DNA from: Chloroflexota bacterium
GTDB lineage: Bacteria > Chloroflexota > Dehalococcoidia > UBA2979
NCBI GenBank assembly: GCA_026713865.1
Contig: JAPONQ010000067.1
Location: 1 to 64,000, forward strand
Reading direction: 5' to 3'
DNA: 64,000 nucleotides
Position 1 is the stretch's first letter; every line of letters begins with the position of its first letter. The notes below the pieces were generated by a model. The model did no database searches. It was given only the letters and a program-made list of their open reading frames with translations, and had not been told where the DNA came from. Positions 1 through 64,000 of this stretch are shown in pieces. A program made the position numbers and the translations under genes.

Positions 1-829
1 CCCCGCCGGTCACGGCTCCCGCCTCTGCCAGCAGGCGCGCATGCGGGAGCAAAGGCACCTCGGCCGCCTCGATCACGAGCCGGGCCCCGCTCGCCTCCGC
101 CATCTCCGATGCGTGCCCGGCGAGGCCGAAGCCGGTGACGTCGGTGACGGCGTGCGCGCCGGCCTCGCGCGCGAGGCGTGAGGCCTCCCGGTTGAGCCGG
201 ATCATCGACTCGGTCGCGGCCTCGAGCGCCGGCTCGTGTCCCGCGATGCCGCTCTGCGCCGCCGTCAGCACCACGCCGGTCCCCACCGGCTTGGTGAGCA
301 GCAGCGCGTCACCCGGCCGCGCGCCCTGCACGCGCAGCACGGCGTCGGGATGCACGAGGCCCAGCACGGCGAGGCCGTACTTGGGCTCCTCGTCGAGGAT
401 CGTATGGCCGCCGGCGACGACGGCGCCGGCCTCCGCCACCGCCTCCGCGCCGCCGCGGAAGACCTCGGCCGGAATCGCCGGGTCCATTCCCTCCGGGAAG
501 CCAGCGATGTTCAGGCAGAGGCGGGCCTCCGCGCCCATCGCGTAGACATCGGACAGGGCGTTCGCGGCGGCGATGCGGCCGTAGAGGTAGGGGTCGTCGA
601 GCACCGGGGGAAAGAAGTCCAGCGTCTGCACAACCGCGAGATCGTCGGAGATGCGGTAGACGGCGGCGTCGTCGCCGTCTTCGAGCCCGACGAGCACGTC
701 GGGGTGCTCCCCCGGCGGAAAGAGCTGGTGCAGGGGGCGCAGGACCTGCGCCAGGGTCGCCGGACCCATTTTCCCCGCTCAGCCAGCGCAGGAGGCGAGC
801 GACGTCAGCCGAATCTGATCGCGGGTCAC
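1..829 (-). CDS. selD: Selenophosphate synthase SelD, selenocysteine-containing, C-terminus beyond window
   Basis: SelD makes selenophosphate from selenide and ATP for selenocysteine and selenouridine synthesis. Reading leftward from a GTG at 829 (GGAAG ribosome site 8 bases upstream), the protein opens with RLTSLASCAG, then an in-frame TGA at 781-779, then AGKMGP. This aligns with the SelD active-site loop, where E. coli has Cys17 followed by Lys20; here the TGA is codon 17 and Lys is codon 20. The frame then runs open to the window edge with typical SelD blocks: DDAAVY, TLDFFPPVLDDPY, GRIAAANALSDVYAMGA, GGHTILDEEPKYGLAV, LTKPVGTGV and TDVTGFGLAGH. Selenocysteine at this position is known in other SelDs. 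An in-frame ATG at 862 is an alternative start. Automated callers would begin the gene at the ATG at 769 and lose the active site. Confidence 0.93.
736..781 (-). promoter_or_regulatory. Candidate bacterial SECIS element downstream of the selD TGA
   Basis: Immediately after the TGA (781-779) the mRNA can form two hairpins inside the coding sequence. The first is GGGTC-CGGC-GACCC (767-754). The second is a 7-bp perfect stem, GGCGCAG / CTGCGCC, with a three-base GTC loop (752-736). The loops start 17 and 34 bases after the TGA, and each has a G among its first two loop bases. Both properties fit the general description of bacterial SECIS elements that bind SelB. Which hairpin is used is not determined. 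Confidence 0.6.
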
Positions 830-938
830 GGGCCACTCTTCCGTTCGCACGACGGCGCCCATGGTCGCACCGCCGGCGGGCGCTGCCTAGTCATGGCCGG
901 CCAACGGGCGCCCGCGGTACGGCGCGGGGCGTCCGCGC

Positions 939-944
939 TACCAT
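939..944 (+). promoter_or_regulatory. Possible -10 box (TACCAT) of a leaderless nth transcript
   Basis: TACCAT ends six bases before the nth ATG at 951, and no purine-rich ribosome site lies between. That is the spacing expected if transcription starts at or next to the ATG. No recognisable -35 box is present, so the call rests on the -10 box and its spacing. Confidence 0.3.
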
Positions 945-950
945 CACGCC

Positions 951-1691
951 ATGCCGCCCACCGGGGCCGACCCGCGCGACGACATCGAGGCGCCCGCATG
1001 CTATGCGCCGGCCGAGCTGATCGTGCTGCTCGACGCCGAGCACGGGCGCATCCCGCTGCGCCCCCACGGCGATCCGATGGCGGAGCTGGTGCTGACGCTC
1101 CTCTCCCAGAACACCTCCGACCATAACTCCGGGCGCGCCTTCCAGCGCCTGCTGGCTCGCTTTCCCGCGTGGGACGCGGTGCTCGGCGCGCCGACGGCCG
1201 ACGTGGAGGAGGCGATCCGGCCGGGCGGCCTCGCGCCCACGAAGGCGCCCCGTCTCCAGGCCCTGATCGCCACCGTCCGGGAGCGGACCGCCGAGCGCGG
1301 GGGGGAGCAGCCGTACGACCTGCGCTTCCTCGAGGCCCTGCCGCTCGCCGAGGCGAAGGCGTGGCTGCGCGGCCTCCCGGGCGTCGGACCGAAGACGGCG
1401 GCCTGCGTGCTCCTCTTCGCCCTCGGCCGGCCCGCCCTCCCGGTGGACACGCACGTCGAGCGAGTCTCCCGGCGCCTCGGCCTCGTCCCGCCCCGGATGC
1501 CCGTGGAGCGCCTGCACGACGAGCTCGAGGCGACTCTCGATCCGGGGTCGGTGCACGCCTTCCATGTCGACCTGATCCAGCACGGACGCCGCACCTGCCA
1601 CGCGCGGCGCCCCGCGTGCGGAAGCTGCGTGCTCAGCGCGCGGTGCCCCCGCATCGGCGTCGACGCGTCGCCCCCGGGAGGAGCCCGCTGA
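951..1691 (+). CDS. nth: Endonuclease III-family DNA glycosylase (HhH-GPD, 4Fe-4S)
   Basis: A base-excision-repair glycosylase/AP lyase of 246 residues. The helix-hairpin-helix motif LPGVGPKTAACVLL carries the catalytic lysine (Lys148), and PVDTHVERVSRRLG carries the catalytic aspartate (Asp166). The C-terminus has the complete iron-sulfur loop C-x6-C-x2-C-x5-C (Cys216, 223, 226, 232). The N-terminal 20 residues are a short extension. It is transcribed away from selD, with 121 bases between the two starts. The fold and catalytic residues are clear; the exact lesion range (endonuclease III itself or a near relative) cannot be told from sequence alone. Confidence 0.9.
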   Translation: MPPTGADPRDDIEAPACYAPAELIVLLDAEHGRIPLRPHGDPMAELVLTLLSQNTSDHNSGRAFQRLLARFPAWDAVLGAPTADVEEAIRPGGLAPTKAPRLQALIATVRERTAERGGEQPYDLRFLEALPLAEAKAWLRGLPGVGPKTAACVLLFALGRPALPVDTHVERVSRRLGLVPPRMPVERLHDELEATLDPGSVHAFHVDLIQHGRRTCHARRPACGSCVLSARCPRIGVDASPPGGAR

Positions 1692-1757
1692 CCGCCCGCC
1701 GGCCGTCAGATCGCCGGCCCGCCGGCTCAGGGCCGTGAGCACGAGCCGCCCCGCGGA

Positions 1758-1763
1758 TATAAT
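1758..1763 (+). promoter_or_regulatory. Consensus -10 box (TATAAT) ahead of the arginine operon
   Basis: A perfect TATAAT lies 35 bases upstream of the argJ start in otherwise very GC-rich DNA. The hexamer 17 bases upstream (GTGAGC) matches TTGACA poorly. Transcription would begin near 1770, leaving a short leader with a strong GGGAGGGGGG ribosome site. No ARG-box-like palindrome was seen. Confidence 0.55.
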
Positions 1764-1798
1764 CCCGGCTCGCCGGGCCGCGTAGCGGGAGGGGGGGG

Positions 1799-3061
1799 AT
1801 GACGGCTGCGCAGGAGGCGACGCCAGCGGGGAACCCCGCTCCGGGCCGCGCGGCCGCGGGCGTGACCGCGCCCGCCGGCTTCCGGGCGGGCGGCGCCTAC
1901 GCCGGCATCCGCGGCTACGGTCCCGACCCCCGGTACGATGTCGGACTGCTCGTCTCCGATGAGCCGTGCGTGGCGGCCGGCCTCTTCACGACCAACGCGG
2001 TGGTCGGGAACGCGCTCGCCTGGACCAGAGAGCGCGTGCGCGGCGACGATCGGGAGCGCATCCGGGCCGTTGTCGCCAACTCCGGAAACGCGAACACGTG
2101 GGCGGGCGAGCAGGGACCCCGCGACGCGGGGAGGATGGCCGAACTCGCGGCGGCCCGCCTCGGCCTCGCGCCCTCCGAGGTGCTCGTCGGCTCGACCGGC
2201 GTCATCGGCCGTCCGCTCCCGATGGAGCGCATCGAGCAGGGGATCGCGGCCGTCGAGCTCGGTGCCGGCCCGGGCGCGGCGACGACCTTCGCTCGCGCGA
2301 TCATGACGACCGACACGCGGCCCAAGCAGGCGGCGCGAAGCGTCGACCACGCGGGCCGCCGCTACACCGTGGGCGGCGCCGCGAAGGGCTCCGGGATGAT
2401 CCATCCCCTGCTCGCGACGATGTTCGCCTTCCTCACCACCGACGCGCCGGCGGCGCCCGGCTGGCTGGACGCGACGCTCCGGGCGGTCTCCGCCGACAGC
2501 TTCGAGATGCTCGACGTCGACATGGACAGCTCGACCTGCGACATGGTGATCGCCCTCGCGAACGGCGCGGCGGGCGGCGAGCCAATCGACGACGGTCACC
2601 CTGCGGCACCGGCCCTGGCGGCGGCGATGGCCGGCGTGGCCACAGATCTCACACGCGAACTCGCGCGCGACGGCGAAGGCGCCCGCACCCTGATCGAGGT
2701 CGTCGTGGAGGGCGCCCGGGACGCGAGCGAGGCGCGACTCGCCGCGCGGACCATCGCCTCCTCGCCGCTGGTCAAGTCGATGGTCGCCGGCCGCGACCCG
2801 AACTGGGGACGGGTCGCGATGGCCGCCGGCCGCTCGGGCGCGCGGATCGATCCGAGCCGGACGCGCATCTGGATCGCCGGACTGCCCGCCTTCGAGCACG
2901 GGGTGCCGGCCCCCACGCCGGAGCAGGCGCTGCGCGAGTCGATGGAGAGGCCCGAGGTGGTGATCCGAGCCGACCTCGGGGTCGGCTCGGCGCAGGCGAC
3001 CGCGTGGGGCTGCGATCTGACCGAGGAGTACGTGCGCATCAACGCGAGCTACACGACATGA
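1799..3061 (+). CDS. argJ: Arginine biosynthesis bifunctional protein ArgJ (glutamate N-acetyltransferase)
   Basis: ArgJ transfers the acetyl group from N-acetylornithine to glutamate, recycling acetyl units in arginine synthesis; some members also use acetyl-CoA. The 420-residue precursor has the autocleavage site IHPLLATM with nucleophile Thr207 (codon at 2417), the oxyanion-hole segment VGSTGVIG (130-137), VANSGNANTW, GRDPNWGR and the family C-terminus YVRINASYTT. The first 20 residues are a low-complexity extension. It is the first gene after the TATAAT promoter and is followed 31 bases later by argB. No argA is seen, consistent with the cyclic acetyl pathway. Confidence 0.95.
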   Translation: MTAAQEATPAGNPAPGRAAAGVTAPAGFRAGGAYAGIRGYGPDPRYDVGLLVSDEPCVAAGLFTTNAVVGNALAWTRERVRGDDRERIRAVVANSGNANTWAGEQGPRDAGRMAELAAARLGLAPSEVLVGSTGVIGRPLPMERIEQGIAAVELGAGPGAATTFARAIMTTDTRPKQAARSVDHAGRRYTVGGAAKGSGMIHPLLATMFAFLTTDAPAAPGWLDATLRAVSADSFEMLDVDMDSSTCDMVIALANGAAGGEPIDDGHPAAPALAAAMAGVATDLTRELARDGEGARTLIEVVVEGARDASEARLAARTIASSPLVKSMVAGRDPNWGRVAMAAGRSGARIDPSRTRIWIAGLPAFEHGVPAPTPEQALRESMERPEVVIRADLGVGSAQATAWGCDLTEEYVRINASYTT

Positions 3062-3092
3062 GCTCCCGCCTGCGGCGCCCGGGAGCGCGCCG

Positions 3093-3869
3093 ATGAGCGG
3101 CGCCGACGAGCGGGTCGTCGTCGTCAAGATCGGCGGCTCGACGCTCGGCGAGGAGGACACGAGCCTCGACGACATCGCGAGCCTGGCCGCCGAGGGTCGG
3201 CGTCCGCTCGTCGTGCACGGGGGCGGGGCCCTCATCACCGACTGGCTCGACCGGCTCGGCATCGAGTCGGAGTTCGTCGGGGGGCTGCGCTCGACGAGCG
3301 CGGAGGCCCTCGAGGTCGTGATCGGCGTGCTGCGCGGGACCGCCAACGCACGGCTCGTCTCCGAGCTCGCACGGCGCGGCGCCTGCGCCGTCGGCGTCTC
3401 GGGCCTCGACGCCGGGACGCTCGTCGCCGAGCGCTACGACGAGCGCCTCGGCTACGTGGGCCGCCTCACCGGCGTCGACGCCGCCCGGCTCCGGGCGCTG
3501 CTCGCGGACGGCTGCATCCCCGTGCTCGCCCCCATCGCGCTCGAGCGGCCGGCACAGCCGCTCAACGTCAACGCCGACACCGTGGCCGGCGAGGTCGCGC
3601 GCGCGCTGGGAGCGGCGTTGCTGATCTTCCTCACCGACGTCGACGGCGTGCTCGACGAGCGCGGCGCCCTGCTGCCGCAGCTCGGTGCGGAGCGGGCGGC
3701 GGCGCTGCGGGAGGCCGGTACACTCGCCGGTGGTATGCTTCCGAAGGTCGACGCATCCCTCCGGGCGGCGGGCGGAGGCTCCATCGCCGTGATCGCGAAC
3801 GGCCGTCGACGGGGCACCGTCCGCGAAATCGTGTCGGGAGCCCGCGTGGGCACGCGGCTGGGAGGTTAG
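3093..3869 (+). CDS. argB: Acetylglutamate kinase (amino acid kinase family)
   Basis: Phosphorylates N-acetylglutamate in the second committed step of arginine synthesis. The 258-residue protein has VVKIGGS at the start, the substrate loop HGGGALI, NVNADTVAGEVA, FLTDVDGVLD and GGMLPKVDAS, all typical of the family. It starts almost directly at the first beta strand and so lacks the N-terminal helix found in arginine-inhibited hexameric kinases; feedback control at this step is therefore doubtful (inference). A GGGAG ribosome site precedes the ATG. LysZ-type kinases are close relatives, but the argJ/argD neighbours favour arginine synthesis. Confidence 0.9.
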   Translation: MSGADERVVVVKIGGSTLGEEDTSLDDIASLAAEGRRPLVVHGGGALITDWLDRLGIESEFVGGLRSTSAEALEVVIGVLRGTANARLVSELARRGACAVGVSGLDAGTLVAERYDERLGYVGRLTGVDAARLRALLADGCIPVLAPIALERPAQPLNVNADTVAGEVARALGAALLIFLTDVDGVLDERGALLPQLGAERAAALREAGTLAGGMLPKVDASLRAAGGGSIAVIANGRRRGTVREIVSGARVGTRLGG

Positions 3870-3876
3870 TCGACCG

Positions 3877-6693
3877 GTGGGATTCTTCGACGACCGCGAC
3901 GACCACGGGCCGCCGCCCGACCCCTTCCGCCTCGACGATCGCGACGAGGGAACCCGCTTCCGCACCCCCTTCGCGCTGCGCTGGCTCGGCCTGGCCGCCG
4001 CCCTGCTCGTCGGCTTCGTGGCCGTGAGCGTGCTGAAGTCGCTCTACGTCGACCTGCTCTGGTTCGAATCGGTCGGCCCCGCCGCGGAGGAGAGCTACGG
4101 CAGCATCTTCCGCACGGTCGTGACCTGGCGCGTGGTGCTCTTCCTCGGGGGAGCGGCGATCACCGCGGCCGTCATCGGACTCAACATCTGGCTCGCGCTC
4201 CGCGTCGCTCCGCGGGGGCCGGAGGAGTCGTTCATCGAGGAGGTCGACGCGCAGGCGATCCGGCGCATCGTCACGGTGCTCCTGGTCGCGGCGACTCTCT
4301 TCCTCGCCGTGATCTTCGGCTCGGTGGCGGGCGGCTCCTGGGAGACGGTGCTGCGCTGGCTCAACGGTGTCGAGTTCGGCCGCACGGATCCCCAGTTCCA
4401 GCGCGACATCTCCTTCTATCTCTTCGATCTCCCGGCGTACCACCTCGCGCAGGGGTGGGTGCTCTCCCTGCTCGTCGTCTCCACGCTCGGGGCGGGCGCC
4501 GTCTACGCCCTCGCGTTCTCCCTGCAACGCTTCGTGCTGACGATCACCGCCGGCATGCGCATCCACCTCTCGGTGCTCGTGGGCCTGATCTTCCTGACGA
4601 TCGCCTGGGGAACGTTCCTCTCCATCTTCGATCTCGCCAACTCCTTCGGCGGCATCGTCTACGGCGCCACCTACACCGACGTCAACGCGAGGCTCCCCGT
4701 CCGCTACCTCCTGATCGCGCTCGCGCTCTTCGCCGGCGTCGCGACGGTGGCCAACGCGTTCCTGTCGAGCGGCTACCGGTTCCCGCTCTTCGCCTTCGGC
4801 CTGTGGGCGGCGGCCGGGCTGGTCGGCGGCGCCATCTACCCGCAGGCCGTCCAGGCCTTCACGGTCGAGCCCAACGAGCTCGAGCGCGAGGAGCGCTTCA
4901 TCGACCGCAACATCACGCTCACGCGCGTCGCCTGGGGGCTCGATGTCATCGACGAGCGGAGCTTCCCGGCGCTTCCTGCGGTCACCGAGGAGGAGATCGA
5001 GCAGAACGCCGCGACGCTCGACAACATCCGCGTCCTCGATCCGCGCCCGCTGCTCGACACCTTCAACCAGATCCAGTCGATCCGGCCCTTTTACCAGTTC
5101 ACCGACGTCGACGTGGACCGCTACGTGATCGACGGCGTGCAGCGGCAGGTGATGCTCTCGCCGCGAGAGCTGAACGTGAGCCGCGCTCTCGATCGCAACT
5201 GGACGCGCGAGCGCCTGCAGCTCACGCACGGCTTCGGCGCGGTCGTCACGCCCGTGAACGAGGTCGTGCCGGCCTCCGGCCTGCCGCAGCTGCTGATCGC
5301 CGACATCCCGCCCGCGAGCGAGATCGAGGAGATCGAGATCACCCCGGAGGGCTCCCGGATCTACTTCGGCGAGCTCACCAGGCACTACGTCGTCGTCAAC
5401 ACCAACGTGGCGGAGTTCGACTACCCGCTGGGCGAGGGGCAGAACGCCGAGACGCGCTATGAGCCCGACCGCGGGATCCGCCTCTCCTCGCTGGTTCAGC
5501 GGATGGCGCTGGCGTGGGAGCTCGGCGACACCAACCTTCTGATCTCCGGTCAGATCGGCTCCGGGTCGCGGCTGCTGATGCACCGCGACCTGCAGACCCG
5601 CATCGACAAGGTCGCGCCGTTCCTCTCGCTCGACCCCGACCCCTATCTCGTGATCGAGGACGGCCGCCTGTTCTGGATCCAGGACGCCTACACCACGTCG
5701 GGCGGCTTCCCCTACTCGGCACCGCGCGGCGACGTGAACTACATCCGCAACAGCGTCAAGGTGCTCGTCGACGCCGTGACCGGGGACATGACCTACTACC
5801 TCATCGACGAGGCGGACCCCGTGGCGCAGACGTGGGCGAAGATCTTCCCCGATCTCTTCCGGCCGGGATCGGAGATGCCGGCCTTCATGCGGGAGCACCT
5901 CCGCTACCCGGAGGGGCTCTTCCGCCTGCAGGCCGACCTCTACCTCCAGTACCACGTCACCGACCCGCAGGTCTTCTTCGTCGGCGAGGACTTCTGGAAC
6001 ATCCCGACCGAGCGCTTCCGCCAGCAGGAGCAGCAGGTCGACCCCTACTACGTCGTCATGAAGCTCCCGGGCGAGGAGCGGGAGGAGTTCGCCCTGATCC
6101 TGCCCTTCACGCCGCGCAACAAGCAGAACACCGTGGCGTGGCTGGCCGCGCGCTCCGACGGCGACGTCTACGGCACGCTCCGCTCCTACCGCTTCCCCAC
6201 CGATGACCTGGTCTTCGGACCGGCGCAGATCGAGGCGCGCATCGATCAGAACCCCGGCATCTCGCAGCAGCTCACGCTGTGGGACACGGCGGGATCCGAG
6301 GTCATCCGCGGCAACCTGCTGATGATCCCGATCGGGGAGTCATTCCTCTTCGTCGAGCCGATCTACCTGCAGGCATCAAACTCACGGCTCCCCGAGCTGA
6401 AGCGCATCGTCGTCGCGAACGGCAACGCGATCGCGATGGAGGAGACGTTCGAGCTCTCGCTCGACGTCGTGCTCGGCCGGCGCCCCTCGTCGCTCCCCGG
6501 GACCGGGACCGGGACCGTGGTCGAGCCGTCGGTTCCCAGCCCGGCCGCCCCCGCGGTACCGAGCCAGCCGCTCTCCGACGACCTGAGCGGCCTGATCGAT
6601 CAGGCGCAGGAGGCGTTCGACGCGACCGAGGCCGAGCTCGAGCGGCTGCGCGAGATTCTCGAGGCGCTTCGCCAGCTGCAGGCGGCCCCCTAG
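3877..6693 (+). CDS. UPF0182 family seven-helix membrane protein
   Basis: A large membrane protein of unknown function belonging to UPF0182, known from actinobacteria, cyanobacteria and other lineages. The 938 residues hold seven predicted membrane helices in the first third (about 36-55, 86-108, 131-152, 193-215, 231-251, 277-296, 303-321). A long soluble domain follows (about 330-870) with the family blocks LYVDLLWFESVG, FVEPIYLQ and LPELKRIVV. A Pro/Ala/Gly-rich linker comes next, containing three GGGACC DNA repeats (6499-6516), and then a short charged coiled coil. GTG start 8 bases after argB, so probably co-transcribed with argJB and argD although it has no known arginine role. Confidence 0.9.
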   Translation: MGFFDDRDDHGPPPDPFRLDDRDEGTRFRTPFALRWLGLAAALLVGFVAVSVLKSLYVDLLWFESVGPAAEESYGSIFRTVVTWRVVLFLGGAAITAAVIGLNIWLALRVAPRGPEESFIEEVDAQAIRRIVTVLLVAATLFLAVIFGSVAGGSWETVLRWLNGVEFGRTDPQFQRDISFYLFDLPAYHLAQGWVLSLLVVSTLGAGAVYALAFSLQRFVLTITAGMRIHLSVLVGLIFLTIAWGTFLSIFDLANSFGGIVYGATYTDVNARLPVRYLLIALALFAGVATVANAFLSSGYRFPLFAFGLWAAAGLVGGAIYPQAVQAFTVEPNELEREERFIDRNITLTRVAWGLDVIDERSFPALPAVTEEEIEQNAATLDNIRVLDPRPLLDTFNQIQSIRPFYQFTDVDVDRYVIDGVQRQVMLSPRELNVSRALDRNWTRERLQLTHGFGAVVTPVNEVVPASGLPQLLIADIPPASEIEEIEITPEGSRIYFGELTRHYVVVNTNVAEFDYPLGEGQNAETRYEPDRGIRLSSLVQRMALAWELGDTNLLISGQIGSGSRLLMHRDLQTRIDKVAPFLSLDPDPYLVIEDGRLFWIQDAYTTSGGFPYSAPRGDVNYIRNSVKVLVDAVTGDMTYYLIDEADPVAQTWAKIFPDLFRPGSEMPAFMREHLRYPEGLFRLQADLYLQYHVTDPQVFFVGEDFWNIPTERFRQQEQQVDPYYVVMKLPGEEREEFALILPFTPRNKQNTVAWLAARSDGDVYGTLRSYRFPTDDLVFGPAQIEARIDQNPGISQQLTLWDTAGSEVIRGNLLMIPIGESFLFVEPIYLQASNSRLPELKRIVVANGNAIAMEETFELSLDVVLGRRPSSLPGTGTGTVVEPSVPSPAAPAVPSQPLSDDLSGLIDQAQEAFDATEAELERLREILEALRQLQAAP

Positions 6694-6761
6694 GACCGCC
6701 CGGGCGGCCCGTCCCACGGCGGCCGCGCGGATCCGGCGCCCGCCAGCGGGAGGAATGCTCG

Positions 6762-7946
6762 ATGACGACGATCCGCGACCGCGAGGCCGCGCTCTATATG
6801 CAGGCGGGCCGGCGCATGCCGATCACCGTCGTGCGCGGCGCCGGCACGCGGGTCTGGGACGACGAGGGCCGCGAGTACCTGGATTTCGTCGCCGGCATCG
6901 CCACCAACACGCTCGGACACGCCGATCCGGAACTCGCGGACGTGATCGCCGCGCAGGCGCGGAGGCTGGTCCACACCTCGAACCTGGTCTATTCGCTCCC
7001 GCAGATCGAGCTCGCCGAGCTCCTGATCGCGCACTCCTGTGCCGACCGCGTCTTCTTCGTGAACTCCGGCGCCGAGGCGAACGAGACCGCGCTCAAGCTC
7101 GCCCGCAAGTGGGGGAAGATCCACCGGGACGGGGCGCACGTCGTCATCTGCGCCGAGAACGCCTTCCACGGCCGCACGCTCGCCACCATCGCGGCCACGG
7201 GAAACCCCCGCTACAGCGACCCGTTCACCCCTCTTCCCGCGGGCTTCGCGCATGTGCCCTACGACGACCTCGACGCCCTCAAGGCAGCGACCGGCGACGA
7301 GACGGTCGCCGTGATGCTCGAGCCGCTGCAGGGCGAGGGCGGGATCAACGTCCCCTCCCCCGGCTACCTCCGGGCCGTGCGCGCGTGGTGCGACGAGCAG
7401 GGACTGCTCCTGATCCTCGACGAGGTGCAGTCGGGAATGGGCCGCACCGGCACCCTCTGGGCCTACGAGCAGGAGGGAATCGAGCCCGACATCCTGACGT
7501 CGGCCAAGGCGCTCGGCGGCGGCGTCCCCGTGGGCGCCGCGCTCGCCCGCGAGCACGCCGCCGTCTTCGAGCCCGGCGACCACGGCAACACGTTCGGGGG
7601 CTCCGTGCTGGCGACGGCGGCTGCGGCGCACGTCGTGAGGCGCCTCGTCGAGGGAGGCGTGCTGGAGGCAGGCCGCGCGCGCGGGGAGCAGCTGGGCCGA
7701 TCACTCGAGAGCCTCGCCGACCGCGCCCCCGGCGTCGTCGGCGTGCGCGGGCGCGGTCTGCTGCGCGGGCTCGAACTCGAGCGCGACGTCGCTCCGGACG
7801 TGGTCGCGGCGGCCCTCGACGCCGGCCTCATCCTCAACGCGGTGCGGCCGAACGTGCTCCGGTTCATGCCGCCCCTGACCGTCACCGATGAGGAGATCGA
7901 GCGCGCCGTCTCCCTCGCCGAGCAGGCAGTCGCCGCCGCCCTCTAG
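6762..7946 (+). CDS. argD: Acetylornithine aminotransferase
   Basis: PLP enzyme of 394 residues that converts N-acetylglutamate semialdehyde to N-acetylornithine with glutamate as amino donor. Visible class-III aminotransferase motifs are NSGAEANETALKLARK, FHGRTLATIAATG, LILDEVQSGMGRTG and the PLP lysine in TSAKALGGG (Lys249). The start is fixed by a GGGAGGA ribosome site 7 bases before the ATG; upstream frame-matched sequence lies inside UPF0182. It could also serve lysine synthesis (DapC activity), as several ArgD proteins do. Confidence 0.94.
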   Translation: MTTIRDREAALYMQAGRRMPITVVRGAGTRVWDDEGREYLDFVAGIATNTLGHADPELADVIAAQARRLVHTSNLVYSLPQIELAELLIAHSCADRVFFVNSGAEANETALKLARKWGKIHRDGAHVVICAENAFHGRTLATIAATGNPRYSDPFTPLPAGFAHVPYDDLDALKAATGDETVAVMLEPLQGEGGINVPSPGYLRAVRAWCDEQGLLLILDEVQSGMGRTGTLWAYEQEGIEPDILTSAKALGGGVPVGAALAREHAAVFEPGDHGNTFGGSVLATAAAAHVVRRLVEGGVLEAGRARGEQLGRSLESLADRAPGVVGVRGRGLLRGLELERDVAPDVVAAALDAGLILNAVRPNVLRFMPPLTVTDEEIERAVSLAEQAVAAAL

Positions 7947-8181
7947 CCCCGGCCGCCCGGCGCGCGAGCTCGCGGCGGCGGCTCGCCCGCCCCCCCGCGG
8001 GATCCCCCGATGCCCGACACGCCGGCGCCGGTTGCGTGGCCACCGGGCCGGTGCGAGAGTTGATGCCCGCAGGCGACCGCGTGTGATCGGAACCGACGGC
8101 CCGCGAGGCGTGCCGGCGGAGCGGCACCGCGGCGGCGCGAGACGCGGCGAACCGGGCTCGAAAGGCGATGGAGTGGGGACG

Positions 8182-9444
8182 ATGACAGAGACGATCGTGC
8201 TCGCGTACTCGGGCGGGCTCGACACCTCCGTTGCGACGAAGTGGCTGCAGGAGGAGCGCGGCTACGATGTCGTCTGCCTGCTCGCCGACCTGGGCAACCA
8301 GCCGGACGTCGACTCTGCGCGCGAGCGCGGGCTCAAGGCCGGCGCCCTCTCCGTCGACGTCGTTGACGCGCGGGAGGACTTCCTGCGCTACTTCGCCTTC
8401 CCGGCGCTCGCCGCCAACGCCCTCTACCAGGGGGGCTACCCGCTCGCCACGGCGCTCGGCCGGCCGCTGATCGCGAAGCTGCTCGTTGACAGGGCTCGCG
8501 AGGTGGGAGCGAGCGCCGTCGCGCACGGCTGTACCGGGAAGGGCAACGATCAGGTCCGTTTCGATCTCGCCATCCGCGCGCTCGGTCCCGACCTGACGAT
8601 CGTCGGAACGGCACGCGAGAACCTGATGACGCGCGATCAGGCCATCGAGTACGCGGCGCGCTTCTCCATTCCCGTCGAGACGACCGTGGAGTCGCCGTAC
8701 TCCACCGACGAGAACCTGTGGGGGCGCTCGATAGAGTGCGGCGTGCTCGAGGATCCGTGGGTCGAGCCCCCGGAGGAGATCTACGCCTGGACGCGCCACC
8801 TGCAGGAGACGCCGGCCGAGTCCGACTACGTCACCATCGGATTCGAGCGCGGGACGCCGGTCTCGCTCGACGGCGACAGGCTCTCCCCCGTGCCGCTGGT
8901 GGAGCGGCTGAACGATCTCGCGGGGCGGCACGGGATCGGTCGCATCGACATGGTCGAGGATCGGCTCGTGGGCATTAAGTCCCGCGAGATCTACGAGGCT
9001 CCGGCCGCCGTCGCCCTGATGGAGGCGCACCGGGCGCTCGAGGCACTCACGCTCTCCCGCCGGCAGCGCGCCTTCAAGGAGCGCGTCGCGCAGGAGTACG
9101 CGGAGCTGATCTACGAGGGGCTCTGGTTCACGGCGCAGCACCAGGACCTCGCCGCCTATATCCAGTCCACCCAGCGGCATGTGACCGGCGAGGTCCGTGT
9201 GCGGCTGGCGCGCGCGGGTGCCGTCGCGGTCGGCCGGCAGGCGCCTCGCAGCCTCTACAGCCACGAACTGGCGACCTACGGCGAGGGCGACCGCTACGAT
9301 CAGACGGCCGCTCAGGGCTTCATTGCGATCTGGGGGCTCCCCGTGCAGCTCCAGGCGGAGCAGCAGCTGCTCCGGCAACCCGGCGATCCCAAGACGCTCG
9401 CGACACCCAACCAGCCGGCCCCGGACAACGGCGCCGACGGGTAG
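8182..9444 (+). CDS. argG: Argininosuccinate synthase
   Basis: Joins citrulline and aspartate with ATP to argininosuccinate. The 420-residue protein begins with the ATP-binding LAYSGGLDTS, followed by the family blocks AHGCTGKGNDQVRF, STDENLWGRSIE, GRIDMVEDRLVGIKSREIYE and a helical C-terminal arm ending at a short disordered tail. The ATG has GGAG about 9 bases upstream. The preceding 235 bases (7947-8181) contain no gene; a weak TTGCGT / GAGAGT pair there could be a promoter separating argG-argH-rpe from argD. argF, often found here, is absent. Confidence 0.95.
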   Translation: MTETIVLAYSGGLDTSVATKWLQEERGYDVVCLLADLGNQPDVDSARERGLKAGALSVDVVDAREDFLRYFAFPALAANALYQGGYPLATALGRPLIAKLLVDRAREVGASAVAHGCTGKGNDQVRFDLAIRALGPDLTIVGTARENLMTRDQAIEYAARFSIPVETTVESPYSTDENLWGRSIECGVLEDPWVEPPEEIYAWTRHLQETPAESDYVTIGFERGTPVSLDGDRLSPVPLVERLNDLAGRHGIGRIDMVEDRLVGIKSREIYEAPAAVALMEAHRALEALTLSRRQRAFKERVAQEYAELIYEGLWFTAQHQDLAAYIQSTQRHVTGEVRVRLARAGAVAVGRQAPRSLYSHELATYGEGDRYDQTAAQGFIAIWGLPVQLQAEQQLLRQPGDPKTLATPNQPAPDNGADG

Positions 9445-9459
9445 CACCGGGGGCGCGGC

Positions 9460-11001
9460 GTGGACGACGAGCAGCGGGACGGCACTCCGGGCGGGGACGC
9501 GCCGACGACGCCCGAGGGGAGGGATACCTCGCCGCCACCGGCCTCGGCCGGCGGCGCCCCGCTGCCCGCCGCCAGCTCCGGATCCGAGATGTGGGGCGGG
9601 CGGTTCGAGGGCCGGACGGAGAAACTCGTCGAGGGCTACACGGAGTCGATCTCCTTCGATCGGCGGCTCTACCGCGAGGACATCGCGGGCTCCATCGCAC
9701 ACGCGCGCATGCTCGCCGCGCAGGGCATCATCGACGAATCCGACGCCGACGCGATCGTCACGGGCCTCGAGGCGATCCGCGAGGAGATTGCCGCCGGGAC
9801 CTTCTCCTTCCGTGCTGATCGCGAGGACATCCACCTCAACATCGAGGGTGCGCTCACCGAGCGCATCGGCGAGGCCGCCGGGCGGCTCCACACGGCCCGC
9901 TCGCGGAACGATCAGGTCGCGACCGATCTCCGGCTCTTCGCGCGCAGCGCGCTCGATGAGGCGGCGGCGGCGCTGCGCGAGTTGCGCCGGGCTTTGATCG
10001 GGTTCGCCGGGCGCGAGCGCGAGACGATCATCCCCGGGTACACGCACCTGCAGCGGGCGCAGCCGGTGCTGCTCGCGCACCACCTTCTCGCCTACGAAGC
10101 GATGTTCGCCCGCGATTCGGAGCGCGTCTCGGAGATCCGCCGCCGGACGAATGTCCTGCCGCTGGGCGCGGGCGCGCTCGCCGGCGTGACGTACCCCATC
10201 GACCGCGAGCGCGTGGCGCACGAGCTCGGCTTCGAGCAGCTCTCCGGCAACTCGATGGACGCGGTCTCCGATCGCGACTTCGTCGTCGAGCTGCATGCGG
10301 CGGCGGCGCTCGCGATGGTGCATCTCTCGCGCCTCGCCGAGGACCTGGTGCTCTGGGCCTCGTCGGAGTTCGCGCTGCTCAGGCTCCCGGACGGCTTCGC
10401 AACCGGTTCCAGCATCATGCCGCAGAAGCGCAACCCGGACGTCGCCGAGCTGGCGCGCGGGAAGAGCGCGCGCGTGATCGGCAACCTCGTGCAGTCCCTG
10501 ACCCTGCTCAAGGGGCTGCCCCTCTCCTACAACCGCGACCTGCAGGAGGACAAGGAGGCGCTCTTCGACACCGTCGAGACGCTGCTCGCCTCGCTGCGCG
10601 TGACGGCCGCGATGCTCCCCGAGCTCGGCATCGACGCCGAGCGGGGCCGTGCCGCCGCGGTCGCCGACCACGCCCTCGCCACCGATCTCGCCGATCACCT
10701 GGCGAAGCAGGGCGTTCCCTTCCGCGAGGCGCATCGGATCGTCGGGGGGCTGGTCGCGATGCTCGATCGCGCGGGCCGCGAACTCGCCTCCCTGACCCCC
10801 GACGAGCTCCGGGACGCGCACCCGGCGTTCGGCGAGGGGGCGCCCGCCCTCGACGTCGACGCCTCGCTGGCCGCCCGCGACGTCGAGGGCGGCACCGCCC
10901 CGTCGGCCGTGGCTGCGGCGCTCGCCTCCGCCTCGGCGCGTCTCGAGGCCGAGGCGCGCGCCGCAGCCGGCAGCGGGTCCCCACCCGGGACTCCCGTGTG
11001 A
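9460..11001 (+). CDS. argH: Argininosuccinate lyase with N-terminal extension
   Basis: Cleaves argininosuccinate to arginine and fumarate. Fumarase/aspartase-superfamily motifs are present: HTARSRNDQVATDLRLF, PGYTHLQRAQP and the signature GSSIMPQKRNPD. The conserved protein starts at MWGGRFEG (ATG at 9589). The frame extends 43 codons further to a GTG at 9460 behind a GGGGGC site, adding a Pro/Ala/Gly/Ser-rich segment with no homology that I recognise. I give the longer form because it lies closest to argG, but the ATG at 9589 is a credible true start. Its stop overlaps the rpe start by four bases. Confidence 0.93.
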   Translation: MDDEQRDGTPGGDAPTTPEGRDTSPPPASAGGAPLPAASSGSEMWGGRFEGRTEKLVEGYTESISFDRRLYREDIAGSIAHARMLAAQGIIDESDADAIVTGLEAIREEIAAGTFSFRADREDIHLNIEGALTERIGEAAGRLHTARSRNDQVATDLRLFARSALDEAAAALRELRRALIGFAGRERETIIPGYTHLQRAQPVLLAHHLLAYEAMFARDSERVSEIRRRTNVLPLGAGALAGVTYPIDRERVAHELGFEQLSGNSMDAVSDRDFVVELHAAAALAMVHLSRLAEDLVLWASSEFALLRLPDGFATGSSIMPQKRNPDVAELARGKSARVIGNLVQSLTLLKGLPLSYNRDLQEDKEALFDTVETLLASLRVTAAMLPELGIDAERGRAAAVADHALATDLADHLAKQGVPFREAHRIVGGLVAMLDRAGRELASLTPDELRDAHPAFGEGAPALDVDASLAARDVEGGTAPSAVAAALASASARLEAEARAAAGSGSPPGTPV

Positions 11002-11669
11002 GGGTCCGCCTCGCTCCCTCGATCCTGACCGCCGACTTCGGGCGGCTTGCCGACCAGATCGCGGCGGCCGAGGAGGGCGGCGCCGACCTGATCCACCTCG
11101 ACGTGATGGACGGTCGCTTCGTACCGGCGATCACCTTCGGCGCGCTCGTGGTGGAGGCCGTGCGCCGCGCCACCACCCTTCCCCTGGAGGCGCACCTGAT
11201 GGTGGCGAGCCCCGCCTCGCAGCTCGCTGCCATGGCCGAGGCCGGGGCCGGGCGGCTCATCCCCCATCTGGAGGCCGCGGAGAGCGAGCCGGGCGGGGCG
11301 ACCGGGCTGGTGGCGGCGATCCGCGAGCTGGGGTGCGAGGCGGGGCTCGCCATCTCGCCGGGGACGCCCGTGGACGCGGTGGCGCCGCTGGTCGGCTCAC
11401 TCGACGCCGTGACCGTGATGACCGTCCACCCGGGACGGGGCGGGCAGCCCTTCCTGCCGGAGATGCTGCCGAAAGTGTCGGCTCTTCGGGAGCTGCTGGA
11501 CGGGAACGGCTTCGGCGCCTCGCTCGAGGTCGACGGCGGCGTGAAGGAGCACAACGCCGCGCTCTGTGTCGCCGCCGGCGCCGACACCCTGGTCGCCGGC
11601 TCCGCAGTCTTCAACGAAAGGGAGACGCCCGCCCGCGCGCTCGCGGCGCTCCGCTATCGTTGCCGCTGA
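10998..11669 (+). CDS. rpe: Ribulose-phosphate 3-epimerase
   Basis: TIM-barrel epimerase of the pentose-phosphate pathway interconverting ribulose 5-phosphate and xylulose 5-phosphate. Its 223 residues show APSILTADFGRL, the metal-binding HLDVMDGRFVP, EAHLMV, VMTVHPGRGGQPF and EVDGGVKEHNA with the second catalytic aspartate. GTG start overlaps the argH stop (GTGA), so it is translationally coupled to the arginine operon. The 55-base gap to the converging rpmB contains CGGGGG and CCCCCG arms that could form a weak shared terminator. Confidence 0.94.
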   Translation: MRVRLAPSILTADFGRLADQIAAAEEGGADLIHLDVMDGRFVPAITFGALVVEAVRRATTLPLEAHLMVASPASQLAAMAEAGAGRLIPHLEAAESEPGGATGLVAAIRELGCEAGLAISPGTPVDAVAPLVGSLDAVTVMTVHPGRGGQPFLPEMLPKVSALRELLDGNGFGASLEVDGGVKEHNAALCVAAGADTLVAGSAVFNERETPARALAALRYRCR

Positions 11670-11724
11670 CCGCTCGGGGGAACGCCGGCGGGCGTGCCGT
11701 GCGCCCCCGGAGATGCCGGAGTCT

Positions 11725-11955
11725 CTAGGCGGAGAGGATCTCCGACGACTGCTTCATCTGCGTCCGGAGGCAGCGGGTACAGACGTTGACGCGTCGCCAG
11801 CGACCGTCGATGAGCAGGCGCTTGCGGTGAACGTTCGGCCGGAACTGGCGGTTCGTGCGCGGGGCCTTCCGCTCCCAGCGGCCGGAGTGCTTGTGCCGAA
11901 TGTTGCGGCCGAAGCGCGTCACCTTGTCACAGAGATCGCATCTGCCCGGCGCCAT
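11725..11955 (-). CDS. rpmB: Large ribosomal subunit protein bL28, zinc-binding form
   Basis: 76-residue ribosomal protein. It opens with GRCDLCDKVTRFGRNIRHKHS and ends with RRVNVCTRCLRTQMK. The two C-x2-C pairs mark the zinc-containing (C+) version of bL28. The ATG at 11955 has AGGGAG upstream; an in-frame extension to 12006 lacks homology. It stands alone on the minus strand between rpe and fakA, divergent from fakA across a relatively AT-rich stretch (about 12020-12055, with TATAGACTAG). Confidence 0.93.
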   Translation of the reverse strand: MAPGRCDLCDKVTRFGRNIRHKHSGRWERKAPRTNRQFRPNVHRKRLLIDGRWRRVNVCTRCLRTQMKQSSEILSA

Positions 11956-12131
11956 CGTCTGCTCCCTGCCGCTCGCGCCGGGAGCGGGGACGAACCCGGC
12001 TCCCACCCGGCGATGCGCTGTTGAGATCGGTCATCAGCCTATAGACTAGCCGCCACCGCCTGCTGCGGTCGAGTCGCCCCGCATGGTGGCGCGCCCGGCG
12101 ACCGCATCCGGGGTCGAGGAGGCATGTGCCC

Positions 12132-13763
12132 ATGGCGGAGGGAAGCCCGATCGACGCCTCCGCCTTCGACGCCGCCCTGCACGTGGCCGAGGGCTGGCTC
12201 ACGGCGAACCGCGACGCGGTCAACGCCATCAACGTCTACCCCGTACCCGACGGCGATACCGGCACCAACATGCTGCTCACGCACCGCGCGGCGCTGGACG
12301 TGGCGGGAGCCTCCCTGCCCGGCGGCATCGGGGACTACGCCCGGGCTCTCGCCGAGGGAGCGCTGCTCGGGGCACGCGGGAACAGCGGCGTCATCCTCTC
12401 GCAGATGCTGCGCGGGGTCGCGGAGGAGCTCACCGACCACCCGGCCGTCGACGTGAACGGCCTCTGCCAGGCGCTCGTCGGAGCCGCGCGAGCCGCCGAT
12501 GAGGCCGTCGGCGATCCCGTCGAGGGGACGATGCTGACCGTCATGCGCGACGCGGCCCGTGCCGCCGCGGCGTCGGCCGAGCGCGGCGACGAGCTCGCCG
12601 CCGCGCTCGACAGCGCGGTGGGCGAGGCGGAAGCGAGCCTCGCGCGGACGCCGGAGCTGCTGCCCCGGCTGCGCGAGGCGGGCGTCGTCGACGCCGGGGG
12701 GATGGGGATAGCGGTCCTGCTGCGGGGGCTCCACAGCGGCCTCACCGGGACGCCGCTCCCGCCGCCGCCGGAGACCCCCATCGGCGAGGTCGAACTCGGA
12801 GGCGTCGCACACGAGGGCCACGGCTACTGCACGGAGTACGTCGTGCGCGGCACGGAGCTGGACCGCGGGGCGCTCGAGCGCGCCCTGGTGGAGGCCGGCG
12901 GCGCCTCGCTGCTGGTGGTCGGCGACGCGAGCGCCCTCCACGTCCACGCGCACGTCGACGACCCCGGGCCCGCCATCTCCGCCGGCGCGCGGGTGGGGGA
13001 TCTCGACGCGGTGAAGGTCGAGAACATGCAGGCCCAGCACGAGCGGTGGGCGGCGGGCCACCGCGATGCCGGCGACACGCTCCGCCCGTCCGAGGCCGAG
13101 GCGGCGCCGCCCCGGCTGGGGCTGGTGGCGGTCGCGGCGGGGCCCGGCCTGGCGGCCGCCTTCCGCGAGCTCGGGGCGTCGGCCATCGTCGAGGGCGGAC
13201 CGACCCTGAACCCGTCCGCGGGCGAACTGCTCGACGCGGCGAGGGGCGCCGGCCGCGAGCACGTCTTCGTGCTCCCCAACGACTCGAACGTGCTGCTGGC
13301 GGCACAGCAGGCGGCGTCGCAGGAGCCGGACCTGGTGACGGTGATCCCGGCCCGCTCGACGCCGGCCGGACTGAGCGCGGCCCTCGGCTACCAGCCGGAG
13401 GGCGAGCCCTCCGAGGTGCTCGCCCAGATGACCGCCCAGCTCGCCGACGTGCGGGCGGTGGAGGTGACCCGATCCGTCCGCGATGTCACGTTGGACGGCG
13501 TGACCGCTGAGACCGGCGATGCGATCGCGCTCGTCGACGGCCGGCTCGTCGCCCGGGCCGACTCGCTCGAGGAGGCCCTCCTCGCCGGCATCGGCCCCCT
13601 CGCGGCCGGGGCCGAGGTGGTCACGATCTACCTCGGAGACGGGGTCGGGGCGCGCTCGGCGGAGGCGGTGAAGCGCCTCGTCGTGGATGCGCACTCCCAC
13701 CTGGAGGTCGACGTGTTCTCGGGCGGCCAGCCGCACTATCCGTACCTCGCGAGCGTGGAATAG
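12132..13763 (+). CDS. fakA: Fatty acid kinase FakA-like protein (DAK2 domain)
   Basis: Kinase subunit that, with a fatty-acid-binding partner, phosphorylates exogenous fatty acids to acyl-phosphates. The N-terminal DAK2 domain (about residues 15-200) has NVYPVPDGDTGTNM (34-47), GARGNSGVILSQ, EGTMLTVMRD and DAGGMG. A middle domain (VVRG.., HVHVDDPG) and a C-terminal DegV-like domain follow, the usual YloV/FakA layout, at 543 residues. The ATG at 12132 sits 9 bases from GAGGAGG; the in-frame GTG at 12126 is too close to that site. A DegV gene follows after 13 bases, which supports a FakAB pair. Confidence 0.88.
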   Translation: MAEGSPIDASAFDAALHVAEGWLTANRDAVNAINVYPVPDGDTGTNMLLTHRAALDVAGASLPGGIGDYARALAEGALLGARGNSGVILSQMLRGVAEELTDHPAVDVNGLCQALVGAARAADEAVGDPVEGTMLTVMRDAARAAAASAERGDELAAALDSAVGEAEASLARTPELLPRLREAGVVDAGGMGIAVLLRGLHSGLTGTPLPPPPETPIGEVELGGVAHEGHGYCTEYVVRGTELDRGALERALVEAGGASLLVVGDASALHVHAHVDDPGPAISAGARVGDLDAVKVENMQAQHERWAAGHRDAGDTLRPSEAEAAPPRLGLVAVAAGPGLAAAFRELGASAIVEGGPTLNPSAGELLDAARGAGREHVFVLPNDSNVLLAAQQAASQEPDLVTVIPARSTPAGLSAALGYQPEGEPSEVLAQMTAQLADVRAVEVTRSVRDVTLDGVTAETGDAIALVDGRLVARADSLEEALLAGIGPLAAGAEVVTIYLGDGVGARSAEAVKRLVVDAHSHLEVDVFSGGQPHYPYLASVE

Positions 13764-13776
13764 GAGACAACCCACC

Positions 13777-14643
13777 ATGGCGATCCGCATCGTGACCGAT
13801 TCCACCGCCGACCTCCCAGCCGAGGTCGCTGCCGGCCTCGACATCGCCGTCGTGCCGCTCTACGTGCACTTCGGAGACGAGCAGCTGCGGGACGGCGTCG
13901 ACATCTCCTCCGAGCAGTTCTTCGAGCGCCTCCAGCGCGAGTCGCGCACGCCGACGACCTCGCAGCCACCGGCCGGCGTGTTCCGCGATCTCTACCGCGA
14001 GCTCTCAGCCGACGGATCGGAGATCGTCTCCATCCACGTCTCGTCGAAGCTCTCCGGCACCTTCGCCTCCGCGCAGCAGGGCGCCGCCAGCCTCGACGGG
14101 GCGGAGGTGCGCATCGTCGACTCCGGCGCCGCCTCGATGGCGCTCGGCATGGCGGTGTTAGCGGCCGCCGAGGCCGCCAAGCGCGGCGAATCCGCCGACG
14201 CCGTGGTCGCGGCGGCGGAGGATCTGCTCGCACGGACGCACATGCTCGTCATCTTCGACACCCTGGAGTACCTGCGCCGCGGGGGCCGCATCGGTCGCGG
14301 CATGGAACTGATCGGCACGCTCGCGCGGCTGAAGCCCATCGCCACCATCCGCGACGGCGAGGTCACCGCAGCCGGGCGCGTCCGCACCAAGAGCAAGGCG
14401 ATCGAGGAGGTGCTGCGCCGCTTCTCGGAGCTTCGCCCCCTCGAGCGGGCCGGCGTCGTGCATGCCACGACGCCGGAGGAGTCCGACTACGTCGCCGAGC
14501 GGCTGCGCGGGCTGGCGCCCGGGATCCCGATCACGCAGAGCCGCATCGGCCCCGTGCTCGGCGTCCATGCCGGGCCCGGCGTGCTCGGTGCGACGGTGGT
14601 CACGGCCCCCGCCGACGCGGGAGGCTCGACGCCGGGAGAGTGA
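13777..14643 (+). CDS. fakB: DegV family fatty-acid-binding protein (FakB-like)
   Basis: Presents a bound fatty acid to FakA for phosphorylation. The 288-residue protein begins IRIVTDSTADLP, has the ligand-contact segment TPTTSQPPAGVF, HVSSKLSGTFASA, RIVDSGAASMALG, DTLEYLRRGGRIG and the closing GPVLGVHAGPG, all typical DegV blocks. AGGAG lies 11 bases before the ATG. Directly downstream of fakA; its stop overlaps the recG start by four bases (GTGA). Confidence 0.9.
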   Translation: MAIRIVTDSTADLPAEVAAGLDIAVVPLYVHFGDEQLRDGVDISSEQFFERLQRESRTPTTSQPPAGVFRDLYRELSADGSEIVSIHVSSKLSGTFASAQQGAASLDGAEVRIVDSGAASMALGMAVLAAAEAAKRGESADAVVAAAEDLLARTHMLVIFDTLEYLRRGGRIGRGMELIGTLARLKPIATIRDGEVTAAGRVRTKSKAIEEVLRRFSELRPLERAGVVHATTPEESDYVAERLRGLAPGIPITQSRIGPVLGVHAGPGVLGATVVTAPADAGGSTPGE

Positions 14644-17192
14644 GCGCCGACCTCGTCCGCCTGGGCGAGATCCTGCGGCGGGAGCTCGAGGCCGGCTGCT
14701 CCGATCGCCTCGTTGCGGGGGGACTCGACACGCTCCTCCGCGTGCAGGCGCGTGACGAGGATCCCCGCTCGCCCCTCCTGCGGATGGTGGCGGCGCTCCC
14801 CGCGAACGGCTACCGCGCACTCGACGCCGAGTCCCGGCAGCGCTGGCTCCGCCGCGCGCTCGCCACGCTCGCGGCGGAGCCGGAAGGGAAGGCCGGTCGC
14901 GGGACCGGAGCCCGGGCGGCAGGGCGGCGCACCGCCCCGGCGCGCCGCCGGCCGGACCGCCCCGCCGGACGAGACCGCTCCGGCGGACGAGGCCGCCCCG
15001 TCCCGATCCCCGACGGGCCCGAGGCGCTCGCGCTTCCGATCGCGGCCGCCGGGGGCCGCGCGGGCAAGGCGACGCTCGAACGGCTGGAGCGCCTCGGCCT
15101 GCGCACGGTGGGCGACGCCCTCCGGCACTTCCCGTCCCGCCACATCGACTTCAGCCGCATCGTCCCGATCGCTCAGCTCCGCATCGGGACCGAGCAGACG
15201 ATCCGCGGGCGCCTCGACCGCGTGCGCGAGGTGCGCATGGGCCGCGGCGGCCGGCTGCGCTCGACCGAGGCGACCCTCTCCGATCAGTCGGGCGCGTCGA
15301 TCCGCGTCGTCTGGTTCAACCAGCCCTACCTCGCGCGGCAGCTGAGCGAGGGCTCGGAGCTGGCCATCGCCGGCACCGTGCGGGCCTTCCGCGGTCGTCC
15401 CCGGTTCGACAACCCCGAGTTCGAGCATCTGGCCGGGGACGAAGACGGCCGCCACACGGGGAGGCTCGTTCCCGTCTACGGCCTCACCGCCGGCCTCCGC
15501 CAGCGCACGCTCCGCTCGCTCATCGCCTCGCTCGTCGAGCGCTACGTCGAGCGCGTACCCGAGCCGCTTCCCCGGGGGCTCATCGAGCGCCACGGGCTGC
15601 CGCCGCTCGCCGAGGCGATGCGCCAGCTCCACTACCCCGACGATGCCTCCACGCTCGCCCGCGCGCGACGGCGCCTCGCCTTCGACGAGTTGCTCGGCAT
15701 CCAGATCGGCGTGGTGAGGCGCCGCCGGGCCTGGCGCAAGAGCGAGACGGCCCCCGCGATCGCCGAGCACGGAGCCGCGCGATCGTTCGTCGCGGACCTG
15801 CCCTTCGAGCTCACCGCGGCGCAGCGCCGCACGCTGCACGAGGTGCTGGAGGACCTCGAGCGCCCCGTTCCGATGTCGCGCCTGCTCGAGGGAGACGTCG
15901 GCTCCGGGAAGACGGTCGTCGCGCTCGCCGCCATGCTCGACATCGTCGCGGCGGGGAGGCAGGCGGCGCTCATGGCCCCGACCGAGGTGCTGGCGGAGCA
16001 GCACCTGCGGACCATCCGCCGCCTGCTCACCGGCTCGGAGAGTCCGCCCCTGGGCGGAGTCGTGCCGCTGCCCTACCTCCCGGCGCCGCTGCGGCTGCTC
16101 TCGCTGACCGGGTCCGCGCGCGCGAAGGAGCGCCGCGACGTTCTGGCGGCCCTGGCCTACGACGAGACACCACAGATCGTCGTCGGGACGCACGCCCTGA
16201 TCCAGGAGGACGTGGTGCTGCCCCGGCTCGGGCTCGCCGTCGTCGACGAGCAGCATCGCTTCGGGGTGCGGCAACGCGCGGCGCTGCGCGAGCGCTCCCG
16301 CGCGCCGCGGGCGGAGGGAGACCCCGTCCCCCCCGGCGAGGCGCCCGCCTGCCACCTGCTGGTGATGTCGGCGACGCCGATCCCCCGCTCGCTCGCGCTC
16401 ACCCTCTACGGGGATCTCGATCTCTCGCTGATCGACGAGATGCCGCCGGGGCGCGCCCCGATCGAATCGCGCTGGCTCGACTCCGGCGACCGCCGGGCGG
16501 CATTCGACCGGCTGCGGTCGGAGGTCGAGGCCGGCAGGCAGGGGTTCGTGATCTGCCCCCTGGTCGAGGGATCGGAAGCCGTCGCCTCCCGCGCGGCGAC
16601 CGAGGAGCACGAGCGCATACGCCGCGACGAGCTGCCGGAGCAGGCCGACCGGGTCGCGCTCCTGCACGGCCGGCTTCCGGCGCGGGAGAAGGAGGAGGGG
16701 ATGGCGCGCTTCGTCGCGGGCGAGGCGCAGGTGCTGGTCTCCACGGCGGTCGTCGAGGTCGGGATCGACGTCCCCAACGCCACCGTGATGCTGATCGAGG
16801 GGGCGGACCGCTTCGGGCTGGCACAGCTCCACCAGTTCCGCGGACGCATCGGTCGCGGGCGGCACCAGTCCTGGTGCTTCCTGCTCGCCGACGAGCCCTC
16901 CGAGGAAGCGAGGCGGCGCCTGTCGGTCGCGGAGAGCACGCTCGACGGCTTCCAGCTGGCGCAGGCGGACCTCGAGCTGCGGGGGCCCGGCGAGCTCTAC
17001 GGCCTCCGCCAATCGGGCGCCTCCGTGCGCGTGGCCGCCCTGCTCGATGCGCCGCTGATCGACGCGACCCGCCGCGAGGCCGAAGAGCTGCTCGGCGCCG
17101 ACCCCGAGCTCAGCGCGGCGGATCATGCAGGCCTCCGCTCTCTCGCCGCCGGCACGGCGACGAGCGCGAGCGGCGCCGGCGAGGCGCACTAG
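14640..17192 (+). CDS. recG: ATP-dependent DNA helicase RecG
   Basis: Branch-migration helicase acting on stalled forks and Holliday junctions. Of 850 residues, about 1-100 are a poorly conserved N-terminal segment followed by an Arg/Pro/Gly-rich linker. Then come the RecG wedge/OB domain (about 165-290), motor domain 1 with Walker A GDVGSGKT (near 418) and DEQH box VVDEQHRFGVRQR (near 536), the motif MSATPIPRSLALTLYGD, and motor domain 2 with STAVVEVGIDVPNATVM and QFRGRIGRG. The C-terminal ELRGPGELYGLRQSG block is RecG-specific. GTG start coupled to fakB. Confidence 0.95.
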   Translation: MSADLVRLGEILRRELEAGCSDRLVAGGLDTLLRVQARDEDPRSPLLRMVAALPANGYRALDAESRQRWLRRALATLAAEPEGKAGRGTGARAAGRRTAPARRRPDRPAGRDRSGGRGRPVPIPDGPEALALPIAAAGGRAGKATLERLERLGLRTVGDALRHFPSRHIDFSRIVPIAQLRIGTEQTIRGRLDRVREVRMGRGGRLRSTEATLSDQSGASIRVVWFNQPYLARQLSEGSELAIAGTVRAFRGRPRFDNPEFEHLAGDEDGRHTGRLVPVYGLTAGLRQRTLRSLIASLVERYVERVPEPLPRGLIERHGLPPLAEAMRQLHYPDDASTLARARRRLAFDELLGIQIGVVRRRRAWRKSETAPAIAEHGAARSFVADLPFELTAAQRRTLHEVLEDLERPVPMSRLLEGDVGSGKTVVALAAMLDIVAAGRQAALMAPTEVLAEQHLRTIRRLLTGSESPPLGGVVPLPYLPAPLRLLSLTGSARAKERRDVLAALAYDETPQIVVGTHALIQEDVVLPRLGLAVVDEQHRFGVRQRAALRERSRAPRAEGDPVPPGEAPACHLLVMSATPIPRSLALTLYGDLDLSLIDEMPPGRAPIESRWLDSGDRRAAFDRLRSEVEAGRQGFVICPLVEGSEAVASRAATEEHERIRRDELPEQADRVALLHGRLPAREKEEGMARFVAGEAQVLVSTAVVEVGIDVPNATVMLIEGADRFGLAQLHQFRGRIGRGRHQSWCFLLADEPSEEARRRLSVAESTLDGFQLAQADLELRGPGELYGLRQSGASVRVAALLDAPLIDATRREAEELLGADPELSAADHAGLRSLAAGTATSASGAGEAH

Positions 17193-17213
17193 GGCCCCGG
17201 GCGTTCCGGGCCC
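17192..17213 (+). terminator. Probable hairpin terminator after recG
   Basis: Starting on the last base of the recG stop, GGGC(C)CCGG and CCGGGCCC can pair (8 bp with a one-base bulge) around a five-base loop GCGTT. No T-run follows, so this is a GC-rich hairpin rather than a classical intrinsic terminator. The genes on either side converge. Confidence 0.45.
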
Positions 17214-17300
17214 CCGGGAGGGCCGTGGGATGGGACCGACGATCGGGACGTACCCCGGCGATTGGCGCCTGCTGCTCCGGGGCCCCGCGCCCCGGCCCCG

Positions 17301-17762
17301 CTAGCGGCGGCGGGCGCGAACGCCCGCGCGCAGCTCCTCGTAGCGCGCGATGAAGTCGCCGGGTCCGACGGCGGCGATCGTGCGGCCGATCAGCTCGAGC
17401 GGAAGATCGTCGACCCGCCGGAAGCGCACGCAGGACTTACCCATGTCGTAGCGCTTCCCGCTCTCGCGGTACTCCTGCTCAAACGCGTCCGCGGCACCGG
17501 GGGACGCGTAGACGCTCATCAGGTAGAGCGACATATGGTTCTTCTGCGAAGCGAGCGCCGCGTACATCAGCGGCCTCTTGTTGTAGGTATCGGGGTAGAC
17601 GCGGAGCGGGATCTCGTAGCAGATCATGCCCCAGTTCATCGTCTCCTCGTAGCCGCCGGGGAGGTTCTCGAGCACGACGCTGCGCACCGCCTCGAGCGCG
17701 GTCCTCCGCTCCTCCGGGAGCTCCGCGAGGTACTCGTCGACCGTCGCCGCATCGGAGCGCAT
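17301..17762 (-). CDS. DUF1801 family protein
   Basis: 153-residue cytosolic protein of the DUF1801 family, function unknown (a YdhG-like fold). Family features are the helical start DEYLAELPEERR, MNWGMICYEIPL, YAALASQKNHMSLYLMSVY and GKSCVRFRRVDDLPLE. The ATG at 17762 has a strong GGAGGGAGGG ribosome site. It is monocistronic, convergent with recG and divergent from argS. Confidence 0.85.
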   Translation of the reverse strand: MRSDAATVDEYLAELPEERRTALEAVRSVVLENLPGGYEETMNWGMICYEIPLRVYPDTYNKRPLMYAALASQKNHMSLYLMSVYASPGAADAFEQEYRESGKRYDMGKSCVRFRRVDDLPLELIGRTIAAVGPGDFIARYEELRAGVRARRR

Positions 17763-17889
17763 CGGCCCTCCCTCCGCCGCCTGCAGCGATGATACGACGC
17801 GCCCGAGACGCACCGCTCCCGCTCCTGTCGCCTCCGGTGGGGCGGCGCTACACTCGCTCTTCGGGGCGCGGGCAAGGGGCGCAGGCGAG

Positions 17890-19554
17890 ATGATCCGGGA
17901 CGAGTTCGCGAGTCTCGTGGCGCGCGCCCTCACCGATGCCCAGGCGGCGGGCGACCTGCCGGCGTTCGCAGCGCCCGAGGTCGAACTCCAGCACCCGCAG
18001 CGGCCCGAACACGGCGACTACTCCGCGAACCTGCCACTACGCATCCAGAGCCTGGTGCGCATGCGCGCCGTGGAGATCGCCACCGCGCTGCAGCGCCACC
18101 TCCCCTCACACGAAGCGCTGGCCGAGGCGCGGGTCGCGCCGCCCGGATTCCTGAACCTCTACCTCGCGCCGGGCTGGGTCGCCTCGCAGGCGGCGGCGAT
18201 CGCGCGCGACGGCGAGCGCTTCGCGACGAGTGATCGCGGCGCGGGCGCACGCGTGCAGGTCGAGTACGTCTCCGCCAACCCCACGGGACCGCTGCACGTC
18301 GGGAACGGGCGCGGGGCCGCCATCGGCTCCACGCTCGCGAACGTGCTGCGCGCGTGGGGCTACAACGTGGAGGAGGAGTACTACATCAACGACGCGGGGA
18401 CGCAGGTCGCGATCTTCGCGCGCACCCTCTACGCGCGGTATCAGCAGACCTTCGGCCGTGACGCGCCGATTCCGGAGAACGGCTACCCCGGCGAGTACGT
18501 CGCGCAGGTCGCGCGCCGGATCCGGGACGAGGAGGGCGATCGCTACCTGCAGGCGGAGGGCGATGAGCCCGACCCCCGGCTCGGCGAGCGCGGCATCGAG
18601 CTCATGCTCGAGGAGATCCGGAGGGACCTCGAGGCGATCGGCGTGCGCTACTCGAACTGGTACTCGGAACGGACGCTCCAGGCCGAGGGGGGGCCCTACC
18701 ACACGGTGCTCGCGCAGATGCGCGAGCGCGGGCACGTCGTCGAGCGCGAGGGCGCCGTCTGGTTCGCCTCCTCGGAGATCGGCGAGGAGAAGGACAACGT
18801 CCTGATCCGCTCGGACGGGGTGCCCACCTACTTCGCGACCGACATCGCCTACCACTTCGACAAGCTCGTGACACGGCGCTTCGACCGCAGCCTCGATATC
18901 TGGGGCGCCGACCACCAGGGCCACGTCTCGCGCCTGAAGGCGGCGATGCGGGCGCTCGACGCCTCGCCCGACGGGCTCGATGTCGTCCTCTACCAGCTGG
19001 TCACGCTCAAGCGCGGCGACCGCGTCGTTCCGCTCTCCAAGCGAGCGGGGGAACTGGTCACGCTCGCCGACGTCGTCGAGGAGGTCGGAGCCGACGCCAC
19101 GCGCTTCTTCTTCCTGCTGCCCTCGGCGGGGGCGGCGATGGACTTCGACCTCGATCTCGCGAAGCGGCGCTCCGAGGAGAACCCGGTCTACTACGTGCAG
19201 TACGCGCACGCCCGCATCCGGGGCATCCTCGATCGCGCGGGCGAGGCGGGCCTCTCCGCCGCCGGCGCCGACGCGACCCTGCTGACGCACGACGCCGAGC
19301 AGACGCTCGTGCGCAGGCTCCTGCTCCTGCCCGAGGTGATAGAGACTGTCGTTGGCGAGCTTGCGCCCCACCACCTGCCGCATTACGCGCAGGATCTGGC
19401 CCAGGCGTTCCACGTCTTCTACACACAGTGCCGCGTCGTCGATGAGCAGGAGCCGGAGCTGTCCCGGGCGCGTCTCCTCCTGCTCGAGGCGACGCGCGTG
19501 GTGCTGGCGCGCACGCTCGGCCTGATGTCGATCTCGGCGCCGGATCGGATGTAG
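17890..19554 (+). CDS. argS: Arginyl-tRNA synthetase
   Basis: Class I synthetase charging tRNA-Arg, 554 residues. N-terminal additional domain (about 1-100), HIGH signature as HVGNGRG inside SANPTGPLHVGNGRGAA, the KMSKS-like loop as PLSKRAGELVTLADV, and the C-terminal anticodon-binding helical domain with family ending LGLMSI. The KMSKS lysine environment is degenerate, as is common in ArgS. A TACACT hexamer about 33 bases upstream of the ATG could be its -10 box. trpS follows two bases after its stop. Confidence 0.95.
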   Translation: MIRDEFASLVARALTDAQAAGDLPAFAAPEVELQHPQRPEHGDYSANLPLRIQSLVRMRAVEIATALQRHLPSHEALAEARVAPPGFLNLYLAPGWVASQAAAIARDGERFATSDRGAGARVQVEYVSANPTGPLHVGNGRGAAIGSTLANVLRAWGYNVEEEYYINDAGTQVAIFARTLYARYQQTFGRDAPIPENGYPGEYVAQVARRIRDEEGDRYLQAEGDEPDPRLGERGIELMLEEIRRDLEAIGVRYSNWYSERTLQAEGGPYHTVLAQMRERGHVVEREGAVWFASSEIGEEKDNVLIRSDGVPTYFATDIAYHFDKLVTRRFDRSLDIWGADHQGHVSRLKAAMRALDASPDGLDVVLYQLVTLKRGDRVVPLSKRAGELVTLADVVEEVGADATRFFFLLPSAGAAMDFDLDLAKRRSEENPVYYVQYAHARIRGILDRAGEAGLSAAGADATLLTHDAEQTLVRRLLLLPEVIETVVGELAPHHLPHYAQDLAQAFHVFYTQCRVVDEQEPELSRARLLLLEATRVVLARTLGLMSISAPDRM

Positions 19555-19556
19555 CG

Positions 19557-20618
19557 ATGCCCGAGAGCGACGGCGCGGCCACGCCGCCGGAGGGCGCCAC
19601 GGCGCGGCAGCGGATACTCACGGGAGTGCGCCCCACCGGCCCGCTCCATCTCGGCCACTACGCCGGGGCGCTCGAGAACTGGCTCCGGCTCCAGCACGAG
19701 TACGACTGCTTCTTCCTGATCGCGGACTACCAGGTCTCCGACTACGCCTCGGACATCGATCTCGTGCGCCGCGGCGTGCGTGAGGTCGCCCTCGACTGGC
19801 TGGCGGTGGGGCTCGACCCGGACGAGAGCCATTTCGTGATCGAGAGCCATGTGCCGGAGCACGCCGAGCTCACCGTCTGGCTCTCCTGGTGGGTGGGGCT
19901 GGGACGGCTCGAGCGCAATCCGACGCTGAAGGCCGAGATCGCCGAGCTCGAGTCGCGATCCGACTCGGCCGTACCGGTCGCGTTCTTCACCTACCCGGTG
20001 ATGCAGGTCGCCAACATCCTGCTCCCGCGGGCTCACCTCGTGCCGACGGGAGAGGACCAGTCGCCGCACATCGAGCTGACGCGCGAGGTGGCGCGCCGGT
20101 TCAACAGGCTCTTCGGCTACACCTTCCCCGTGCCGCGCGGCCTGGTCGGGCGCGTGCCGCGGCTGGTGGGCACCGACGGCAGCGCGAAGATGGGGAAATC
20201 GGCCGGCAACGCCATCGACCTCGGGGATGACGAGCAGACCGTCACGGCCAAGGTGATGGGCATGTACACCGATCCGACGCGGCTGCGAGCCACCGATCCC
20301 GGACACGTCGAGGGCAACCCGGTCTTCATGTATCACGACGCCTTCAACCCCGACGCCGACGAGGTGGACGACCTCAAGGAGCGCTACCGCGCCGGCCGCG
20401 TGGGCGACGTCGAGGTGAAGAAGCGGCTCGTGGCGGCGCTGAACGCCTTCCTCGACCCGATCCGGGAGCGGCGGGCGCACTACGAGGCGCGTCCCGAGCT
20501 CGTCCGCGAGGCGCTCGCCGCGGGATCGGAGCACGCTCGCGCGGTCGGCCGCGAGACCATGGCGGATGTGCGGACCGCCCTGCGCCTCGACGACGTCGGC
20601 GGCGGCGCCGCCGGCTGA
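19557..20618 (+). CDS. trpS: Tryptophanyl-tRNA synthetase
   Basis: Class I synthetase charging tRNA-Trp, 353 residues. HIGH motif as GPLHLGHYAGAL, KMSKS motif as SAKMGKSAGN, and the TrpS-specific blocks FFLIADYQV, YPVMQVANILL and GEDQSPHIELTREVA. The start ATG is two bases after the argS stop, indicating co-transcription. Its own stop shares one base with the start of the next gene. Confidence 0.95.
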   Translation: MPESDGAATPPEGATARQRILTGVRPTGPLHLGHYAGALENWLRLQHEYDCFFLIADYQVSDYASDIDLVRRGVREVALDWLAVGLDPDESHFVIESHVPEHAELTVWLSWWVGLGRLERNPTLKAEIAELESRSDSAVPVAFFTYPVMQVANILLPRAHLVPTGEDQSPHIELTREVARRFNRLFGYTFPVPRGLVGRVPRLVGTDGSAKMGKSAGNAIDLGDDEQTVTAKVMGMYTDPTRLRATDPGHVEGNPVFMYHDAFNPDADEVDDLKERYRAGRVGDVEVKKRLVAALNAFLDPIRERRAHYEARPELVREALAAGSEHARAVGRETMADVRTALRLDDVGGGAAG

Positions 20619-21433
20619 TGCCGACCGGGCACCACCGGGCGACGCTCCCCGTCGCCCGCAGCGGCGAGGACGCCCTGACCACGGCGATTGGCCTCGCTCG
20701 CGCCGCCGGCTCCCTGGTGCGCGACGCCTCCCTGGGGCCGCGCAGCTACGAACGCAAGGGGCGCATCGACTTCGTCACCGCGGCCGACCGCGCCTCGGAG
20801 GCTCTCATCGTCGCGGGGCTGGCCGAGGCATTCCCCGGCCACGCCGTTCTCTCCGAGGAGTCCCACGCCGACACCCCGTGGGCCGACGGAGACCTCTGGG
20901 TCGTCGATCCACTCGACGGTACGCGCAACTTCACCGCCGGCGTCCCGCTCTACTGCGTGACCCTGGCCTACGTCCGCGACGGCACGCCGCTGCTCGGCGT
21001 GACCTACGATCCCAACCGCGACTGGTGCCTCGCCGGCGGGCGCGGTCTCGGGCTGACGGCAAACGGCCGCGCAGTCGGCGCCACGGCGGCGCCCGACCTG
21101 GCCTCCTCGCTGGTGGTTGTCGATCTCGGTCACGACGACGACCGCGCCGCCGCCACGCTCGATCGCATGCGGGGACTGTGGCCCGGCGTGCAGGGCTACC
21201 GCGTGGTCGGCTCGGCGGCGCTGGGGCTCGCCTGGGCGGCGGCCGGTCTCTGCGATCTCATGGTCCACGGCTCCGTGTGGCCGTGGGATATCGCGGCGGC
21301 GCTGGCGATGGTGCCGGCCGGTGGCGGGGTGCTGCTCGACGCGGACGGTGCGCCGGCCACGCTCGCGTCCCGCAGCGTCGTGGCCGGTGCGCCGCAGGCG
21401 GCGCTCGACTTCCTGGCGACGCGCTCCGGCTGA
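20618..21433 (+). CDS. Inositol monophosphatase family protein
   Basis: Mg-dependent, lithium-sensitive-type phosphatase of the IMPase/FBPase/CysQ fold, 271 residues. Metal ligands are in the first motif LSEESH and in WVVDPLDGTRNF; the second signature is WPWDIAAALAMV. The true substrate may be inositol phosphate, histidinol phosphate, PAP or fructose bisphosphate. The family alone does not decide, and the trpS neighbour gives no clear hint. It overlaps the trpS stop by one base. Confidence 0.85.
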   Translation: MPTGHHRATLPVARSGEDALTTAIGLARAAGSLVRDASLGPRSYERKGRIDFVTAADRASEALIVAGLAEAFPGHAVLSEESHADTPWADGDLWVVDPLDGTRNFTAGVPLYCVTLAYVRDGTPLLGVTYDPNRDWCLAGGRGLGLTANGRAVGATAAPDLASSLVVVDLGHDDDRAAATLDRMRGLWPGVQGYRVVGSAALGLAWAAAGLCDLMVHGSVWPWDIAAALAMVPAGGGVLLDADGAPATLASRSVVAGAPQAALDFLATRSG

Positions 21434-21505
21434 CGCGGCCGGCACGCGCGCACCGCACGGCGCGGAGCAGGCCCTGGGGGAGAGAGGTCGGCGCGAGAGT
21501 CCGGC

Positions 21506-22654
21506 TCAGCGCTCGGAGATCGGCACGAAGCGGCGCACGGCCTCGCCCACGTAGATCTGACGCGGCCGGAAGAGGCGGTTGCCGGAGTCCCACTGCTCCT
21601 GCATGTGCACCGCCCAGCCGAGCGTTCGCGACGCCGCGAAGAGCGGCGTGTAGAAGTCGACCGGCACGCCGATGCCGTTGAAGACGCAGCCCGAGAAGAG
21701 GTCGACGTTCGGCCACAGCCCCCGTTCGGAGAGACGCTCGGTCGCGACGCGCTCCACCTCGAGCGCGATGTCGTAGAGCTTGCGGTGCTCCGGATCGATG
21801 AGGAGGCTCTCGGCAAGACGCTGGATGACGATCGAGCGCGGATCCTTCACCTGATAGATGCGGTGGCCGAAGCCGGGGATCCGGGCCCGCTCGTCGAGCA
21901 TGTTGCTGACGAACGCCGCGGCCCGATCGGGTTCGCCGATCTCCCCGAACAGTCGAAGTGAGCGCTCGTTGGCGCCACCGTGCGCCGGCCCCGAGAGCGC
22001 ACCGATGGCGGCCGACACCACGGACTCCGGCTCGGATCGCGTCGAGGTCACGACTCGCGTCGTGAAGGTCGAGGCGTTCCCGGCCGAGTGATCCGCCTGC
22101 AGTATCAGCAACGTGTCCATCGCCGCGACATGCTCCGCGGGAGGCTCGCCGCCGATGATCATCCGCAGCACCATCGAGGCGTGCGACTCCCCCGGCCGCG
22201 GGCCGTCGTAGGGACGACCGGCCGCCGCCTGCGCAATCACGCCGACGAGGTGCCCGACCTTGGCGATCAGCGCGACGCCTCGCTCCCGGATCTCCCCCAG
22301 AGACTGCTCGAAGTCGTTTCCCTGCGGCCCGAGAGCGGCGACCGCCGCCTGCAGGGCGAACATGGGATGCGCGCCCTCGCCGGCACGGCGCGCGATCTCG
22401 ATCTGCGCCCCGGTCAGCGTGCGGGCGCTCTCCATCTCGGCCGCGATGTCGGCGGTGCGCGACGACGCCGGAAGCTCGCCGTCATAGAGCAGCGCGACGA
22501 TCTCCTCGAAGCGGGTGCCGTGCGTGAGATCCTCGATCGAGTAGCCCCGGTACGTGAGCCGCCCCGCCGCGCCGTCCACGAGCGATACCGAGGACTCGGC
22601 GATCGGGATCCCCTCGAGTCCCGGGATCAGGGTCGCGGTCGCGTCGGTCGTCAT
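21506..22654 (-). CDS. gltA: Citrate synthase
   Basis: Condenses acetyl-CoA and oxaloacetate at the entry of the TCA cycle. The 382-residue protein is of the shorter, non-allosteric type: no N-terminal NADH-binding domain. Catalytic residues are the His in SGPAHGGANE, the His in IPGFGHRIYQVKDPR and the Asp in GIGVPVDFYTPLF; LQADHSAGNASTFTTRVV is the family block. A 2-methylcitrate synthase activity cannot be excluded, and would matter here because Mcl releases propionyl-CoA. It has its own TATAAT promoter. Confidence 0.92.
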   Translation of the reverse strand: MTTDATATLIPGLEGIPIAESSVSLVDGAAGRLTYRGYSIEDLTHGTRFEEIVALLYDGELPASSRTADIAAEMESARTLTGAQIEIARRAGEGAHPMFALQAAVAALGPQGNDFEQSLGEIRERGVALIAKVGHLVGVIAQAAAGRPYDGPRPGESHASMVLRMIIGGEPPAEHVAAMDTLLILQADHSAGNASTFTTRVVTSTRSEPESVVSAAIGALSGPAHGGANERSLRLFGEIGEPDRAAAFVSNMLDERARIPGFGHRIYQVKDPRSIVIQRLAESLLIDPEHRKLYDIALEVERVATERLSERGLWPNVDLFSGCVFNGIGVPVDFYTPLFAASRTLGWAVHMQEQWDSGNRLFRPRQIYVGEAVRRFVPISER

Positions 22655-22773
22655 CGCTGGTCCCCGCTCTCGACTCCGAGAGGCGCCCGCTCACCGTTGC
22701 CGACGGCGGCGCCGTGGCCGTGCTGGCCCGATGGACGGCGCACGCGCCGCCTGCGGTGGTGCTCCGGGCGGTC

Positions 22774-22779
22774 ATTATA
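22774..22779 (-). promoter_or_regulatory. Consensus -10 box (TATAAT, minus strand) for citrate synthase
   Basis: A perfect minus-strand TATAAT sits in the 163-base gap between the upstream hydrolase stop and the citrate synthase start. Transcription would start near 22767, giving a leader of about 113 bases. The -35 region is not recognisable. Confidence 0.5.
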
Positions 22780-22817
22780 CGGGTGCCGGACGGGCTGCGT
22801 CGGCGCTCCGCCGGGGC

Positions 22818-23564
22818 TCAGCTCCCGACCCGGTCTCCGGCATGCGTCGAGACGAACTCCGACAGCAGCTCCCGCACTTCGTCGGCGTGCGAGTCGAGTC
22901 CGTGATCGGCGCCGGAGAGGATCGCGAGCCGCTTCGGCTCCCGGGCGCGCGCGAAGATATCGTCCGACGCGGCGCGGTCGAGGACCACGTCCTCGTCGCC
23001 GTGGACGAGCAGGAGCGGTTTCGCGAGCGCGTCGACCTGCTCCGTCCCGGCGCGCTGCGGCGCGAGCGCCGCCACCGCCGTGACGAGCGGCGCGAGACCC
23101 CCTGCCCGGATCGCCACGGCGCCGCCGAACGAGGCACCGACGAGGACGACGCGGGCGGCTCCGATCCCCTTCAGGAAGGAGCAGCCGGCCAGGGCATCGA
23201 GCACGCACTCGACGAGGTCGCCCGGCTGCCGGTAGTGGAGCCGCAGCGAGGTGACCCCGGAGGTCACCAGCTCGCGCGCGAGCCGCTCGTAGACCCCGCG
23301 CGCGGGGCCCCGGACGCCGCCCGACGCACCGCCCAGGTAGATCGCGCAGCCATCCCGCCCCTCGCACGGCCGGAGCAGGCCCTCCAGCGAGCCGCGCGAG
23401 GTCTCGAGCAAGACGGCGATCTCCCCGGGCTCGCCGGTCGGACGGGCGCGAACGTGCTCGATGCGGAGCTCGTACGCTTCCTCGTCCCCGCCGCGCGCGT
23501 GGGGGCCGCCGTTCGCGCTGCCGTCGCCGTCCATCGGCGGGCCCCCCGGCCGCTCGGCGCTCAC
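22818..23564 (-). CDS. Alpha/beta hydrolase, dienelactone-hydrolase-like
   Basis: Soluble alpha/beta-hydrolase-fold enzyme of 248 residues; substrate unknown. The nucleophile elbow is GASFGG (Ser145), the acid lies in HGDEDVVLD and the histidine in GADHGLDSHADEV, so the triad is complete. The first 30 residues are low-complexity. The GTG start overlaps the aminotransferase stop (GTGA), which argues for translational coupling; an in-frame ATG at 23534 is an alternative. Last gene of the gatC-gatA-aminotransferase operon. Confidence 0.82.
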   Translation of the reverse strand: MSAERPGGPPMDGDGSANGGPHARGGDEEAYELRIEHVRARPTGEPGEIAVLLETSRGSLEGLLRPCEGRDGCAIYLGGASGGVRGPARGVYERLARELVTSGVTSLRLHYRQPGDLVECVLDALAGCSFLKGIGAARVVLVGASFGGAVAIRAGGLAPLVTAVAALAPQRAGTEQVDALAKPLLLVHGDEDVVLDRAASDDIFARAREPKRLAILSGADHGLDSHADEVRELLSEFVSTHAGDRVGS

Positions 23565-24844
23565 GGATTCGCCGCGTGCACCTGTCCGACCGGCGCGGTC
23601 CCGGCCGCCGCGAGCCGGCGGCGCACGAAGCGCTCGATGCGGTCGAGCGCCTCCGACAGCTGATCGTAGGAGGCCGCGTAGCAGATCCGCACGTAGTCGC
23701 GCCCGCTCTCGCCGAAGGCGATCCCCGGCACGACGGCCACCCGCTCCTCCTCCAGGAGGGCCTCGGCGAAGGCCTGGCCGTCGAGACCGACCGGGCGCAC
23801 GCTGGGGAACGCGTAGAAGGCCCCGCGCGGCTCCACCATCGGCAGGCCGATCTCGGCGATACGCCGGCAGAGCAGGCGTCGCCTGCGGTCGTACTCGTCG
23901 ATCATCCCGCGAACGTCCTCCTCGGCCGAGTGGAAGGCCTCCAGGGCCGCGTACTGGGCCGCCGTCGGCGCCGACATCATCACGTACTGGTGGATCTTCA
24001 TGATCGCCTCGAGCAGGTCGGCGCGTGCCGCGACGTAGCCGAGCCTCCAGCCCGTCATCGCGTAGCTCTTGGAGAAGCCGCCGAGGAGCACCGTTCGCTC
24101 GCGCATGCCGGGAAGCGACGCGAAACAGACATGCTCGGCACCGTAGACGAGGCGATCGTAGATCTCGTCGGAGATCACGAAGAGGTCGTGATCGCGCGCG
24201 ATCTCGGCGACGCCCTCCAGCGCGTCACGGGTCATCACCGCCCCGGTCGGGTTCGAGGGATAGGCGAGGAGGATCGCCTTGGTCGCCGGCGTGATGTGCC
24301 TCCTGAGCGCCTCCGCCGTGAGCATGAAGCCTTCCTCCGGCGTGGTCGGGACCGGGACGTAGACGCCGCCTGCCATCATGACGACCGGCTGATACGCGAC
24401 GTAGCCCGGCTCGGGGACGAGCACCTCGTCACCCGGGTCGAGCAGAGCCCGCATCGAGACGTCGAGCGCCTCGGACACGCCGCTCGTGAGCAGCAGCTCC
24501 GCGGGCGGCCGGTAATAGACGCCGTAGCGGTGCTCGAGGTGGCGCGAGAGCGCCTCCCGCAGCTCGAGCAGGCCGTAGTTGCTCGTGTAGCCGGTGTGGC
24601 CCGCGAGCATCGCATCGGCAGCCGCGCGCGTGATCTGCGCCGGCGTCGGGAAGTCCGGCTGCCCGACCGCGAGCGAGATCAGGTCGGTGGCGCCGTCCAG
24701 CAGCTCGAAGAACTGCCGGATGCCCGATGAGGGAAGCGTCGAGAGCGTGCTCGACGTCGCCCCTCGCCGCGCGCGATACGCCTTCCGGTCCTGGTCGCCA
24801 TCCGCCGGCATCGACTCGCCCGCGCCGCCCCCGACCTCGCTCAC
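23561..24844 (-). CDS. Class I/II PLP-dependent aminotransferase
   Basis: Aspartate-aminotransferase-fold enzyme, 427 residues. Visible are SLAVGQPDFPTP, YTSNYGLLELREALS, YPSNPTGAV, VISDEIYDRLVYG and the PLP lysine in GGFSKSYAMTGWRLGY, with the C-terminal arginine block DYVRICYAASYDQL. Substrate could be aspartate, alanine or aromatic amino acids; the pattern does not settle it. GTG start coupled to the gatA stop; an ATG at 24811 is an alternative that would drop 11 poorly conserved residues. Confidence 0.88.
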   Translation of the reverse strand: MSEVGGGAGESMPADGDQDRKAYRARRGATSSTLSTLPSSGIRQFFELLDGATDLISLAVGQPDFPTPAQITRAAADAMLAGHTGYTSNYGLLELREALSRHLEHRYGVYYRPPAELLLTSGVSEALDVSMRALLDPGDEVLVPEPGYVAYQPVVMMAGGVYVPVPTTPEEGFMLTAEALRRHITPATKAILLAYPSNPTGAVMTRDALEGVAEIARDHDLFVISDEIYDRLVYGAEHVCFASLPGMRERTVLLGGFSKSYAMTGWRLGYVAARADLLEAIMKIHQYVMMSAPTAAQYAALEAFHSAEEDVRGMIDEYDRRRRLLCRRIAEIGLPMVEPRGAFYAFPSVRPVGLDGQAFAEALLEEERVAVVPGIAFGESGRDYVRICYAASYDQLSEALDRIERFVRRRLAAAGTAPVGQVHAANP

Positions 24845-26331
24845 GCTTCCCTCCCTGCCGGCCCCGGAACGGACGGCGACCGCTCATGCCAGTCGGTGAC
24901 GGCCTGGTACGCCGCAGTCGCGCGCAGCAGGGTCCCCTCGGCAAACGGCTTCCCCAGCAGTTGCAACCCGACGGGCAGGCCCTCGACGAAGCCGCAGGGC
25001 ATCGAGATCGCGGGGTAGCCCACGATGTTGGCCGGTATCGTGTAGAGATCCGAGAGGTACATCGCCCACGGGTCGTCCACGCGCTCGCCGAGGCGGAACG
25101 CGGTGCCGGGCGCGGTCGGGCTGAGGATCAGGTCGTGATCGGCGAGCGCGTCGTCGAACTCCTCGCGGATCAGCGTCCGCACCCGCTGCGCCTTCAGGTA
25201 GTAGGCGTCGTAGTACCCGGCGGAGAGGGCGTAGGTTCCGAGCATGATGCGCCGCTTCACCTCCGGGCCGAAGCCGACGCCACGCGTTCGCTCCATCTCA
25301 TCCCAGAGTCCTGGACCGCTCGTGTCGCCCGCTCCGTACTTCACCCCATCGTAGCGCGCGAGGTTCGCTGAGGCCTCTGCGGGGGCGATCAGGTAGTAGG
25401 CGGGAAGCGCCGCCGACGCCAGGGGAAGATCGACCCCGCGGACCAGCCGCGCGCCGTTCGCGCCCAGCAGCCCGAGCGCCGCCTCCACCGCCTCAACCAC
25501 GCCGTCCTCAGCCCCGTCGAAGAAGGCGTCGGGAACGGCGACGGAGAGCCCGTCGAGGCCGCGACCGAGCTCTTCGCGGTAGTCGGGCACGGGCTCGGGC
25601 GCCGTCGTCGAGTCCCGCGGGTCGAGACCGGCGATCGCACCGAGAGCGTTTGCCACGTCCTCGGCGTCGCGCCCGAAGGGACCGACCTGCTCGAGCGAGG
25701 AGGCGAAGGCCACCACGCCGTAGCGGGAGACGCGGCCGTAGGTCGGCTTCAGCCCGACGATGCCGGTGAGCGCGGCCGGCTGGCGTATCGAGCCGCCGGT
25801 GTCGGTGCCGAGCGCGAGCGGGACGCCCCGCGCCGCCACCGTCGCCGCCGAACCGCCCGAGGAGCCCCCGGGGACGCGATCGAGGTCCCACGGGTTGCGC
25901 GTGGCCCCGTAGGCAGAGTGCTCCGTCGAGGATCCCATGGCGAACTCGTCGAGATTGGCCTTCCCGACCACCACGGCCCCCGCGCGGCGCAGCCGGTCGG
26001 CAACCGTCGCGTCCTCGGCGGGAACGTAGCCCTCGAGGATGCGCGAGGCCGCCGTGGTCGGGACGCCGGCGGTGGCGATCAGATCCTTGAGCGCGACGGG
26101 GATCCCGGTGAGGGGCCCCGCGTCGCCGTCGCGCAGCGACTCGTCGGCGGCGGCGGCGGCGGCGAGAGCCCGTTCGTCCTCGATTGTGATGTAGGCGTGG
26201 ATCGCCGGTTCCTGCGCCCTCAGCCGCGCGAGCGTCGCGCCCGCGAGCTCCACGGCTGTGTACTCGCCCGATCGCAGGGCGCGCGCATGCTCGTGTGCCG
26301 TGCGCCCGAGGTCGACGAACGCGGCGCTCAT
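24841..26331 (-). CDS. gatA: Glutamyl-tRNA(Gln)/aspartyl-tRNA(Asn) amidotransferase subunit A
   Basis: Amidase subunit that releases ammonia from glutamine for tRNA-dependent transamidation. The 496-residue amidase-signature protein has the Ser-cisSer-Lys triad: Lys in PVALKDLIATAG, cis-Ser in PGGSSGGSAA and Ser in GTDTGGSIRQPAA. GatA-specific blocks include ILEGYVPAEDATV, LKPTYGRVSRYGVVAFASSLEQVGP in two parts, and KRRIMLGTYALSAGYYDAYY. gatC lies 37 bases upstream; gatB is not in the window, so the complex must be completed from another locus. Confidence 0.93.
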   Translation of the reverse strand: MSAAFVDLGRTAHEHARALRSGEYTAVELAGATLARLRAQEPAIHAYITIEDERALAAAAAADESLRDGDAGPLTGIPVALKDLIATAGVPTTAASRILEGYVPAEDATVADRLRRAGAVVVGKANLDEFAMGSSTEHSAYGATRNPWDLDRVPGGSSGGSAATVAARGVPLALGTDTGGSIRQPAALTGIVGLKPTYGRVSRYGVVAFASSLEQVGPFGRDAEDVANALGAIAGLDPRDSTTAPEPVPDYREELGRGLDGLSVAVPDAFFDGAEDGVVEAVEAALGLLGANGARLVRGVDLPLASAALPAYYLIAPAEASANLARYDGVKYGAGDTSGPGLWDEMERTRGVGFGPEVKRRIMLGTYALSAGYYDAYYLKAQRVRTLIREEFDDALADHDLILSPTAPGTAFRLGERVDDPWAMYLSDLYTIPANIVGYPAISMPCGFVEGLPVGLQLLGKPFAEGTLLRATAAYQAVTDWHERSPSVPGPAGREA

Positions 26332-26368
26332 CCGAGCCGCACCCGTCGCGCGCGCAGCGCCGACGGCC

Positions 26369-26671
26369 TCATTCGGTCTCGAGAACGGGGCGCACGCGCA
26401 GGTACGGACCCTCGCGGCGAGGCGCGCGGGAGATCACCTCCTCGGGCGCGAGGGACGGCGCCACGAGATCATCGCGCTCCACGCTCGTGAGGGCGACCAC
26501 GTGCGTCGTCGGCGCGACGCCGTCCGTATCGATCTCCGCGAGGATGCGGAAGTGCTCCAGGCACGTCGACAGGTCGGCACGCAGCCGCTCGACTTCGACA
26601 TCGTCCAGGGAGATGCGCGCGAGACGCGCCAGCTGCCGGACGTCCCCGGCCGAGAGCATCATCGGTGCCAT
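26369..26671 (-). CDS. gatC: Glutamyl-tRNA(Gln)/aspartyl-tRNA(Asn) amidotransferase subunit C
   Basis: Small helical subunit (100 residues) that wraps around and stabilises GatA/GatB. Typical start LSAGDVRQLARLARISL, middle ...DTDGVAPTTHV and C-terminal SRAPRREGPYLRVRPVLE. The ATG at 26671 gives the usual family length; ATGs at 26662 and 26659 are close alternatives, and an extension to 26707 is unlikely. First gene of the operon, read from the bidirectional promoter near 26745-26751. Confidence 0.9.
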   Translation of the reverse strand: MAPMMLSAGDVRQLARLARISLDDVEVERLRADLSTCLEHFRILAEIDTDGVAPTTHVVALTSVERDDLVAPSLAPEEVISRAPRREGPYLRVRPVLETE

Positions 26672-26744
26672 TCCGTTCACAGCCCGCCGCGCACGGGGCC
26701 GCGACACCGGCGCCGCTCCCGTAGGGCTCGCCGCACGAAGGCGT

Positions 26745-26751
26745 TATGATA
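26745..26751. promoter_or_regulatory. Divergent promoter with overlapping -10 boxes (TATGAT / TATCAT)
   Basis: The near-palindromic TTATGATA between gatC and the methyltransferase reads TATGAT on the plus strand (26745-26750) and TATCAT on the minus strand (26751-26746). One AT-rich core could therefore serve both genes. No good -35 hexamer is visible on either side. Confidence 0.45.
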
Positions 26752-26820
26752 GTGGGCAGCCCTCCCCCACGCCAGCGCGCCCGGGGCCGCTCACCCACCC
26801 GGACGCGGGTCGAGCGGAGG

Positions 26821-27816
26821 ATGTGCATCCCGCGGGATGCGGTCGGTCTCGGGCGGCGGAGTAGCGCGCCGGCGCGCGAAGGAGGCTCTCCTATCCGGGC
26901 GAGCGATCCGACGGCCTCACGCTTGCTTGCGGCCGACCGGGGCCTCGACCCGGCGTCGGCGGCGGCTGCGACGGAGGACGCGGAGCGTCGCGCGGAGCCC
27001 GCTCCCGAAGACGAGCCCGCACGACTCGGCAACCCCTCCTTCGTCTGGCGCTTCGGGCAGGAGCGCCGGCTCGCGATGATCTCCCGCTTCGTGTCGCTGC
27101 CGGGAGCGCTCGTGCTCGATCTCGGCTGCGGCGTCGGGGAGTACGTGCGGGGCTTCGTCAGGGAGGGGGCGCGGGCGGTCGGCATCGACATCGCCCCGGG
27201 GCGCCTCGCCGAGGCTCGACGGCGCCTCTCTCCGCCCGGCCCCGGCGAGGGGGCCCCCGCGCCGCACGCCGGCGCCGTCGCGGGACTGCTCGCCGCCGCC
27301 GGTGAGAGCCTTCCGTTGCGCGACGGCTCGCTCGACGCCGTCGTGCTCAACGAGGTGATCGAGCACGTCAAAGACGACGCCGCGACGCTCGGCGAGGTCG
27401 CGCGGGTGCTGAAGCCGGGCGGGACCTGCGTGATCTTCGCCCCGAACCGCCTCTACCCGTTCGAGACCCACGGCGTCTTCCTGGGCCGTCGCTACGTCTT
27501 CGGGAACATCCCCCTCGTCAACTGGCTGCCGGGGATCCTCCGATCGCGGCTTGTGCCGCACGCGCGCGCCTACGGTCACGGAGACTGGCAGCGCCTCGCC
27601 CGGCCGGCGGGGCTCGAGATCGTCCATCACGGTTATGTCTATCCCGGCTTCGACAACGTCGCGGCGCGGTGGCCGCGCGCCGCCCGCGCGCTGCGCGCCG
27701 TGTGCTACCGCGCCGAGCGAACACCCGCGGCCCGGTTCGGCCTCTCCCATCTCGTCATCCTGCGCCGCGGTACGGGCCCGCCGGCCGCCGCGCAGGGTGC
27801 CGGCGGCCGGCCGTGA
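26821..27816 (+). CDS. Class I SAM-dependent methyltransferase
   Basis: Methyltransferase of the type-11 (UbiE/COQ5-like) group, 331 residues as given. SAM-binding motif I is VLDLGCGVGEYVRG (near 100), the acidic motif is AVGIDIAPGRLAEARRRL, and the post-motif block is VLNEVIEHVKDDAATLGEVARVLKPGG. About 80 N-terminal residues are low-complexity and the start is uncertain: the ATG at 26821 has GGAGG directly abutting it. Substrate unknown. Its stop overlaps the penicillin-binding protein start, so a role in envelope or lipid-linked glycan modification is possible (inference). Confidence 0.8.
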   Translation: MCIPRDAVGLGRRSSAPAREGGSPIRASDPTASRLLAADRGLDPASAAAATEDAERRAEPAPEDEPARLGNPSFVWRFGQERRLAMISRFVSLPGALVLDLGCGVGEYVRGFVREGARAVGIDIAPGRLAEARRRLSPPGPGEGAPAPHAGAVAGLLAAAGESLPLRDGSLDAVVLNEVIEHVKDDAATLGEVARVLKPGGTCVIFAPNRLYPFETHGVFLGRRYVFGNIPLVNWLPGILRSRLVPHARAYGHGDWQRLARPAGLEIVHHGYVYPGFDNVAARWPRAARALRAVCYRAERTPAARFGLSHLVILRRGTGPPAAAQGAGGRP

Positions 27817-30800
27817 CGTCGGCGCGGCTCGCGCGGAAGCGGCGGCGAGCCACCGGCGGCTCGGCCGCGAACGGAGGCGATGCCGACATCGGCCGTCGCC
27901 TGCGCTGGCTGCTCGCGGCGGCGCTCGCCGCAGCCGCCTTTCTCCTGCTCATGCTCGCGGGCATCAGCGGCGCCGCGGTCTACGGCGTGGCCCAGTACGA
28001 CGAGATCGCCGACTCGGTCGTCCCCCCGGCGGAGCTGCTCGATCAGCTCCCCCGCGGCGGAGCCCGCATCTACGACCGGCACGGCGTGCTGCTCTACGAG
28101 TTCGTCGACGAGCTCTCCGGCCTGCGCCGCCCCGTCCCACTCGCCGAGATCTCCCCGTGGCTCGTGCAGGCCACGATCGCCACCGAGGACCAGAACTTCT
28201 TCGAGAACAACGGGCTCAACGTGCGCGGACTCGCGCGTGCCGCGCTGGAGAACTTCTCGCCCTTCCGCAACGACTTCCTCCAAGGCTCCGGCGGCTCCTC
28301 GATCACGCAGCAGCTCGCGAAGAACATCTACATCCCGCGCGAGGAGCGCGCCGAGCGGTCGGTCGACCGCAAGGTCAAGGAGACCGTCATCGCGCTCGAG
28401 CTCACGCGCCAATACGACAAGGGGCAGATCCTCGAGTGGTATCTCAACTCGATCTCCTACGGCGGCATCTACGTCGGGATCGAGGCGGCAGCCGAGGGCT
28501 ACTTCGGCAAGCAGGCGTCCGATCTCACGCTGCCGGAGGCGGCGCTGCTGGCCGGCATTCCCCAGTCGCCGGCGCGGTTCGATCCCTTCAGCAACTTCCC
28601 GCTGGCCAAGATCCGGCAGGGCGACGTGCTCGAGCTGATGGTGCGCTCGGGCGCGATCACGGGTGAACAGGCCGAGGCCGCGGCCGCCGCGGAGCTGATC
28701 TTCAAGGCGAACCGCTTCGACATCGAGGCTCCTCACTTCGTGCTGGGCCGCATCGCAGAGGAGATCGAGCAGCGCTTCGGTCCGCGTGCGCTGTACGAGG
28801 ACGGGCTCGAGGTCGTCACGACGCTCGACCTGACGCTCCAGCACGAGGGCGAGCGCGTCGTCGAGCACTGGGTCGGCACGTTCGAGGAGCAATCCGACGG
28901 CCACAACGGCGCGCTCTTCGCCCTGGACCCGCAGAACGGCCAGATCCTGGTCTACGTCGGGAGCCGCGACTACTTCCGAGACGACATCGAGGGCCGCAAC
29001 GACAACATCGTCTCGCAGAACTCGCCGGGTTCGACGCTTAAGCCGTTCACGTACATGACGGCCTTCATGAACGGCTGGAGCACCGGCACGGGCATCGTCG
29101 ACCAGCCGCTGACCATCCCCGACCCCGCGACCGGCGAGGACTTCGAGCCGCGCAATCCGGGGGAGCGCTTCCACGGCATCCTCCCGGCCCGCGAAGCGCT
29201 CGGGAACTCTCTGAACATCCCCGCCGTCAAGACCATCCTGTACGCCGGGGTCGACGAAACCGTCGAACTCCTGAAGCAGGTCGGCTTCACCACGCTCGAC
29301 AATCCGCTCGGCTACGGCCCGGCGCTCACCCTCGGCGGCGTCGACATCACGCTGCAGGACATCACGTACGCCTACAGCCTGTTCGCCACGGAGGGACTCA
29401 TGCGCGGACAGGAGCGGCTCGCCGAGCCCGAGCCCGGCACGCGCCTCCTCGAGCCGGTCGCCCTGCTGCGGGTCTCCGACGCGAACGGGCACGTTCTCTA
29501 CCAGTTCACGGAGGCGACCGCCCGGCGCGTGGTGCCGTCCAACTTCGCCTACCTCGTGACGAGCATCCTCTCCGACGGCGACAACCAGTGCCGCATCTTC
29601 GGCTGCGATGCCCTCAACCTGAAGGACCGGCCCTCCGCGCAGAAGACCGGTACGTCGGAACCCTTCGACGATGAGGATGCGATCGGCGACACCTGGGCCA
29701 TCGGCTATACGCCGAACCTCGTGGCCGGCGTCTGGGCCGGCAACTCCGACAACTCGCCCATGTTCAACATCTTCAGTACCACGATCTCGTGGCGCAGCTG
29801 GCGCGACTTCATGAACTTCGCGCACGAGGAGCTCGAGCTGCCGCCGACGAAGTTCGTGCGGCCGCCGGGAGTCGAGAGCCGTGAGCTCTGCTGGCCGTCG
29901 GGGCTCCTCCCCTCGGAGAACTGTCCCCTCGTGAACCGCTACACCGGGCTCTTCGCCACGGACGTACTGCCCCGCAACGAAGAGGAGCTCGCCGCGATGC
30001 AGGACGAGTGGTGGCAACCCGTCCTCATCGACACCCGCACCGGGCTCGCCGCCGGTGGGGACACCCCCTCCGCCTTCCTCGCCGAGGAGGTGCGGCTCGT
30101 GCTGCCGCCGGAGGAGATCGAGGAGTGGGAAGACCTCCCCGACTGGGCCGCGGAACAGGGCGTCGCCGGATTGCTCGCCCCGCCGTCTGCGGTCGATGAA
30201 GCCGTGGCACTGGTCTCCGTGGCCTCGCCGCTGGCGACGCAGACCGTGGCCCAGACGCTCACCATCCGCGGTCGGGCCGACTCGCCGGACTTCGAACGGC
30301 TGGTCGTCGAGTGGGGACGGGGCACGAACCCCGACGTCTGGGTCCGGATCCGGGCCTCCAACCGGGCGGTGCCGGACGGGAATCTCGCGCGGTGGGACAC
30401 CACCACCGTGCCCAACGGCTCCTACACGCTGCGGGTCGTCGTCGACGACGGAAGGCTCGGCCGGCTCCGCTACGCCATCCCGATCACCATCGACAACGGA
30501 GACGAGGGAGCGGAGACCGACGAGGCGCCGTGGGCGGCGATCAGCTGGCCCACGGAGGGCGCCGTCGTCTCCGGCGCCTTCGTCGTGACCGGAAGCGTCA
30601 TCTCGGGCGACCTGCTCGACGCCCGTCTCGAGGTCGGTCGCGGCCGCGTCCCGTCGAGCTGGCTCGAGGTGGGGCGCGTCACGCAGGGGCAGGTCTCGGC
30701 CGCGGTCGGCCGCTGGGACACGACCGAGTTCGACGACGGCACCTACACTCTCCGCCTGACCGTGCGCGACCGCGAGCTCGGCCTCACCGAGGTCACGGCG

Positions 30801-30863
30801 ACGGTCGCGGTGCGCAACGAAGCCGAGGATCCGGACGAGCCGGAGTCATCCGGAGGCGAGTAG
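27813..30863 (+). CDS. Class A penicillin-binding protein with two C-terminal Ig-like repeats
   Basis: Bifunctional peptidoglycan glycosyltransferase/transpeptidase, 1016 residues. A membrane anchor (31-57) is followed by the GT51 domain with catalytic Glu125 in ATEDQNFFENNG and QGGSSITQQLAKN-type block, then the transpeptidase with SxxK at Ser407-Lys410 (SPGSTLKPFTY), SxN at Ser466-Asn468 and KTG at 611-613. After residue 800 come two tandem beta-sandwich repeats (about 800-893 and 910-1002) that share RWDTT..., a GxYTLRL/V core and a closing D..LG. GTG start overlaps the methyltransferase stop. Shows the cell makes peptidoglycan. Confidence 0.93.
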   Translation: MTSARLARKRRRATGGSAANGGDADIGRRLRWLLAAALAAAAFLLLMLAGISGAAVYGVAQYDEIADSVVPPAELLDQLPRGGARIYDRHGVLLYEFVDELSGLRRPVPLAEISPWLVQATIATEDQNFFENNGLNVRGLARAALENFSPFRNDFLQGSGGSSITQQLAKNIYIPREERAERSVDRKVKETVIALELTRQYDKGQILEWYLNSISYGGIYVGIEAAAEGYFGKQASDLTLPEAALLAGIPQSPARFDPFSNFPLAKIRQGDVLELMVRSGAITGEQAEAAAAAELIFKANRFDIEAPHFVLGRIAEEIEQRFGPRALYEDGLEVVTTLDLTLQHEGERVVEHWVGTFEEQSDGHNGALFALDPQNGQILVYVGSRDYFRDDIEGRNDNIVSQNSPGSTLKPFTYMTAFMNGWSTGTGIVDQPLTIPDPATGEDFEPRNPGERFHGILPAREALGNSLNIPAVKTILYAGVDETVELLKQVGFTTLDNPLGYGPALTLGGVDITLQDITYAYSLFATEGLMRGQERLAEPEPGTRLLEPVALLRVSDANGHVLYQFTEATARRVVPSNFAYLVTSILSDGDNQCRIFGCDALNLKDRPSAQKTGTSEPFDDEDAIGDTWAIGYTPNLVAGVWAGNSDNSPMFNIFSTTISWRSWRDFMNFAHEELELPPTKFVRPPGVESRELCWPSGLLPSENCPLVNRYTGLFATDVLPRNEEELAAMQDEWWQPVLIDTRTGLAAGGDTPSAFLAEEVRLVLPPEEIEEWEDLPDWAAEQGVAGLLAPPSAVDEAVALVSVASPLATQTVAQTLTIRGRADSPDFERLVVEWGRGTNPDVWVRIRASNRAVPDGNLARWDTTTVPNGSYTLRVVVDDGRLGRLRYAIPITIDNGDEGAETDEAPWAAISWPTEGAVVSGAFVVTGSVISGDLLDARLEVGRGRVPSSWLEVGRVTQGQVSAAVGRWDTTEFDDGTYTLRLTVRDRELGLTEVTATVAVRNEAEDPDEPESSGGE

Positions 30864-31108
30864 AAGAGCCTCAGGACGCCGCGCTGCGAACGTTGTGGAT
30901 CGCGCCGAAGAAGTCCTCTACTCGCTCTCGAATAGCTCGACGGACCAAATACGGATTTCACCCCCACAGGGGCCGCAATGGCTCGCCGAGCCAAACTCCA
31001 AGCCAAACTGGAGCGCGGGCTATTTCGCAGGGGTCGGCACGAAGGCAACGCTCCCTGACAGCCAGACACCCGCCACCGGAACGGGCGCTGGGAAGCAGGG
31101 GGGAACCG
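30864..31108. other. Intergenic stretch of lower GC and mixed codon use
   Basis: After the penicillin-binding protein the base composition drops (for example 30925-30960 and 30978-31045 are visibly AT-richer than any flanking gene). It holds a possible 26-codon frame and a pair of direct repeats (AGCCAAACT at 30989-30997 and 31001-31009, 12-base period). No full-length gene is supported and no clear terminator was found. Confidence 0.5.
30978..31058 (+). CDS. Possible 26-residue basic peptide
   Basis: ATG-to-TGA frame with AGGGG five bases upstream. The product starts MARRAKLQAKLERG and is Arg/Lys-rich. Its third codon positions are far less GC-rich than those of neighbouring genes. The start is faintly reminiscent of small ribosomal-protein N-termini, but I do not recognise it. 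It could be noise or the remnant of a longer gene. Confidence 0.2.
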   Translation: MARRAKLQAKLERGLFRRGRHEGNAP

Positions 31109-31362
31109 ATGGCGGCGAGGAAGACCCACCGGGCCGGTCGAGGAGGACACGACGGGCTGCGGCCAGTCGACGCGCCGGACCATCAGCGCGACGCCCGACG
31201 GCGTCACGTGCCCGGCCTGCGCGAGCGTTGCCGACAAGGCCGAGACCAAGGCGAAGGCCAAGGCGGCCACGGGGGTCGAGGGACCACGACGCCCCCGCAG
31301 CGCCCGCGTGGCTCGAGGGCGCGCCTCGGGCGGACCAGGGGATCGGCGTCGAAGGGGGTTAG
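31109..31362 (+). pseudogene. Frame-disrupted small zinc-knuckle gene
   Basis: From an ATG at 31109 (preceded by AGGGGGGAA) the sequence looks coding by its almost exclusively G/C third positions, but only if the frame moves twice. It reads MAARKTHRA in one frame, then VEEDTTGCGQSTRRTISATP and DGVTCPACASVADKAETK in the next from 31137, then DHDAPAAPAWLEGAP... in the third to a TAG at 31360. Each switch would be repaired by removing one G from a G-run (about 31136-31137 and the G5 near 31263). C-G...T-C-x-x-C resembles small phage and actinobacterial zinc-knuckle proteins. Either a decayed gene or two homopolymer assembly errors. Confidence 0.45.
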
Positions 31363-32048
31363 GGGTCGCTGCGCCCCGAGCTGCCCGAGACCTGGTGCAA
31401 CGAGCTGAAGAAACGCTCCATCTCCTCGAGTTCGCCGGCGAGTACCAGCACGTCGCGCCGCTGCAGCCGTTCCCCACGATCGGGATAGAGGATGACTCGC
31501 GATCCGCGTGCGAGCAGCAGCAGCGTCACGCCGTCGGGGCGATTCCCGATCACATCGCCGAGCTCCTGCCCCACAATCTCCTGCGGCACCTGGACCCGGC
31601 TCACGGCGTACCCCTCGACGACGTCAAGAGAGTCGGTGATGTCCGACGACGACCAGCTGTGCGCAAGCCGCAGTCCGGTATCCCGCTCGGGATAGATCAC
31701 CCGGTCGGCGCCGACGCGCGTCAGGATTTCCCCGTGCAGGTCGTTGCGTGCTTTCGCGATCACGCGCTCGACGCCGAGTCGCTTCAGCAGCAGCGTGACG
31801 AGGATGCTGGTCTCGATGTGACCGGTGATGGCGACCACCGCGGAATCACAATCGGCGACGCCCAGGCGTCCGAGCGACTGTTCGTCGGTGGCGTCGGTCT
31901 GGACCACATGGGTGACGCTGGGCGCGAGGCGCTGCACGACCCCCAGGTCGGAGTCGATGCCGAGTACGTCATGGCCGGCGGCCCCGAGCTCCGCCGCGAC
32001 CGCGGAGCCAAAGCGCCCGAGGCCGATGACGGCCACGTGCTGCTTCAT
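31359..32048 (-). CDS. KtrA/TrkA-type potassium channel regulatory protein
   Basis: Cytoplasmic RCK protein of 229 residues that gates a K+ transporter in response to nucleotides. The N-terminal Rossmann RCK_N domain begins VAVIGLGRFGSAVAAEL (GxGxxG at 9-14) with the acidic end of strand 2 at GIDSD. A hinge leads to an RCK_C (TrkA-C) domain (about 145-225: VPQEIVGQELGDV, LLARGSRVILYPDRGERLQRRDVLVLAG). The ATG at 32048 has GGGAG. The membrane partner (KtrB/TrkH) is not in the window. Confidence 0.87.
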   Translation of the reverse strand: MKQHVAVIGLGRFGSAVAAELGAAGHDVLGIDSDLGVVQRLAPSVTHVVQTDATDEQSLGRLGVADCDSAVVAITGHIETSILVTLLLKRLGVERVIAKARNDLHGEILTRVGADRVIYPERDTGLRLAHSWSSSDITDSLDVVEGYAVSRVQVPQEIVGQELGDVIGNRPDGVTLLLLARGSRVILYPDRGERLQRRDVLVLAGELEEMERFFSSLHQVSGSSGRSDP

Positions 32049-32213
32049 CGCACCATCTCCCGTCCCGCACCGTTCCCGATCATTCTCGACCGCACCCCGG
32101 CCGCGATCCAGTGACGCCGCATGGGCGCACACCCGCCGTCACCGCCGTGACCAGCGACCGGTCGTCTCTCCCCGCCCCCGGGGCGGCGCCCGCCGCACGC
32201 TCGTCGGGAGGCG

Positions 32214-32996
32214 TCACCCGGCAGTCGCCGACGTGAACGCGGAAACCCAGACCGGGAAGAAGCCGACCGCGTGGGCGACGCGGCGCGACGCGACGTTGTC
32301 GGGGGCGGTTCCGTAGTACGGCACGCGCCCCGCCCCCAGGACAGCGTCCGTCACCCGCGACGTCAGGGCCGCCCCCAGCCCCCTGCCCCGCTGCTCCGCC
32401 CGCACGTCGACCCCGATCTGCCAGAGGTCGTCCGAATCCGAGGTGGCGGTCGCGACCCCGGCGACCCGATCGCGTTCGGTCGCGACGGCGGCCACGGCGA
32501 CGGCGCGGCCCTGCACGGCAGCCCGGGGCGAAGCCGCATTCGGCCACTCGTGGCTGCTCAGCGGTTCCATCAGCTCCGCGCCGCCCACGGTGACCCGATA
32601 GCCGCGCGGCGCCTCGCGCGCGCGCCAGTCCGTCCTCGATGCGCAGGCGTAGAGAAGCGGTCCGTGGAGGGAACGGGAATGGCGGGAGACCCGCCTCGCG
32701 GCGGCGCCCAGGAGCCTCGCCCCGAAGATCTCGCGGGGGTCGGCCTCCCCGAAGAGCTCGGTCGCCCACGGCATCCACGTCGGCGTCGCGGCGACGACCG
32801 CCGCGGCTCCCATCGTCGCGATCGTCAGGCTGTGGGAATCACGCGGGAACCGCCGCCCGACCGTGTCGCCGCCGCGAGCCGGCGGGACCACCGACAGGCG
32901 GATGCCGTCGCCCGCAAAATCCCCGGGCTGGCAACCGCACTCGGCCGCGAGCGTCGAGGCCACCACGTCGAGCACATCGGCGCGCGTCACCACCAC
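32214..32996 (-). CDS. GNAT family N-acetyltransferase with N-terminal domain
   Basis: 260-residue protein. The C-terminal half (about 150-260) is a GNAT domain with the acetyl-CoA loop RAEQRGRGLGAALTSRVTDA and the closing NVASRRVAHAVGF. The N-terminal half (LAAECGCQPGDF..., TMGAAAVVAATPTWMPWATELF) matches a recurrent two-domain GNAT type in bacteria whose substrate is unknown. The first in-frame GTG, at 32996, has GAGG seven bases upstream; two more GTG codons follow at once. It shares the minus strand with ktrA downstream and the protease-like gene upstream. Confidence 0.78.
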   Translation of the reverse strand: MVVTRADVLDVVASTLAAECGCQPGDFAGDGIRLSVVPPARGGDTVGRRFPRDSHSLTIATMGAAAVVAATPTWMPWATELFGEADPREIFGARLLGAAARRVSRHSRSLHGPLLYACASRTDWRAREAPRGYRVTVGGAELMEPLSSHEWPNAASPRAAVQGRAVAVAAVATERDRVAGVATATSDSDDLWQIGVDVRAEQRGRGLGAALTSRVTDAVLGAGRVPYYGTAPDNVASRRVAHAVGFFPVWVSAFTSATAG

Positions 32997-33013
32997 ACGA
33001 GCACCTCGCCCCC

Positions 33014-34270
33014 CTACGGCGCCGGCGCCGGAACCGCGAGGCCCCAGGCCCGCGCGAGGTCGCGCACCTCCCGGTGCGAGGTGACATCCCTCACCTCGTC
33101 CAGGAAGACGGCGAGCGAGCCCATGCGCGCGCGCAGCGCCCGCAGTTCCTCCCCCACCGGATGGACCGCGTCTCCGCGCGCAGCGTAGGTGCCGAACCAG
33201 GCGAAGTAGGCCTGGTTGATCCGCCGGATGACGATCCCCCCGGCCGCGAGCTCGTCGCGCGTCTGCTCCATCAGGTGCTCCGCCTCCGCGATGCGCCCTG
33301 CGGCCAGGAGGTCGTCGACGGCGAGATGGAGCTCCCTCAGCGCCTCGTCCCGGCGCGCCCGTCGAAGCTCCCCTGCGTCGGCGGTGGAGCCTGCCGACAG
33401 GGCCCCGCTCGCGCCCCCGTCTCCGATCGTGGGATCCCCGAAGCGCTCGATGACCAGGGCTGCGATCTCGTCTCCGGCGATGTCGGCGACGGTCTCGTTG
33501 ATCGTCCGGACCTCCTGCGAGCGGAAGTAGGAGAGGCCGAGCGGGTAGAAGGCAAGGTAGTGGTGCACCCACTCGTGTGCGGCGGTCGCGACCGTGGCCG
33601 CGTAGCCCCGCTGGGAGTTGACCACGGCCGGGTAGAGGGCCACACCCCCCGTCCGGAGCACCAGCGCCGAGATGGCCTCATCGTCCGCCTCCCGCGCGCG
33701 CTCGCGCTCGACTGCTTCCTCCGGGGTCACCCCCGGGGCCAGCAATTCCTCGTCGATGCGCTCGATGCGCTCGCGCGGGGAGACGACCAGCACCCACGGC
33801 GGCCGGGCGAGCTCGATGTCGACCGGGGGAAAGACCGAACCGGGCAGAGGGAGCCGCCCCCGAACCCCGGCCTGCTGGAGCACGGCGTCGATCCTCCCCT
33901 CGATCGTCGCCTCCACGGCGCCCTCCAGCCGCACCGCATCGCGGACGGTGCGGTCGACGAAGGCGAAGTAGCGCGCGATCGCCTCGTCTCCCGCGGGGTC
34001 GTCGCGGAGGGGGGCGCCCAGGGCGCCGAGCCACTTGTTGGGGAGGCTGGCGAGCTCCCAGCGCAGGTAGTCGTAGCGCGCGCCCTGATCCTCGAAGCGG
34101 AGGGCCAGGAGCACCGTCCACAGCAGCATGGCGACGACGGCGACCGCGGCGGCGAGCGCGACCGCGCGCAGGCCGCCCCGCCGGCGACCGCGGGCGTCCG
34201 CGGAGGGCGCCGGGGCATCGCGGCCGGCGAGGCGAGCGGCGAGGCGACGAAGGCGCAGCCCGTCTCTCAC
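33014..34270 (-). CDS. Membrane-anchored HExxH metalloprotease-like protein
   Basis: 418 residues: a short basic N-terminus, one membrane helix (about 35-57), then a helical domain with the zinc motif HEWVHH (His232, Glu233, His236) and, 23 residues further, INETVADIAGDE whose Glu259 is placed like the third ligand of gluzincins. That arrangement predicts an extracytoplasmic zinc peptidase anchored by its N-terminus. I do not recognise the exact family. GTG start without a clear ribosome site, diverging from the RDD gene. Confidence 0.7.
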   Translation of the reverse strand: MRDGLRLRRLAARLAGRDAPAPSADARGRRRGGLRAVALAAAVAVVAMLLWTVLLALRFEDQGARYDYLRWELASLPNKWLGALGAPLRDDPAGDEAIARYFAFVDRTVRDAVRLEGAVEATIEGRIDAVLQQAGVRGRLPLPGSVFPPVDIELARPPWVLVVSPRERIERIDEELLAPGVTPEEAVERERAREADDEAISALVLRTGGVALYPAVVNSQRGYAATVATAAHEWVHHYLAFYPLGLSYFRSQEVRTINETVADIAGDEIAALVIERFGDPTIGDGGASGALSAGSTADAGELRRARRDEALRELHLAVDDLLAAGRIAEAEHLMEQTRDELAAGGIVIRRINQAYFAWFGTYAARGDAVHPVGEELRALRARMGSLAVFLDEVRDVTSHREVRDLARAWGLAVPAPAP

Positions 34271-34303
34271 ACATCGAGCCTAGCGCGGAGCAGTGCGCGC
34301 GGT

Positions 34304-34330
34304 GGGACCGGCGCTCGTTTCGCCGGTCCC
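34304..34330. promoter_or_regulatory. 10-bp perfect hairpin between divergent genes
   Basis: GGGACCGGCG and CGCCGGTCCC (34304-34313, 34321-34330) flank a seven-base loop ending in TTT. Both neighbouring genes are transcribed away from it, so termination is not its obvious role. An operator or a barrier between divergent promoters is more likely. Confidence 0.4.
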
Positions 34331-34341
34331 GGCCGGTGCCG

Positions 34342-34347
34342 TAGAGT
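34342..34347 (+). promoter_or_regulatory. Possible -10 box (TAGAGT) of a leaderless RDD transcript
   Basis: TAGAGT ends seven bases before the ATG at 34355, and there is no Shine-Dalgarno sequence in the interval. This is the same arrangement as at nth and at the hydrolase gene at 54287. Confidence 0.3.
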
Positions 34348-34354
34348 AGCCGCG

Positions 34355-34900
34355 ATGGCGACCCCCACCCCGACTCCGGCACCGGGCCGTGTGCGTATCG
34401 TCGCCGCCGCAGCCGTCGACGCCGCGCTGCTGGTCGCCCTTCACGCCGGTGCCGCCCTGCTCGCGACGGCCTGGCTGCTGGTGCGGTCCGAGTCCGGGCG
34501 GCTCGATGTCGGCGCCACCGATGCCGCCGTCGCCGTCTCCGTGATCGCAGCCGCCGCTCCCGCCTGGGTCGCCTGGACGCTGCTCGCCACGCGCCGGCGG
34601 CTCCCGACGCCCGGGCAGGGGCTCGCCCGGATCCGGCCGGTCCCGGCCGGCGACGCGCCGAGAGGCGCCCTCTACGTGCGGGCCGCGGCGGCGCCGCTCT
34701 CGCTGCCCGGCTGGCTCTGGGCGGCGGCCACGCCGCTCGTCGCCGGCCTGCCGCCGTGGCTGGCACTCCCGCCGCTGGTGGGGGCGACGGGCGTGGCGGC
34801 GGCCGCCCTCGGATCGCTGGGCCTCCTGCTCGTCAGGCCGCGCGCGCGCCTGCTGCACGATCGCCTCGCGCGCACGTCGCTCGTCCCGGTGGAGCCATGA
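34355..34900 (+). CDS. RDD family membrane protein
   Basis: 181-residue integral membrane protein with about four hydrophobic helices. RDD features are the N-terminal R...AAAAVDAALLVAL segment and the C-terminal LLHDRLARTSLVP. Family members are often small transporter-like or accessory membrane proteins; the specific role is unknown. Its stop overlaps the next start (ATGA), so the two membrane proteins are probably co-translated. Confidence 0.75.
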   Translation: MATPTPTPAPGRVRIVAAAAVDAALLVALHAGAALLATAWLLVRSESGRLDVGATDAAVAVSVIAAAAPAWVAWTLLATRRRLPTPGQGLARIRPVPAGDAPRGALYVRAAAAPLSLPGWLWAAATPLVAGLPPWLALPPLVGATGVAAAALGSLGLLLVRPRARLLHDRLARTSLVPVEP

Positions 34901-35934
34901 GCGATCCGCCCCGACAACAGCAGTTCGACTTCGGCGAGGAGCACGGTGAGGAGCCCCCGGGCGGGATGCCGCCCCCGGGCTCGCCGGAGCGAGCGGCCGC
35001 CCCGCCCGCCTGGCGCGACCCGACGGATCGTCCGGCCCCGGTGGTGACCGAGGACGGCGAGTACTGGTTCCCGCGCCCGGAGGAGCATCGCGCCGTTCCG
35101 CGCGAGCCGTGGTCGGAGCGCTGGCTCGGGCTGCGCCACACCGTCTCCTGGATCGCCGCCGTCGCGCTCGTGGCGGCGGCGGCGGCCGCCCTCGCCGCCC
35201 ACTCCGTCGTGCAGGCCACGAGCGAGCAGGTCGCGCGCCCGGCGCTGAGGAACGCGGTCGACGCGCTGGCGGAGCCCGAAGCCCTGATCGACCTGCACTT
35301 CGAGACGATTCAAGAGGCGGCCGCCGGCGCCGCCGCCGGCGCGGAGATCGAGGTTCCGGGATACGCGGTTCCGGGCGTCGGCCTCACCGCGCAGGAGGCG
35401 GCGAGCGAAGACCGCCCGCGGATGCGGGACGCGCTCCTGGAGCGCAGTGTCACCCGGATCCGGGCCGAGGGGAGGAGCGCTCTCGCCGAGGGTGGACTCG
35501 CGCCGCCGGTGACCGACCGCCTCTCCACGGCCGGTGCCGTCGCCGTCCTGCTCGACGGGCTCACCGCCGCCACCCACGAGAGCTGGATCGGCTGGCGCAC
35601 GAGGCTGGTGCTGGCGGCGGCTCTGCTCGCCGCCGCCGTGCTCGCACTGCCGCGCGGCTTCGGCGGCGTGCTCGGAGTCGGCTCGGCGCTGCTCGCCGCC
35701 GGCATTCTCGTGACGGCCGCCTCGCTCGGCCTGCGCCTCGCGCTCTCGGCCGCGAGCGTCGAGGGCCCCCTTCTCGACGAGTACCTGCGCGTCGCGCGCG
35801 ACCTCACGCTCATCCCGCTGCGCAACGGCATCGTGCTGGCGGGAGCAGGCGCGGCGCTCGTGCTGCCGGCGGCGCTCCTGCGCGCCGTCTTCGAGCGCTC
35901 GGAGATGCGCCGGCCGGCGGCGAGCACCGGCTGA
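34897..35934 (+). CDS. Hypothetical four-helix membrane protein
   Basis: 345 residues, not recognised. A 75-residue Pro/Glu-rich cytosolic head leads to a first membrane helix (84-104). An outside loop of about 130 residues (105-234) follows, with alternating acidic helices (ALRNAVDALAEPEALIDLHF), then three helices (235-251, 257-283, 307-329) and a short basic tail. The topology, one long extracytoplasmic loop between helices 1 and 2, suggests a sensor or integrity protein (inference). Coupled to the RDD gene. Confidence 0.72.
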   Translation: MSDPPRQQQFDFGEEHGEEPPGGMPPPGSPERAAAPPAWRDPTDRPAPVVTEDGEYWFPRPEEHRAVPREPWSERWLGLRHTVSWIAAVALVAAAAAALAAHSVVQATSEQVARPALRNAVDALAEPEALIDLHFETIQEAAAGAAAGAEIEVPGYAVPGVGLTAQEAASEDRPRMRDALLERSVTRIRAEGRSALAEGGLAPPVTDRLSTAGAVAVLLDGLTAATHESWIGWRTRLVLAAALLAAAVLALPRGFGGVLGVGSALLAAGILVTAASLGLRLALSAASVEGPLLDEYLRVARDLTLIPLRNGIVLAGAGAALVLPAALLRAVFERSEMRRPAASTG

Positions 35935-36010
35935 GCAAGCCGCCGCCGCGCGTGCGGGCAGCGCTCGGGGCGCCGATCGCCCGAACTGTCCCGGGCACGG
36001 CCGCGAGCAA

Positions 36011-36034
36011 CGCCGGTCCGCCGGCGGACCGGCG
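36011..36034. promoter_or_regulatory. 24-bp perfect palindrome upstream of the mcl promoter
   Basis: The half-site CGCCGGTCCGCC (36011-36022) is followed without a gap by its exact reverse complement (36023-36034). It is centred about 58 bases upstream of the predicted mcl transcription start, a typical position for an activator. It could instead fold as the terminator of the membrane gene ending at 35934. Confidence 0.5.
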
Positions 36035-36045
36035 GTCGGGCCCGG

Positions 36046-36074
36046 TTGACGGGTGCGCGGGCGGCGGATAGCGT
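36046..36074 (+). promoter_or_regulatory. Promoter of the mcl operon (TTGACG, 17 bases, TAGCGT)
   Basis: A near-consensus -35 TTGACG (36046-36051) is followed after exactly 17 bases by TAGCGT (36069-36074). Transcription should start near 36081, leaving a leader of about 46 bases that ends with GGAAGG before the mcl ATG. It is the best -35/-10 pair that I found in the window. Confidence 0.6.
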
Positions 36075-36126
36075 CCCGAGTCGCGCCGTGGGCGCAGGTC
36101 GCGGCGCGCCACCCGGAAGGTTCCGC

Positions 36127-37212
36127 ATGCTGCGCAACCCGCGCGCATTCTTCCAGCCGCTCGCGATGGGCGCACCGCAGCCGCCCCGCGAGATCCCGGC
36201 GCGGCCGATGCGGATGATCCACTTCTTCGACCCGGGCCACCCGCGAATGCGCGCGCGGATCCCGCAGATCATCCCCCAAGTCGACGTCCTGCTCGGCAAC
36301 CTCGAGGACGCCATCGCCGCCGACCGGAAAGAGGAGGCCCGGACCGGGCTGATCGAGGTCGCCCGCGAGAACGACTTCGGCGACACGGCGCTCTGGACTC
36401 GCATCAACAGCCTCGACTCGCCGTGGTTCCTCGACGACATCACAGAGCTCGTCGAGACGATCGGCGACCGGCTCGATGTGATCATGCTCCCCAAGGTGAA
36501 CGGCCCGTGGGACATCGCCTTCCTGGACCAGCTGCTGGCCCAGCTCGAGGCGAAGCACGGAGTCCGCGAGCCGCTCCTGGTGCACGCCGTGCTGGAGACG
36601 GCGATCGGCGTCTCCAACGTCGAGGCGATCGCGACCGCCAGCCCGCGCATGCAGGGGATGAGCCTCGGCCCGGCCGATCTCGCCGCGTCACGGCGCATGA
36701 AGACGACGCGCGTCGGCGGCGGGCACCCCGCCTACCTCGTGCGAAGCGACCCCGACCCCTCCGACGCCGACGCGCCCCGACCGACCGCGCAGCAGGATCT
36801 CTGGCACTACACGATGGCGCGCATGGTGGACGCCTGCAACGCGGCGGACTGCTACCCGTTCTACGGTCCCTTCGGCGACATCGCCGACCCGGTGGCGTGC
36901 GAGGATCAGTTCCGCAACGCCTTCCTGATGGGGTGCGTGGGTGCCTGGTCGATCCATCCCAGCCAGATCGACATCGCCAAGCGCGTCTTCTCGCCGCCCG
37001 CCGACGAGGTGGCCTTCGCGCGGCGGATCGTGGAGGCGATGGGCGACGGCTCGGGCGTGATCATGCTGGACGGCAAGATGCAGGACGACGCGACCTACAA
37101 GCAGGCGCAGGTCATGCTGACGACCGCACGCCGGCTCGCCGAGCGCGATCCCGAACTCGCCGCGCTCTACGGCTTGGACGCCGGCGGGTCCGGGCCGGCG
37201 GCGCAGGGCTAG
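36127..37212 (+). CDS. mcl: L-malyl-CoA/beta-methylmalyl-CoA lyase
   Basis: Reversible aldol lyase of the CitE/HpcH superfamily, 361 residues. It splits beta-methylmalyl-CoA to glyoxylate plus propionyl-CoA and malyl-CoA to glyoxylate plus acetyl-CoA. From memory it follows the Chloroflexus/Rhodobacter enzyme almost block for block: [88 protein letters not shown] and [20 protein letters not shown]. Mg ligands are the Glu and Asp of the superfamily core. GGAAGG precedes the ATG. First gene of an operon with a CoA ligase, ferredoxin-like and ferritin genes. Confidence 0.93.
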
Positions 37213-37227
37213 GCGGCGAGGAGAGCG

Positions 37228-38442
37228 ATGCGCTTCTTCGAGTTCGAGGCGAAGCAGCTGCTGGCACGGCGCGGCGTCCCGCTGCCCGAGAGCCGGATCG
37301 CGCGCACGGCCGAGGAGGCCGCCGACGCGCAGCGCGAGCTCGGGGGCGACGTCGTCCTCAAGTCGCAGGTGCTCAGCGGCGGCCGCATGAAGGCCGGCGG
37401 CGTGCGCTTCGCCGGGAGCGCGGACGAGGCCCGCGGCGCCGCCGAGGCCATCCTCGCGCTGCCGATCAACGGTCAGCACCCCCAGGGCGTGCTGGTCGAG
37501 CGCAAGGGTGAGATCGCGCAGGAGTACTACGCCGCCGTGACGTGGGACGGTCGGGCGAAGCGGCCGGTCATCGTCTTCAGCGACATGGGGGGCATCGACA
37601 TCGAGGAGGTCGCCGAGGCGCATCCCGACCACCTCTCCCGCACCCACCTCTCGACCCTGCGGCCGCTCTCCGACTACCAGGCGAAGCTCGCCGTCGCGCG
37701 CACCGGGGTCACCGGAGGCGACCTCAACCGGCTCGCCCGCATCGTGCTCCAGCTGGCGCGCGCCTTCCGCGAGCACGACCTGACGCTGGCGGAGATCAAC
37801 CCCATCGGAAAGCTCGCGGACGGCAGCATCCTCGCGCTCGACGCGCACATGGAGATGGAGGCGGAGGCGCGGGGTGCACACCGCGCCCTCCTCGCGGAGC
37901 TCGGCATCCCCGAGCACGACACGCGCCAGGCGCGCCCGCCTACCCCGTTCGAGGTCGCGGGCGCCGAGGTCGACGCTCAGGACACGCGCGGCGTCGCCGG
38001 CAACGTCACCGAGTTCTCGGGCTCGCTCGGGCTGGTGATCGGGGCCGGCGGAGGCTCGCTCACGCTCTTCGACGCCGTGCGGTCGGCCGGCGGCGACCCC
38101 GCGAACTACTGCGAGGTCGGGGGCAATCCCTCGGTGCGCAAGACGGCCGCCCTGACGCGCCTCATCGTCTCGAAGCCGGGGGTCGAGAAGATCGCCGTGA
38201 TGATGAACGTCGTCTCCAACACCCGTGTCGACATCATGGCGCGGGGGGTGATCAAGGGGGTGATCGAGGCCGGATTCGACCCGGCCGACAAGATCGCCAT
38301 CTTCCGAATCCCGGGATCCTGGGAGGAGGAGGGCTTCGCCATCCTCCGGCGCTACGGCGTCGAGTACGTGGATCGATCGGTCTCGATGCACGAGGCGGCA
38401 CGGCGGGCCGTCGCCAAGCTCGCCGGCCTGGACGGGGGCTAG
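37228..38442 (+). CDS. SucC-like ATP-grasp subunit of an acyl-CoA ligase (malate/succinate type)
   Basis: Beta subunit of a two-subunit ADP-forming acid-CoA ligase, 404 residues. The N-terminal ATP-grasp part has FEFEAKQLLARRGVPLPES, VLKSQVLSGGRMKAGG and LAEINPIG (Mg ligands); the C-terminal CoA-ligase part has CEVGGNPSVRKTAAL. Several SucC landmarks differ: the usual VNIFGGI...CD is MNVVSNTRVD, and GGGA is GGNPS. This is therefore a divergent clade and may not be a TCA-cycle succinyl-CoA synthetase. The position directly behind mcl favours malate (malate-CoA ligase, as MtkA), but succinate, mesaconate or citramalate remain possible. Confidence 0.8.
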   Translation: MRFFEFEAKQLLARRGVPLPESRIARTAEEAADAQRELGGDVVLKSQVLSGGRMKAGGVRFAGSADEARGAAEAILALPINGQHPQGVLVERKGEIAQEYYAAVTWDGRAKRPVIVFSDMGGIDIEEVAEAHPDHLSRTHLSTLRPLSDYQAKLAVARTGVTGGDLNRLARIVLQLARAFREHDLTLAEINPIGKLADGSILALDAHMEMEAEARGAHRALLAELGIPEHDTRQARPPTPFEVAGAEVDAQDTRGVAGNVTEFSGSLGLVIGAGGGSLTLFDAVRSAGGDPANYCEVGGNPSVRKTAALTRLIVSKPGVEKIAVMMNVVSNTRVDIMARGVIKGVIEAGFDPADKIAIFRIPGSWEEEGFAILRRYGVEYVDRSVSMHEAARRAVAKLAGLDGG

Positions 38443-38446
38443 CGGC

Positions 38447-39349
38447 GTGTCGATCCTGATCGACCACGAGAGCACGTTCATCATCCAGGGAATCACCGGC
38501 CGCGAGGCCGTGACGATGACGCGAGAGCTCCTGGACTACGGCGCGAAGCTGCTCGGGGGCGTCACCCCCGGTCGCAGGGGCCGCGAGGTGCACGGCGTCC
38601 CCGTGGAAGACACGGTGCGGGCGTTCACGGAGCGCACGCGGGTCGACGGCTCCATCGTCGTCGTTCCGCCGGCCTTCGCCGCCGACGCCGTACACGAGGC
38701 GGTCGAGGCCGGAGTGAGGCTGATCGTCGTCGTCACCGAGCGGATCCCGCGCCGGCAGGTCGCCGAGTTCGTCGAGCACGCGGAGCAGACGGGCGCCCGC
38801 ATCATCGGCCCCAACTGCCTGGGGATCATCTCGCCGGGGAAGTCGCGGATGGGAGGGATCGGCGGGTCGGCCGACGCCACGCACCGCGCCTTCCATCCGG
38901 GATCCGTCGGGGTGATGTCGCGCTCCGGCGGGATGACCGTCGAGATCGCGAACGCGCTCTCACAGGCGGGTCTCGGGATCTCGACGGCCTGTTCGATCGG
39001 GGGCGACGCCATCATCGGCTCCACCTACGCCGAGCTCATGCCGCTGTTTGAGGCAGACGCCGAGACGCAGGCGATCGCCATCTACAGCGAGCCGGGCGGT
39101 CGAGCGGAGGCGGAGCTCGCGGAGTACATGGAGGCCGCCTCCTCCCGCCTGCCGGTGGTGGCCTTCATGGCCGGCCGCTTCATGGACGCGATGCCGGGGA
39201 TGCGCTTCGGCCACGCCGGCACGATCGTGGAGGGACGAGAGGACACGACGGCGGAGAAGATCGATCGCATGCAGCGGGCCGGAATCGCCGTCGCCGAGCG
39301 GATCGAGCATATCCCCGCGCTGCTGCGCGAGAGGATGGGTGCACGCTGA
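38447..39349 (+). CDS. SucD-like alpha subunit of the same acyl-CoA ligase
   Basis: 300 residues: an N-terminal CoA-binding Rossmann domain (FIIQGITGREAVTMTREL, GGVTPGRRGREVHGVPV) and a ligase domain with IGPNCLGIISPGKSRMG and the phosphohistidine loop GMRFGHAGTIVEG (His256). GTG start four bases after the SucC-like stop. Together they should form acyl-CoA from an organic acid, CoA and ATP, or run in reverse and make ATP. See the preceding entry for substrate uncertainty. Confidence 0.83.
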   Translation: MSILIDHESTFIIQGITGREAVTMTRELLDYGAKLLGGVTPGRRGREVHGVPVEDTVRAFTERTRVDGSIVVVPPAFAADAVHEAVEAGVRLIVVVTERIPRRQVAEFVEHAEQTGARIIGPNCLGIISPGKSRMGGIGGSADATHRAFHPGSVGVMSRSGGMTVEIANALSQAGLGISTACSIGGDAIIGSTYAELMPLFEADAETQAIAIYSEPGGRAEAELAEYMEAASSRLPVVAFMAGRFMDAMPGMRFGHAGTIVEGREDTTAEKIDRMQRAGIAVAERIEHIPALLRERMGAR

Positions 39350-39573
39350 TGCCGGACGGGCTCTTCATCCGCGTCGATATCGCCGAGTCGGTCCAGGGGG
39401 ATCCGGAGCTCGTCCAGCGCCTGATCGAGGTCTGCCCGGTCGACATCTTCGACCGGGCCGAGGGCGGCGTGGCAACGGTCGCAGAGAACCTCGACGAGTG
39501 CACCCTCTGCGACCTCTGCATCCAGGCCGCGGGGGACGATCGCGTGCGCGTCGTGAAGCTCTATGCCGAATAG
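39349..39573 (+). CDS. Small ferredoxin-like protein with one 4Fe-4S site
   Basis: 74 residues. Cysteines are Cys29 in IEVCPVDIF and Cys51, Cys54, Cys57 in DECTLCDLCIQAAG. That is exactly enough for one [4Fe-4S] cluster, whereas ordinary bacterial ferredoxins carry two C-x2-C-x2-C-x3-C motifs. The first trio of the usual fold is absent and the second motif lacks its closing C-P. Its start shares one base with the SucD-like stop. Redox partner unknown; it may be a structural or accessory subunit rather than a free carrier. Confidence 0.75.
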   Translation: MPDGLFIRVDIAESVQGDPELVQRLIEVCPVDIFDRAEGGVATVAENLDECTLCDLCIQAAGDDRVRVVKLYAE

Positions 39574-39579
39574 GGGGCG

Positions 39580-40104
39580 ATGATGGCGACGATGCTCATC
39601 TCCGAGCGGATGGCGGAGGGGCTCTCGTACCAGGTGGGACGGGAGTTCCACGCCTCGATCCAGTACGAGATGCTCGCCGCCTACTTCGAGCGGGAGGCCC
39701 TTCCCAATCTCGCCACCCGCTATCGCGGCCAGGCCGAGGAGGAGCGGGGCCACGCGCTCAAGCTGATCGCCTTCCTCAACGACACGGGGGCCGTCGTCCG
39801 CATCCCCGCGATCGAGGCCGGCCAGGCCGAGTTCTCCTCCCCGCTGGAGGCGCTCGAACTCGCGCTCCAGAGCGAGACCGAGGTGACGGAGGCGATCAAC
39901 GCGCTGATGGACATCGCCCTCGAGGAGCACGACCACATGTCGCGGGGCGTCCTCCAGTGGTTCGTCGACGAGCAGCTCGAGGAGGTCGCGACGGCGGATG
40001 CGCTCGTGATCGTCGCCCGGCGCGCCGGCGACGACCTCCTCTACCTCGAGCAGTACGTCTCCGGGCTCGCCGTGCCCGGCGCCGAGGGCAACGCCCCGGC
40101 CTAG
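39580..40104 (+). CDS. ftnA: Bacterial non-haem ferritin
   Basis: Four-helix iron-storage protein, 174 residues. The ferroxidase centre is visible as the Glu in GREFHASIQYEMLAAYFE and as AEEERGHALKL (E-x-x-H); the later EEHDHMSRGVLQWFVDEQLEEV supplies further ligands. Two in-frame ATGs lie at 39580 and 39583. It follows the ferredoxin-like gene after six bases. Why a ferritin closes a malyl-CoA operon is unclear; iron supply to cluster enzymes is one idea (inference). Confidence 0.88.
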   Translation: MMATMLISERMAEGLSYQVGREFHASIQYEMLAAYFEREALPNLATRYRGQAEEERGHALKLIAFLNDTGAVVRIPAIEAGQAEFSSPLEALELALQSETEVTEAINALMDIALEEHDHMSRGVLQWFVDEQLEEVATADALVIVARRAGDDLLYLEQYVSGLAVPGAEGNAPA

Positions 40105-40249
40105 CGCGGCACCTGCGGCCGGGCCACGCGCGGGTCGGTCGCAGCTCCCGCTGGCCGGTGTCCGCACGGCGCGCCGCGGGCAGGACGACGCCCCGCCGGG
40201 GTCCACGCCAGATACAGCCGCCGATCGAGGGCCCGGCGCACGACGCCGC

Positions 40250-40564
40250 TCAGGATCCGGCCGCTCCATCTCGCGCCGTCGTCGGCGGCGGGGGCGGCGC
40301 CGGCGAGATCGTCGGGCGGCCATGCATGGCGATTTCCGCGTCGCGCTCCTGCCGTCGGAGCGCCTCTCCCGAGCAGCCGCGCGCTCGCAGCTGACGCTCG
40401 AACATCTCGCGCTCGCGGCGCGCCGCGAGGAGCTCCGCGCGGCCGAAGCGGCCGCCCGTGTCGATGACGACCGCGTGGTACCGGCGCCACTCCCGGTAGA
40501 GCGCGACGCACTCCTCGTCGTGCTCGTGGCCGGGAGCGACGGATGGCTCCTCCGCCACCGTCAT
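40250..40564 (-). CDS. Small helical protein coupled to rpiB
   Basis: 104 residues, not recognised. An acidic/His-rich head (PGHEHDEECVALYREW) is followed by a charged helix (AELLAARREREMFERQL RARG...) and a Pro-rich tail. Its ATG overlaps the rpiB stop (ATGA), which strongly suggests it is translated. Last gene of the mch-mcd-rpiB operon. The following 145 bases to the converging ferritin hold no gene. Confidence 0.6.
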   Translation of the reverse strand: MTVAEEPSVAPGHEHDEECVALYREWRRYHAVVIDTGGRFGRAELLAARREREMFERQLRARGCSGEALRRQERDAEIAMHGRPTISPAPPPPPTTARDGAAGS

Positions 40565-41001
40565 CCCCCTCCGGCGGGATCGATCTGCGCGATGCGCCGG
40601 GCGTGACGCCCCCCGTCGAAGGGGGTCGCCAGCCAGGTGTCGACGATGGCGAGCGCGAGCTCCTCGCTGACCATCCGCTCGCCGATGGCTATGACGTTCG
40701 CGTCGTTGTGGCGCCGGGCCAGCTCCGCCGACTCGATGCTCCAGCAGAGAGCGCAGCGGATCCCGCGGAGGCGGTTCGCGACGATCGCCTCCCCGTTCCC
40801 GGAACCTCCGAGCACCACCGCCCGTTCGCACTCCCCGCGCGCCACCGCCTCCGCCGCCGAGCGGATGAAGGGCGGGTAGTCGGCGACGAGTGTGGAGTCC
40901 GTTCCCAGGTCGACGACATCGTGCCCGCCCGCCTCCAGGTGGCGGCGTATCGCCTCCTTGTAGCGGTAGCCCGCGTGATCGGAGGCGACGGCGATGCGCA
41001 C
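40561..41001 (-). CDS. rpiB: Ribose-5-phosphate isomerase B
   Basis: 146-residue RpiB/LacAB-family isomerase interconverting ribose 5-phosphate and ribulose 5-phosphate. Features are RIAVASDHAGYRYKE, VLGGSGNGEAIVANRLRGIRCALCW and RRHNDANVIAIGERM. The base position carries Glu71 (SGNGE), as in the mycobacterial enzyme, instead of the E. coli cysteine. ATG seven bases after the mcd stop; the stop overlaps the next small gene. Confidence 0.92.
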   Translation of the reverse strand: MRIAVASDHAGYRYKEAIRRHLEAGGHDVVDLGTDSTLVADYPPFIRSAAEAVARGECERAVVLGGSGNGEAIVANRLRGIRCALCWSIESAELARRHNDANVIAIGERMVSEELALAIVDTWLATPFDGGRHARRIAQIDPAGGG

Positions 41002-41008
41002 CGCTGCC

Positions 41009-42679
41009 CTATCCTTCGCGCGCGGCGCGCGCCAGGAGCTGGCGGCCGATCACCTTGAGCTCCAGTACCGGCTTGACGCCCTCGAAGATCGGAAGCACCA
41101 GAGCGTCCACGACGTAGCGCGAGATCGGATCCTCCTCCGAGAAGCCCCACCCGCCGTGCAAGAGCTGCGCCTCGCGTGTGACCTCGCCGGCGATATCGCA
41201 CGCGAGCAGCTTCGCCATCGCCGGCTCCACGGCGCGCGTGTCGAAATCGCGCGCCGCCACGTAGGTGAGCTGCCGCGCCGCCGCGGTGTGCGTCGCCATC
41301 ACCCCGATCTTGTGCTGCGTCAGCTGGTAGTCGGAGAGCGGAGAGCCGAACTGCGAGCGCTGCGTGACGTACTGGCACGCCTTCTCCAGGCCGGCCTGCG
41401 CCACCCCGATCGCGCGGCCGCCGGTCTGCAGCCGCCCCGCCGCGAAGCCGCCCATCTGTACGAAGAAGCCGTTGCCGACGCCGTCATCGCCGCCGACCAG
41501 ATTGGCGTGCGGCACCCAGACATCGTCCAGCGCGATGGTGAAGGAGTGCATGCCGCGGTAGCCCGGCGTGGGGTTCGCCGTCCCCTCCATCACGCCACCC
41601 TCCGGCTGCTCGTAGCGCCAGTGGTGCCCCTCGAAGGGCGGCTTCGGAACCATGAACAGCGAGAGGCCGCGGTTCCCCGACGCCGGGTCGGGATCGGTAC
41701 GCGCGAGCAAAGCGAGCACCGTGGCGCGACCGGAGAAGGTGCTCCAGGCCTTCTGACCGCTGATTCGCCACCCGCGCACGCCCTCGTGCTCGGCGGGGAC
41801 GGCGCGCGTCTGCAGCGAGGCGACATCGGACCCCACGTCCGGCTCCGTCACCGCGATCGCGACGAGCTCGTCGCCTGAGGCGATGCGCGGCAGCCACTGC
41901 GCGCGTTGCTCGTCCGTCCCGCCGGCGAGCAGCGCCTTCGTCAGGATCTCCGGGCGCGTGGAGAGCGAGCCGGCCGCTGCCAGCGATGCCATCGAGAGCT
42001 CCTCGGTGATGATGATCATCGGCAGGTCGCCCATCCCCGTCCCGCCGTACTGCTCCGGGATCGAGGAGCCGAAGAAGCCCTGACGCGAGAAGGCGCCCAG
42101 CAGGGCGTCGGGCACGAGCCTGTCCTCGCGGTGGATCTGCTGGGCTATAGGCGCGACCTCGTTGCGGGCGAACTCGCGCGCCATGTCGCGCGTCAGGGCG
42201 GCGGTCTCGTCCTCGAGATCGACGTTGTTCGTCCCGAGGGAGGCGATCACCTCGCGGCCGATCTCACGCAGCCGCGCATCGGCGAGGCCGGCGCGGAGCT
42301 GCGAGCGAAGTGCCGGGTCCCGGAGGGGCGCGAGGTCGTCCTCCGCGAGCCCGCATTCCTCCCACGCCGCCTCGATCGCCGAGCCGAGGGCGTGCGCGAC
42401 CTCGGCGGCGTAGGCGTGGGCCATCATCGCCTGGCGCCGATCCGGCTGACCCTTCGCGGCGAGCCGCTCCGCGTACGACACGAGCTCGTGCGCGGCCCTC
42501 ACCTGCGTGGCGAGGTAGGAGACGCGCTCGACGTGCACCTGGTGATCGTCGATGCGGCGGCCACCTTCGGTGAGCACCGCCGCGCTCCGCAGGGCCGCGT
42601 CGACGACGCTCGTCGACGCCTCCACCAGCCGCCTCGCCGAGGCGATGACCGCGTCCGGCGTGGTCCCAGTCGTCGTCAC
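41009..42679 (-). CDS. mcd: (2S)-Methylsuccinyl-CoA dehydrogenase
   Basis: FAD-dependent acyl-CoA dehydrogenase forming mesaconyl-C1-CoA in the ethylmalonyl-CoA pathway. At 556 residues it has the roughly 150-residue N-terminal helical extension that sets Mcd apart from ordinary 380-residue dehydrogenases. The ACAD part shows EFARNEVAPIAQQIHREDRL, SIPEQYGGTGMGDLPMI, STRPEILTKALLAGGT, IAVTEPDVGSDVA, GYRGMHSF, AGRLQTGGRAIGVAQAGLE and LLHGGWGFSEEDPISRYVVD. GTG start. It lies between mch and rpiB, which matches the pathway assignment. Confidence 0.88.
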   Translation of the reverse strand: MTTTGTTPDAVIASARRLVEASTSVVDAALRSAAVLTEGGRRIDDHQVHVERVSYLATQVRAAHELVSYAERLAAKGQPDRRQAMMAHAYAAEVAHALGSAIEAAWEECGLAEDDLAPLRDPALRSQLRAGLADARLREIGREVIASLGTNNVDLEDETAALTRDMAREFARNEVAPIAQQIHREDRLVPDALLGAFSRQGFFGSSIPEQYGGTGMGDLPMIIITEELSMASLAAAGSLSTRPEILTKALLAGGTDEQRAQWLPRIASGDELVAIAVTEPDVGSDVASLQTRAVPAEHEGVRGWRISGQKAWSTFSGRATVLALLARTDPDPASGNRGLSLFMVPKPPFEGHHWRYEQPEGGVMEGTANPTPGYRGMHSFTIALDDVWVPHANLVGGDDGVGNGFFVQMGGFAAGRLQTGGRAIGVAQAGLEKACQYVTQRSQFGSPLSDYQLTQHKIGVMATHTAAARQLTYVAARDFDTRAVEPAMAKLLACDIAGEVTREAQLLHGGWGFSEEDPISRYVVDALVLPIFEGVKPVLELKVIGRQLLARAAREG

Positions 42680-42718
42680 GCGAACCCCCTTACCCCTACC
42701 GCATCCGGCCGGCGGCCC

Positions 42719-43798
42719 CTAGCGCGCCCTGGGCATCAGCACCGTGTAGTCGAGATCGAGCACGACCGACGGGTGGTAGCGCTGGCGACCGTCCTCGCCC
42801 CGCACGCGCAGCGTCACGTCCTCCGTGGCCGGATCGGCGTTCTTCGCTGCCACCAGACGCAGCCTGAGCGCTCCGGCGTCCGAGCGAGCGAGGTCGATGC
42901 ACCCGATCACGTCGGTCCACGCGTAGACAGTGTCGCCCGCAAACGTCGGGCCCGAGTGCGTGCCGCCGTTGAAGGCGAGCACGCGGACCGCGTTCTCCAG
43001 CCCGTTGAAGGAGAGCTCCCGGGCGACGGAGATCACGTGCCCGCCGTAGACCACCCGCCGGCCGAAACGGCTGCCCGTGAGGGCGTGCGCGTTGAAGTGC
43101 GCGCGCGCGGTGTTCTGGTAGAGGCGCGCGGCCATCTGGTGCTCCGCCTCCTCGATCGCGACGCCCTCCACGTGGTGGATGCGCTCGCCGGCCTCGTAGT
43201 CCTCCCACCACGCGCGGCCGCCCGTCACCACGGGATCGAACGCGCCGAGGTCGAGCTCGGGCGGTACCACGAGGTCGGCCGCCGCGACGGCCTCCGGCGT
43301 CGCCGGGGCGTCGTCGACGCCGGCCATAACATCCGGCTCCCGCTTCGCCAGCAGCACCCAGCGGACGAACGAGAGCACCTCCTCGCCGCGCTGGTTGCGA
43401 CCGACGGTCCGCACCCACACGGCGCCGGTGCCGCCCGAGCGCGACTCCCTGCGGCCGAGCACCGTGGTGTGCGAGCGCAGCGTGTCGCCGGGATAGACGG
43501 GGCAGCCGAAGCGCACGTCGGCGTAGCCGAGGTTGGCGATGGCGTTGAGCGAGATGTCCGGAACGGTGTTGCCGAAGACGATGTGGAAGACCAGCAGGTC
43601 GTTCACCGTCTCCCGCCGGAAGCCGAGGCCGCGCGCGAACTCGGCGTCGCAGTGGAGCGGGTAGCGGCCGGCGGTGAGCGCGATGTAGAGCGACTGATCA
43701 CCCTCGGTGACGGTGCGCGGGACGGCGTGCTCGACCTCAAGCCCGGTGACCAGGTCCTCGAAGTAATTCCCCGTGGTCGCCTTGCCGACCGCGGTCAC
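42719..43798 (-). CDS. mch: Mesaconyl-C1-CoA hydratase (beta-methylmalyl-CoA dehydratase)
   Basis: Double-hotdog (MaoC-like) hydratase, 359 residues, interconverting mesaconyl-C1-CoA and beta-methylmalyl-CoA. From memory the sequence tracks the Rhodobacter and Chloroflexus enzymes: NYFEDLVTGLEVEHAVPRT, TEGDQSLYIALT, VFHIVFGNTVPDISLNAIA with NLGYADVRFG, VYPGDTL, HHVEGVAIEEAEHQMAARLY, QNTARAHFN, RFGRRVVYGGHVIS, SFAGDTVYAW-like FAGDTVYAWTDVIG and VVLDLDYTVLMPR. GTG at 43798 has AGGGAG upstream; the ATG at 43837 falls inside the predicted -10 box and is rejected. Head of the mch-mcd-rpiB operon. Confidence 0.92.
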   Translation of the reverse strand: MTAVGKATTGNYFEDLVTGLEVEHAVPRTVTEGDQSLYIALTAGRYPLHCDAEFARGLGFRRETVNDLLVFHIVFGNTVPDISLNAIANLGYADVRFGCPVYPGDTLRSHTTVLGRRESRSGGTGAVWVRTVGRNQRGEEVLSFVRWVLLAKREPDVMAGVDDAPATPEAVAAADLVVPPELDLGAFDPVVTGGRAWWEDYEAGERIHHVEGVAIEEAEHQMAARLYQNTARAHFNAHALTGSRFGRRVVYGGHVISVARELSFNGLENAVRVLAFNGGTHSGPTFAGDTVYAWTDVIGCIDLARSDAGALRLRLVAAKNADPATEDVTLRVRGEDGRQRYHPSVVLDLDYTVLMPRAR

Positions 43799-43835
43799 AG
43801 CCTCTCCCTCGCCACGCGCACCCCCCGCCCGCGTC

Positions 43836-43841
43836 ATTGTA
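43836..43841 (-). promoter_or_regulatory. -10 box (TACAAT, minus strand) for mch
   Basis: TACAAT would start transcription near 43829, about 30 bases before the mch GTG and just upstream of its AGGGAG site. No clear -35 box. It lies 45 bases from the plus-strand -10 box of the diverging small gene. Confidence 0.45.
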
Positions 43842-43886
43842 GGGCGAGGGGATCGATACGCGCCCGGAGCGCCGACCGGGAATCGA

Positions 43887-43892
43887 TATACT
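43887..43892 (+). promoter_or_regulatory. -10 box (TATACT) for the small gene and VOC gene
   Basis: TATACT lies 38 bases before the GTG at 43931. The -35 region is not recognisable. With the minus-strand TACAAT it forms a compact divergent promoter region. Confidence 0.4.
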
Positions 43893-43930
43893 CTGCCCGG
43901 GGAGCCGGGGGTCGGGAAGGGAGCGACGAC

Positions 43931-44158
43931 GTGGGGTCCAGAGAGCTATCCGCGCTGCTCGCCGTGCTGGAGCAGGAGCTCGAGCGCGGGCGCGAGGGGC
44001 ACATCATCGGGACGTGGACGATCCGGTACGAGAAGGAGCGCGGCGCCTTCTCGTTCGACAAGTGCGAGAACGACGGCTACTGCGAGGAGCGGCCCTCCGT
44101 GCTCGCCCTCGACGGCTCGGTGCTCGACCCGGGCGGCCCGATCGTGATCGGGGGCTGA
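43931..44158 (+). CDS. Hypothetical 75-residue protein
   Basis: Not recognised. The first half is a charged helix (ELSALLAVLEQELERGREG); the second half looks like a small beta unit (IIGTWTIRYEKERGAFSFDK) with Cys-x6-Cys (CENDGYC). Supported as real by a GGGAAGGGAG ribosome site seven bases before the GTG, strongly G/C third positions and its place three bases ahead of the double-VOC gene. Confidence 0.62.
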   Translation: MGSRELSALLAVLEQELERGREGHIIGTWTIRYEKERGAFSFDKCENDGYCEERPSVLALDGSVLDPGGPIVIGG

Positions 44159-44161
44159 GCC

Positions 44162-45031
44162 GTGACCAACCTGGCGCCGACCCTCTCCCACTGCGCGGTT
44201 GCCGTCCACGACCTCGACGAAGCCGTCGCCGACTACGAGCGGCTCTTCGGCCTCCGGGTCGGCGAGCGCGGCGAGAACCCCTGGGGTCACTTCCGCTGGG
44301 CCCAGATGGGCTGGGCGGGCGAGCAGGCGGTGCAGCTCATCCAGCCGGAGAGCGACGACACCCACGTGTCGCGCGTCATGCGCGCGCGCGCGACCGAGAA
44401 GAACCCGCACGGCGAGGGCTACTACATCTCGGTCTGGACCACGCCCGATCCGATCGCGCTGGCCGCGCGCATCGAGTCGAGCGGCGGCCGGGTGATCGAC
44501 CGCGGCGACGGCTCGGGCGTGCACTGGGTCCACCCCTCGGCGGCGCACGGCGCCTTCCTGGAGATCGTGCCGCAGAAGCCGCCCCACCCGGAGGAGACAC
44601 CCCTTCGGATCTCGCACCTCGGCGTCGCGGTCGCCGACCTCGACGAGGCCGAGGAGACCTTCCGGCGGCGCTTCGGCTGGATCCGCCCGAGCGAGCGATG
44701 GGTGCTCGATTCGGGTGACTTCGAGGCCGCCTCGATCTTCGCTGACGAGGTGCAGGCGATGACCCTGATCCAGCCGCGCTCCCCCGAGAGTCCGATCGCC
44801 GTGGAGATGCGCCGGCGCGCCGACGAGAAGAACCCGCGCGGCGAGGGGCCCCACATCTCGGTCTGGACATCGCCCGACACGGCCGCCCTCGCCGAGGGCA
44901 TCGAGGCCGCCGGCGGACGCGTGATCCGCACGTCGGGGTGGCCCGGCGCCGGCAGCATGCTGATTCCGCCGTCGGTGACGCACGGGATGCTGATGGAGGT
45001 CACGCCCCGGCGCGCCGAGCCCGCCCGCTAG
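44162..45031 (+). CDS. Tandem VOC-superfamily protein, epimerase-like
   Basis: 289 residues made of two glyoxalase/bleomycin-resistance (VOC) modules (about 5-140 and 150-285). Each starts with SH..VAVxDLDEA and contains the repeated signature EKNPxGEGxxISVWT and a C-terminal LHP/IPP...LMEV strand, which recalls methylmalonyl-CoA epimerase. The second module keeps His (ISHLGVAV), His (GPHISVW) and Glu (LMEVTP) at metal positions. The first has Tyr where the second His should be (GYYISVW), so only the second site looks metal-competent. A role as a CoA-ester epimerase beside mch is possible, not shown. Confidence 0.75.
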   Translation: MTNLAPTLSHCAVAVHDLDEAVADYERLFGLRVGERGENPWGHFRWAQMGWAGEQAVQLIQPESDDTHVSRVMRARATEKNPHGEGYYISVWTTPDPIALAARIESSGGRVIDRGDGSGVHWVHPSAAHGAFLEIVPQKPPHPEETPLRISHLGVAVADLDEAEETFRRRFGWIRPSERWVLDSGDFEAASIFADEVQAMTLIQPRSPESPIAVEMRRRADEKNPRGEGPHISVWTSPDTAALAEGIEAAGGRVIRTSGWPGAGSMLIPPSVTHGMLMEVTPRRAEPAR

Positions 45032-45185
45032 CAGCGCCGGCACGCCGGGCTCACGGAGCCGCGGGCGGACGGCCGAGGGGGGGGGGAGCGTCGATGACCT
45101 GAGCACGGCCGACCTGTCCCCGCATCGAGAGCAGAGCCGGGGCCGAGCGCCCGCGGTCCACAGCACCCCCGGAGGTTCACCAGAT

Positions 45186-45599
45186 ATGGAGATGCTCAAG
45201 CGGCCGATCGGAATCTACCTCATCGCCGTCGCCGTCGCCGTCGCCGTCCACTTCGTCCTCGACCCCGTGATCTACGACTGGGCGGATGGAGAGACGCCGC
45301 CGCTCTGGCTCGTCCTCGACGCGCTGATGGTGATCGGCCTCGTCCTCGCGATCATCCTCTCCTGCCAGGCGAAGCGCGCCGCCGACGCGATGGAGAGCGT
45401 CGACGTGCGCCAGTACGTCCGCGCCAACGTGTCCTTCTACGTCGCGGCCGGCCTGCTCCTGCTCCTGCTCTGGAACATCGTGCAGATCGACTGGGCCGCC
45501 GGGGAGCAGGCGCCCGACTCCCAGGTGTGGGTCGTGATCGACACCGTCCTGCCCCTGCTCTTCTTCTCGCTGGGGAGGCGGCTCGTCCGGGAGGGCTGA
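45186..45599 (+). CDS. Hypothetical four-helix membrane protein
   Basis: 137 residues, four hydrophobic segments (about 9-27, 41-60, 80-98, 113-130) separated by short loops; the second loop is basic (CQAKRAADAMESVDVRQYVRAN). No family recognised. GGAGG lies 11 bases before the ATG. The 154 bases upstream (45032-45185) contain no gene. Followed by a strong hairpin terminator. Confidence 0.7.
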   Translation: MEMLKRPIGIYLIAVAVAVAVHFVLDPVIYDWADGETPPLWLVLDALMVIGLVLAIILSCQAKRAADAMESVDVRQYVRANVSFYVAAGLLLLLLWNIVQIDWAAGEQAPDSQVWVVIDTVLPLLFFSLGRRLVREG

Positions 45600-45606
45600 T
45601 CTCTCC

Positions 45607-45639
45607 GCCCCGTACCGCGCTCCCGGCGCGGTACGGGGC
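45607..45639. terminator. 14-bp perfect hairpin, bidirectional terminator
   Basis: GCCCCGTACCGCGC and GCGCGGTACGGGGC (45607-45620, 45626-45639) pair perfectly around the five-base loop TCCCG, eight bases after the membrane-protein stop and before the stop of the converging MFS gene. No T-run is present on either strand. Confidence 0.7.
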
Positions 45640-45703
45640 CGCCGGCGCCACGCGGGCGGGAGACCGCCCGGCGCCCCGGGGCGGCGCGTCGGCGGGAGCG
45701 GCG

Positions 45704-46990
45704 TCAGCGTCCCCGGCCGACGCGCCGGAGAGCCGGGCCCGCCGGGCGGCGGTAGCGGTCGATCAGCGCCGACGGCGGATGCGCCGCGAGCACGAGCGGG
45801 ATGCCGGCCGCGACCGCCACCGCCGATATGAGCCAGCCCGGCGTGTAGCCGGCACCCGAATCGACCAGCAGGCCCACGGTGAGGGGACCCCCGAACGAGC
45901 CGATGGTCACGCAGAGCCGGGAGAGGCCGGCGATCGTGCCGAAGCTCGTCGTGCCGAAGTAGTCGGCGAGCAAGGCCGGTCGCAGCGGAGCCGTCCCGCC
46001 GAAGCCGGGCGCGACGACCAGCATTACCAGGTAGCTCTGCTCGATCGTGCGCACGAGCGGCATCAGCGCGATCCCGAGCGCCATCAGGGCGATCGCGCCG
46101 GCGAGCACCACGCGCTTCTCGTAGCGATCGGCGAGCCAGCCGCCGGCGAGACGCCCCACGACCGAGGCGAGCGCGAAGGCGAGCACCGTGCTCCCCGCCT
46201 CTGCCTTGGAGACGCCCAGAGACTCCATGAACGGCACCTGGTGGACGATCAGGGCCGTCCAGCCGAAGCCGTTCGCGATGAGACCGAGCGCGAGCAGCAC
46301 AAAGGCCCGCGTCCGGATGGCGCGTCGCACCGGGATCCCCCAGGCGTCGATCCGCGTGCCGTCGTCGTCCGCGGCTGCCGGGATGCCGTCCAGCGGCTGC
46401 CGATGGCCCCGGGGCCGGCTCCGCACGTTGATCCCGGCGAGCGATCCGGCCAGCAGCACCACGATCGCGAGCACCCGCAGGGCCCCGCGCCAGCCGAGCG
46501 CATCGACGAGCAACGCCACCGGCACCGTCATCACGCCCGCCGCCGCACCCCCCAGCGAGAGGACTGCCAGCGCGCGTCCGCGGCGGACCTCGAACCAGCT
46601 CGCCGCCGCCACCGTCCCGACCGGCCCCGAGGCGGAACTGATGCCGAGCGCGATCAGGATCATCGCGAGGTAGAACTGCCAGATGCTCTCCATGTAGGAG
46701 GTCAGCAGCACGCCGGCGCTGACCAGGGCCAGGCCGCCGACCAGCACGCGCTGCGGGCCAAGCCGGTCGATGGCGACCCCGATCACGGGAGCCGCAATGC
46801 CGCCCGCCTCGGAGCGCACCGAGAAGGCGAGACTCGTCGCCGCCACGCTCCAGCCGAACTCGTCGATGATCGGGTTGAAGACCGTCCCGAAGCCGTAGAA
46901 GAAGGCGCCGCCGATGAAGGTGGTGATCGACGCCGCCGCGACGACGACCAGCCAACCCTCGTACACGTTCGGGAAGAGCCGCCTCAGCAC
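45704..46990 (-). CDS. MFS transporter, monocarboxylate/oxalate-formate carrier-like
   Basis: 428-residue major-facilitator permease with twelve expected helices in two bundles separated by a hydrophilic loop (about 195-225). The start GWLVVVAAASITTFIGGAFFYGFGTVFNPI with FGWS is the pattern of the OxlT/MCT-like group of organic-anion carriers. MFS loop motifs are IDRLGPQRVLVGG and GWLADRYEKRVVLAG. GTG start. Divergent from the crotonase gene, consistent with uptake of an organic acid fed into CoA-ester catabolism (inference). Confidence 0.85.
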   Translation of the reverse strand: MLRRLFPNVYEGWLVVVAAASITTFIGGAFFYGFGTVFNPIIDEFGWSVAATSLAFSVRSEAGGIAAPVIGVAIDRLGPQRVLVGGLALVSAGVLLTSYMESIWQFYLAMILIALGISSASGPVGTVAAASWFEVRRGRALAVLSLGGAAAGVMTVPVALLVDALGWRGALRVLAIVVLLAGSLAGINVRSRPRGHRQPLDGIPAAADDDGTRIDAWGIPVRRAIRTRAFVLLALGLIANGFGWTALIVHQVPFMESLGVSKAEAGSTVLAFALASVVGRLAGGWLADRYEKRVVLAGAIALMALGIALMPLVRTIEQSYLVMLVVAPGFGGTAPLRPALLADYFGTTSFGTIAGLSRLCVTIGSFGGPLTVGLLVDSGAGYTPGWLISAVAVAAGIPLVLAAHPPSALIDRYRRPAGPALRRVGRGR

Positions 46991-47092
46991 CGGGCCGCCC
47001 CTTCGCCCCTCACAGGCGCCCGCGCGCGGAGGCGTCGGGCCGGCCTCGCGCTCGTCCGAGCGCTCCCGGCAGGGGCCATGATACAGACGGCG

Positions 47093-47108
47093 GCCGCAGC
47101 CCTGCGGC
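47093..47108. promoter_or_regulatory. Palindrome in the MFS/crotonase divergent region
   Basis: GCCGCAG and CTGCGGC (47093-47099, 47102-47108) with a two-base centre form a 16-bp operator-like palindrome. Upstream on the minus side, TATCAT (47084-47079) could be the -10 box of the MFS gene. Confidence 0.3.
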
Positions 47109-47199
47109 GGGGGCGGCCGCGGCCTTGCGGCGGGGAGGCGGTCTCGTGCACGGTGCGCGGGCCCCGGGAATCGCCGGCAGGCCGAGCGAGGAGCATGCG

Positions 47200-47997
47200 G
47201 TGGACTACTCGGGTTTTCGCGACATCATCGTCACCGTCGAGGACCGGGTCGCCACGTTCCGTCTCAACCGGCCGGAGACCCTGAACTCATTCGGGCCCGA
47301 CAGCTGGAACGAGCTCCTGGCTCTCGCGCGCATGCTCAACGACGACGACGACGTGCGCGCCGTCGTCTGTGCTCCGGAGGGGCGGGGCTTCAGCTCCGGC
47401 GCCTACGTCGGAGAGCAGGGGACGCCGGACCCCTCGACCGCCCCACGCTTCGCCGACCGCACCCACCGCATGGGGAACGCCGCCATCGGCCTCGCCATGC
47501 CCTCGATCGACAAGCCGACGATCGCGGCCATCGACGGCGTCGCCGCCGGGGCGGGGATGGCCTTCGCCTGCTCCTTCGATATCCGGATTCTGGGGCCGGG
47601 GGCCCGCTTCACGACCGTCTTCGTGCGCCGGGCGCTGGGCCCGGATTGCGGCCTGACCTGGTTCCTTCCGCGACTGGTCGGACCGGGGATGGCGGCCGAG
47701 TTGCTCTTCTCGGGACGCGAGGTGCGTGCCGAGGAGGCGGTGCGGATCGGGCTCGGCAACCGTCTTGTCGACGACCCGCGCGCCGAGGCGCACGCGCTGG
47801 CCCGCGAGCTCGCCCAGGCCCCTCCGCTCTCGATCCTCTGGTCGAAGCGCGAACTCCAGGAGAGCGACGGTCACAGCCTGCGCGAGCAGATCGAATTCGA
47901 GTGGGTCGCCGCGCGGCACTTCCGGGGGAGTCGCGATGTCGAGGAGGGGATGCGGGCGTTCCGCGAGAAGCGCACCCCGCGCTTCACGGGAGAGTAG
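47200..47997 (+). CDS. Enoyl-CoA hydratase/isomerase family protein
   Basis: Crotonase-fold enzyme, 265 residues, acting on a CoA thioester. Oxyanion-hole elements are GRGFSSGAYV and DGVAAGAGMAFACSFDIRI. The usual catalytic glutamate region reads LGPDCGLTWFLPRLVG, with Asp in the place used by PaaG-type isomerases rather than the double-Glu hydratase pattern, so isomerase or another crotonase activity is more likely than classical hydration. The GTG at 47200 has GAGGAG eight bases upstream. Confidence 0.85.
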   Translation: MDYSGFRDIIVTVEDRVATFRLNRPETLNSFGPDSWNELLALARMLNDDDDVRAVVCAPEGRGFSSGAYVGEQGTPDPSTAPRFADRTHRMGNAAIGLAMPSIDKPTIAAIDGVAAGAGMAFACSFDIRILGPGARFTTVFVRRALGPDCGLTWFLPRLVGPGMAAELLFSGREVRAEEAVRIGLGNRLVDDPRAEAHALARELAQAPPLSILWSKRELQESDGHSLREQIEFEWVAARHFRGSRDVEEGMRAFREKRTPRFTGE

Positions 47998-48031
47998 CCG
48001 CGCGCTCCCGGCGGCCGCCGCACGCCTCCGC

Positions 48032-49027
48032 CTACTCGCCCGCCGACGCCACGAGCGGCAGCACCTCCTCGATCAGCGCCTCCAAGGTGTGGTCGGCCCT
48101 TCCGGGGTCGATGCCGCCGAAGTCGACCCAGGCGATCGCCGTGCCGAGGCCGAGCTCGGCCACCTCCGTCAGTCGCTCGGCAACCGTCGCCGCGGAGCCG
48201 TAGACGCAGGCCCGCTCGAGGAAGTCATCGAGCTCGTGCGGCTCGTTGACCTCGTGGGCGCGGGCGATGTACCCGGCCATCGCCTCGCGTGCGACGGCAT
48301 GCGCCTCCCGATCGCTCGGCGCGACGACGACGTGACGCAGCGCGGCCGAACGCGCGACCAACGCCTCGATCTCGGTCTCGGTTGCCCCGGCAGCGGCGAG
48401 CGTGCGGCGGTAGAGATCGACGGTCGGGGCGAGTCTCGCCCGCGGGAAGCGGCCGAGGAGCATCGGCATCCGCGCCTTCGCCGCCGCGACAGCCGAATCG
48501 TCGTGCACGATCGCGCGCAGGAGCGGCGGATGCGGCTGCTGCTGGGGCCGGAGCCGCGCGCCGGGGAAGCTCGCCGGGAAGCGCGGGCCCGGGTGATCGA
48601 AGGCCTCTCCGCTCCAGATGCGCGGCAATAGCGCCACCGCCTCGTCGAAGAGCTCATGCGGATCCTCGAAGGCGAGGCCGAGGGCGCGCGCCTCCACGCC
48701 GGCCCTCCCGCTGCCGACGCCGACCAGCAGGCGGCCGCCGGAGAGCACGTCGAGTACGGCGAGCTCTTCGGCGAGCTGGAAGGGATTGTGCAGCGCCAGG
48801 ATCAGCGCCGCGAAGCCGATGCGGATGCGCGACGTCCGCTCCGCGACAGCGCCCGCGAGCACCACCGGGTTGCCGATCGTGCCGTAGGAGGTGAAGTGGC
48901 GCTCGGCGAGCCAGACCGACTCGAAGTCGCCGGCATCGGCGCGCCGCGCGTGACGGAGGTAGCGCCGGAGCGCCTCGGCTTCCTCGCCGGGCCGCGACTG
49001 GATGGTGCTGAAGAGGCCGAGCCGCAT
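48032..49027 (-). CDS. LLM-class flavin-dependent monooxygenase
   Basis: Luciferase-like TIM-barrel oxidoreductase, 331 residues, using reduced flavin (FMN or F420 type not decidable). Typical blocks are ESVWLAERHFTSYG, RIRIGFAALILALHNPFQLAEELAVLDVLSGGRL and VGVGSGRAGVEARALG, then VYGSAATVAERLTEVAELGLG near the end. The ATG at 49027 has a GGGGGC site; the upstream in-frame codons are not conserved. Substrate unknown; many relatives oxidise recalcitrant organics. Confidence 0.88.
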   Translation of the reverse strand: MRLGLFSTIQSRPGEEAEALRRYLRHARRADAGDFESVWLAERHFTSYGTIGNPVVLAGAVAERTSRIRIGFAALILALHNPFQLAEELAVLDVLSGGRLLVGVGSGRAGVEARALGLAFEDPHELFDEAVALLPRIWSGEAFDHPGPRFPASFPGARLRPQQQPHPPLLRAIVHDDSAVAAAKARMPMLLGRFPRARLAPTVDLYRRTLAAAGATETEIEALVARSAALRHVVVAPSDREAHAVAREAMAGYIARAHEVNEPHELDDFLERACVYGSAATVAERLTEVAELGLGTAIAWVDFGGIDPGRADHTLEALIEEVLPLVASAGE

Positions 49028-49171
49028 GTGCCCCCGAGATCCCGACCGCGCGCTCACGCGGCCGGAGCACGCTCCCCACGCCGACAGCGGGCGTCGCCGC
49101 ACGAGTCTACGGGCGGCTCGGGCGTCGGGGCAGGGGCGCCCACGCTACGCTGCCCGGAGGGGGAGTCGAAC

Positions 49172-50014
49172 GTGCACAACCGGGAGGGTCGCCGCGGCTT
49201 CGTTGCCACCTCCGCGGGACAGCTCCACTACCGCACCGCCGGCGCTGGCCCGCCGCTCGTGCTGCTGCACAACGCCTGGCTCTCCTCGCGCATGTTCGGC
49301 GCCGCCCTCCCCCGCCTCGCCGGGGAGTTCGAGGTGTTTGCGATCGAGACGCTGGGGCAGGGTCAATCGGACCCGGCGCCCGCGGGCGAGGTCGAGATCG
49401 CGACCTACGCTGCCGTGCTCCGCGAGGCGATGGCGGGGCTCGGCCTCGAGCGCCCCGCCGTCGCGGGGCAGGCGACCGGGGCGGCGATCGCCGCGGAGGC
49501 GGCCGCCCAGGAACCCGCCGCGGTCGAGCGCCTCGTGCTCACCGGGCTGCCCTTCTGGCGCAATCCGGCGACGCGCCTCGCCCAGCTCGCCGGCGAGACC
49601 TTCGCCGACTGGGAGCCCGGTCCCGACGGGGAGGGCCTCCGGCGCGCCTGGCAGCAGCACGGGCGCGAGGCACTCCCGGGCTACCCCGGCGCGGCCGCGG
49701 TGCTGGTCGACTACCTGAGCCCCGGCCCTCGCACGAGCCTCGCGCTGCGTGCGCTCCTCCGCTGGGATCCCAGGGAGCGGCTGCCGCTCGTCGCGGCGCC
49801 GACCCTGGTCCTCTCCCACGCGGGCAACATCTTCTCCCGCAACGCGTCGCTGGTTGCCGAGCTCCTTCCGCGGTCCGAGCTTCGCATCATGACGGACCCG
49901 GTGCCGCACCCGCACCAGGCGATCTTCCCCGAGGAGATCGCGGAATTCTGTCGGCCGGGCGCCCGATCGGCCGACGGCCAGCCCCCGCTCCGGCGCGCGC
50001 CTGGCGTATCGTGA
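49172..50014 (+). CDS. Alpha/beta-hydrolase-fold protein with Ala at the nucleophile position
   Basis: 280 residues. The fold is clear: HNAWLSSRMFGAALP (oxyanion loop), AIETLGQGQSDP, the nucleophile elbow, EPAAVERLVLTG and a C-terminal HPHQAIFPEEIAEF. The elbow, normally G-x-S-x-G, is GQATGAAIAAE, so the nucleophile is Ala. It should not work as an ordinary serine hydrolase. GTG at 49172 is placed by GGAGGGGGAG seven bases upstream. Directly followed by a second noncanonical family member. Confidence 0.8.
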   Translation: MHNREGRRGFVATSAGQLHYRTAGAGPPLVLLHNAWLSSRMFGAALPRLAGEFEVFAIETLGQGQSDPAPAGEVEIATYAAVLREAMAGLGLERPAVAGQATGAAIAAEAAAQEPAAVERLVLTGLPFWRNPATRLAQLAGETFADWEPGPDGEGLRRAWQQHGREALPGYPGAAAVLVDYLSPGPRTSLALRALLRWDPRERLPLVAAPTLVLSHAGNIFSRNASLVAELLPRSELRIMTDPVPHPHQAIFPEEIAEFCRPGARSADGQPPLRRAPGVS

Positions 50015-50054
50015 GACGCGGCGGGCGGCGGGGATCCGGGAGCGCGAGGCGGGC

Positions 50055-50885
50055 ATGAGAGCGGCGGGCTACGTCGAGCGAGGGTTCGTCCACGGACCGG
50101 ACGGCAACATCGAGTACATGGAGGGCGGGTCGGGACCGGCCCTCGTCCTGCTGCACTCGGCGCCGAGTTCCTGCGCTCTGTTCGAGGAGGCGATTCCGCT
50201 CCTCGCCGACGGCCTGCACGCGATCGCGATGTCGCAGCCCGGCTTCGGCGAGTCCGATCCGCCGCCCGTCGCCTACCAGACGGTGAACGACTACGCGCGG
50301 GCGGTGACGCATCTGCTCGACGGACTCGGCATCGAGCGCGCCAGCGTGCTCGGGGCGCATACGAGCGCCCTGACCGCGCTCGAGCTGGCGGCCGCCTGGC
50401 CCGACCGCGTCGAGCGACTGGTGATCGAAGAGTGCTTCAACTGGAGTCGCCCCGGCAGGCTGGAGGCACTCGAGCGTCGCCACGGCTTCCAGGAGCGGGC
50501 CGACGGAAGCCACCTGCTCGCGATGTGGGCCCGCGCGCACGAACGCACGCTGCGCAACAGCAGCGAGCCCTCCGAGGTCGCGCGCCTGACGCGGCGCGGC
50601 TTCCTCGACACGGTGCGGGCCGAGCGTCCGGGGCCGGACGGGATCAGCGGCCAGAACGCATCGACGCAGGCGCTCGCGCGCTATCCGCTCTGGGAGCGCG
50701 CACCACTGGTTGAGGCACCGACGCTGGTCGTGCACGGATCGTCGAGCCAGCTCGGCCGTGCACATGAGCGCCTGCTGGCCACGATTCCCGACGCCCGCGG
50801 CATCCGGCCGCCGACCACGCACCAGTTCACGTGGCGGGTCGCGCCGGAGCTGTGGGCGGCGGAGCTGCGCGCCTTCCTGACCTGA
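50055..50885 (+). CDS. Alpha/beta-hydrolase-fold protein with His at the nucleophile position
   Basis: 276 residues. HSAPSSCALFEEAIPLL, SQPGFGESDPPP, the elbow LGAHTSALTALELA and the final TTHQFTWRVAPELWAAEL mark the fold. The G-x-S-x-G motif is G-A-H-T-S: His replaces Ser and the last Gly is lost. It shares extended stretches with the gene at 63115 (FNW...DGSHL, HERLLATI..RG.RPP), so the two are paralogues. Forty bases after the preceding hydrolase-fold gene. Confidence 0.8.
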   Translation: MRAAGYVERGFVHGPDGNIEYMEGGSGPALVLLHSAPSSCALFEEAIPLLADGLHAIAMSQPGFGESDPPPVAYQTVNDYARAVTHLLDGLGIERASVLGAHTSALTALELAAAWPDRVERLVIEECFNWSRPGRLEALERRHGFQERADGSHLLAMWARAHERTLRNSSEPSEVARLTRRGFLDTVRAERPGPDGISGQNASTQALARYPLWERAPLVEAPTLVVHGSSSQLGRAHERLLATIPDARGIRPPTTHQFTWRVAPELWAAELRAFLT

Positions 50886-50955
50886 GGACCCCTCCGGCCG
50901 CGGCCACCCGCGCGCCGCGACCGGCCGCCTCTCCGCGCCGCGCCGGCGCACGAGG

Positions 50956-52734
50956 TCAGAGCGGCCAGACGAGCAGGATCAGCGGCACCGCGACGGCCGT
51001 GATCACGGCCTCCAGGGGTAGCCCGAGCCGCCAGTAGTCCCCGAAGCGGTAGCCGCCAGGACCCATCACCAAGAGGTTCGACTGGTGACCGATCGGCGTC
51101 AGGAAGGCCGCCGAGGCGCCGACCGCGACGGCCATCAGGAAGGGGTCGGGCGAGACCGAGAGCCGGGTCGCGACGCCGAGTGCGATCGGCGCCATCAGGA
51201 CGGCGGCCGCGGTGTTGTTGACCAGGTCGGAGAGGAACATCGCGATGACCAGCACGGCGGCCACGGTCGTCCAGGCCGGCAGATCGCCGCTCACCGCGAC
51301 CAGTGCGCCGGCGGCGCGGGCCGCGACGCCGGTCTCCTCGAGGGCCCCGCCGACGGGGATCATCGCGCCGAGCAGCACGATCACCCTCCAGTCGATCGAT
51401 TCGTAGATCTCCTTCGGCGAGAGCAGCCCGACGAGCCCCATCACGGCGGCCGCGCCCGCCATCGCGACCTGGATGGGCAGCAGCCGGAGCGCGGCCGCCA
51501 TCAGCAGTGCCCCGCCGAAGATGGTGACCGCGAGCAGCGCTCGCCGCTCCCGGCGACCGACGCTGAGGCCGCGCTCGGCGAGCGGGAGACAGCTCAGCCT
51601 CTCAAGCGCGCTCGGCAGCTCCGCGCGGTTCGCCTGCAGCAGGAGCACGTCCCCGACCTCGATCACCGTCTCCCGCAGTCGGGAGCGGGACTGCCGGCCG
51701 CGGCGCGAGATCGCGAGCAGGTTGACGTGGTGGCGGCGGCGCAGGTCGGCGCCGACCACGGTCCTGGCGAGCAGGGGAGAGTCGGGCATCACCACCGCCT
51801 CGGCGACGACCACCTCGCCGCCGCCGAGCTCCGCGACCGCGCCGCCGCGCGAGCTGGCCACCTCCAGGCCGGCGTCGGCGACGAGCGCATCGAGGGCGTC
51901 GCCGCTCGCTTCGACGACCAGCACGTCACCCGCGCGCAGCTCCTCGAAGCTCGAGGGAAGCGCGAGCCGCCGATCGCCGCGCACGATCGCGGCCACGAGA
52001 AACTCCGCCTCGCAGGCGGCGCCGAGCTCGGCGATGCTCTGTCCGTGCGTTCGCGATCCCTCGGGGATCCGGAGCTCGAAGAGATAGTCGCCGATCTCGA
52101 AGAGGGTTCCGCTCGCCGCCGCGTCGCGCCGGGGGATCAGGCGCCACCCCACGAGGGCGATGAACGCGAGCCCCGCAAGCGCGACGCCGAGACCCACCGG
52201 CGCGAAATCGAACATCGCGAACGCCTCGCCCGACGCGTCGGCGCGGAAGGTCGCGATCACGATATTGGGGGGAGTCCCGACCAGCGTCACCAGCCCCCCG
52301 AGCAGCGAGGCGAAGGCGAGCGGCATGAGCACGGCGGATGGGCTGTTCCCGGACTGGCGGGCGATCCGGATGGCGGTCGGCATCAGCACCGCCAGCGCCC
52401 CGACGTTGTTGATGAAGGCCGAGAGCCCGGCGGCGAGTCCGGAGGTGGCGACGATCTGCCGGGTGGGCGTCCGGCCCACGCTCGTGAGCCAGCGGGCCAG
52501 GACGTCGACCGCCCCCGAGTTCTGCAGGCCCCGGCTGACGACCAGGACGCCGGCGACGGTGACGACGGCGGGGTGGCCGAAGCCGGCGAATGCCGCCTCG
52601 CCTGGAATGATGCCGAAGAGCACGAGCACCAGGAGCGCGAGCAGCGCCACGGCGTCGTAGCGCCAGCGCCCCCACACGAAGAACGCGAAGGTGAGGGCGA
52701 GCACGAGCAGGACGAGCAGTTGATCGGATTCCAC
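50956..52734 (-). CDS. SLC13-family permease with two central RCK_C domains
   Basis: 592-residue sodium/anion symporter-like protein (DASS/ArsB fold). The first membrane half has INNVGALAVLMP and LVGTPPNIVIATF; two TrkA-C (RCK_C) domains occupy about residues 205-370 (FELRIPEGSRTHGQSIAELG, AGDVLVVEASGD; VVVAEAVVMPDSPLLARTVV, VGDVLLLQANR); the second half has VNNTAAAVLMAPIA and TPIGHQSNLLVMGPGGY. Likely carries sulfate, a dicarboxylate or another anion under nucleotide control. GTG start. Convergent with the hydrolase genes. Confidence 0.88.
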   Translation of the reverse strand: MESDQLLVLLVLALTFAFFVWGRWRYDAVALLALLVLVLFGIIPGEAAFAGFGHPAVVTVAGVLVVSRGLQNSGAVDVLARWLTSVGRTPTRQIVATSGLAAGLSAFINNVGALAVLMPTAIRIARQSGNSPSAVLMPLAFASLLGGLVTLVGTPPNIVIATFRADASGEAFAMFDFAPVGLGVALAGLAFIALVGWRLIPRRDAAASGTLFEIGDYLFELRIPEGSRTHGQSIAELGAACEAEFLVAAIVRGDRRLALPSSFEELRAGDVLVVEASGDALDALVADAGLEVASSRGGAVAELGGGEVVVAEAVVMPDSPLLARTVVGADLRRRHHVNLLAISRRGRQSRSRLRETVIEVGDVLLLQANRAELPSALERLSCLPLAERGLSVGRRERRALLAVTIFGGALLMAAALRLLPIQVAMAGAAAVMGLVGLLSPKEIYESIDWRVIVLLGAMIPVGGALEETGVAARAAGALVAVSGDLPAWTTVAAVLVIAMFLSDLVNNTAAAVLMAPIALGVATRLSVSPDPFLMAVAVGASAAFLTPIGHQSNLLVMGPGGYRFGDYWRLGLPLEAVITAVAVPLILLVWPL

Positions 52735-52868
52735 GACCGGGCCAGCGTAGACGAAGGCCGCCCGCCCGTCGCACCGGCGCCGGGGTGCCCCGCGCCGCCG
52801 CCGGTTAGAGTGGGGCGAGGGCGGTCGATCCGCGGTGCTCCGGGTGCGGCGGCGACGCGAGGTGCGGC

Positions 52869-53687
52869 ATGGCTCAGCTCCGGAGGCGCCGGCTCGGGCG
52901 AACCGGGCTGTTCGTCTGCGAACTCGGTCTGGGAGCGATGGACACGCCGACGGCCGCCGAGGGGGCGGAGACGCTCGCGACCGCGCTCGACCTCGGCATC
53001 GACTTCGTCGACACGGCTCGTGAGTACGCCGGCAGCGAGTTCCTGATCGGGCAGCTGGTCCGCGCGCGCGGCGGCTCGGACTTCCACGTCGCGACCAAGA
53101 CGTTCAGCCACGGCATGGACAACAGCCAGCGCGATGTCGACCGCTCGCTCGCCATCCTCGGCGTGCCGCGCGCGAGCCTCTACCAGCTGCACGACATCTC
53201 GACGCGGGAGGCCTGGGACGAGGTGATGGCCGAGGAGGGAGCCCTCGCCGGGCTGAAGGTCGCGCAGTACCGGGGACTCATCGGGCACATCGGCATCTCC
53301 TCTCACAGCAACGACGTCCTGCGCGACGCCATCGACAGCGGCGAGTTCGACACGGTCATGCTCGAGTACTCCGCCTTCTTCCCGGAAACCGCCCCTCTCA
53401 TCGATCGCGCGCACGAGCGTGACGTCGGCGTCATCGTCATGCGGCCCCTGGGCGGCTCGGGCAGGACCAGCGCGATGCGCGGCCGGATCGCTCAGGGCGA
53501 CGCCGGGCCGCTGACGCCGGCGGCGCTGCTGCGCTATGTGCTCTCGCACCCGGGCGTCTCGGTCGCGATTCCCGGCGCACGCCACCCCTCCCGCATCCGC
53601 GAGAACGTGGCGACGGCTCAGGCCTACGAGCCGATGAGCGCGGGAGAGCGCCGGGGGCTCGAGCGCGCGGCCGGAGAGCTCTACTGA
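52869..53687 (+). CDS. Aldo/keto reductase
   Basis: 272-residue NAD(P)H-dependent TIM-barrel reductase. The tetrad is Asp and Tyr in FVDTAREYAGSE, Lys in VATKTF and His in YQLHDI; the cofactor end is SVAIPGARHPSRIRENV. Substrate unknown. GAGG lies eight bases before the ATG, and a TAGAGT hexamer at 52806 could be the -10 box. Divergent from the SLC13 gene. Confidence 0.88.
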   Translation: MAQLRRRRLGRTGLFVCELGLGAMDTPTAAEGAETLATALDLGIDFVDTAREYAGSEFLIGQLVRARGGSDFHVATKTFSHGMDNSQRDVDRSLAILGVPRASLYQLHDISTREAWDEVMAEEGALAGLKVAQYRGLIGHIGISSHSNDVLRDAIDSGEFDTVMLEYSAFFPETAPLIDRAHERDVGVIVMRPLGGSGRTSAMRGRIAQGDAGPLTPAALLRYVLSHPGVSVAIPGARHPSRIRENVATAQAYEPMSAGERRGLERAAGELY

Positions 53688-53703
53688 CCGCGACGGTGCC
53701 GCA

Positions 53704-53748
53704 GCGCGCGCCCCGGCCGACCCGCGGGGCCGGGCGCCGCGGGCGCGC
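53704..53748. terminator. GC-rich hairpin between converging genes
   Basis: CCCGGCC and GGCCGGG (53712-53718, 53728-53734) form the core stem, and outer arms GCGCGC (from 53704 and to 53748) can extend it. It sits between the stops of the aldo/keto reductase and the PH-like gene, so it can serve both. Confidence 0.45.
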
Positions 53749-53756
53749 GGCCGCCC

Positions 53757-54239
53757 CTAGTCGCCCTGCGCCTCCTCGGCCAGCCGGTTGAGGTGCGCGG
53801 CCAGCTCGTCGGGCCGGCGGCTGGTGAGGTAGTGCCGCCGTCCCCCGCGCGTGTCGACGACGACGCCCGTGCGCAGGAACGGCACCGAGCAGGCCCGCCC
53901 GGCGCGGCCGCGGTGCCTTCCCCAGCGCAGGCCCCAGCCCCCGTACGAGAGCCACGGATAGCGCTCGGGACGGGCTTCCTCGATCTCACGGCCGGCGATG
54001 TCGAGGCCCCAGGGGCCGAATCGCGCCCGCAGCATCTCCGGGTCGACCCGGAGACGCAGAACGCCGAGGATCCGGGACAGCGCCACCACGATGGCCGCCA
54101 GGAGAACGAGCATCGCCCCCGCCAGCGGCTCGCCGGCGCCGACCGCAAGCCAGCAGCCCCACGCCCCCATCGCGATCCCCGGGACTCGCAGCACGAGCGT
54201 GAACGCCCGGGCGCTCGGGATCTCCTCGACGTAGGTCAT
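53757..54239 (-). CDS. Two-helix membrane protein with PH-like domain
   Basis: 160 residues: two membrane helices (about 12-31 and 38-56), then a bacterial PH-like beta domain (LRVDPEMLRARFGPWGL, SYGGWGLRW, GVVVDTRGGRRHYLTSRRPDELAAHL). This layout recurs in actinobacterial and chloroflexotal membrane proteins of unknown function. The ATG at 54239 diverges from the hydrolase at 54287. Confidence 0.68.
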   Translation of the reverse strand: MTYVEEIPSARAFTLVLRVPGIAMGAWGCWLAVGAGEPLAGAMLVLLAAIVVALSRILGVLRLRVDPEMLRARFGPWGLDIAGREIEEARPERYPWLSYGGWGLRWGRHRGRAGRACSVPFLRTGVVVDTRGGRRHYLTSRRPDELAAHLNRLAEEAQGD

Positions 54240-54273
54240 CGCGGAGGCACGCTACCACGGCGCCGCGACACGA

Positions 54274-54279
54274 TAGGCT
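54274..54279 (+). promoter_or_regulatory. Possible -10 box (TAGGCT) of a leaderless hydrolase transcript
   Basis: TAGGCT ends seven bases before the ATG at 54287 and no ribosome site lies between. No -35 box is recognisable. Confidence 0.3.
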
Positions 54280-54286
54280 TGGCTCC

Positions 54287-55063
54287 ATGGAGGCGCTGAC
54301 CACGCGCGCCGGCTCGCAGCTGCGCTACCGGGACGAGGGCGCCGGCGACGACGCGCTACTCCTGGTTCACGGCTGGTGCTCCAGCGGACGGGCGTGGGAG
54401 CGGACGGCGCCCGCCTTCGCCCGTCGCGGCCGGGTCGTGCGCGTCGACCTCCGGGGCCACGGCGCCTCGGAGGCGCCGCCGCGCGGCGGCTACCTCTGGG
54501 GCGACTTCGCCGACGACCTGGAAGATCTGGTGGTCGCGCTCGGGCTCGCCCGGATCGTCGCCGTGGGCCACTCGATGGGAAGCCCCGTCTCGCTGGAGCT
54601 CGCCGGGCGCCTGCCGCGCGCCGTGGCAGGGGTCGTCGCCGTCGACGGGCTCTCCGGTCTCGGCCTCGCGTCCGGGCGGGCGGCGACGCACCCCTGGGTC
54701 GCGGCCCTCACGCCGACCAGCACGGCAGCGACGAGGCGGCGCCTCGTCGAGACGTTCCTCCCGGCCGCCGCACGGGGCCGCCGGATCGTGGCGGGCGACG
54801 CGGCGCGAGCCGATCCCGGAGCCGCCCTCGCCGCCTACCGCGACGCGGTGGTGACCGGCTCGCCGCGCGCGGCGTGGCGGGAGCGGGATCACCCGTTCCT
54901 CTACGTCGCCGCGAGTCGCAGCCGCCGCTCGGCGGCGGATGTGCGCGCCGTCATCCCCCGCGCGGAGTTCGGGCAGGTCGTGAACTCCGGCCACTACGTC
55001 CAGTTCGACGCCGCGGCTCAGCTGCACGCGATGCTCGACCGCTTCCTGGCGGGCATTCCGTAG
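54287..55063 (+). CDS. Alpha/beta hydrolase with canonical Ser nucleophile
   Basis: 258-residue soluble hydrolase; substrate unknown. HGWCSSGRAWERTAPAF (oxyanion), DLRGHGASEAPP, nucleophile elbow VGHSMGSPVSLELAG and catalytic His in NSGHYVQFDAAAQL. Unlike the fold members at 49172, 50055 and 63115, the Ser is intact. The acid-loop region (FLYVAASRSRRSAADV) lacks an obvious Asp at the usual place, so the acid residue is uncertain. Confidence 0.82.
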   Translation: MEALTTRAGSQLRYRDEGAGDDALLLVHGWCSSGRAWERTAPAFARRGRVVRVDLRGHGASEAPPRGGYLWGDFADDLEDLVVALGLARIVAVGHSMGSPVSLELAGRLPRAVAGVVAVDGLSGLGLASGRAATHPWVAALTPTSTAATRRRLVETFLPAAARGRRIVAGDAARADPGAALAAYRDAVVTGSPRAAWRERDHPFLYVAASRSRRSAADVRAVIPRAEFGQVVNSGHYVQFDAAAQLHAMLDRFLAGIP

Positions 55064-55099
55064 AGGCGCGAGGCCCGGCCGCGCGGGGAGGGCCCGGCG

Positions 55100-55942
55100 T
55101 CAGCTTCCGCGAGCGATCACCTCGACGTAGAGCCCGTGCAGCGCCCGCGGGTGGATCCAGTACGTGCCGCCCCCGCCTCCTGCGATGTCGGCGCCGGCCT
55201 CAGCGGCGGCCTCCGCGCCGGCGGCGAGATCCGGCACGCCGAAGACGACGACGTGCACACCCTCCCCCTCGGGATGCTCGCGGCCGGCGCGGCGGTCCAT
55301 CCGCGGCACGAGCGCCGACGCGGGTCCCGCCGGCGTGAGCAGCGTGAACATGCGCCGGCCGCCGCGCCCCACGCGCTGCCACTCCAGATCGCCGAAGGGC
55401 TGACGATGCAGCTCGCTGACCGTCTCCGTTCCGAGCAGGCGGTGGAACGTTGCGATCGCGCGATCGCGGTCGCGCACGGCGAGCCCGATGTGCGAGAGCG
55501 CGTAGGGGGCGTCGGCCGGCGGAAAGCGCGGGTCGTCGACCTCGGGCGCGATCTCGAAGCGCACGCCGTGCGCGGCCCGCAGGTCGGGACGCAGCCGTCC
55601 GCCCGAGCGCTGCTCGACGGAGCCCCCCGACGCGTCCAGCACCGCCGCCACCTCCGGCAGCTCCGTCGTGCGCCACACCGACAGGTAGTAGCCCTCCCCG
55701 CCGGGGTTGCGCTCGTCGGAGCGGCGCTCCATGACGTCGGCGAGCGGTCCCCGCGCGGTCGGCTCGAGCAGCCGGACCGAGCCCTCGCCTGCGGCGCCGA
55801 GATCGAGCCAGCGCGCTCCCTCCTCGGGATCGACCCCGGAGGCCTCGACCTCGAGCCGGAAGACGCGCCGGTACGCCTCGACCGCCACGTCGAGGTCGGC
55901 GACCGCGACCTGCAGCTGCGCGTAACGGAGCGCTTGTGCCAT
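55100..55942 (-). CDS. Second tandem VOC-superfamily protein
   Basis: 280 residues, same two-module plan as the gene at 44162 and clearly related: DERNPGGEGYYLSVWRT in module one and EHPEGEGVHVVVFGVPD in module two. Module one lacks both metal histidines (YAQLQVAV, GYYLSVW), while module two keeps His (LSHIGLAV), His (GVHVVVF) and Glu (GLYVEVI). This is the same asymmetry as in the other copy. ATG at 55942 has an AGGGGGA site. It follows the amidase gene by 29 bases on the same strand. Confidence 0.75.
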   Translation of the reverse strand: MAQALRYAQLQVAVADLDVAVEAYRRVFRLEVEASGVDPEEGARWLDLGAAGEGSVRLLEPTARGPLADVMERRSDERNPGGEGYYLSVWRTTELPEVAAVLDASGGSVEQRSGGRLRPDLRAAHGVRFEIAPEVDDPRFPPADAPYALSHIGLAVRDRDRAIATFHRLLGTETVSELHRQPFGDLEWQRVGRGGRRMFTLLTPAGPASALVPRMDRRAGREHPEGEGVHVVVFGVPDLAAGAEAAAEAGADIAGGGGGTYWIHPRALHGLYVEVIARGS

Positions 55943-55971
55943 GAAGGATCCCCCTGTTCTCTCGCCGCCCG

Positions 55972-57396
55972 CTACGCCTCGCCCGCGACCGGCGGCCAGC
56001 GATCGCGCCAGGGCGCGATCGCCTCGAAGGCGGCCGAGGCGCGGAGCACGGCGGCGTCGTCCCGCCAGCGGCCGACCATCTGCAGCCCGACCGGCAGTCC
56101 GTCGACCTCCCCGCAGGGCAGCGTGGCGGCCGGCTGCCCGGTCAGGTTGAAGGGGTAGGTAAAGGCGGTCCACTCCAGGAACCGGCGGGGGCGACCGGCG
56201 ACGCTTCCCGGTCCGTCGTCGCCCGCCGGGAAGGCCGTCACCGGCAGGGTCGGCGTCAGCAGCAGATCGTAGCGGTCGAAGAAGCGGCGCACGACGTCGA
56301 CGTAGGTGTTCTGCTCGAGAATCGCCCGCCCGTAGTCGGCACCGCTGTAGCGCGCGGCGTCGCGCACGACGCCAGCGAGGCCGGGGTCGAGTTGATCCTC
56401 GATCTCGTCGAGGCGCGGGCCGAAGAGGCCGGCCATACGGCACGACCAGATCACATCGAGCACCGGGTAGGGATCGCCGGCCTCCGGGTGCGCCTCCTCG
56501 ACCCTCGCGCCGAGCTCGGCCAGCCGGAGCGCCGCCGCCTCCGCCGCGTCGGCAACCTCATCCTCGACGGCCGCGTACCCGAGATCGCGCGACCAGGCGA
56601 CGCGAAGCCCGGCAAGGGCGTCGCCGCGCTCGCCATCGGCGCCCCCCTCCGCCGCCGCGGCGAGGTGGCCGCCGGCGGCGGGAAGCGACCAGCGATCCCG
56701 CGGATCGCTTCCCTCCATCACGTCGATCATGAGAGCCGCGTCGGCCACGGTGCGCGCGATCGGCCCCGAGTGCGAGAGCGTGGAGCCGGCCGGCCACTGC
56801 GGCACGCGACCGTAGGAGGGCTTGATGCCGTAGATCCCGCAGAACGCCGCCGGGATGCGGATCGAGCCGGCGCCGTCGGAGCCCTGCGCCAACGGGCCGA
56901 TCCCCGAAGAGACGGCCGCCGCCGCTCCTCCGCTCGACCCGCCGGCCGTCAGGCCCTCGCGCCACGGGTTCTGCGTGCTGCCGTGCACGCGGTTGGTGGT
57001 GTCGCCCTTCCACCCGTACTCGGAGGTATTGCTCTTCCCCAGCATCACCGCGCCGGCGCGGTACAGGCGCTCCACGAGCGGTGCATCCTCCGCGGGCACA
57101 TCGTCCGCGTGGAGCAGCGACCCGCGCGTGGTGCGGATGCCGGCGGTCGCGGTGAGATCCTTGATCGAAACCGGAACGCCGGCGACGGGGCCGGCGGAGC
57201 CCTCCGCGTAGGCGCGCTCGGCCGCGGCCGCCTGCGAGAGCGCGAGCTGGGGCGTCGGCGTGACGAAGGCGCGCAGGCGCGGCTCGAGCGACTCCAGCCG
57301 GTCGAGGACGGCACGCGCCACCTCGACGGGGGAGAGCGTGCGCCGCGCGTAGAGCGCGCGCAGCTCGACGGCGGAGAGGGCCCACGGCTCACTCAC
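55972..57396 (-). CDS. Amidase-signature family hydrolase
   Basis: 474 residues with the Ser-cisSer-Lys triad: Lys in VSIKDLTATAG, cis-Ser in TAGGSSGGAAAAV and Ser in GSDGAGSIRIPAAFCG. It differs from GatA in the blocks IKPSYGRVPQWPAGSTLSHSGPIARTV and FNLTGQPAATLPCG, which are typical of stand-alone amidases. Substrate unknown. GTG at 57396 chosen because homology begins at once; the frame runs on to 57552 through Arg-rich non-conserved codons. Probably co-transcribed with the VOC gene. Confidence 0.85.
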   Translation of the reverse strand: MSEPWALSAVELRALYARRTLSPVEVARAVLDRLESLEPRLRAFVTPTPQLALSQAAAAERAYAEGSAGPVAGVPVSIKDLTATAGIRTTRGSLLHADDVPAEDAPLVERLYRAGAVMLGKSNTSEYGWKGDTTNRVHGSTQNPWREGLTAGGSSGGAAAAVSSGIGPLAQGSDGAGSIRIPAAFCGIYGIKPSYGRVPQWPAGSTLSHSGPIARTVADAALMIDVMEGSDPRDRWSLPAAGGHLAAAAEGGADGERGDALAGLRVAWSRDLGYAAVEDEVADAAEAAALRLAELGARVEEAHPEAGDPYPVLDVIWSCRMAGLFGPRLDEIEDQLDPGLAGVVRDAARYSGADYGRAILEQNTYVDVVRRFFDRYDLLLTPTLPVTAFPAGDDGPGSVAGRPRRFLEWTAFTYPFNLTGQPAATLPCGEVDGLPVGLQMVGRWRDDAAVLRASAAFEAIAPWRDRWPPVAGEA

Positions 57397-57479
57397 GCCC
57401 CGCACGCTAGCCGATCGCTGCCGGCGCCTGCCACCGGCCCGGCCGTCCCGCCGATCGGACCGCGCCGTCGAGAGGGGGC

Positions 57480-57502
57480 GGCGGCGCGCGGTGCGCGCCG
57501 CC
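57480..57502. promoter_or_regulatory. 10-bp perfect hairpin in the amidase/importer divergent region
   Basis: GGCGGCGCGC and GCGCGCCGCC (57480-57489, 57493-57502) flank a GGT loop. Downstream (about 57535-57590) is the most AT-rich stretch of the 251-base gap, where the importer promoter most likely lies. I saw no cobalamin-riboswitch B12 box and no clear Fur or DtxR box. Confidence 0.35.
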
Positions 57503-57647
57503 ACGGTCGAGACGGGCGGCCCGCCCGGGAGATTCGCGTGATTATCGCGCACCTTCGCGCAGTTTTAGTGAGTATTTCGAGCTTGCCGCAGCGGGCGCGC
57601 AGCCCAACGATCGGCACCGCCCGCAGACATCGCACGAAGGAGTCACG

Positions 57648-58595
57648 GTGAAGCAGCGGCGACGTATGTTCGGACCAGTCGGAGCGATCGCCCTGGTCCT
57701 CGCCGCGGTCGCGGCGGCGTGCGGCGGCGAGAGCGAGGGCGGGCCGGCGCCCGCGGACGGCGACTCCGCCTACCCGGTCACCGTGACCGACCTCCTCGGC
57801 CGCGCCGTCACCATCGACTCGGCGCCCGAGCGCGTGGTCACGACCAGCCCCTCCGCCATCGAGCTGCTCGCGGACGTCGGCGGCACGGCCATCGCGCGGT
57901 CGACCACGGCCACCGCGCTTCCCGGGTCCGCCGAGCTGGCGGACGTCGGCCCCTCCTACGGCCCCTCCTTCGAGCAGATCGTGGCTCTCGATCCCGATCT
58001 GGTGATAGCCGACGCCTCGGCGCAGGCGCACCTGGCCGGCGCATTCGAGCAGGCTCTCGCGGGGACGCCGACGCTCTTCGTCGGTGCGCGCGCCTACGCC
58101 GATCTCGCCGCCTCGGCGCGCATCCTGGGACGGGCGATCGGGAACCCCGACGGGGGCGAGGCAGCGGCGGCCGCGTTCGAGCAGATCGCCGGGGAGCTCG
58201 GCGGCGGCGGCGACCCCGCGCCTCGCGTGCTGGTCCTGGTGGCGGGTCGCGACGGCACGCTCTCCGCGGCGCTCGATGCCTCCTTCATCGGCGATCTCGT
58301 GGCTTTGCTCGGAGCCGAGAACGTCGCTGCCTCACTCCCGCAGTCCGGACCGGTGCCGGGGTACGCGCTGCTCTCTCCCGAGTCCATCGTCAGCCTCGAC
58401 CCGGAGGTGCTGCTGATCATCACCCCCGGCGGAGGCCCCTCGATCGCGCAGCTCGTCAGCGCGCGGCTGCCGGATCTCGCCGCGGTCAGGTCCGGGCGCG
58501 TCCACGAGGTCGACCTCGAGGTCTATCTGCAGGCACCCGGACCGCGCTCGCGCGAGGGCCTGCGCGCGCTCGACGCGCTCATCCATCCCGGGTAG
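57648..58595 (+). CDS. Metallophore/cobalamin ABC importer, substrate-binding lipoprotein
   Basis: 315-residue solute-binding protein of the BtuF/FepB class. Lipoprotein signal: basic start, hydrophobic stretch and lipobox ending at Cys25 (AVAAACGG), then a Gly/Glu linker. The mature part has VTDLLGRAVTIDSAPERVVTTSPSA, IVALDPDLVIAD and the closing SIVSLDPEVLLIITPG typical of the two-lobe fold. AAGGAG lies seven bases before the GTG. First gene of a complete import operon; ligand (siderophore, haem or corrinoid) not decidable. Confidence 0.87.
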   Translation: MKQRRRMFGPVGAIALVLAAVAAACGGESEGGPAPADGDSAYPVTVTDLLGRAVTIDSAPERVVTTSPSAIELLADVGGTAIARSTTATALPGSAELADVGPSYGPSFEQIVALDPDLVIADASAQAHLAGAFEQALAGTPTLFVGARAYADLAASARILGRAIGNPDGGEAAAAAFEQIAGELGGGGDPAPRVLVLVAGRDGTLSAALDASFIGDLVALLGAENVAASLPQSGPVPGYALLSPESIVSLDPEVLLIITPGGGPSIAQLVSARLPDLAAVRSGRVHEVDLEVYLQAPGPRSREGLRALDALIHPG

Positions 58596-58613
58596 CGGCG
58601 GCCGCCTCCCCCA

Positions 58614-59609
58614 GTGCTGGTCGCGGGACGCCGCCGCCTCCGCCCGGCCCCGGCCCTCGCCGGGGCCTCGGTCGCGCTGCTCGCAGCGGCGGTGATCGCC
58701 GTCTCGCTCGGCGCCGTGCACCTCGCCCTCGGGGAGGTCGTGGCCGGGCTCTTCGACTCCGGCGACGACGCCACGCGGCGCATCGTGTGGCAGCTGCGTG
58801 TGCCGCGCGTGCTGACCGCGGGTCTCGTCGGCGCGCACCTCGGCGTCGCGGGGGCGCTGCTGCAGGGGGTGACGCGCAACCCGCTCGCCGACCCCCACAT
58901 CCTCGGCTTCTCCTCGGGGGCGGGTCTCGTCGCCGTGGCGCTGGTGGTCTGGGCGCCCGGCGCGCCCGGGACGCTCGCGCCGGCCGGCGCCTTCGCCGGG
59001 TCGCTGCTGTCGGCGGCCGTCGTCTACGCGCTCGCCTGGCGCGGCGGCATCTCTCCCGTCCGCTTCGCCCTCTCCGGCGTCGCCGTGGCCGCGCTCTTCA
59101 CCGCCCTCTCGGCCGCGGCCATCTCACTCTCAGATCTCTTCACCCAGGCCGCGCTCTCCTTCCTCGTCGGCGGCCTGCTGGGCACGGGCTGGGATGACCC
59201 CACGCGCGTCGCCCCCTACACGGCGGCGGGCGCGATCGCCGCCGTCGCCCTCGCCCGGTCGCTCAACGTGCTCGCGCTCGGCGACGACGTGGCGCGCGGC
59301 CTCGGCATGCGCGTCGAGCGCGTGCGGCTGGGCGCGATCGCAGCCGCCGCTGCGCTCACCGGGTCGGCCGTCGCCGTGAGCGGAATACTCGCCTTCGTGG
59401 GACTCGTGGCCCCGCACGCGGCGCGTCTTCTCGTCGGCGGCGATCACCGCCTCGTGCTGCCACTCTCCGGGCTGCTGGGCGCCACGGTGCTCGTGCTCGC
59501 CGACACCGTGGCCAGAACCGTCTGGGCCCCGGCGGAGATTCCCGCCGGCATCGTGACGGCGATCGTCGGCGCGCCCGTGCTCCTGATCCTGATCCGGACG
59601 CGCACATGA
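58614..59609 (+). CDS. FecCD/BtuC-type ABC importer permease
   Basis: 331-residue membrane permease with about ten helices. Signatures: RVPRVLTAGLVGAHLGVAGALLQGVTRNPLADPHILGFSSGA and the cytoplasmic coupling region GILAFVGLVAPHAARLLVGGDHRLVLPLSGLLGA (read as adjacent blocks). GTG start 18 bases after the lipoprotein gene; its stop overlaps the ATPase start. It forms the homodimeric channel of the importer. Confidence 0.9.
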   Translation: MLVAGRRRLRPAPALAGASVALLAAAVIAVSLGAVHLALGEVVAGLFDSGDDATRRIVWQLRVPRVLTAGLVGAHLGVAGALLQGVTRNPLADPHILGFSSGAGLVAVALVVWAPGAPGTLAPAGAFAGSLLSAAVVYALAWRGGISPVRFALSGVAVAALFTALSAAAISLSDLFTQAALSFLVGGLLGTGWDDPTRVAPYTAAGAIAAVALARSLNVLALGDDVARGLGMRVERVRLGAIAAAAALTGSAVAVSGILAFVGLVAPHAARLLVGGDHRLVLPLSGLLGATVLVLADTVARTVWAPAEIPAGIVTAIVGAPVLLILIRTRT

Positions 59610-60454
59610 GCCGGTCGCTGCTGGAGCTGGACGACGTGCGCTGGTCTCCCGGCGGCCACCACGTCCTGCGCGGGATCACGCTCGCCGTCGAGGCCGGCGA
59701 GATGGTGGCCGTGATCGGCCCCACCGGCAGCGGCAAGTCGACGCTCCTGCGGATCCTGGGCCGTCTGCTGCGTCCGAGCTCGGGCAGCGTGCGCGTGGAG
59801 GGCCGCGACGCCTGGAGCCTGGCGCCGGGCGAGATCGCCCGCCGCATCGCCTTCCTTCCGCAGTCGCCGGAGGCCGCGGCCGATCTCACCGTGGAGGAGC
59901 TCGCCTGGCACGGCCGCTACCCGCACCAGCGGGGACTCGCGCGGGCGCTCGGGGGCGCCCGGCCGGCCGATCGCGCCGCGGTCGAGGCCGCGCTCGAGCA
60001 GGCGGGCATCCGGGAGCTGCGGGCCGCCCGCCTGGGCGAGCTGTCGGGCGGCGAGCAGAGGCGGGCCTGGATCGCGCTCGTGCTCGCGCAGCAGGCGGAC
60101 CTGCTGCTGCTCGACGAGCCGACGGCCTTCCTCGACATCGGCCACCAGCTGGAGCTGCTCACGCTACTGCGGCAGCTCAACGAGCAGAGCGCCACCACGA
60201 CGGTGATGGCCCTCCACGATCTGGGGTACGCCGGCTCGCACGCGACGCGCGTCGTCGCGCTGAGCGGCGGAGCGGTCGTCGCCGACGGGGAACCGGAGCG
60301 CGTCCTGACCTCGGAGCGGCTCTCGGCGCTCTACGGGGTCGCCGTGACCGTGCTCGCCAGCCCCGCCGCAGCGACGGGCGTCCCTATCGTGGTTCCGACG
60401 GCCGGGGCTCGGCGCCCGCACCCTGAGCCGGGGACGTCTCTCCGGGGCGGATGA
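59606..60454 (+). CDS. ABC importer ATPase, FepC/BtuD type
   Basis: 282-residue nucleotide-binding subunit. Walker A GPTGSGKST, Q-loop FLPQSPEAA, signature LSGGEQRRAWIALVLAQ, Walker B LLLLDEPTAFLDIGHQLELL and the His switch in MALHDLGYA. ATG overlaps the permease stop (ATGA). The last 25 residues are a Pro/Gly-rich tail, and the 3' end overlaps the converging membrane-protein gene by 71 bases. Confidence 0.92.
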   Translation: MSRSLLELDDVRWSPGGHHVLRGITLAVEAGEMVAVIGPTGSGKSTLLRILGRLLRPSSGSVRVEGRDAWSLAPGEIARRIAFLPQSPEAAADLTVEELAWHGRYPHQRGLARALGGARPADRAAVEAALEQAGIRELRAARLGELSGGEQRRAWIALVLAQQADLLLLDEPTAFLDIGHQLELLTLLRQLNEQSATTTVMALHDLGYAGSHATRVVALSGGAVVADGEPERVLTSERLSALYGVAVTVLASPAAATGVPIVVPTAGARRPHPEPGTSLRGG

Positions 60455-60827
60455 GGCGCGCGGAGATCAGCAGCAGGACGATCGCGTGCAGGACCGCGAC
60501 CAGGAAGAGCTGCGCCGCCAGCGTGGCGCGCGAGGCATCCTCGTCGAAGCGGGAGAGCAGCACGAGCAGGTAGAAGACGACCGCGAGCGCCAGGACGCGC
60601 GCCGTGACGCCCCGCCAGCTCGACGCCAGCTGCCTCATCGGCACCCGGAAGAGGTAGATGACGAGGACGATCACGTGCAGCACGACCAGGCCCGCGACGT
60701 AGAGCAGGGCGGGGACGGCGCTGCGCAGCTCGAGCAGGGGCACCAGAGCGAAGGAGGCGGCGAAGACCGCGATCGTCTTGCGGATGAAGAGCGTCCTGTC
60801 GAGGAGCTCGATGCGCATCTTCAGCAT
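60384..60827 (-). CDS. Hypothetical four-helix membrane protein
   Basis: 147 residues, not recognised. Helices at about 17-35, 39-60, 75-93 and 106-126; short basic ends and a Pro/Glu-rich tail. The ATG at 60827 is chosen because GGAG and GGGGG lie just upstream; alternatives are ATGs at 60863 and 60818. Its 3' end runs antisense into the end of the ABC ATPase gene, so one of the two tails may be shorter in vivo. An AGGGAG-A-CTCCCT inverted repeat lies just upstream. Confidence 0.6.
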   Translation of the reverse strand: MLKMRIELLDRTLFIRKTIAVFAASFALVPLLELRSAVPALLYVAGLVVLHVIVLVIYLFRVPMRQLASSWRGVTARVLALAVVFYLLVLLSRFDEDASRATLAAQLFLVAVLHAIVLLLISARLIRPGETSPAQGAGAEPRPSEPR

Positions 60828-61014
60828 CCGGCCCCCGCTCCGCCCGCACACCCGGGCATCCATTGTGCAGGGAGTCTCCCTACGCCGCGAGTCGGGGCCG
60901 CGCGGGGAGCCGCCGCGGTGCGGCCGGCGGGCGCACGCACGCTGCGGGTGGTATGAACCAGCTGCGGCGGCGGCCCCGGCCCGGGGCCGGCCGCTCGTGC
61001 CGAGAGGGGGCGCC

Positions 61015-62163
61015 GTGAAGCGCAGCACCGAGCGGATCCTGACCACCCACACCGGGAGCCTGCCGCGCCCGAAGGCGCTGCTCCCTCTGATCTTCGCCCG
61101 GGAGCGCGGCGAGGAGAGCGATCCGTCCGAGCGCCTCGCCGCCACGCGGCAGGCGGTCCACGACATCGTGCGCGCGCAGCTCGACGCGGGCATCGACGTC
61201 GTCAACGACGGCGAGCAGGGGAAGTCGAGCTACGCGACCTACGTCCAGAACAGGCTGGAGGGCTTCGAGGGCGAGCCCGTGACGCCCGCTCCGATCACCG
61301 ATCCCGACTTCCCCGAGTTCTTCGCGCAGACGGCGGCGATGCGGCCGGGCGCCACCAACCCGCTGTTGCGCCGCCCCTGCAACGGACCCATCCGCTACCG
61401 CGACGTCGAGGAGCTCCGCTCCGAGCTCGACGACTTCCGGACGGCGCTCGGGGGCGTCTCGCCGGCCGACACCTTCCTCTCCGCGGCCTCCCCGGGGATC
61501 GCCTCGATCTTCATCCCCAACGAGTACTACGCGACGCACGAGCAGTACATCGGCGCGCTCGCAGACGCGATGAAGACCGAGTACGACGCGATCCATGAGG
61601 CGGGCTTCCTGCTGCAGATCGACGCGCCCGACCTCGCGCTCAGCCGGCCGCGCTACTTCGGCCATCTCGGCGACGATGAGTTCCGCCGGACGATCCGGAC
61701 GCACGTCGAGGCCGTCAACCACGCCACCCGGGACATCCCTGCGGATCGCATGCGGATGCACCTCTGCTGGGGCAACTACGAGGGCCCGCACCACCGGGAC
61801 GTGCCGCTCGCGCAGATCGTCGACATCGCCCTCGAGGCGCGCCCGAGCGGGCTCTCGTTCGAGGCCGCCAACCCGCGGCACGAGCACGAGTGGAAGCTCT
61901 GGGAGGAGACCGCCCTGCCGGAGGGGAAGGTGCTCATACCCGGCGTCCTCGACTCGACGACGAACTACATCGAGCATCCCGAGCTCGTCGCCGAGCGGCT
62001 CCTGCGCTTCGCCGGGGCGGTCGGCCGCGAGAACGTGATCGCGGGCACCGACTGCGGATTCTCGACCGGAGCCGGATACCTCCAGGTCCACCCGTCTATC
62101 ACCTGGGCGAAGTTCCGCGCGATGGCCGACGGCGCCGCGATCGCCAGCCGGGAGCTCTGGTAG
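61015..62163 (+). CDS. Cobalamin-independent methionine synthase-like (MetE C-terminal domain) protein
   Basis: 382-residue single-barrel member of the MetE/epoxyalkane:CoM-transferase superfamily. It has the thiol-activating zinc site: His249 and Cys251 (MHLCWGN), Glu283 (SFEAANPRHEHE) and Cys347 (GTDCGFSTG). It lacks the N-terminal barrel of full MetE, so it may be a core-type methionine synthase or transfer another alkyl or epoxide group to a thiol. GTG start with GAGAGGGGG upstream. It heads a run with an amidohydrolase and a noncanonical hydrolase-fold gene, which hints at a catabolic role (inference). Confidence 0.83.
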   Translation: MKRSTERILTTHTGSLPRPKALLPLIFARERGEESDPSERLAATRQAVHDIVRAQLDAGIDVVNDGEQGKSSYATYVQNRLEGFEGEPVTPAPITDPDFPEFFAQTAAMRPGATNPLLRRPCNGPIRYRDVEELRSELDDFRTALGGVSPADTFLSAASPGIASIFIPNEYYATHEQYIGALADAMKTEYDAIHEAGFLLQIDAPDLALSRPRYFGHLGDDEFRRTIRTHVEAVNHATRDIPADRMRMHLCWGNYEGPHHRDVPLAQIVDIALEARPSGLSFEAANPRHEHEWKLWEETALPEGKVLIPGVLDSTTNYIEHPELVAERLLRFAGAVGRENVIAGTDCGFSTGAGYLQVHPSITWAKFRAMADGAAIASRELW

Positions 62164-62219
62164 CGAACCCACCGGCCCGGGCGCCGCAGTGGTGCTATCG
62201 TCGCGCGCGGAGGCCGCGC

Positions 62220-63062
62220 GTGAGTGTCGTCGACACGCAGATCCACTTCCGGCCCGCCGACAGCCCCGACCGGCCGGCGGATCCGACCGTGCACACCGGC
62301 CTCGGCGACGAGCCGTTCGGGCCCGAGCGCTTCCTGCCGATGATGGATGGCTGCGGCGTCGACCGCGCCGTGATCGTCCCTCCGGGCTTCTCGCCCGCGA
62401 ACAACGACTACGCCCTCGAGTGCGTCGCCGCGCATCCCGGTCGTTTCGGCGTGATGGGGCTCGTCGATCCCACCGCCGAGGAGACGCCCGGACTGATCGC
62501 CCGCTGGCGCTCGGAGCCCGGCATGCTGGGAGTGCGGGGCTCTGTGACCGAGCTCGGGCGCGCCCGCTGGTCCTCGGACGAGGCCGCGGAGCGCTTCTGG
62601 GCCGCGTCCGCCGAGCACCGGGTTCCCGTGGCGGTGATGGCGGCGGATGCCCTCGACTACGTCGACGAGCTGCTCGCTCGCCATCCGTCGCTGCCGCTCT
62701 CCGTCGACCACCTGGGCCTCCCGCGCATCGGCGCCGAGTGGAGCGATGCCTGGTACCGGCAGATCGAGGCCCTGGCGCGGCGTCCCCGCCTCGTGCTCAG
62801 GCTCTCGACGCTCCCCGCGCGCTCGCGCGAGCCCTTCCCCTTCGCCGACACTCACCCGCTCGCGCGGCACGCCTACGAGACGTTCGGGCCCGAGCGCCTG
62901 CTGTGGGGGACCGACCACACGCAGACGCTCGGCCGGCGGCGCGCGACCTACTGCGAGGAGCTGCGACTCGTGAGCGAGGGACTGGACTTCCTGAGCGCGG
63001 GTGAGCGGGAGGCGATCCTCGGCGGGAACGCGCTGCGCTACCTCGAGTGGCCCGGCGGCTGA
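62220..63062 (+). CDS. Amidohydrolase family 2 protein
   Basis: 280-residue TIM-barrel metal-dependent hydrolase/decarboxylase-type protein (PF04909-like). Starts VVDTQIHF, so the usual D-x-H-x-H metal motif reads D-T-Q-I-H: the first His is Gln. Later ligands are present in SVDHLGLP and in WGTDHTQTLG. The substitution fits subfamilies with an altered metal site. GGAGG lies about seven bases before the GTG. Substrate unknown; 56 bases after the MetE-like gene. Confidence 0.8.
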   Translation: MSVVDTQIHFRPADSPDRPADPTVHTGLGDEPFGPERFLPMMDGCGVDRAVIVPPGFSPANNDYALECVAAHPGRFGVMGLVDPTAEETPGLIARWRSEPGMLGVRGSVTELGRARWSSDEAAERFWAASAEHRVPVAVMAADALDYVDELLARHPSLPLSVDHLGLPRIGAEWSDAWYRQIEALARRPRLVLRLSTLPARSREPFPFADTHPLARHAYETFGPERLLWGTDHTQTLGRRRATYCEELRLVSEGLDFLSAGEREAILGGNALRYLEWPGG

Positions 63063-63114
63063 GGATCGTGGCGCCGGCGCGGCATCCGTCGCCGGCGAAG
63101 CGGGGGAGCGCCCG

Positions 63115-63954
63115 ATGACGCCAGCGCCGCCCGGCCGCGTGAGACGCGGCCTCGTGGAGACCCGCGCAGGGGCGGTCGAGTACTGCGAGCTCGGCTCGGG
63201 ACCGGCGCTCCTGGCCCTGCATCCCACCCCCGGCTCCTGCCTCTGGTACGCCGACGTCGCGCCGCTCCTCGCCGGCGAACGACGGCTGCTGGCGATGACA
63301 ACGATGGGTTACGGCCGCTCGGAGCGCCCGCACCCGCCCTACACGACCGTCGGCGAGTACGCGGCGGCCGCCGTCGCCTTCCTCGATGCGATGGGGGTGG
63401 AGCGCGCGGGCGTCGTCGGATCGCACACCGGCTCGGTGCTCGCGGTGGAGGTGGCCGCGGGCTGGCCCGAGCGCGTCGAGGCGCTCGTGCTCGGCGAGCC
63501 CTTCAACTGGAACACGCCCGCCCGGCGCGAGGTGCTGACCCGACAGCACCGCTACGTTCCGCCCGCGCCGGACGGATCGCACCTCGTGGAGCTCTGGCGG
63601 CGGCAGGGGCCCGGCCGGCCCGGCGTCGACCTCCGGGAGTTCGCCCGGCGCTTCGTCGACTTCCTCGTCGTCAACGCCCCCGAGGCGGCGTACGGGGAGC
63701 TGGGCTGGGAGGGGGCCGGGCCCCATGCGATCACGCGATACGAGATGTGGGACCGCGCCGCCGCCATCGAGGCGCCGACGCTCGTGATCCACGGGTCGGG
63801 GAGCGACCTCGGGCGCTCTCACGAGCGCTTCCTGGCGACGATCGCGCGCTCGCGCGGGCTTCGTCCCCCGAGCCACGGGCGCTTCTCGCCCCGCGAGGCA
63901 CCCGTGCTCTGGGCCGACGAGGTCACCGGCTTCCTCCGGGATCCGGGCGTCTGA
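63115..63954 (+). CDS. Alpha/beta-hydrolase-fold protein with His at the nucleophile position
   Basis: 279 residues, paralogue of the gene at 50055. HPTPGSCLWYADVAPLL, TTMGYGRSERPHPP, the elbow VVGSHTGSVLAVEVAAGWP, LGEPFNWNTP, DGSHLVELW, VIHGSGSDLGRSHERFLATI and the final PPSHGRFSPREAPVLWADEV. The nucleophile elbow is G-S-H-T-G, with His where Ser is expected. GGGGGAG precedes the ATG. Last complete gene of the MetE-like operon in the window. Confidence 0.82.
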   Translation: MTPAPPGRVRRGLVETRAGAVEYCELGSGPALLALHPTPGSCLWYADVAPLLAGERRLLAMTTMGYGRSERPHPPYTTVGEYAAAAVAFLDAMGVERAGVVGSHTGSVLAVEVAAGWPERVEALVLGEPFNWNTPARREVLTRQHRYVPPAPDGSHLVELWRRQGPGRPGVDLREFARRFVDFLVVNAPEAAYGELGWEGAGPHAITRYEMWDRAAAIEAPTLVIHGSGSDLGRSHERFLATIARSRGLRPPSHGRFSPREAPVLWADEVTGFLRDPGV

Positions 63955-63987
63955 GACGGACGTGGCAGCGGGGGGAGGAGGAGTGAG

Positions 63988-64000
63988 ATGAGGGTGCAGA
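63988..64000 (+). CDS. Start of a further gene, cut by the window end
   Basis: An ATG at 63988 follows a very strong GGGGGAGGAGGAG ribosome site, 33 bases after the preceding stop. Only four codons (MRVQ) are visible, so nothing can be said about the product. Confidence 0.5.

Follow-up and report, generated by a model that had tools for sequence, protein, structure and literature searches.

A selD gene with an in-frame TGA at its catalytic codon, a very probable selenoprotein gene in a Chloroflexota bacterium

The selD gene at the start of the window (the whole stretch of 64,000 nucleotides analysed here, which starts from the first base of contig C67) encodes, with high confidence, a selenoprotein that carries selenocysteine (Sec) at UGA codon 17. 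The case is well founded but ordinary, since selenoprotein genes of this well-known type are seen in many bacteria. Sec-containing SelD has long been known and is widespread (PMC13188914, PMC4561486, PMC1794560), and among prokaryotic selenoprotein families it is described as the second most widespread (PMC13188914). A report from 2015 describes SECIS elements in Sec-selD genes (PMC4561486), and the change from Sec to Cys in SelD has been documented (PMC13188914). No paper centred on Chloroflexota selenoproteins was found in a literature search that was not exhaustive. The present gene indicates that this Chloroflexota family uses Sec, and it is one in which a standard gene call would leave a selenium enzyme without its active site.

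The selD gene, its TGA codon and the Sec machinery

The coding sequence (positions 2–829, minus strand) is partial and comprises 276 codons from a GTG at 829 to the contig end, with one internal TGA at 779–781. As stated in the preliminary description, the minus-strand frame of the ATG at 769 continues upstream through this single TGA (781–779) into RLTSLASCAG, and from there to the GTG at 829 and further. The residues around the TGA, RLTSLASCAG-U-AGKMGPATLAQVLRPL, correspond to the N-terminus of SelD, and translation from the GTG with TGA read as Sec gives MTRDQIRLTSLASCAGUAGKMGPATLAQVLRPL... Counted from this GTG, the TGA is codon 17 and the conserved Lys is codon 20, which agrees with the numbering given earlier. 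In several relatives, an ATG occupies the aligned position (xMTREE versus PVTRDQ), which supports the use of the GTG as the start codon.

The predicted product scored 327.7 bits against the SelD model TIGR00476 (cut-off 125) over positions 1–269 of 311, with one TGA inside. Thus, the score exceeds the curated family cut-off despite the missing C-terminus. The Pfam domains AIRS (PF00586) and AIRS_C (PF02769) were both identified. An alignment to E. coli SelD (PDB 3u0o), as had been proposed, was gapless and placed the TGA on Cys17 and the AAA codon at 770–772 (minus strand) on the catalytic Lys20, a residue that is K in every selD row examined. The N-terminal loop thus holds both the catalytic Cys/Sec position and the Lys three residues on by which SelD is recognized, and the in-frame TGA is aligned with the Cys of homologues, as in other bacterial selenoproteins. 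A TGC at 788–790 (minus strand) encodes Cys14, which together with the Sec makes up a CxxU motif (CAGU). A CxxU or CxxC motif is present in most rows of the family, as CAGU or CGGU in the Sec rows and as CAGC in the Cys rows.

The draft genome amounts to 2.52 Mb in 119 contigs and is 92.7% complete. The gene runs off contig C67 at base 1, where its 3' end is absent, and the C-terminus of SelD (TIGR00476 model positions 262–310) was located at the extreme end of contig C14. The earlier description of the remainder of the gene as intact thus holds for the part present and not for the gene as a whole, which is cut by the contig boundary. The end of C14 that bears the 3' end of selD (L020:1630–1752) contains a poly-C run and a repeated stretch of 100 bases, which look like an assembly artefact at the point where C67 and C14 are separated.

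The selA, selB and selC genes that had been predicted from this selD gene were all found elsewhere in the genome: selA on contig C88 (534.8 bits; cut-off 267.9), selB on C84 (293.2 bits; cut-off 242.25), with SelB-specific winged-helix domains, and tRNA-Sec at C17:41996–42088 (71.8 bits), called by ARAGORN as tRNA-SeC with anticodon TCA. The three genes thus occur together in one genome, as is expected of bacteria that make selenoproteins. Neither of the two observations named beforehand as contrary to this reading was made: selB and tRNA-Sec are both present, and the codon at 781–779, rather than TGT or TGC, is TGA also in an independently assembled congener. A tRNA-Sec gene (L009:1501–1597) is closely followed downstream by an open frame at about 1800–2480, which has Cys codons and whose translation resembles a low-molecular-weight phosphatase/arsenate reductase (CTHNAGRSQMAAGWL).

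The comparison covered 44 genomes from this order, which all belong to one family, and selD was found in 33 of them. Exactly one internal TGA was present in 25 of these genes and none in the other eight, and the catalytic codon was TGA or TGC in all family rows read. Among 80 other loci, this codon was TGC in 43, TGA in 31 and TGT in six, and the same TGA was also observed in distant Sec-SelDs. The nearest public relative (L022, Chloroflexi MAG SB0675_bin_30) is 87% identical and has the same TGA; genome G039, from the same genus, encodes a SelD identical to that of L022.

The selB gene scored above the cut-off in 20 of 25 genomes with Sec-SelD, in all eight with Cys-SelD and in four of the 11 without SelD, and tRNA-Sec was found in 20, seven and four genomes of these groups, respectively. 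Among the SelD-less genomes, the four with selB and the four with tRNA-Sec coincide (G005, G020, G031 and G033), so that selD is probably only missing from these assemblies. Genomes G004, G007, G008, G009, G012, G013 and G016 contained neither selD, selB nor tRNA-Sec, and G004 and G009 are 96–97% complete, suggesting a probable true loss of the Sec trait.

Hairpins downstream of the TGA and alternative readings

Two hairpins are predicted on the minus strand past the TGA. Hairpin 1 (positions 754–767; GGGUC-CGGC-GACCC) starts 11 nt past the TGA codon and has a folding energy of -6.7 kcal/mol, while hairpin 2 (positions 736–752; GGCGCAG-GUC-CUGCGCC) has 7 bp, an apical loop at 745–743 and an energy of -11.3 kcal/mol. 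The limits described for bacterial SECIS elements (bSECIS) are an apical loop of 3–9 nt with a G in the first two positions, a stem of 4–16 bp, a minimum free energy of at most -7.5 kcal/mol and a distance of 16–37 nt from the UGA (PMC13188914). Hairpin 2, with its 3 nt loop GUC at 33 nt from the UGA, is within all of these limits; hairpin 1 taken alone fails the energy limit.

A plain fold of the 50 nt past the TGA was uninformative in this GC-rich DNA (z = 0.26 against dinucleotide shuffles), and we therefore relied on conservation and synonymous-recoding tests. In the 22 distinct Sec rows of the family, 94.5% of the pairs in hairpin 1 and 96.1% of those in hairpin 2 were formed, as compared to 55.7% (sd 3.6) and 60.5% (sd 3.1) under synonymous recoding, a control that treats related sequences as independent and whose figures are not exact probabilities. 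The eight Cys rows formed 47.5% of the pairs in hairpin 1 and 60.7% in hairpin 2, and the hairpins were complete in none of them. A Sec row (L123) and a Cys row (L115) with the common peptide KMGLGTLA illustrate the difference, with a paired stem GGT...ACC in the former versus an unpaired GGG...ACG in the latter. In a 34-row alignment that includes distant Sec-SelDs, changes on both sides were observed at nine of 12 pairs, including five of the seven pairs in hairpin 2. None of 500 shuffles reached the observed values, and slid versions fell to 31–53% paired. Outside the family, hairpin 2 was kept (90.8%) and hairpin 1 not clearly so (58.6% versus 49.0%). A scan of positions 600–1000 against Rfam gave chance-level matches only, with no curated family over the hairpins.

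In the Sec genes, both hairpins are thus preserved to a greater extent than the encoded protein demands, and they are lost in the Cys relatives. Hairpin 2 is probably the SECIS element to which SelB binds, and hairpin 1 is a possible clade-specific accessory stem. The chances are about even that selD in this Chloroflexota family carries a tandem recoding signal, in which the canonical SECIS (hairpin 2) is joined by hairpin 1 as a conserved stem closer to the UGA, which is selected in its own right and was dismantled by silent changes when the Sec codon gave way to Cys.

It is extremely improbable that selD is a pseudogene, with the TGA introduced by nonsense mutation or by an assembly error into what is otherwise a plain Cys-SelD gene. 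The position of the gene at a contig edge in a fragmented draft genome would fit such an error, as would the suspicious poly-C run and duplication at the end of the partner contig, but this reading is refuted by conservation: since a separately assembled congener (L022/G039) and 25 of 33 selD genes in the family share the TGA at the same codon, it represents neither decay nor a sequencing error. Moreover, the frame past the TGA shows good conservation and stays open over all 259 codons up to the contig edge, and the hairpins are kept only in the TGA forms. The preliminary description was thus right to consider decay unlikely.

A start at the ATG at 767–769 (minus strand), giving a SelD-like protein that lacks Sec and is shortened at its N-terminus, has almost no probability either. 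This ATG is where a mechanical ORF call starts, just as had been anticipated for gene callers, and the resulting frame of 256 codons, open at the contig end, has lost the active site. Both the catalytic residue and Lys20 would be lost from such a protein, although the conserved N-terminus of SelD is encoded directly ahead of the TGA; we therefore consider the ATG to encode an internal Met. Conservation alone cannot name the residue inserted at the UGA, which might be read as another amino acid (e.g. Trp, by a code change or suppression). No support for such decoding was found, and it is made exceedingly unlikely by the presence of selA, selB and tRNA-Sec, by the alternation of TGA with TGC at this site among relatives and by the SECIS-like hairpin.

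With the UGA read as Sec, the ribosome would start at GTG 829 and reach the UGA at codon 17, where SelB with Sec-tRNA-Sec, bound to the SECIS hairpin at 752–736, would insert Sec. The Sec, placed in the substrate loop at the SelD N-terminus (CAGU followed by Lys20), would take up reduced selenium, SelD would make selenophosphate from ATP, and SelA would use the selenophosphate for Sec-tRNA-Sec. Because SelA needs selenophosphate for this step, SelD would require its own product for its own synthesis. For Sec insertion, SelB binding and catalysis, we infer these roles from established knowledge of the pathway.

Sec and Cys forms of SelD and other candidate selenoproteins

The Cys-SelD loci L115, L117, L124, L127, L129, L130, L132 and L103 belong to genomes G024, G022, G023, G017, G021, G014, G015 and G018, respectively. 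A SelD tree was computed with the Sec column masked. All Cys rows but L103, seven in number and from g8 and g10, formed one clade (100/99), located beside the Sec rows of g16 (97/94) within a mostly Sec tree. Among the 45 rows, the well-supported branches require Sec and Cys to have been exchanged no fewer than four times. The nesting makes a change from Sec to Cys likely in the g8/g10 clade, although the direction is not proven by this midpoint-rooted tree. These seven Cys-SelDs are close to Sec forms in the tree, and their genomes contain selB (7/7) and tRNA-Sec (6/7), but they differ in having TGC at the catalytic codon and hairpins that are not formed.

Three of the eight AhpC/TSA-type genes in the genome have one in-frame TGA at the active-site position. 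These candidate Sec redoxins are L187 (G000:C2:2631–3026, minus strand; ARWUPFCRT, with WUPFC), L188 (C96:40098–40466, plus strand; AFTGGUEREM, with FTGGU) and L191 (C87:63404–63748, minus strand; HSSWUGCRED, with WUGC), and they are probable further selenoproteins. The redoxin of the C2 type (ARWUPFCRT) is TGA-bearing also in the Cys-SelD genomes G015, G021 and G023. A search for Sec-FdhA showed that the one molybdopterin protein in the genome is without TGA, and among the family genomes only G036 and G038 have molybdopterin genes with a TGA inside. Selenouridine synthase (TIGR03167), another possible use of SelD, was found in none of the 44 genomes. An all-against-all scan of the fetched loci for TGA/Cys pairs was dropped, as it was swamped by antisense reading frames.

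According to a survey from 2006, every Sec-decoding organism without FdhA has Sec-SelD (PMC1794560). Several of the Cys-SelD genomes keep selB and tRNA-Sec and have no TGA in any listed molybdopterin gene. Within the limits set by genome completeness, they are an apparent exception to the rule from that survey that every selenoproteome includes Sec-FdhA or Sec-SelD, and Sec redoxins may be what holds the Sec trait in these members. We consider these relatives, which keep Sec decoding without a TGA-containing formate dehydrogenase, and the clade-specific first hairpin to be mildly interesting. With selD as Sec, as Cys or absent among close relatives, the family is a compact natural experiment and can be used for tracing the change from Sec to Cys and the decay of the SECIS element.

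Comparison with known SelD proteins

The product resembles E. coli SelD (Cys17, Lys20; PDB 3u0o) in fold family, in the aligned active site and in residue numbers. The E. coli protein differs in having Cys in place of Sec, and no SECIS is needed for its synthesis. The closer counterparts are the Sec-containing bacterial SelDs (TIGR00476), such as that of Aquifex aeolicus (PDB 2yye/2zod). The likeness to these extends to the family and domain order, the Sec at the catalytic loop position with Lys three residues on, the SECIS directly downstream and selA, selB and selC in the genome. The present SelD differs from such proteins in replacing a lone Sec by a CxxU motif, which was reported for approximately 5.6% of the single-domain Sec-SelDs in ocean data (PMC2398784), and in the second, upstream hairpin that is conserved in the family.
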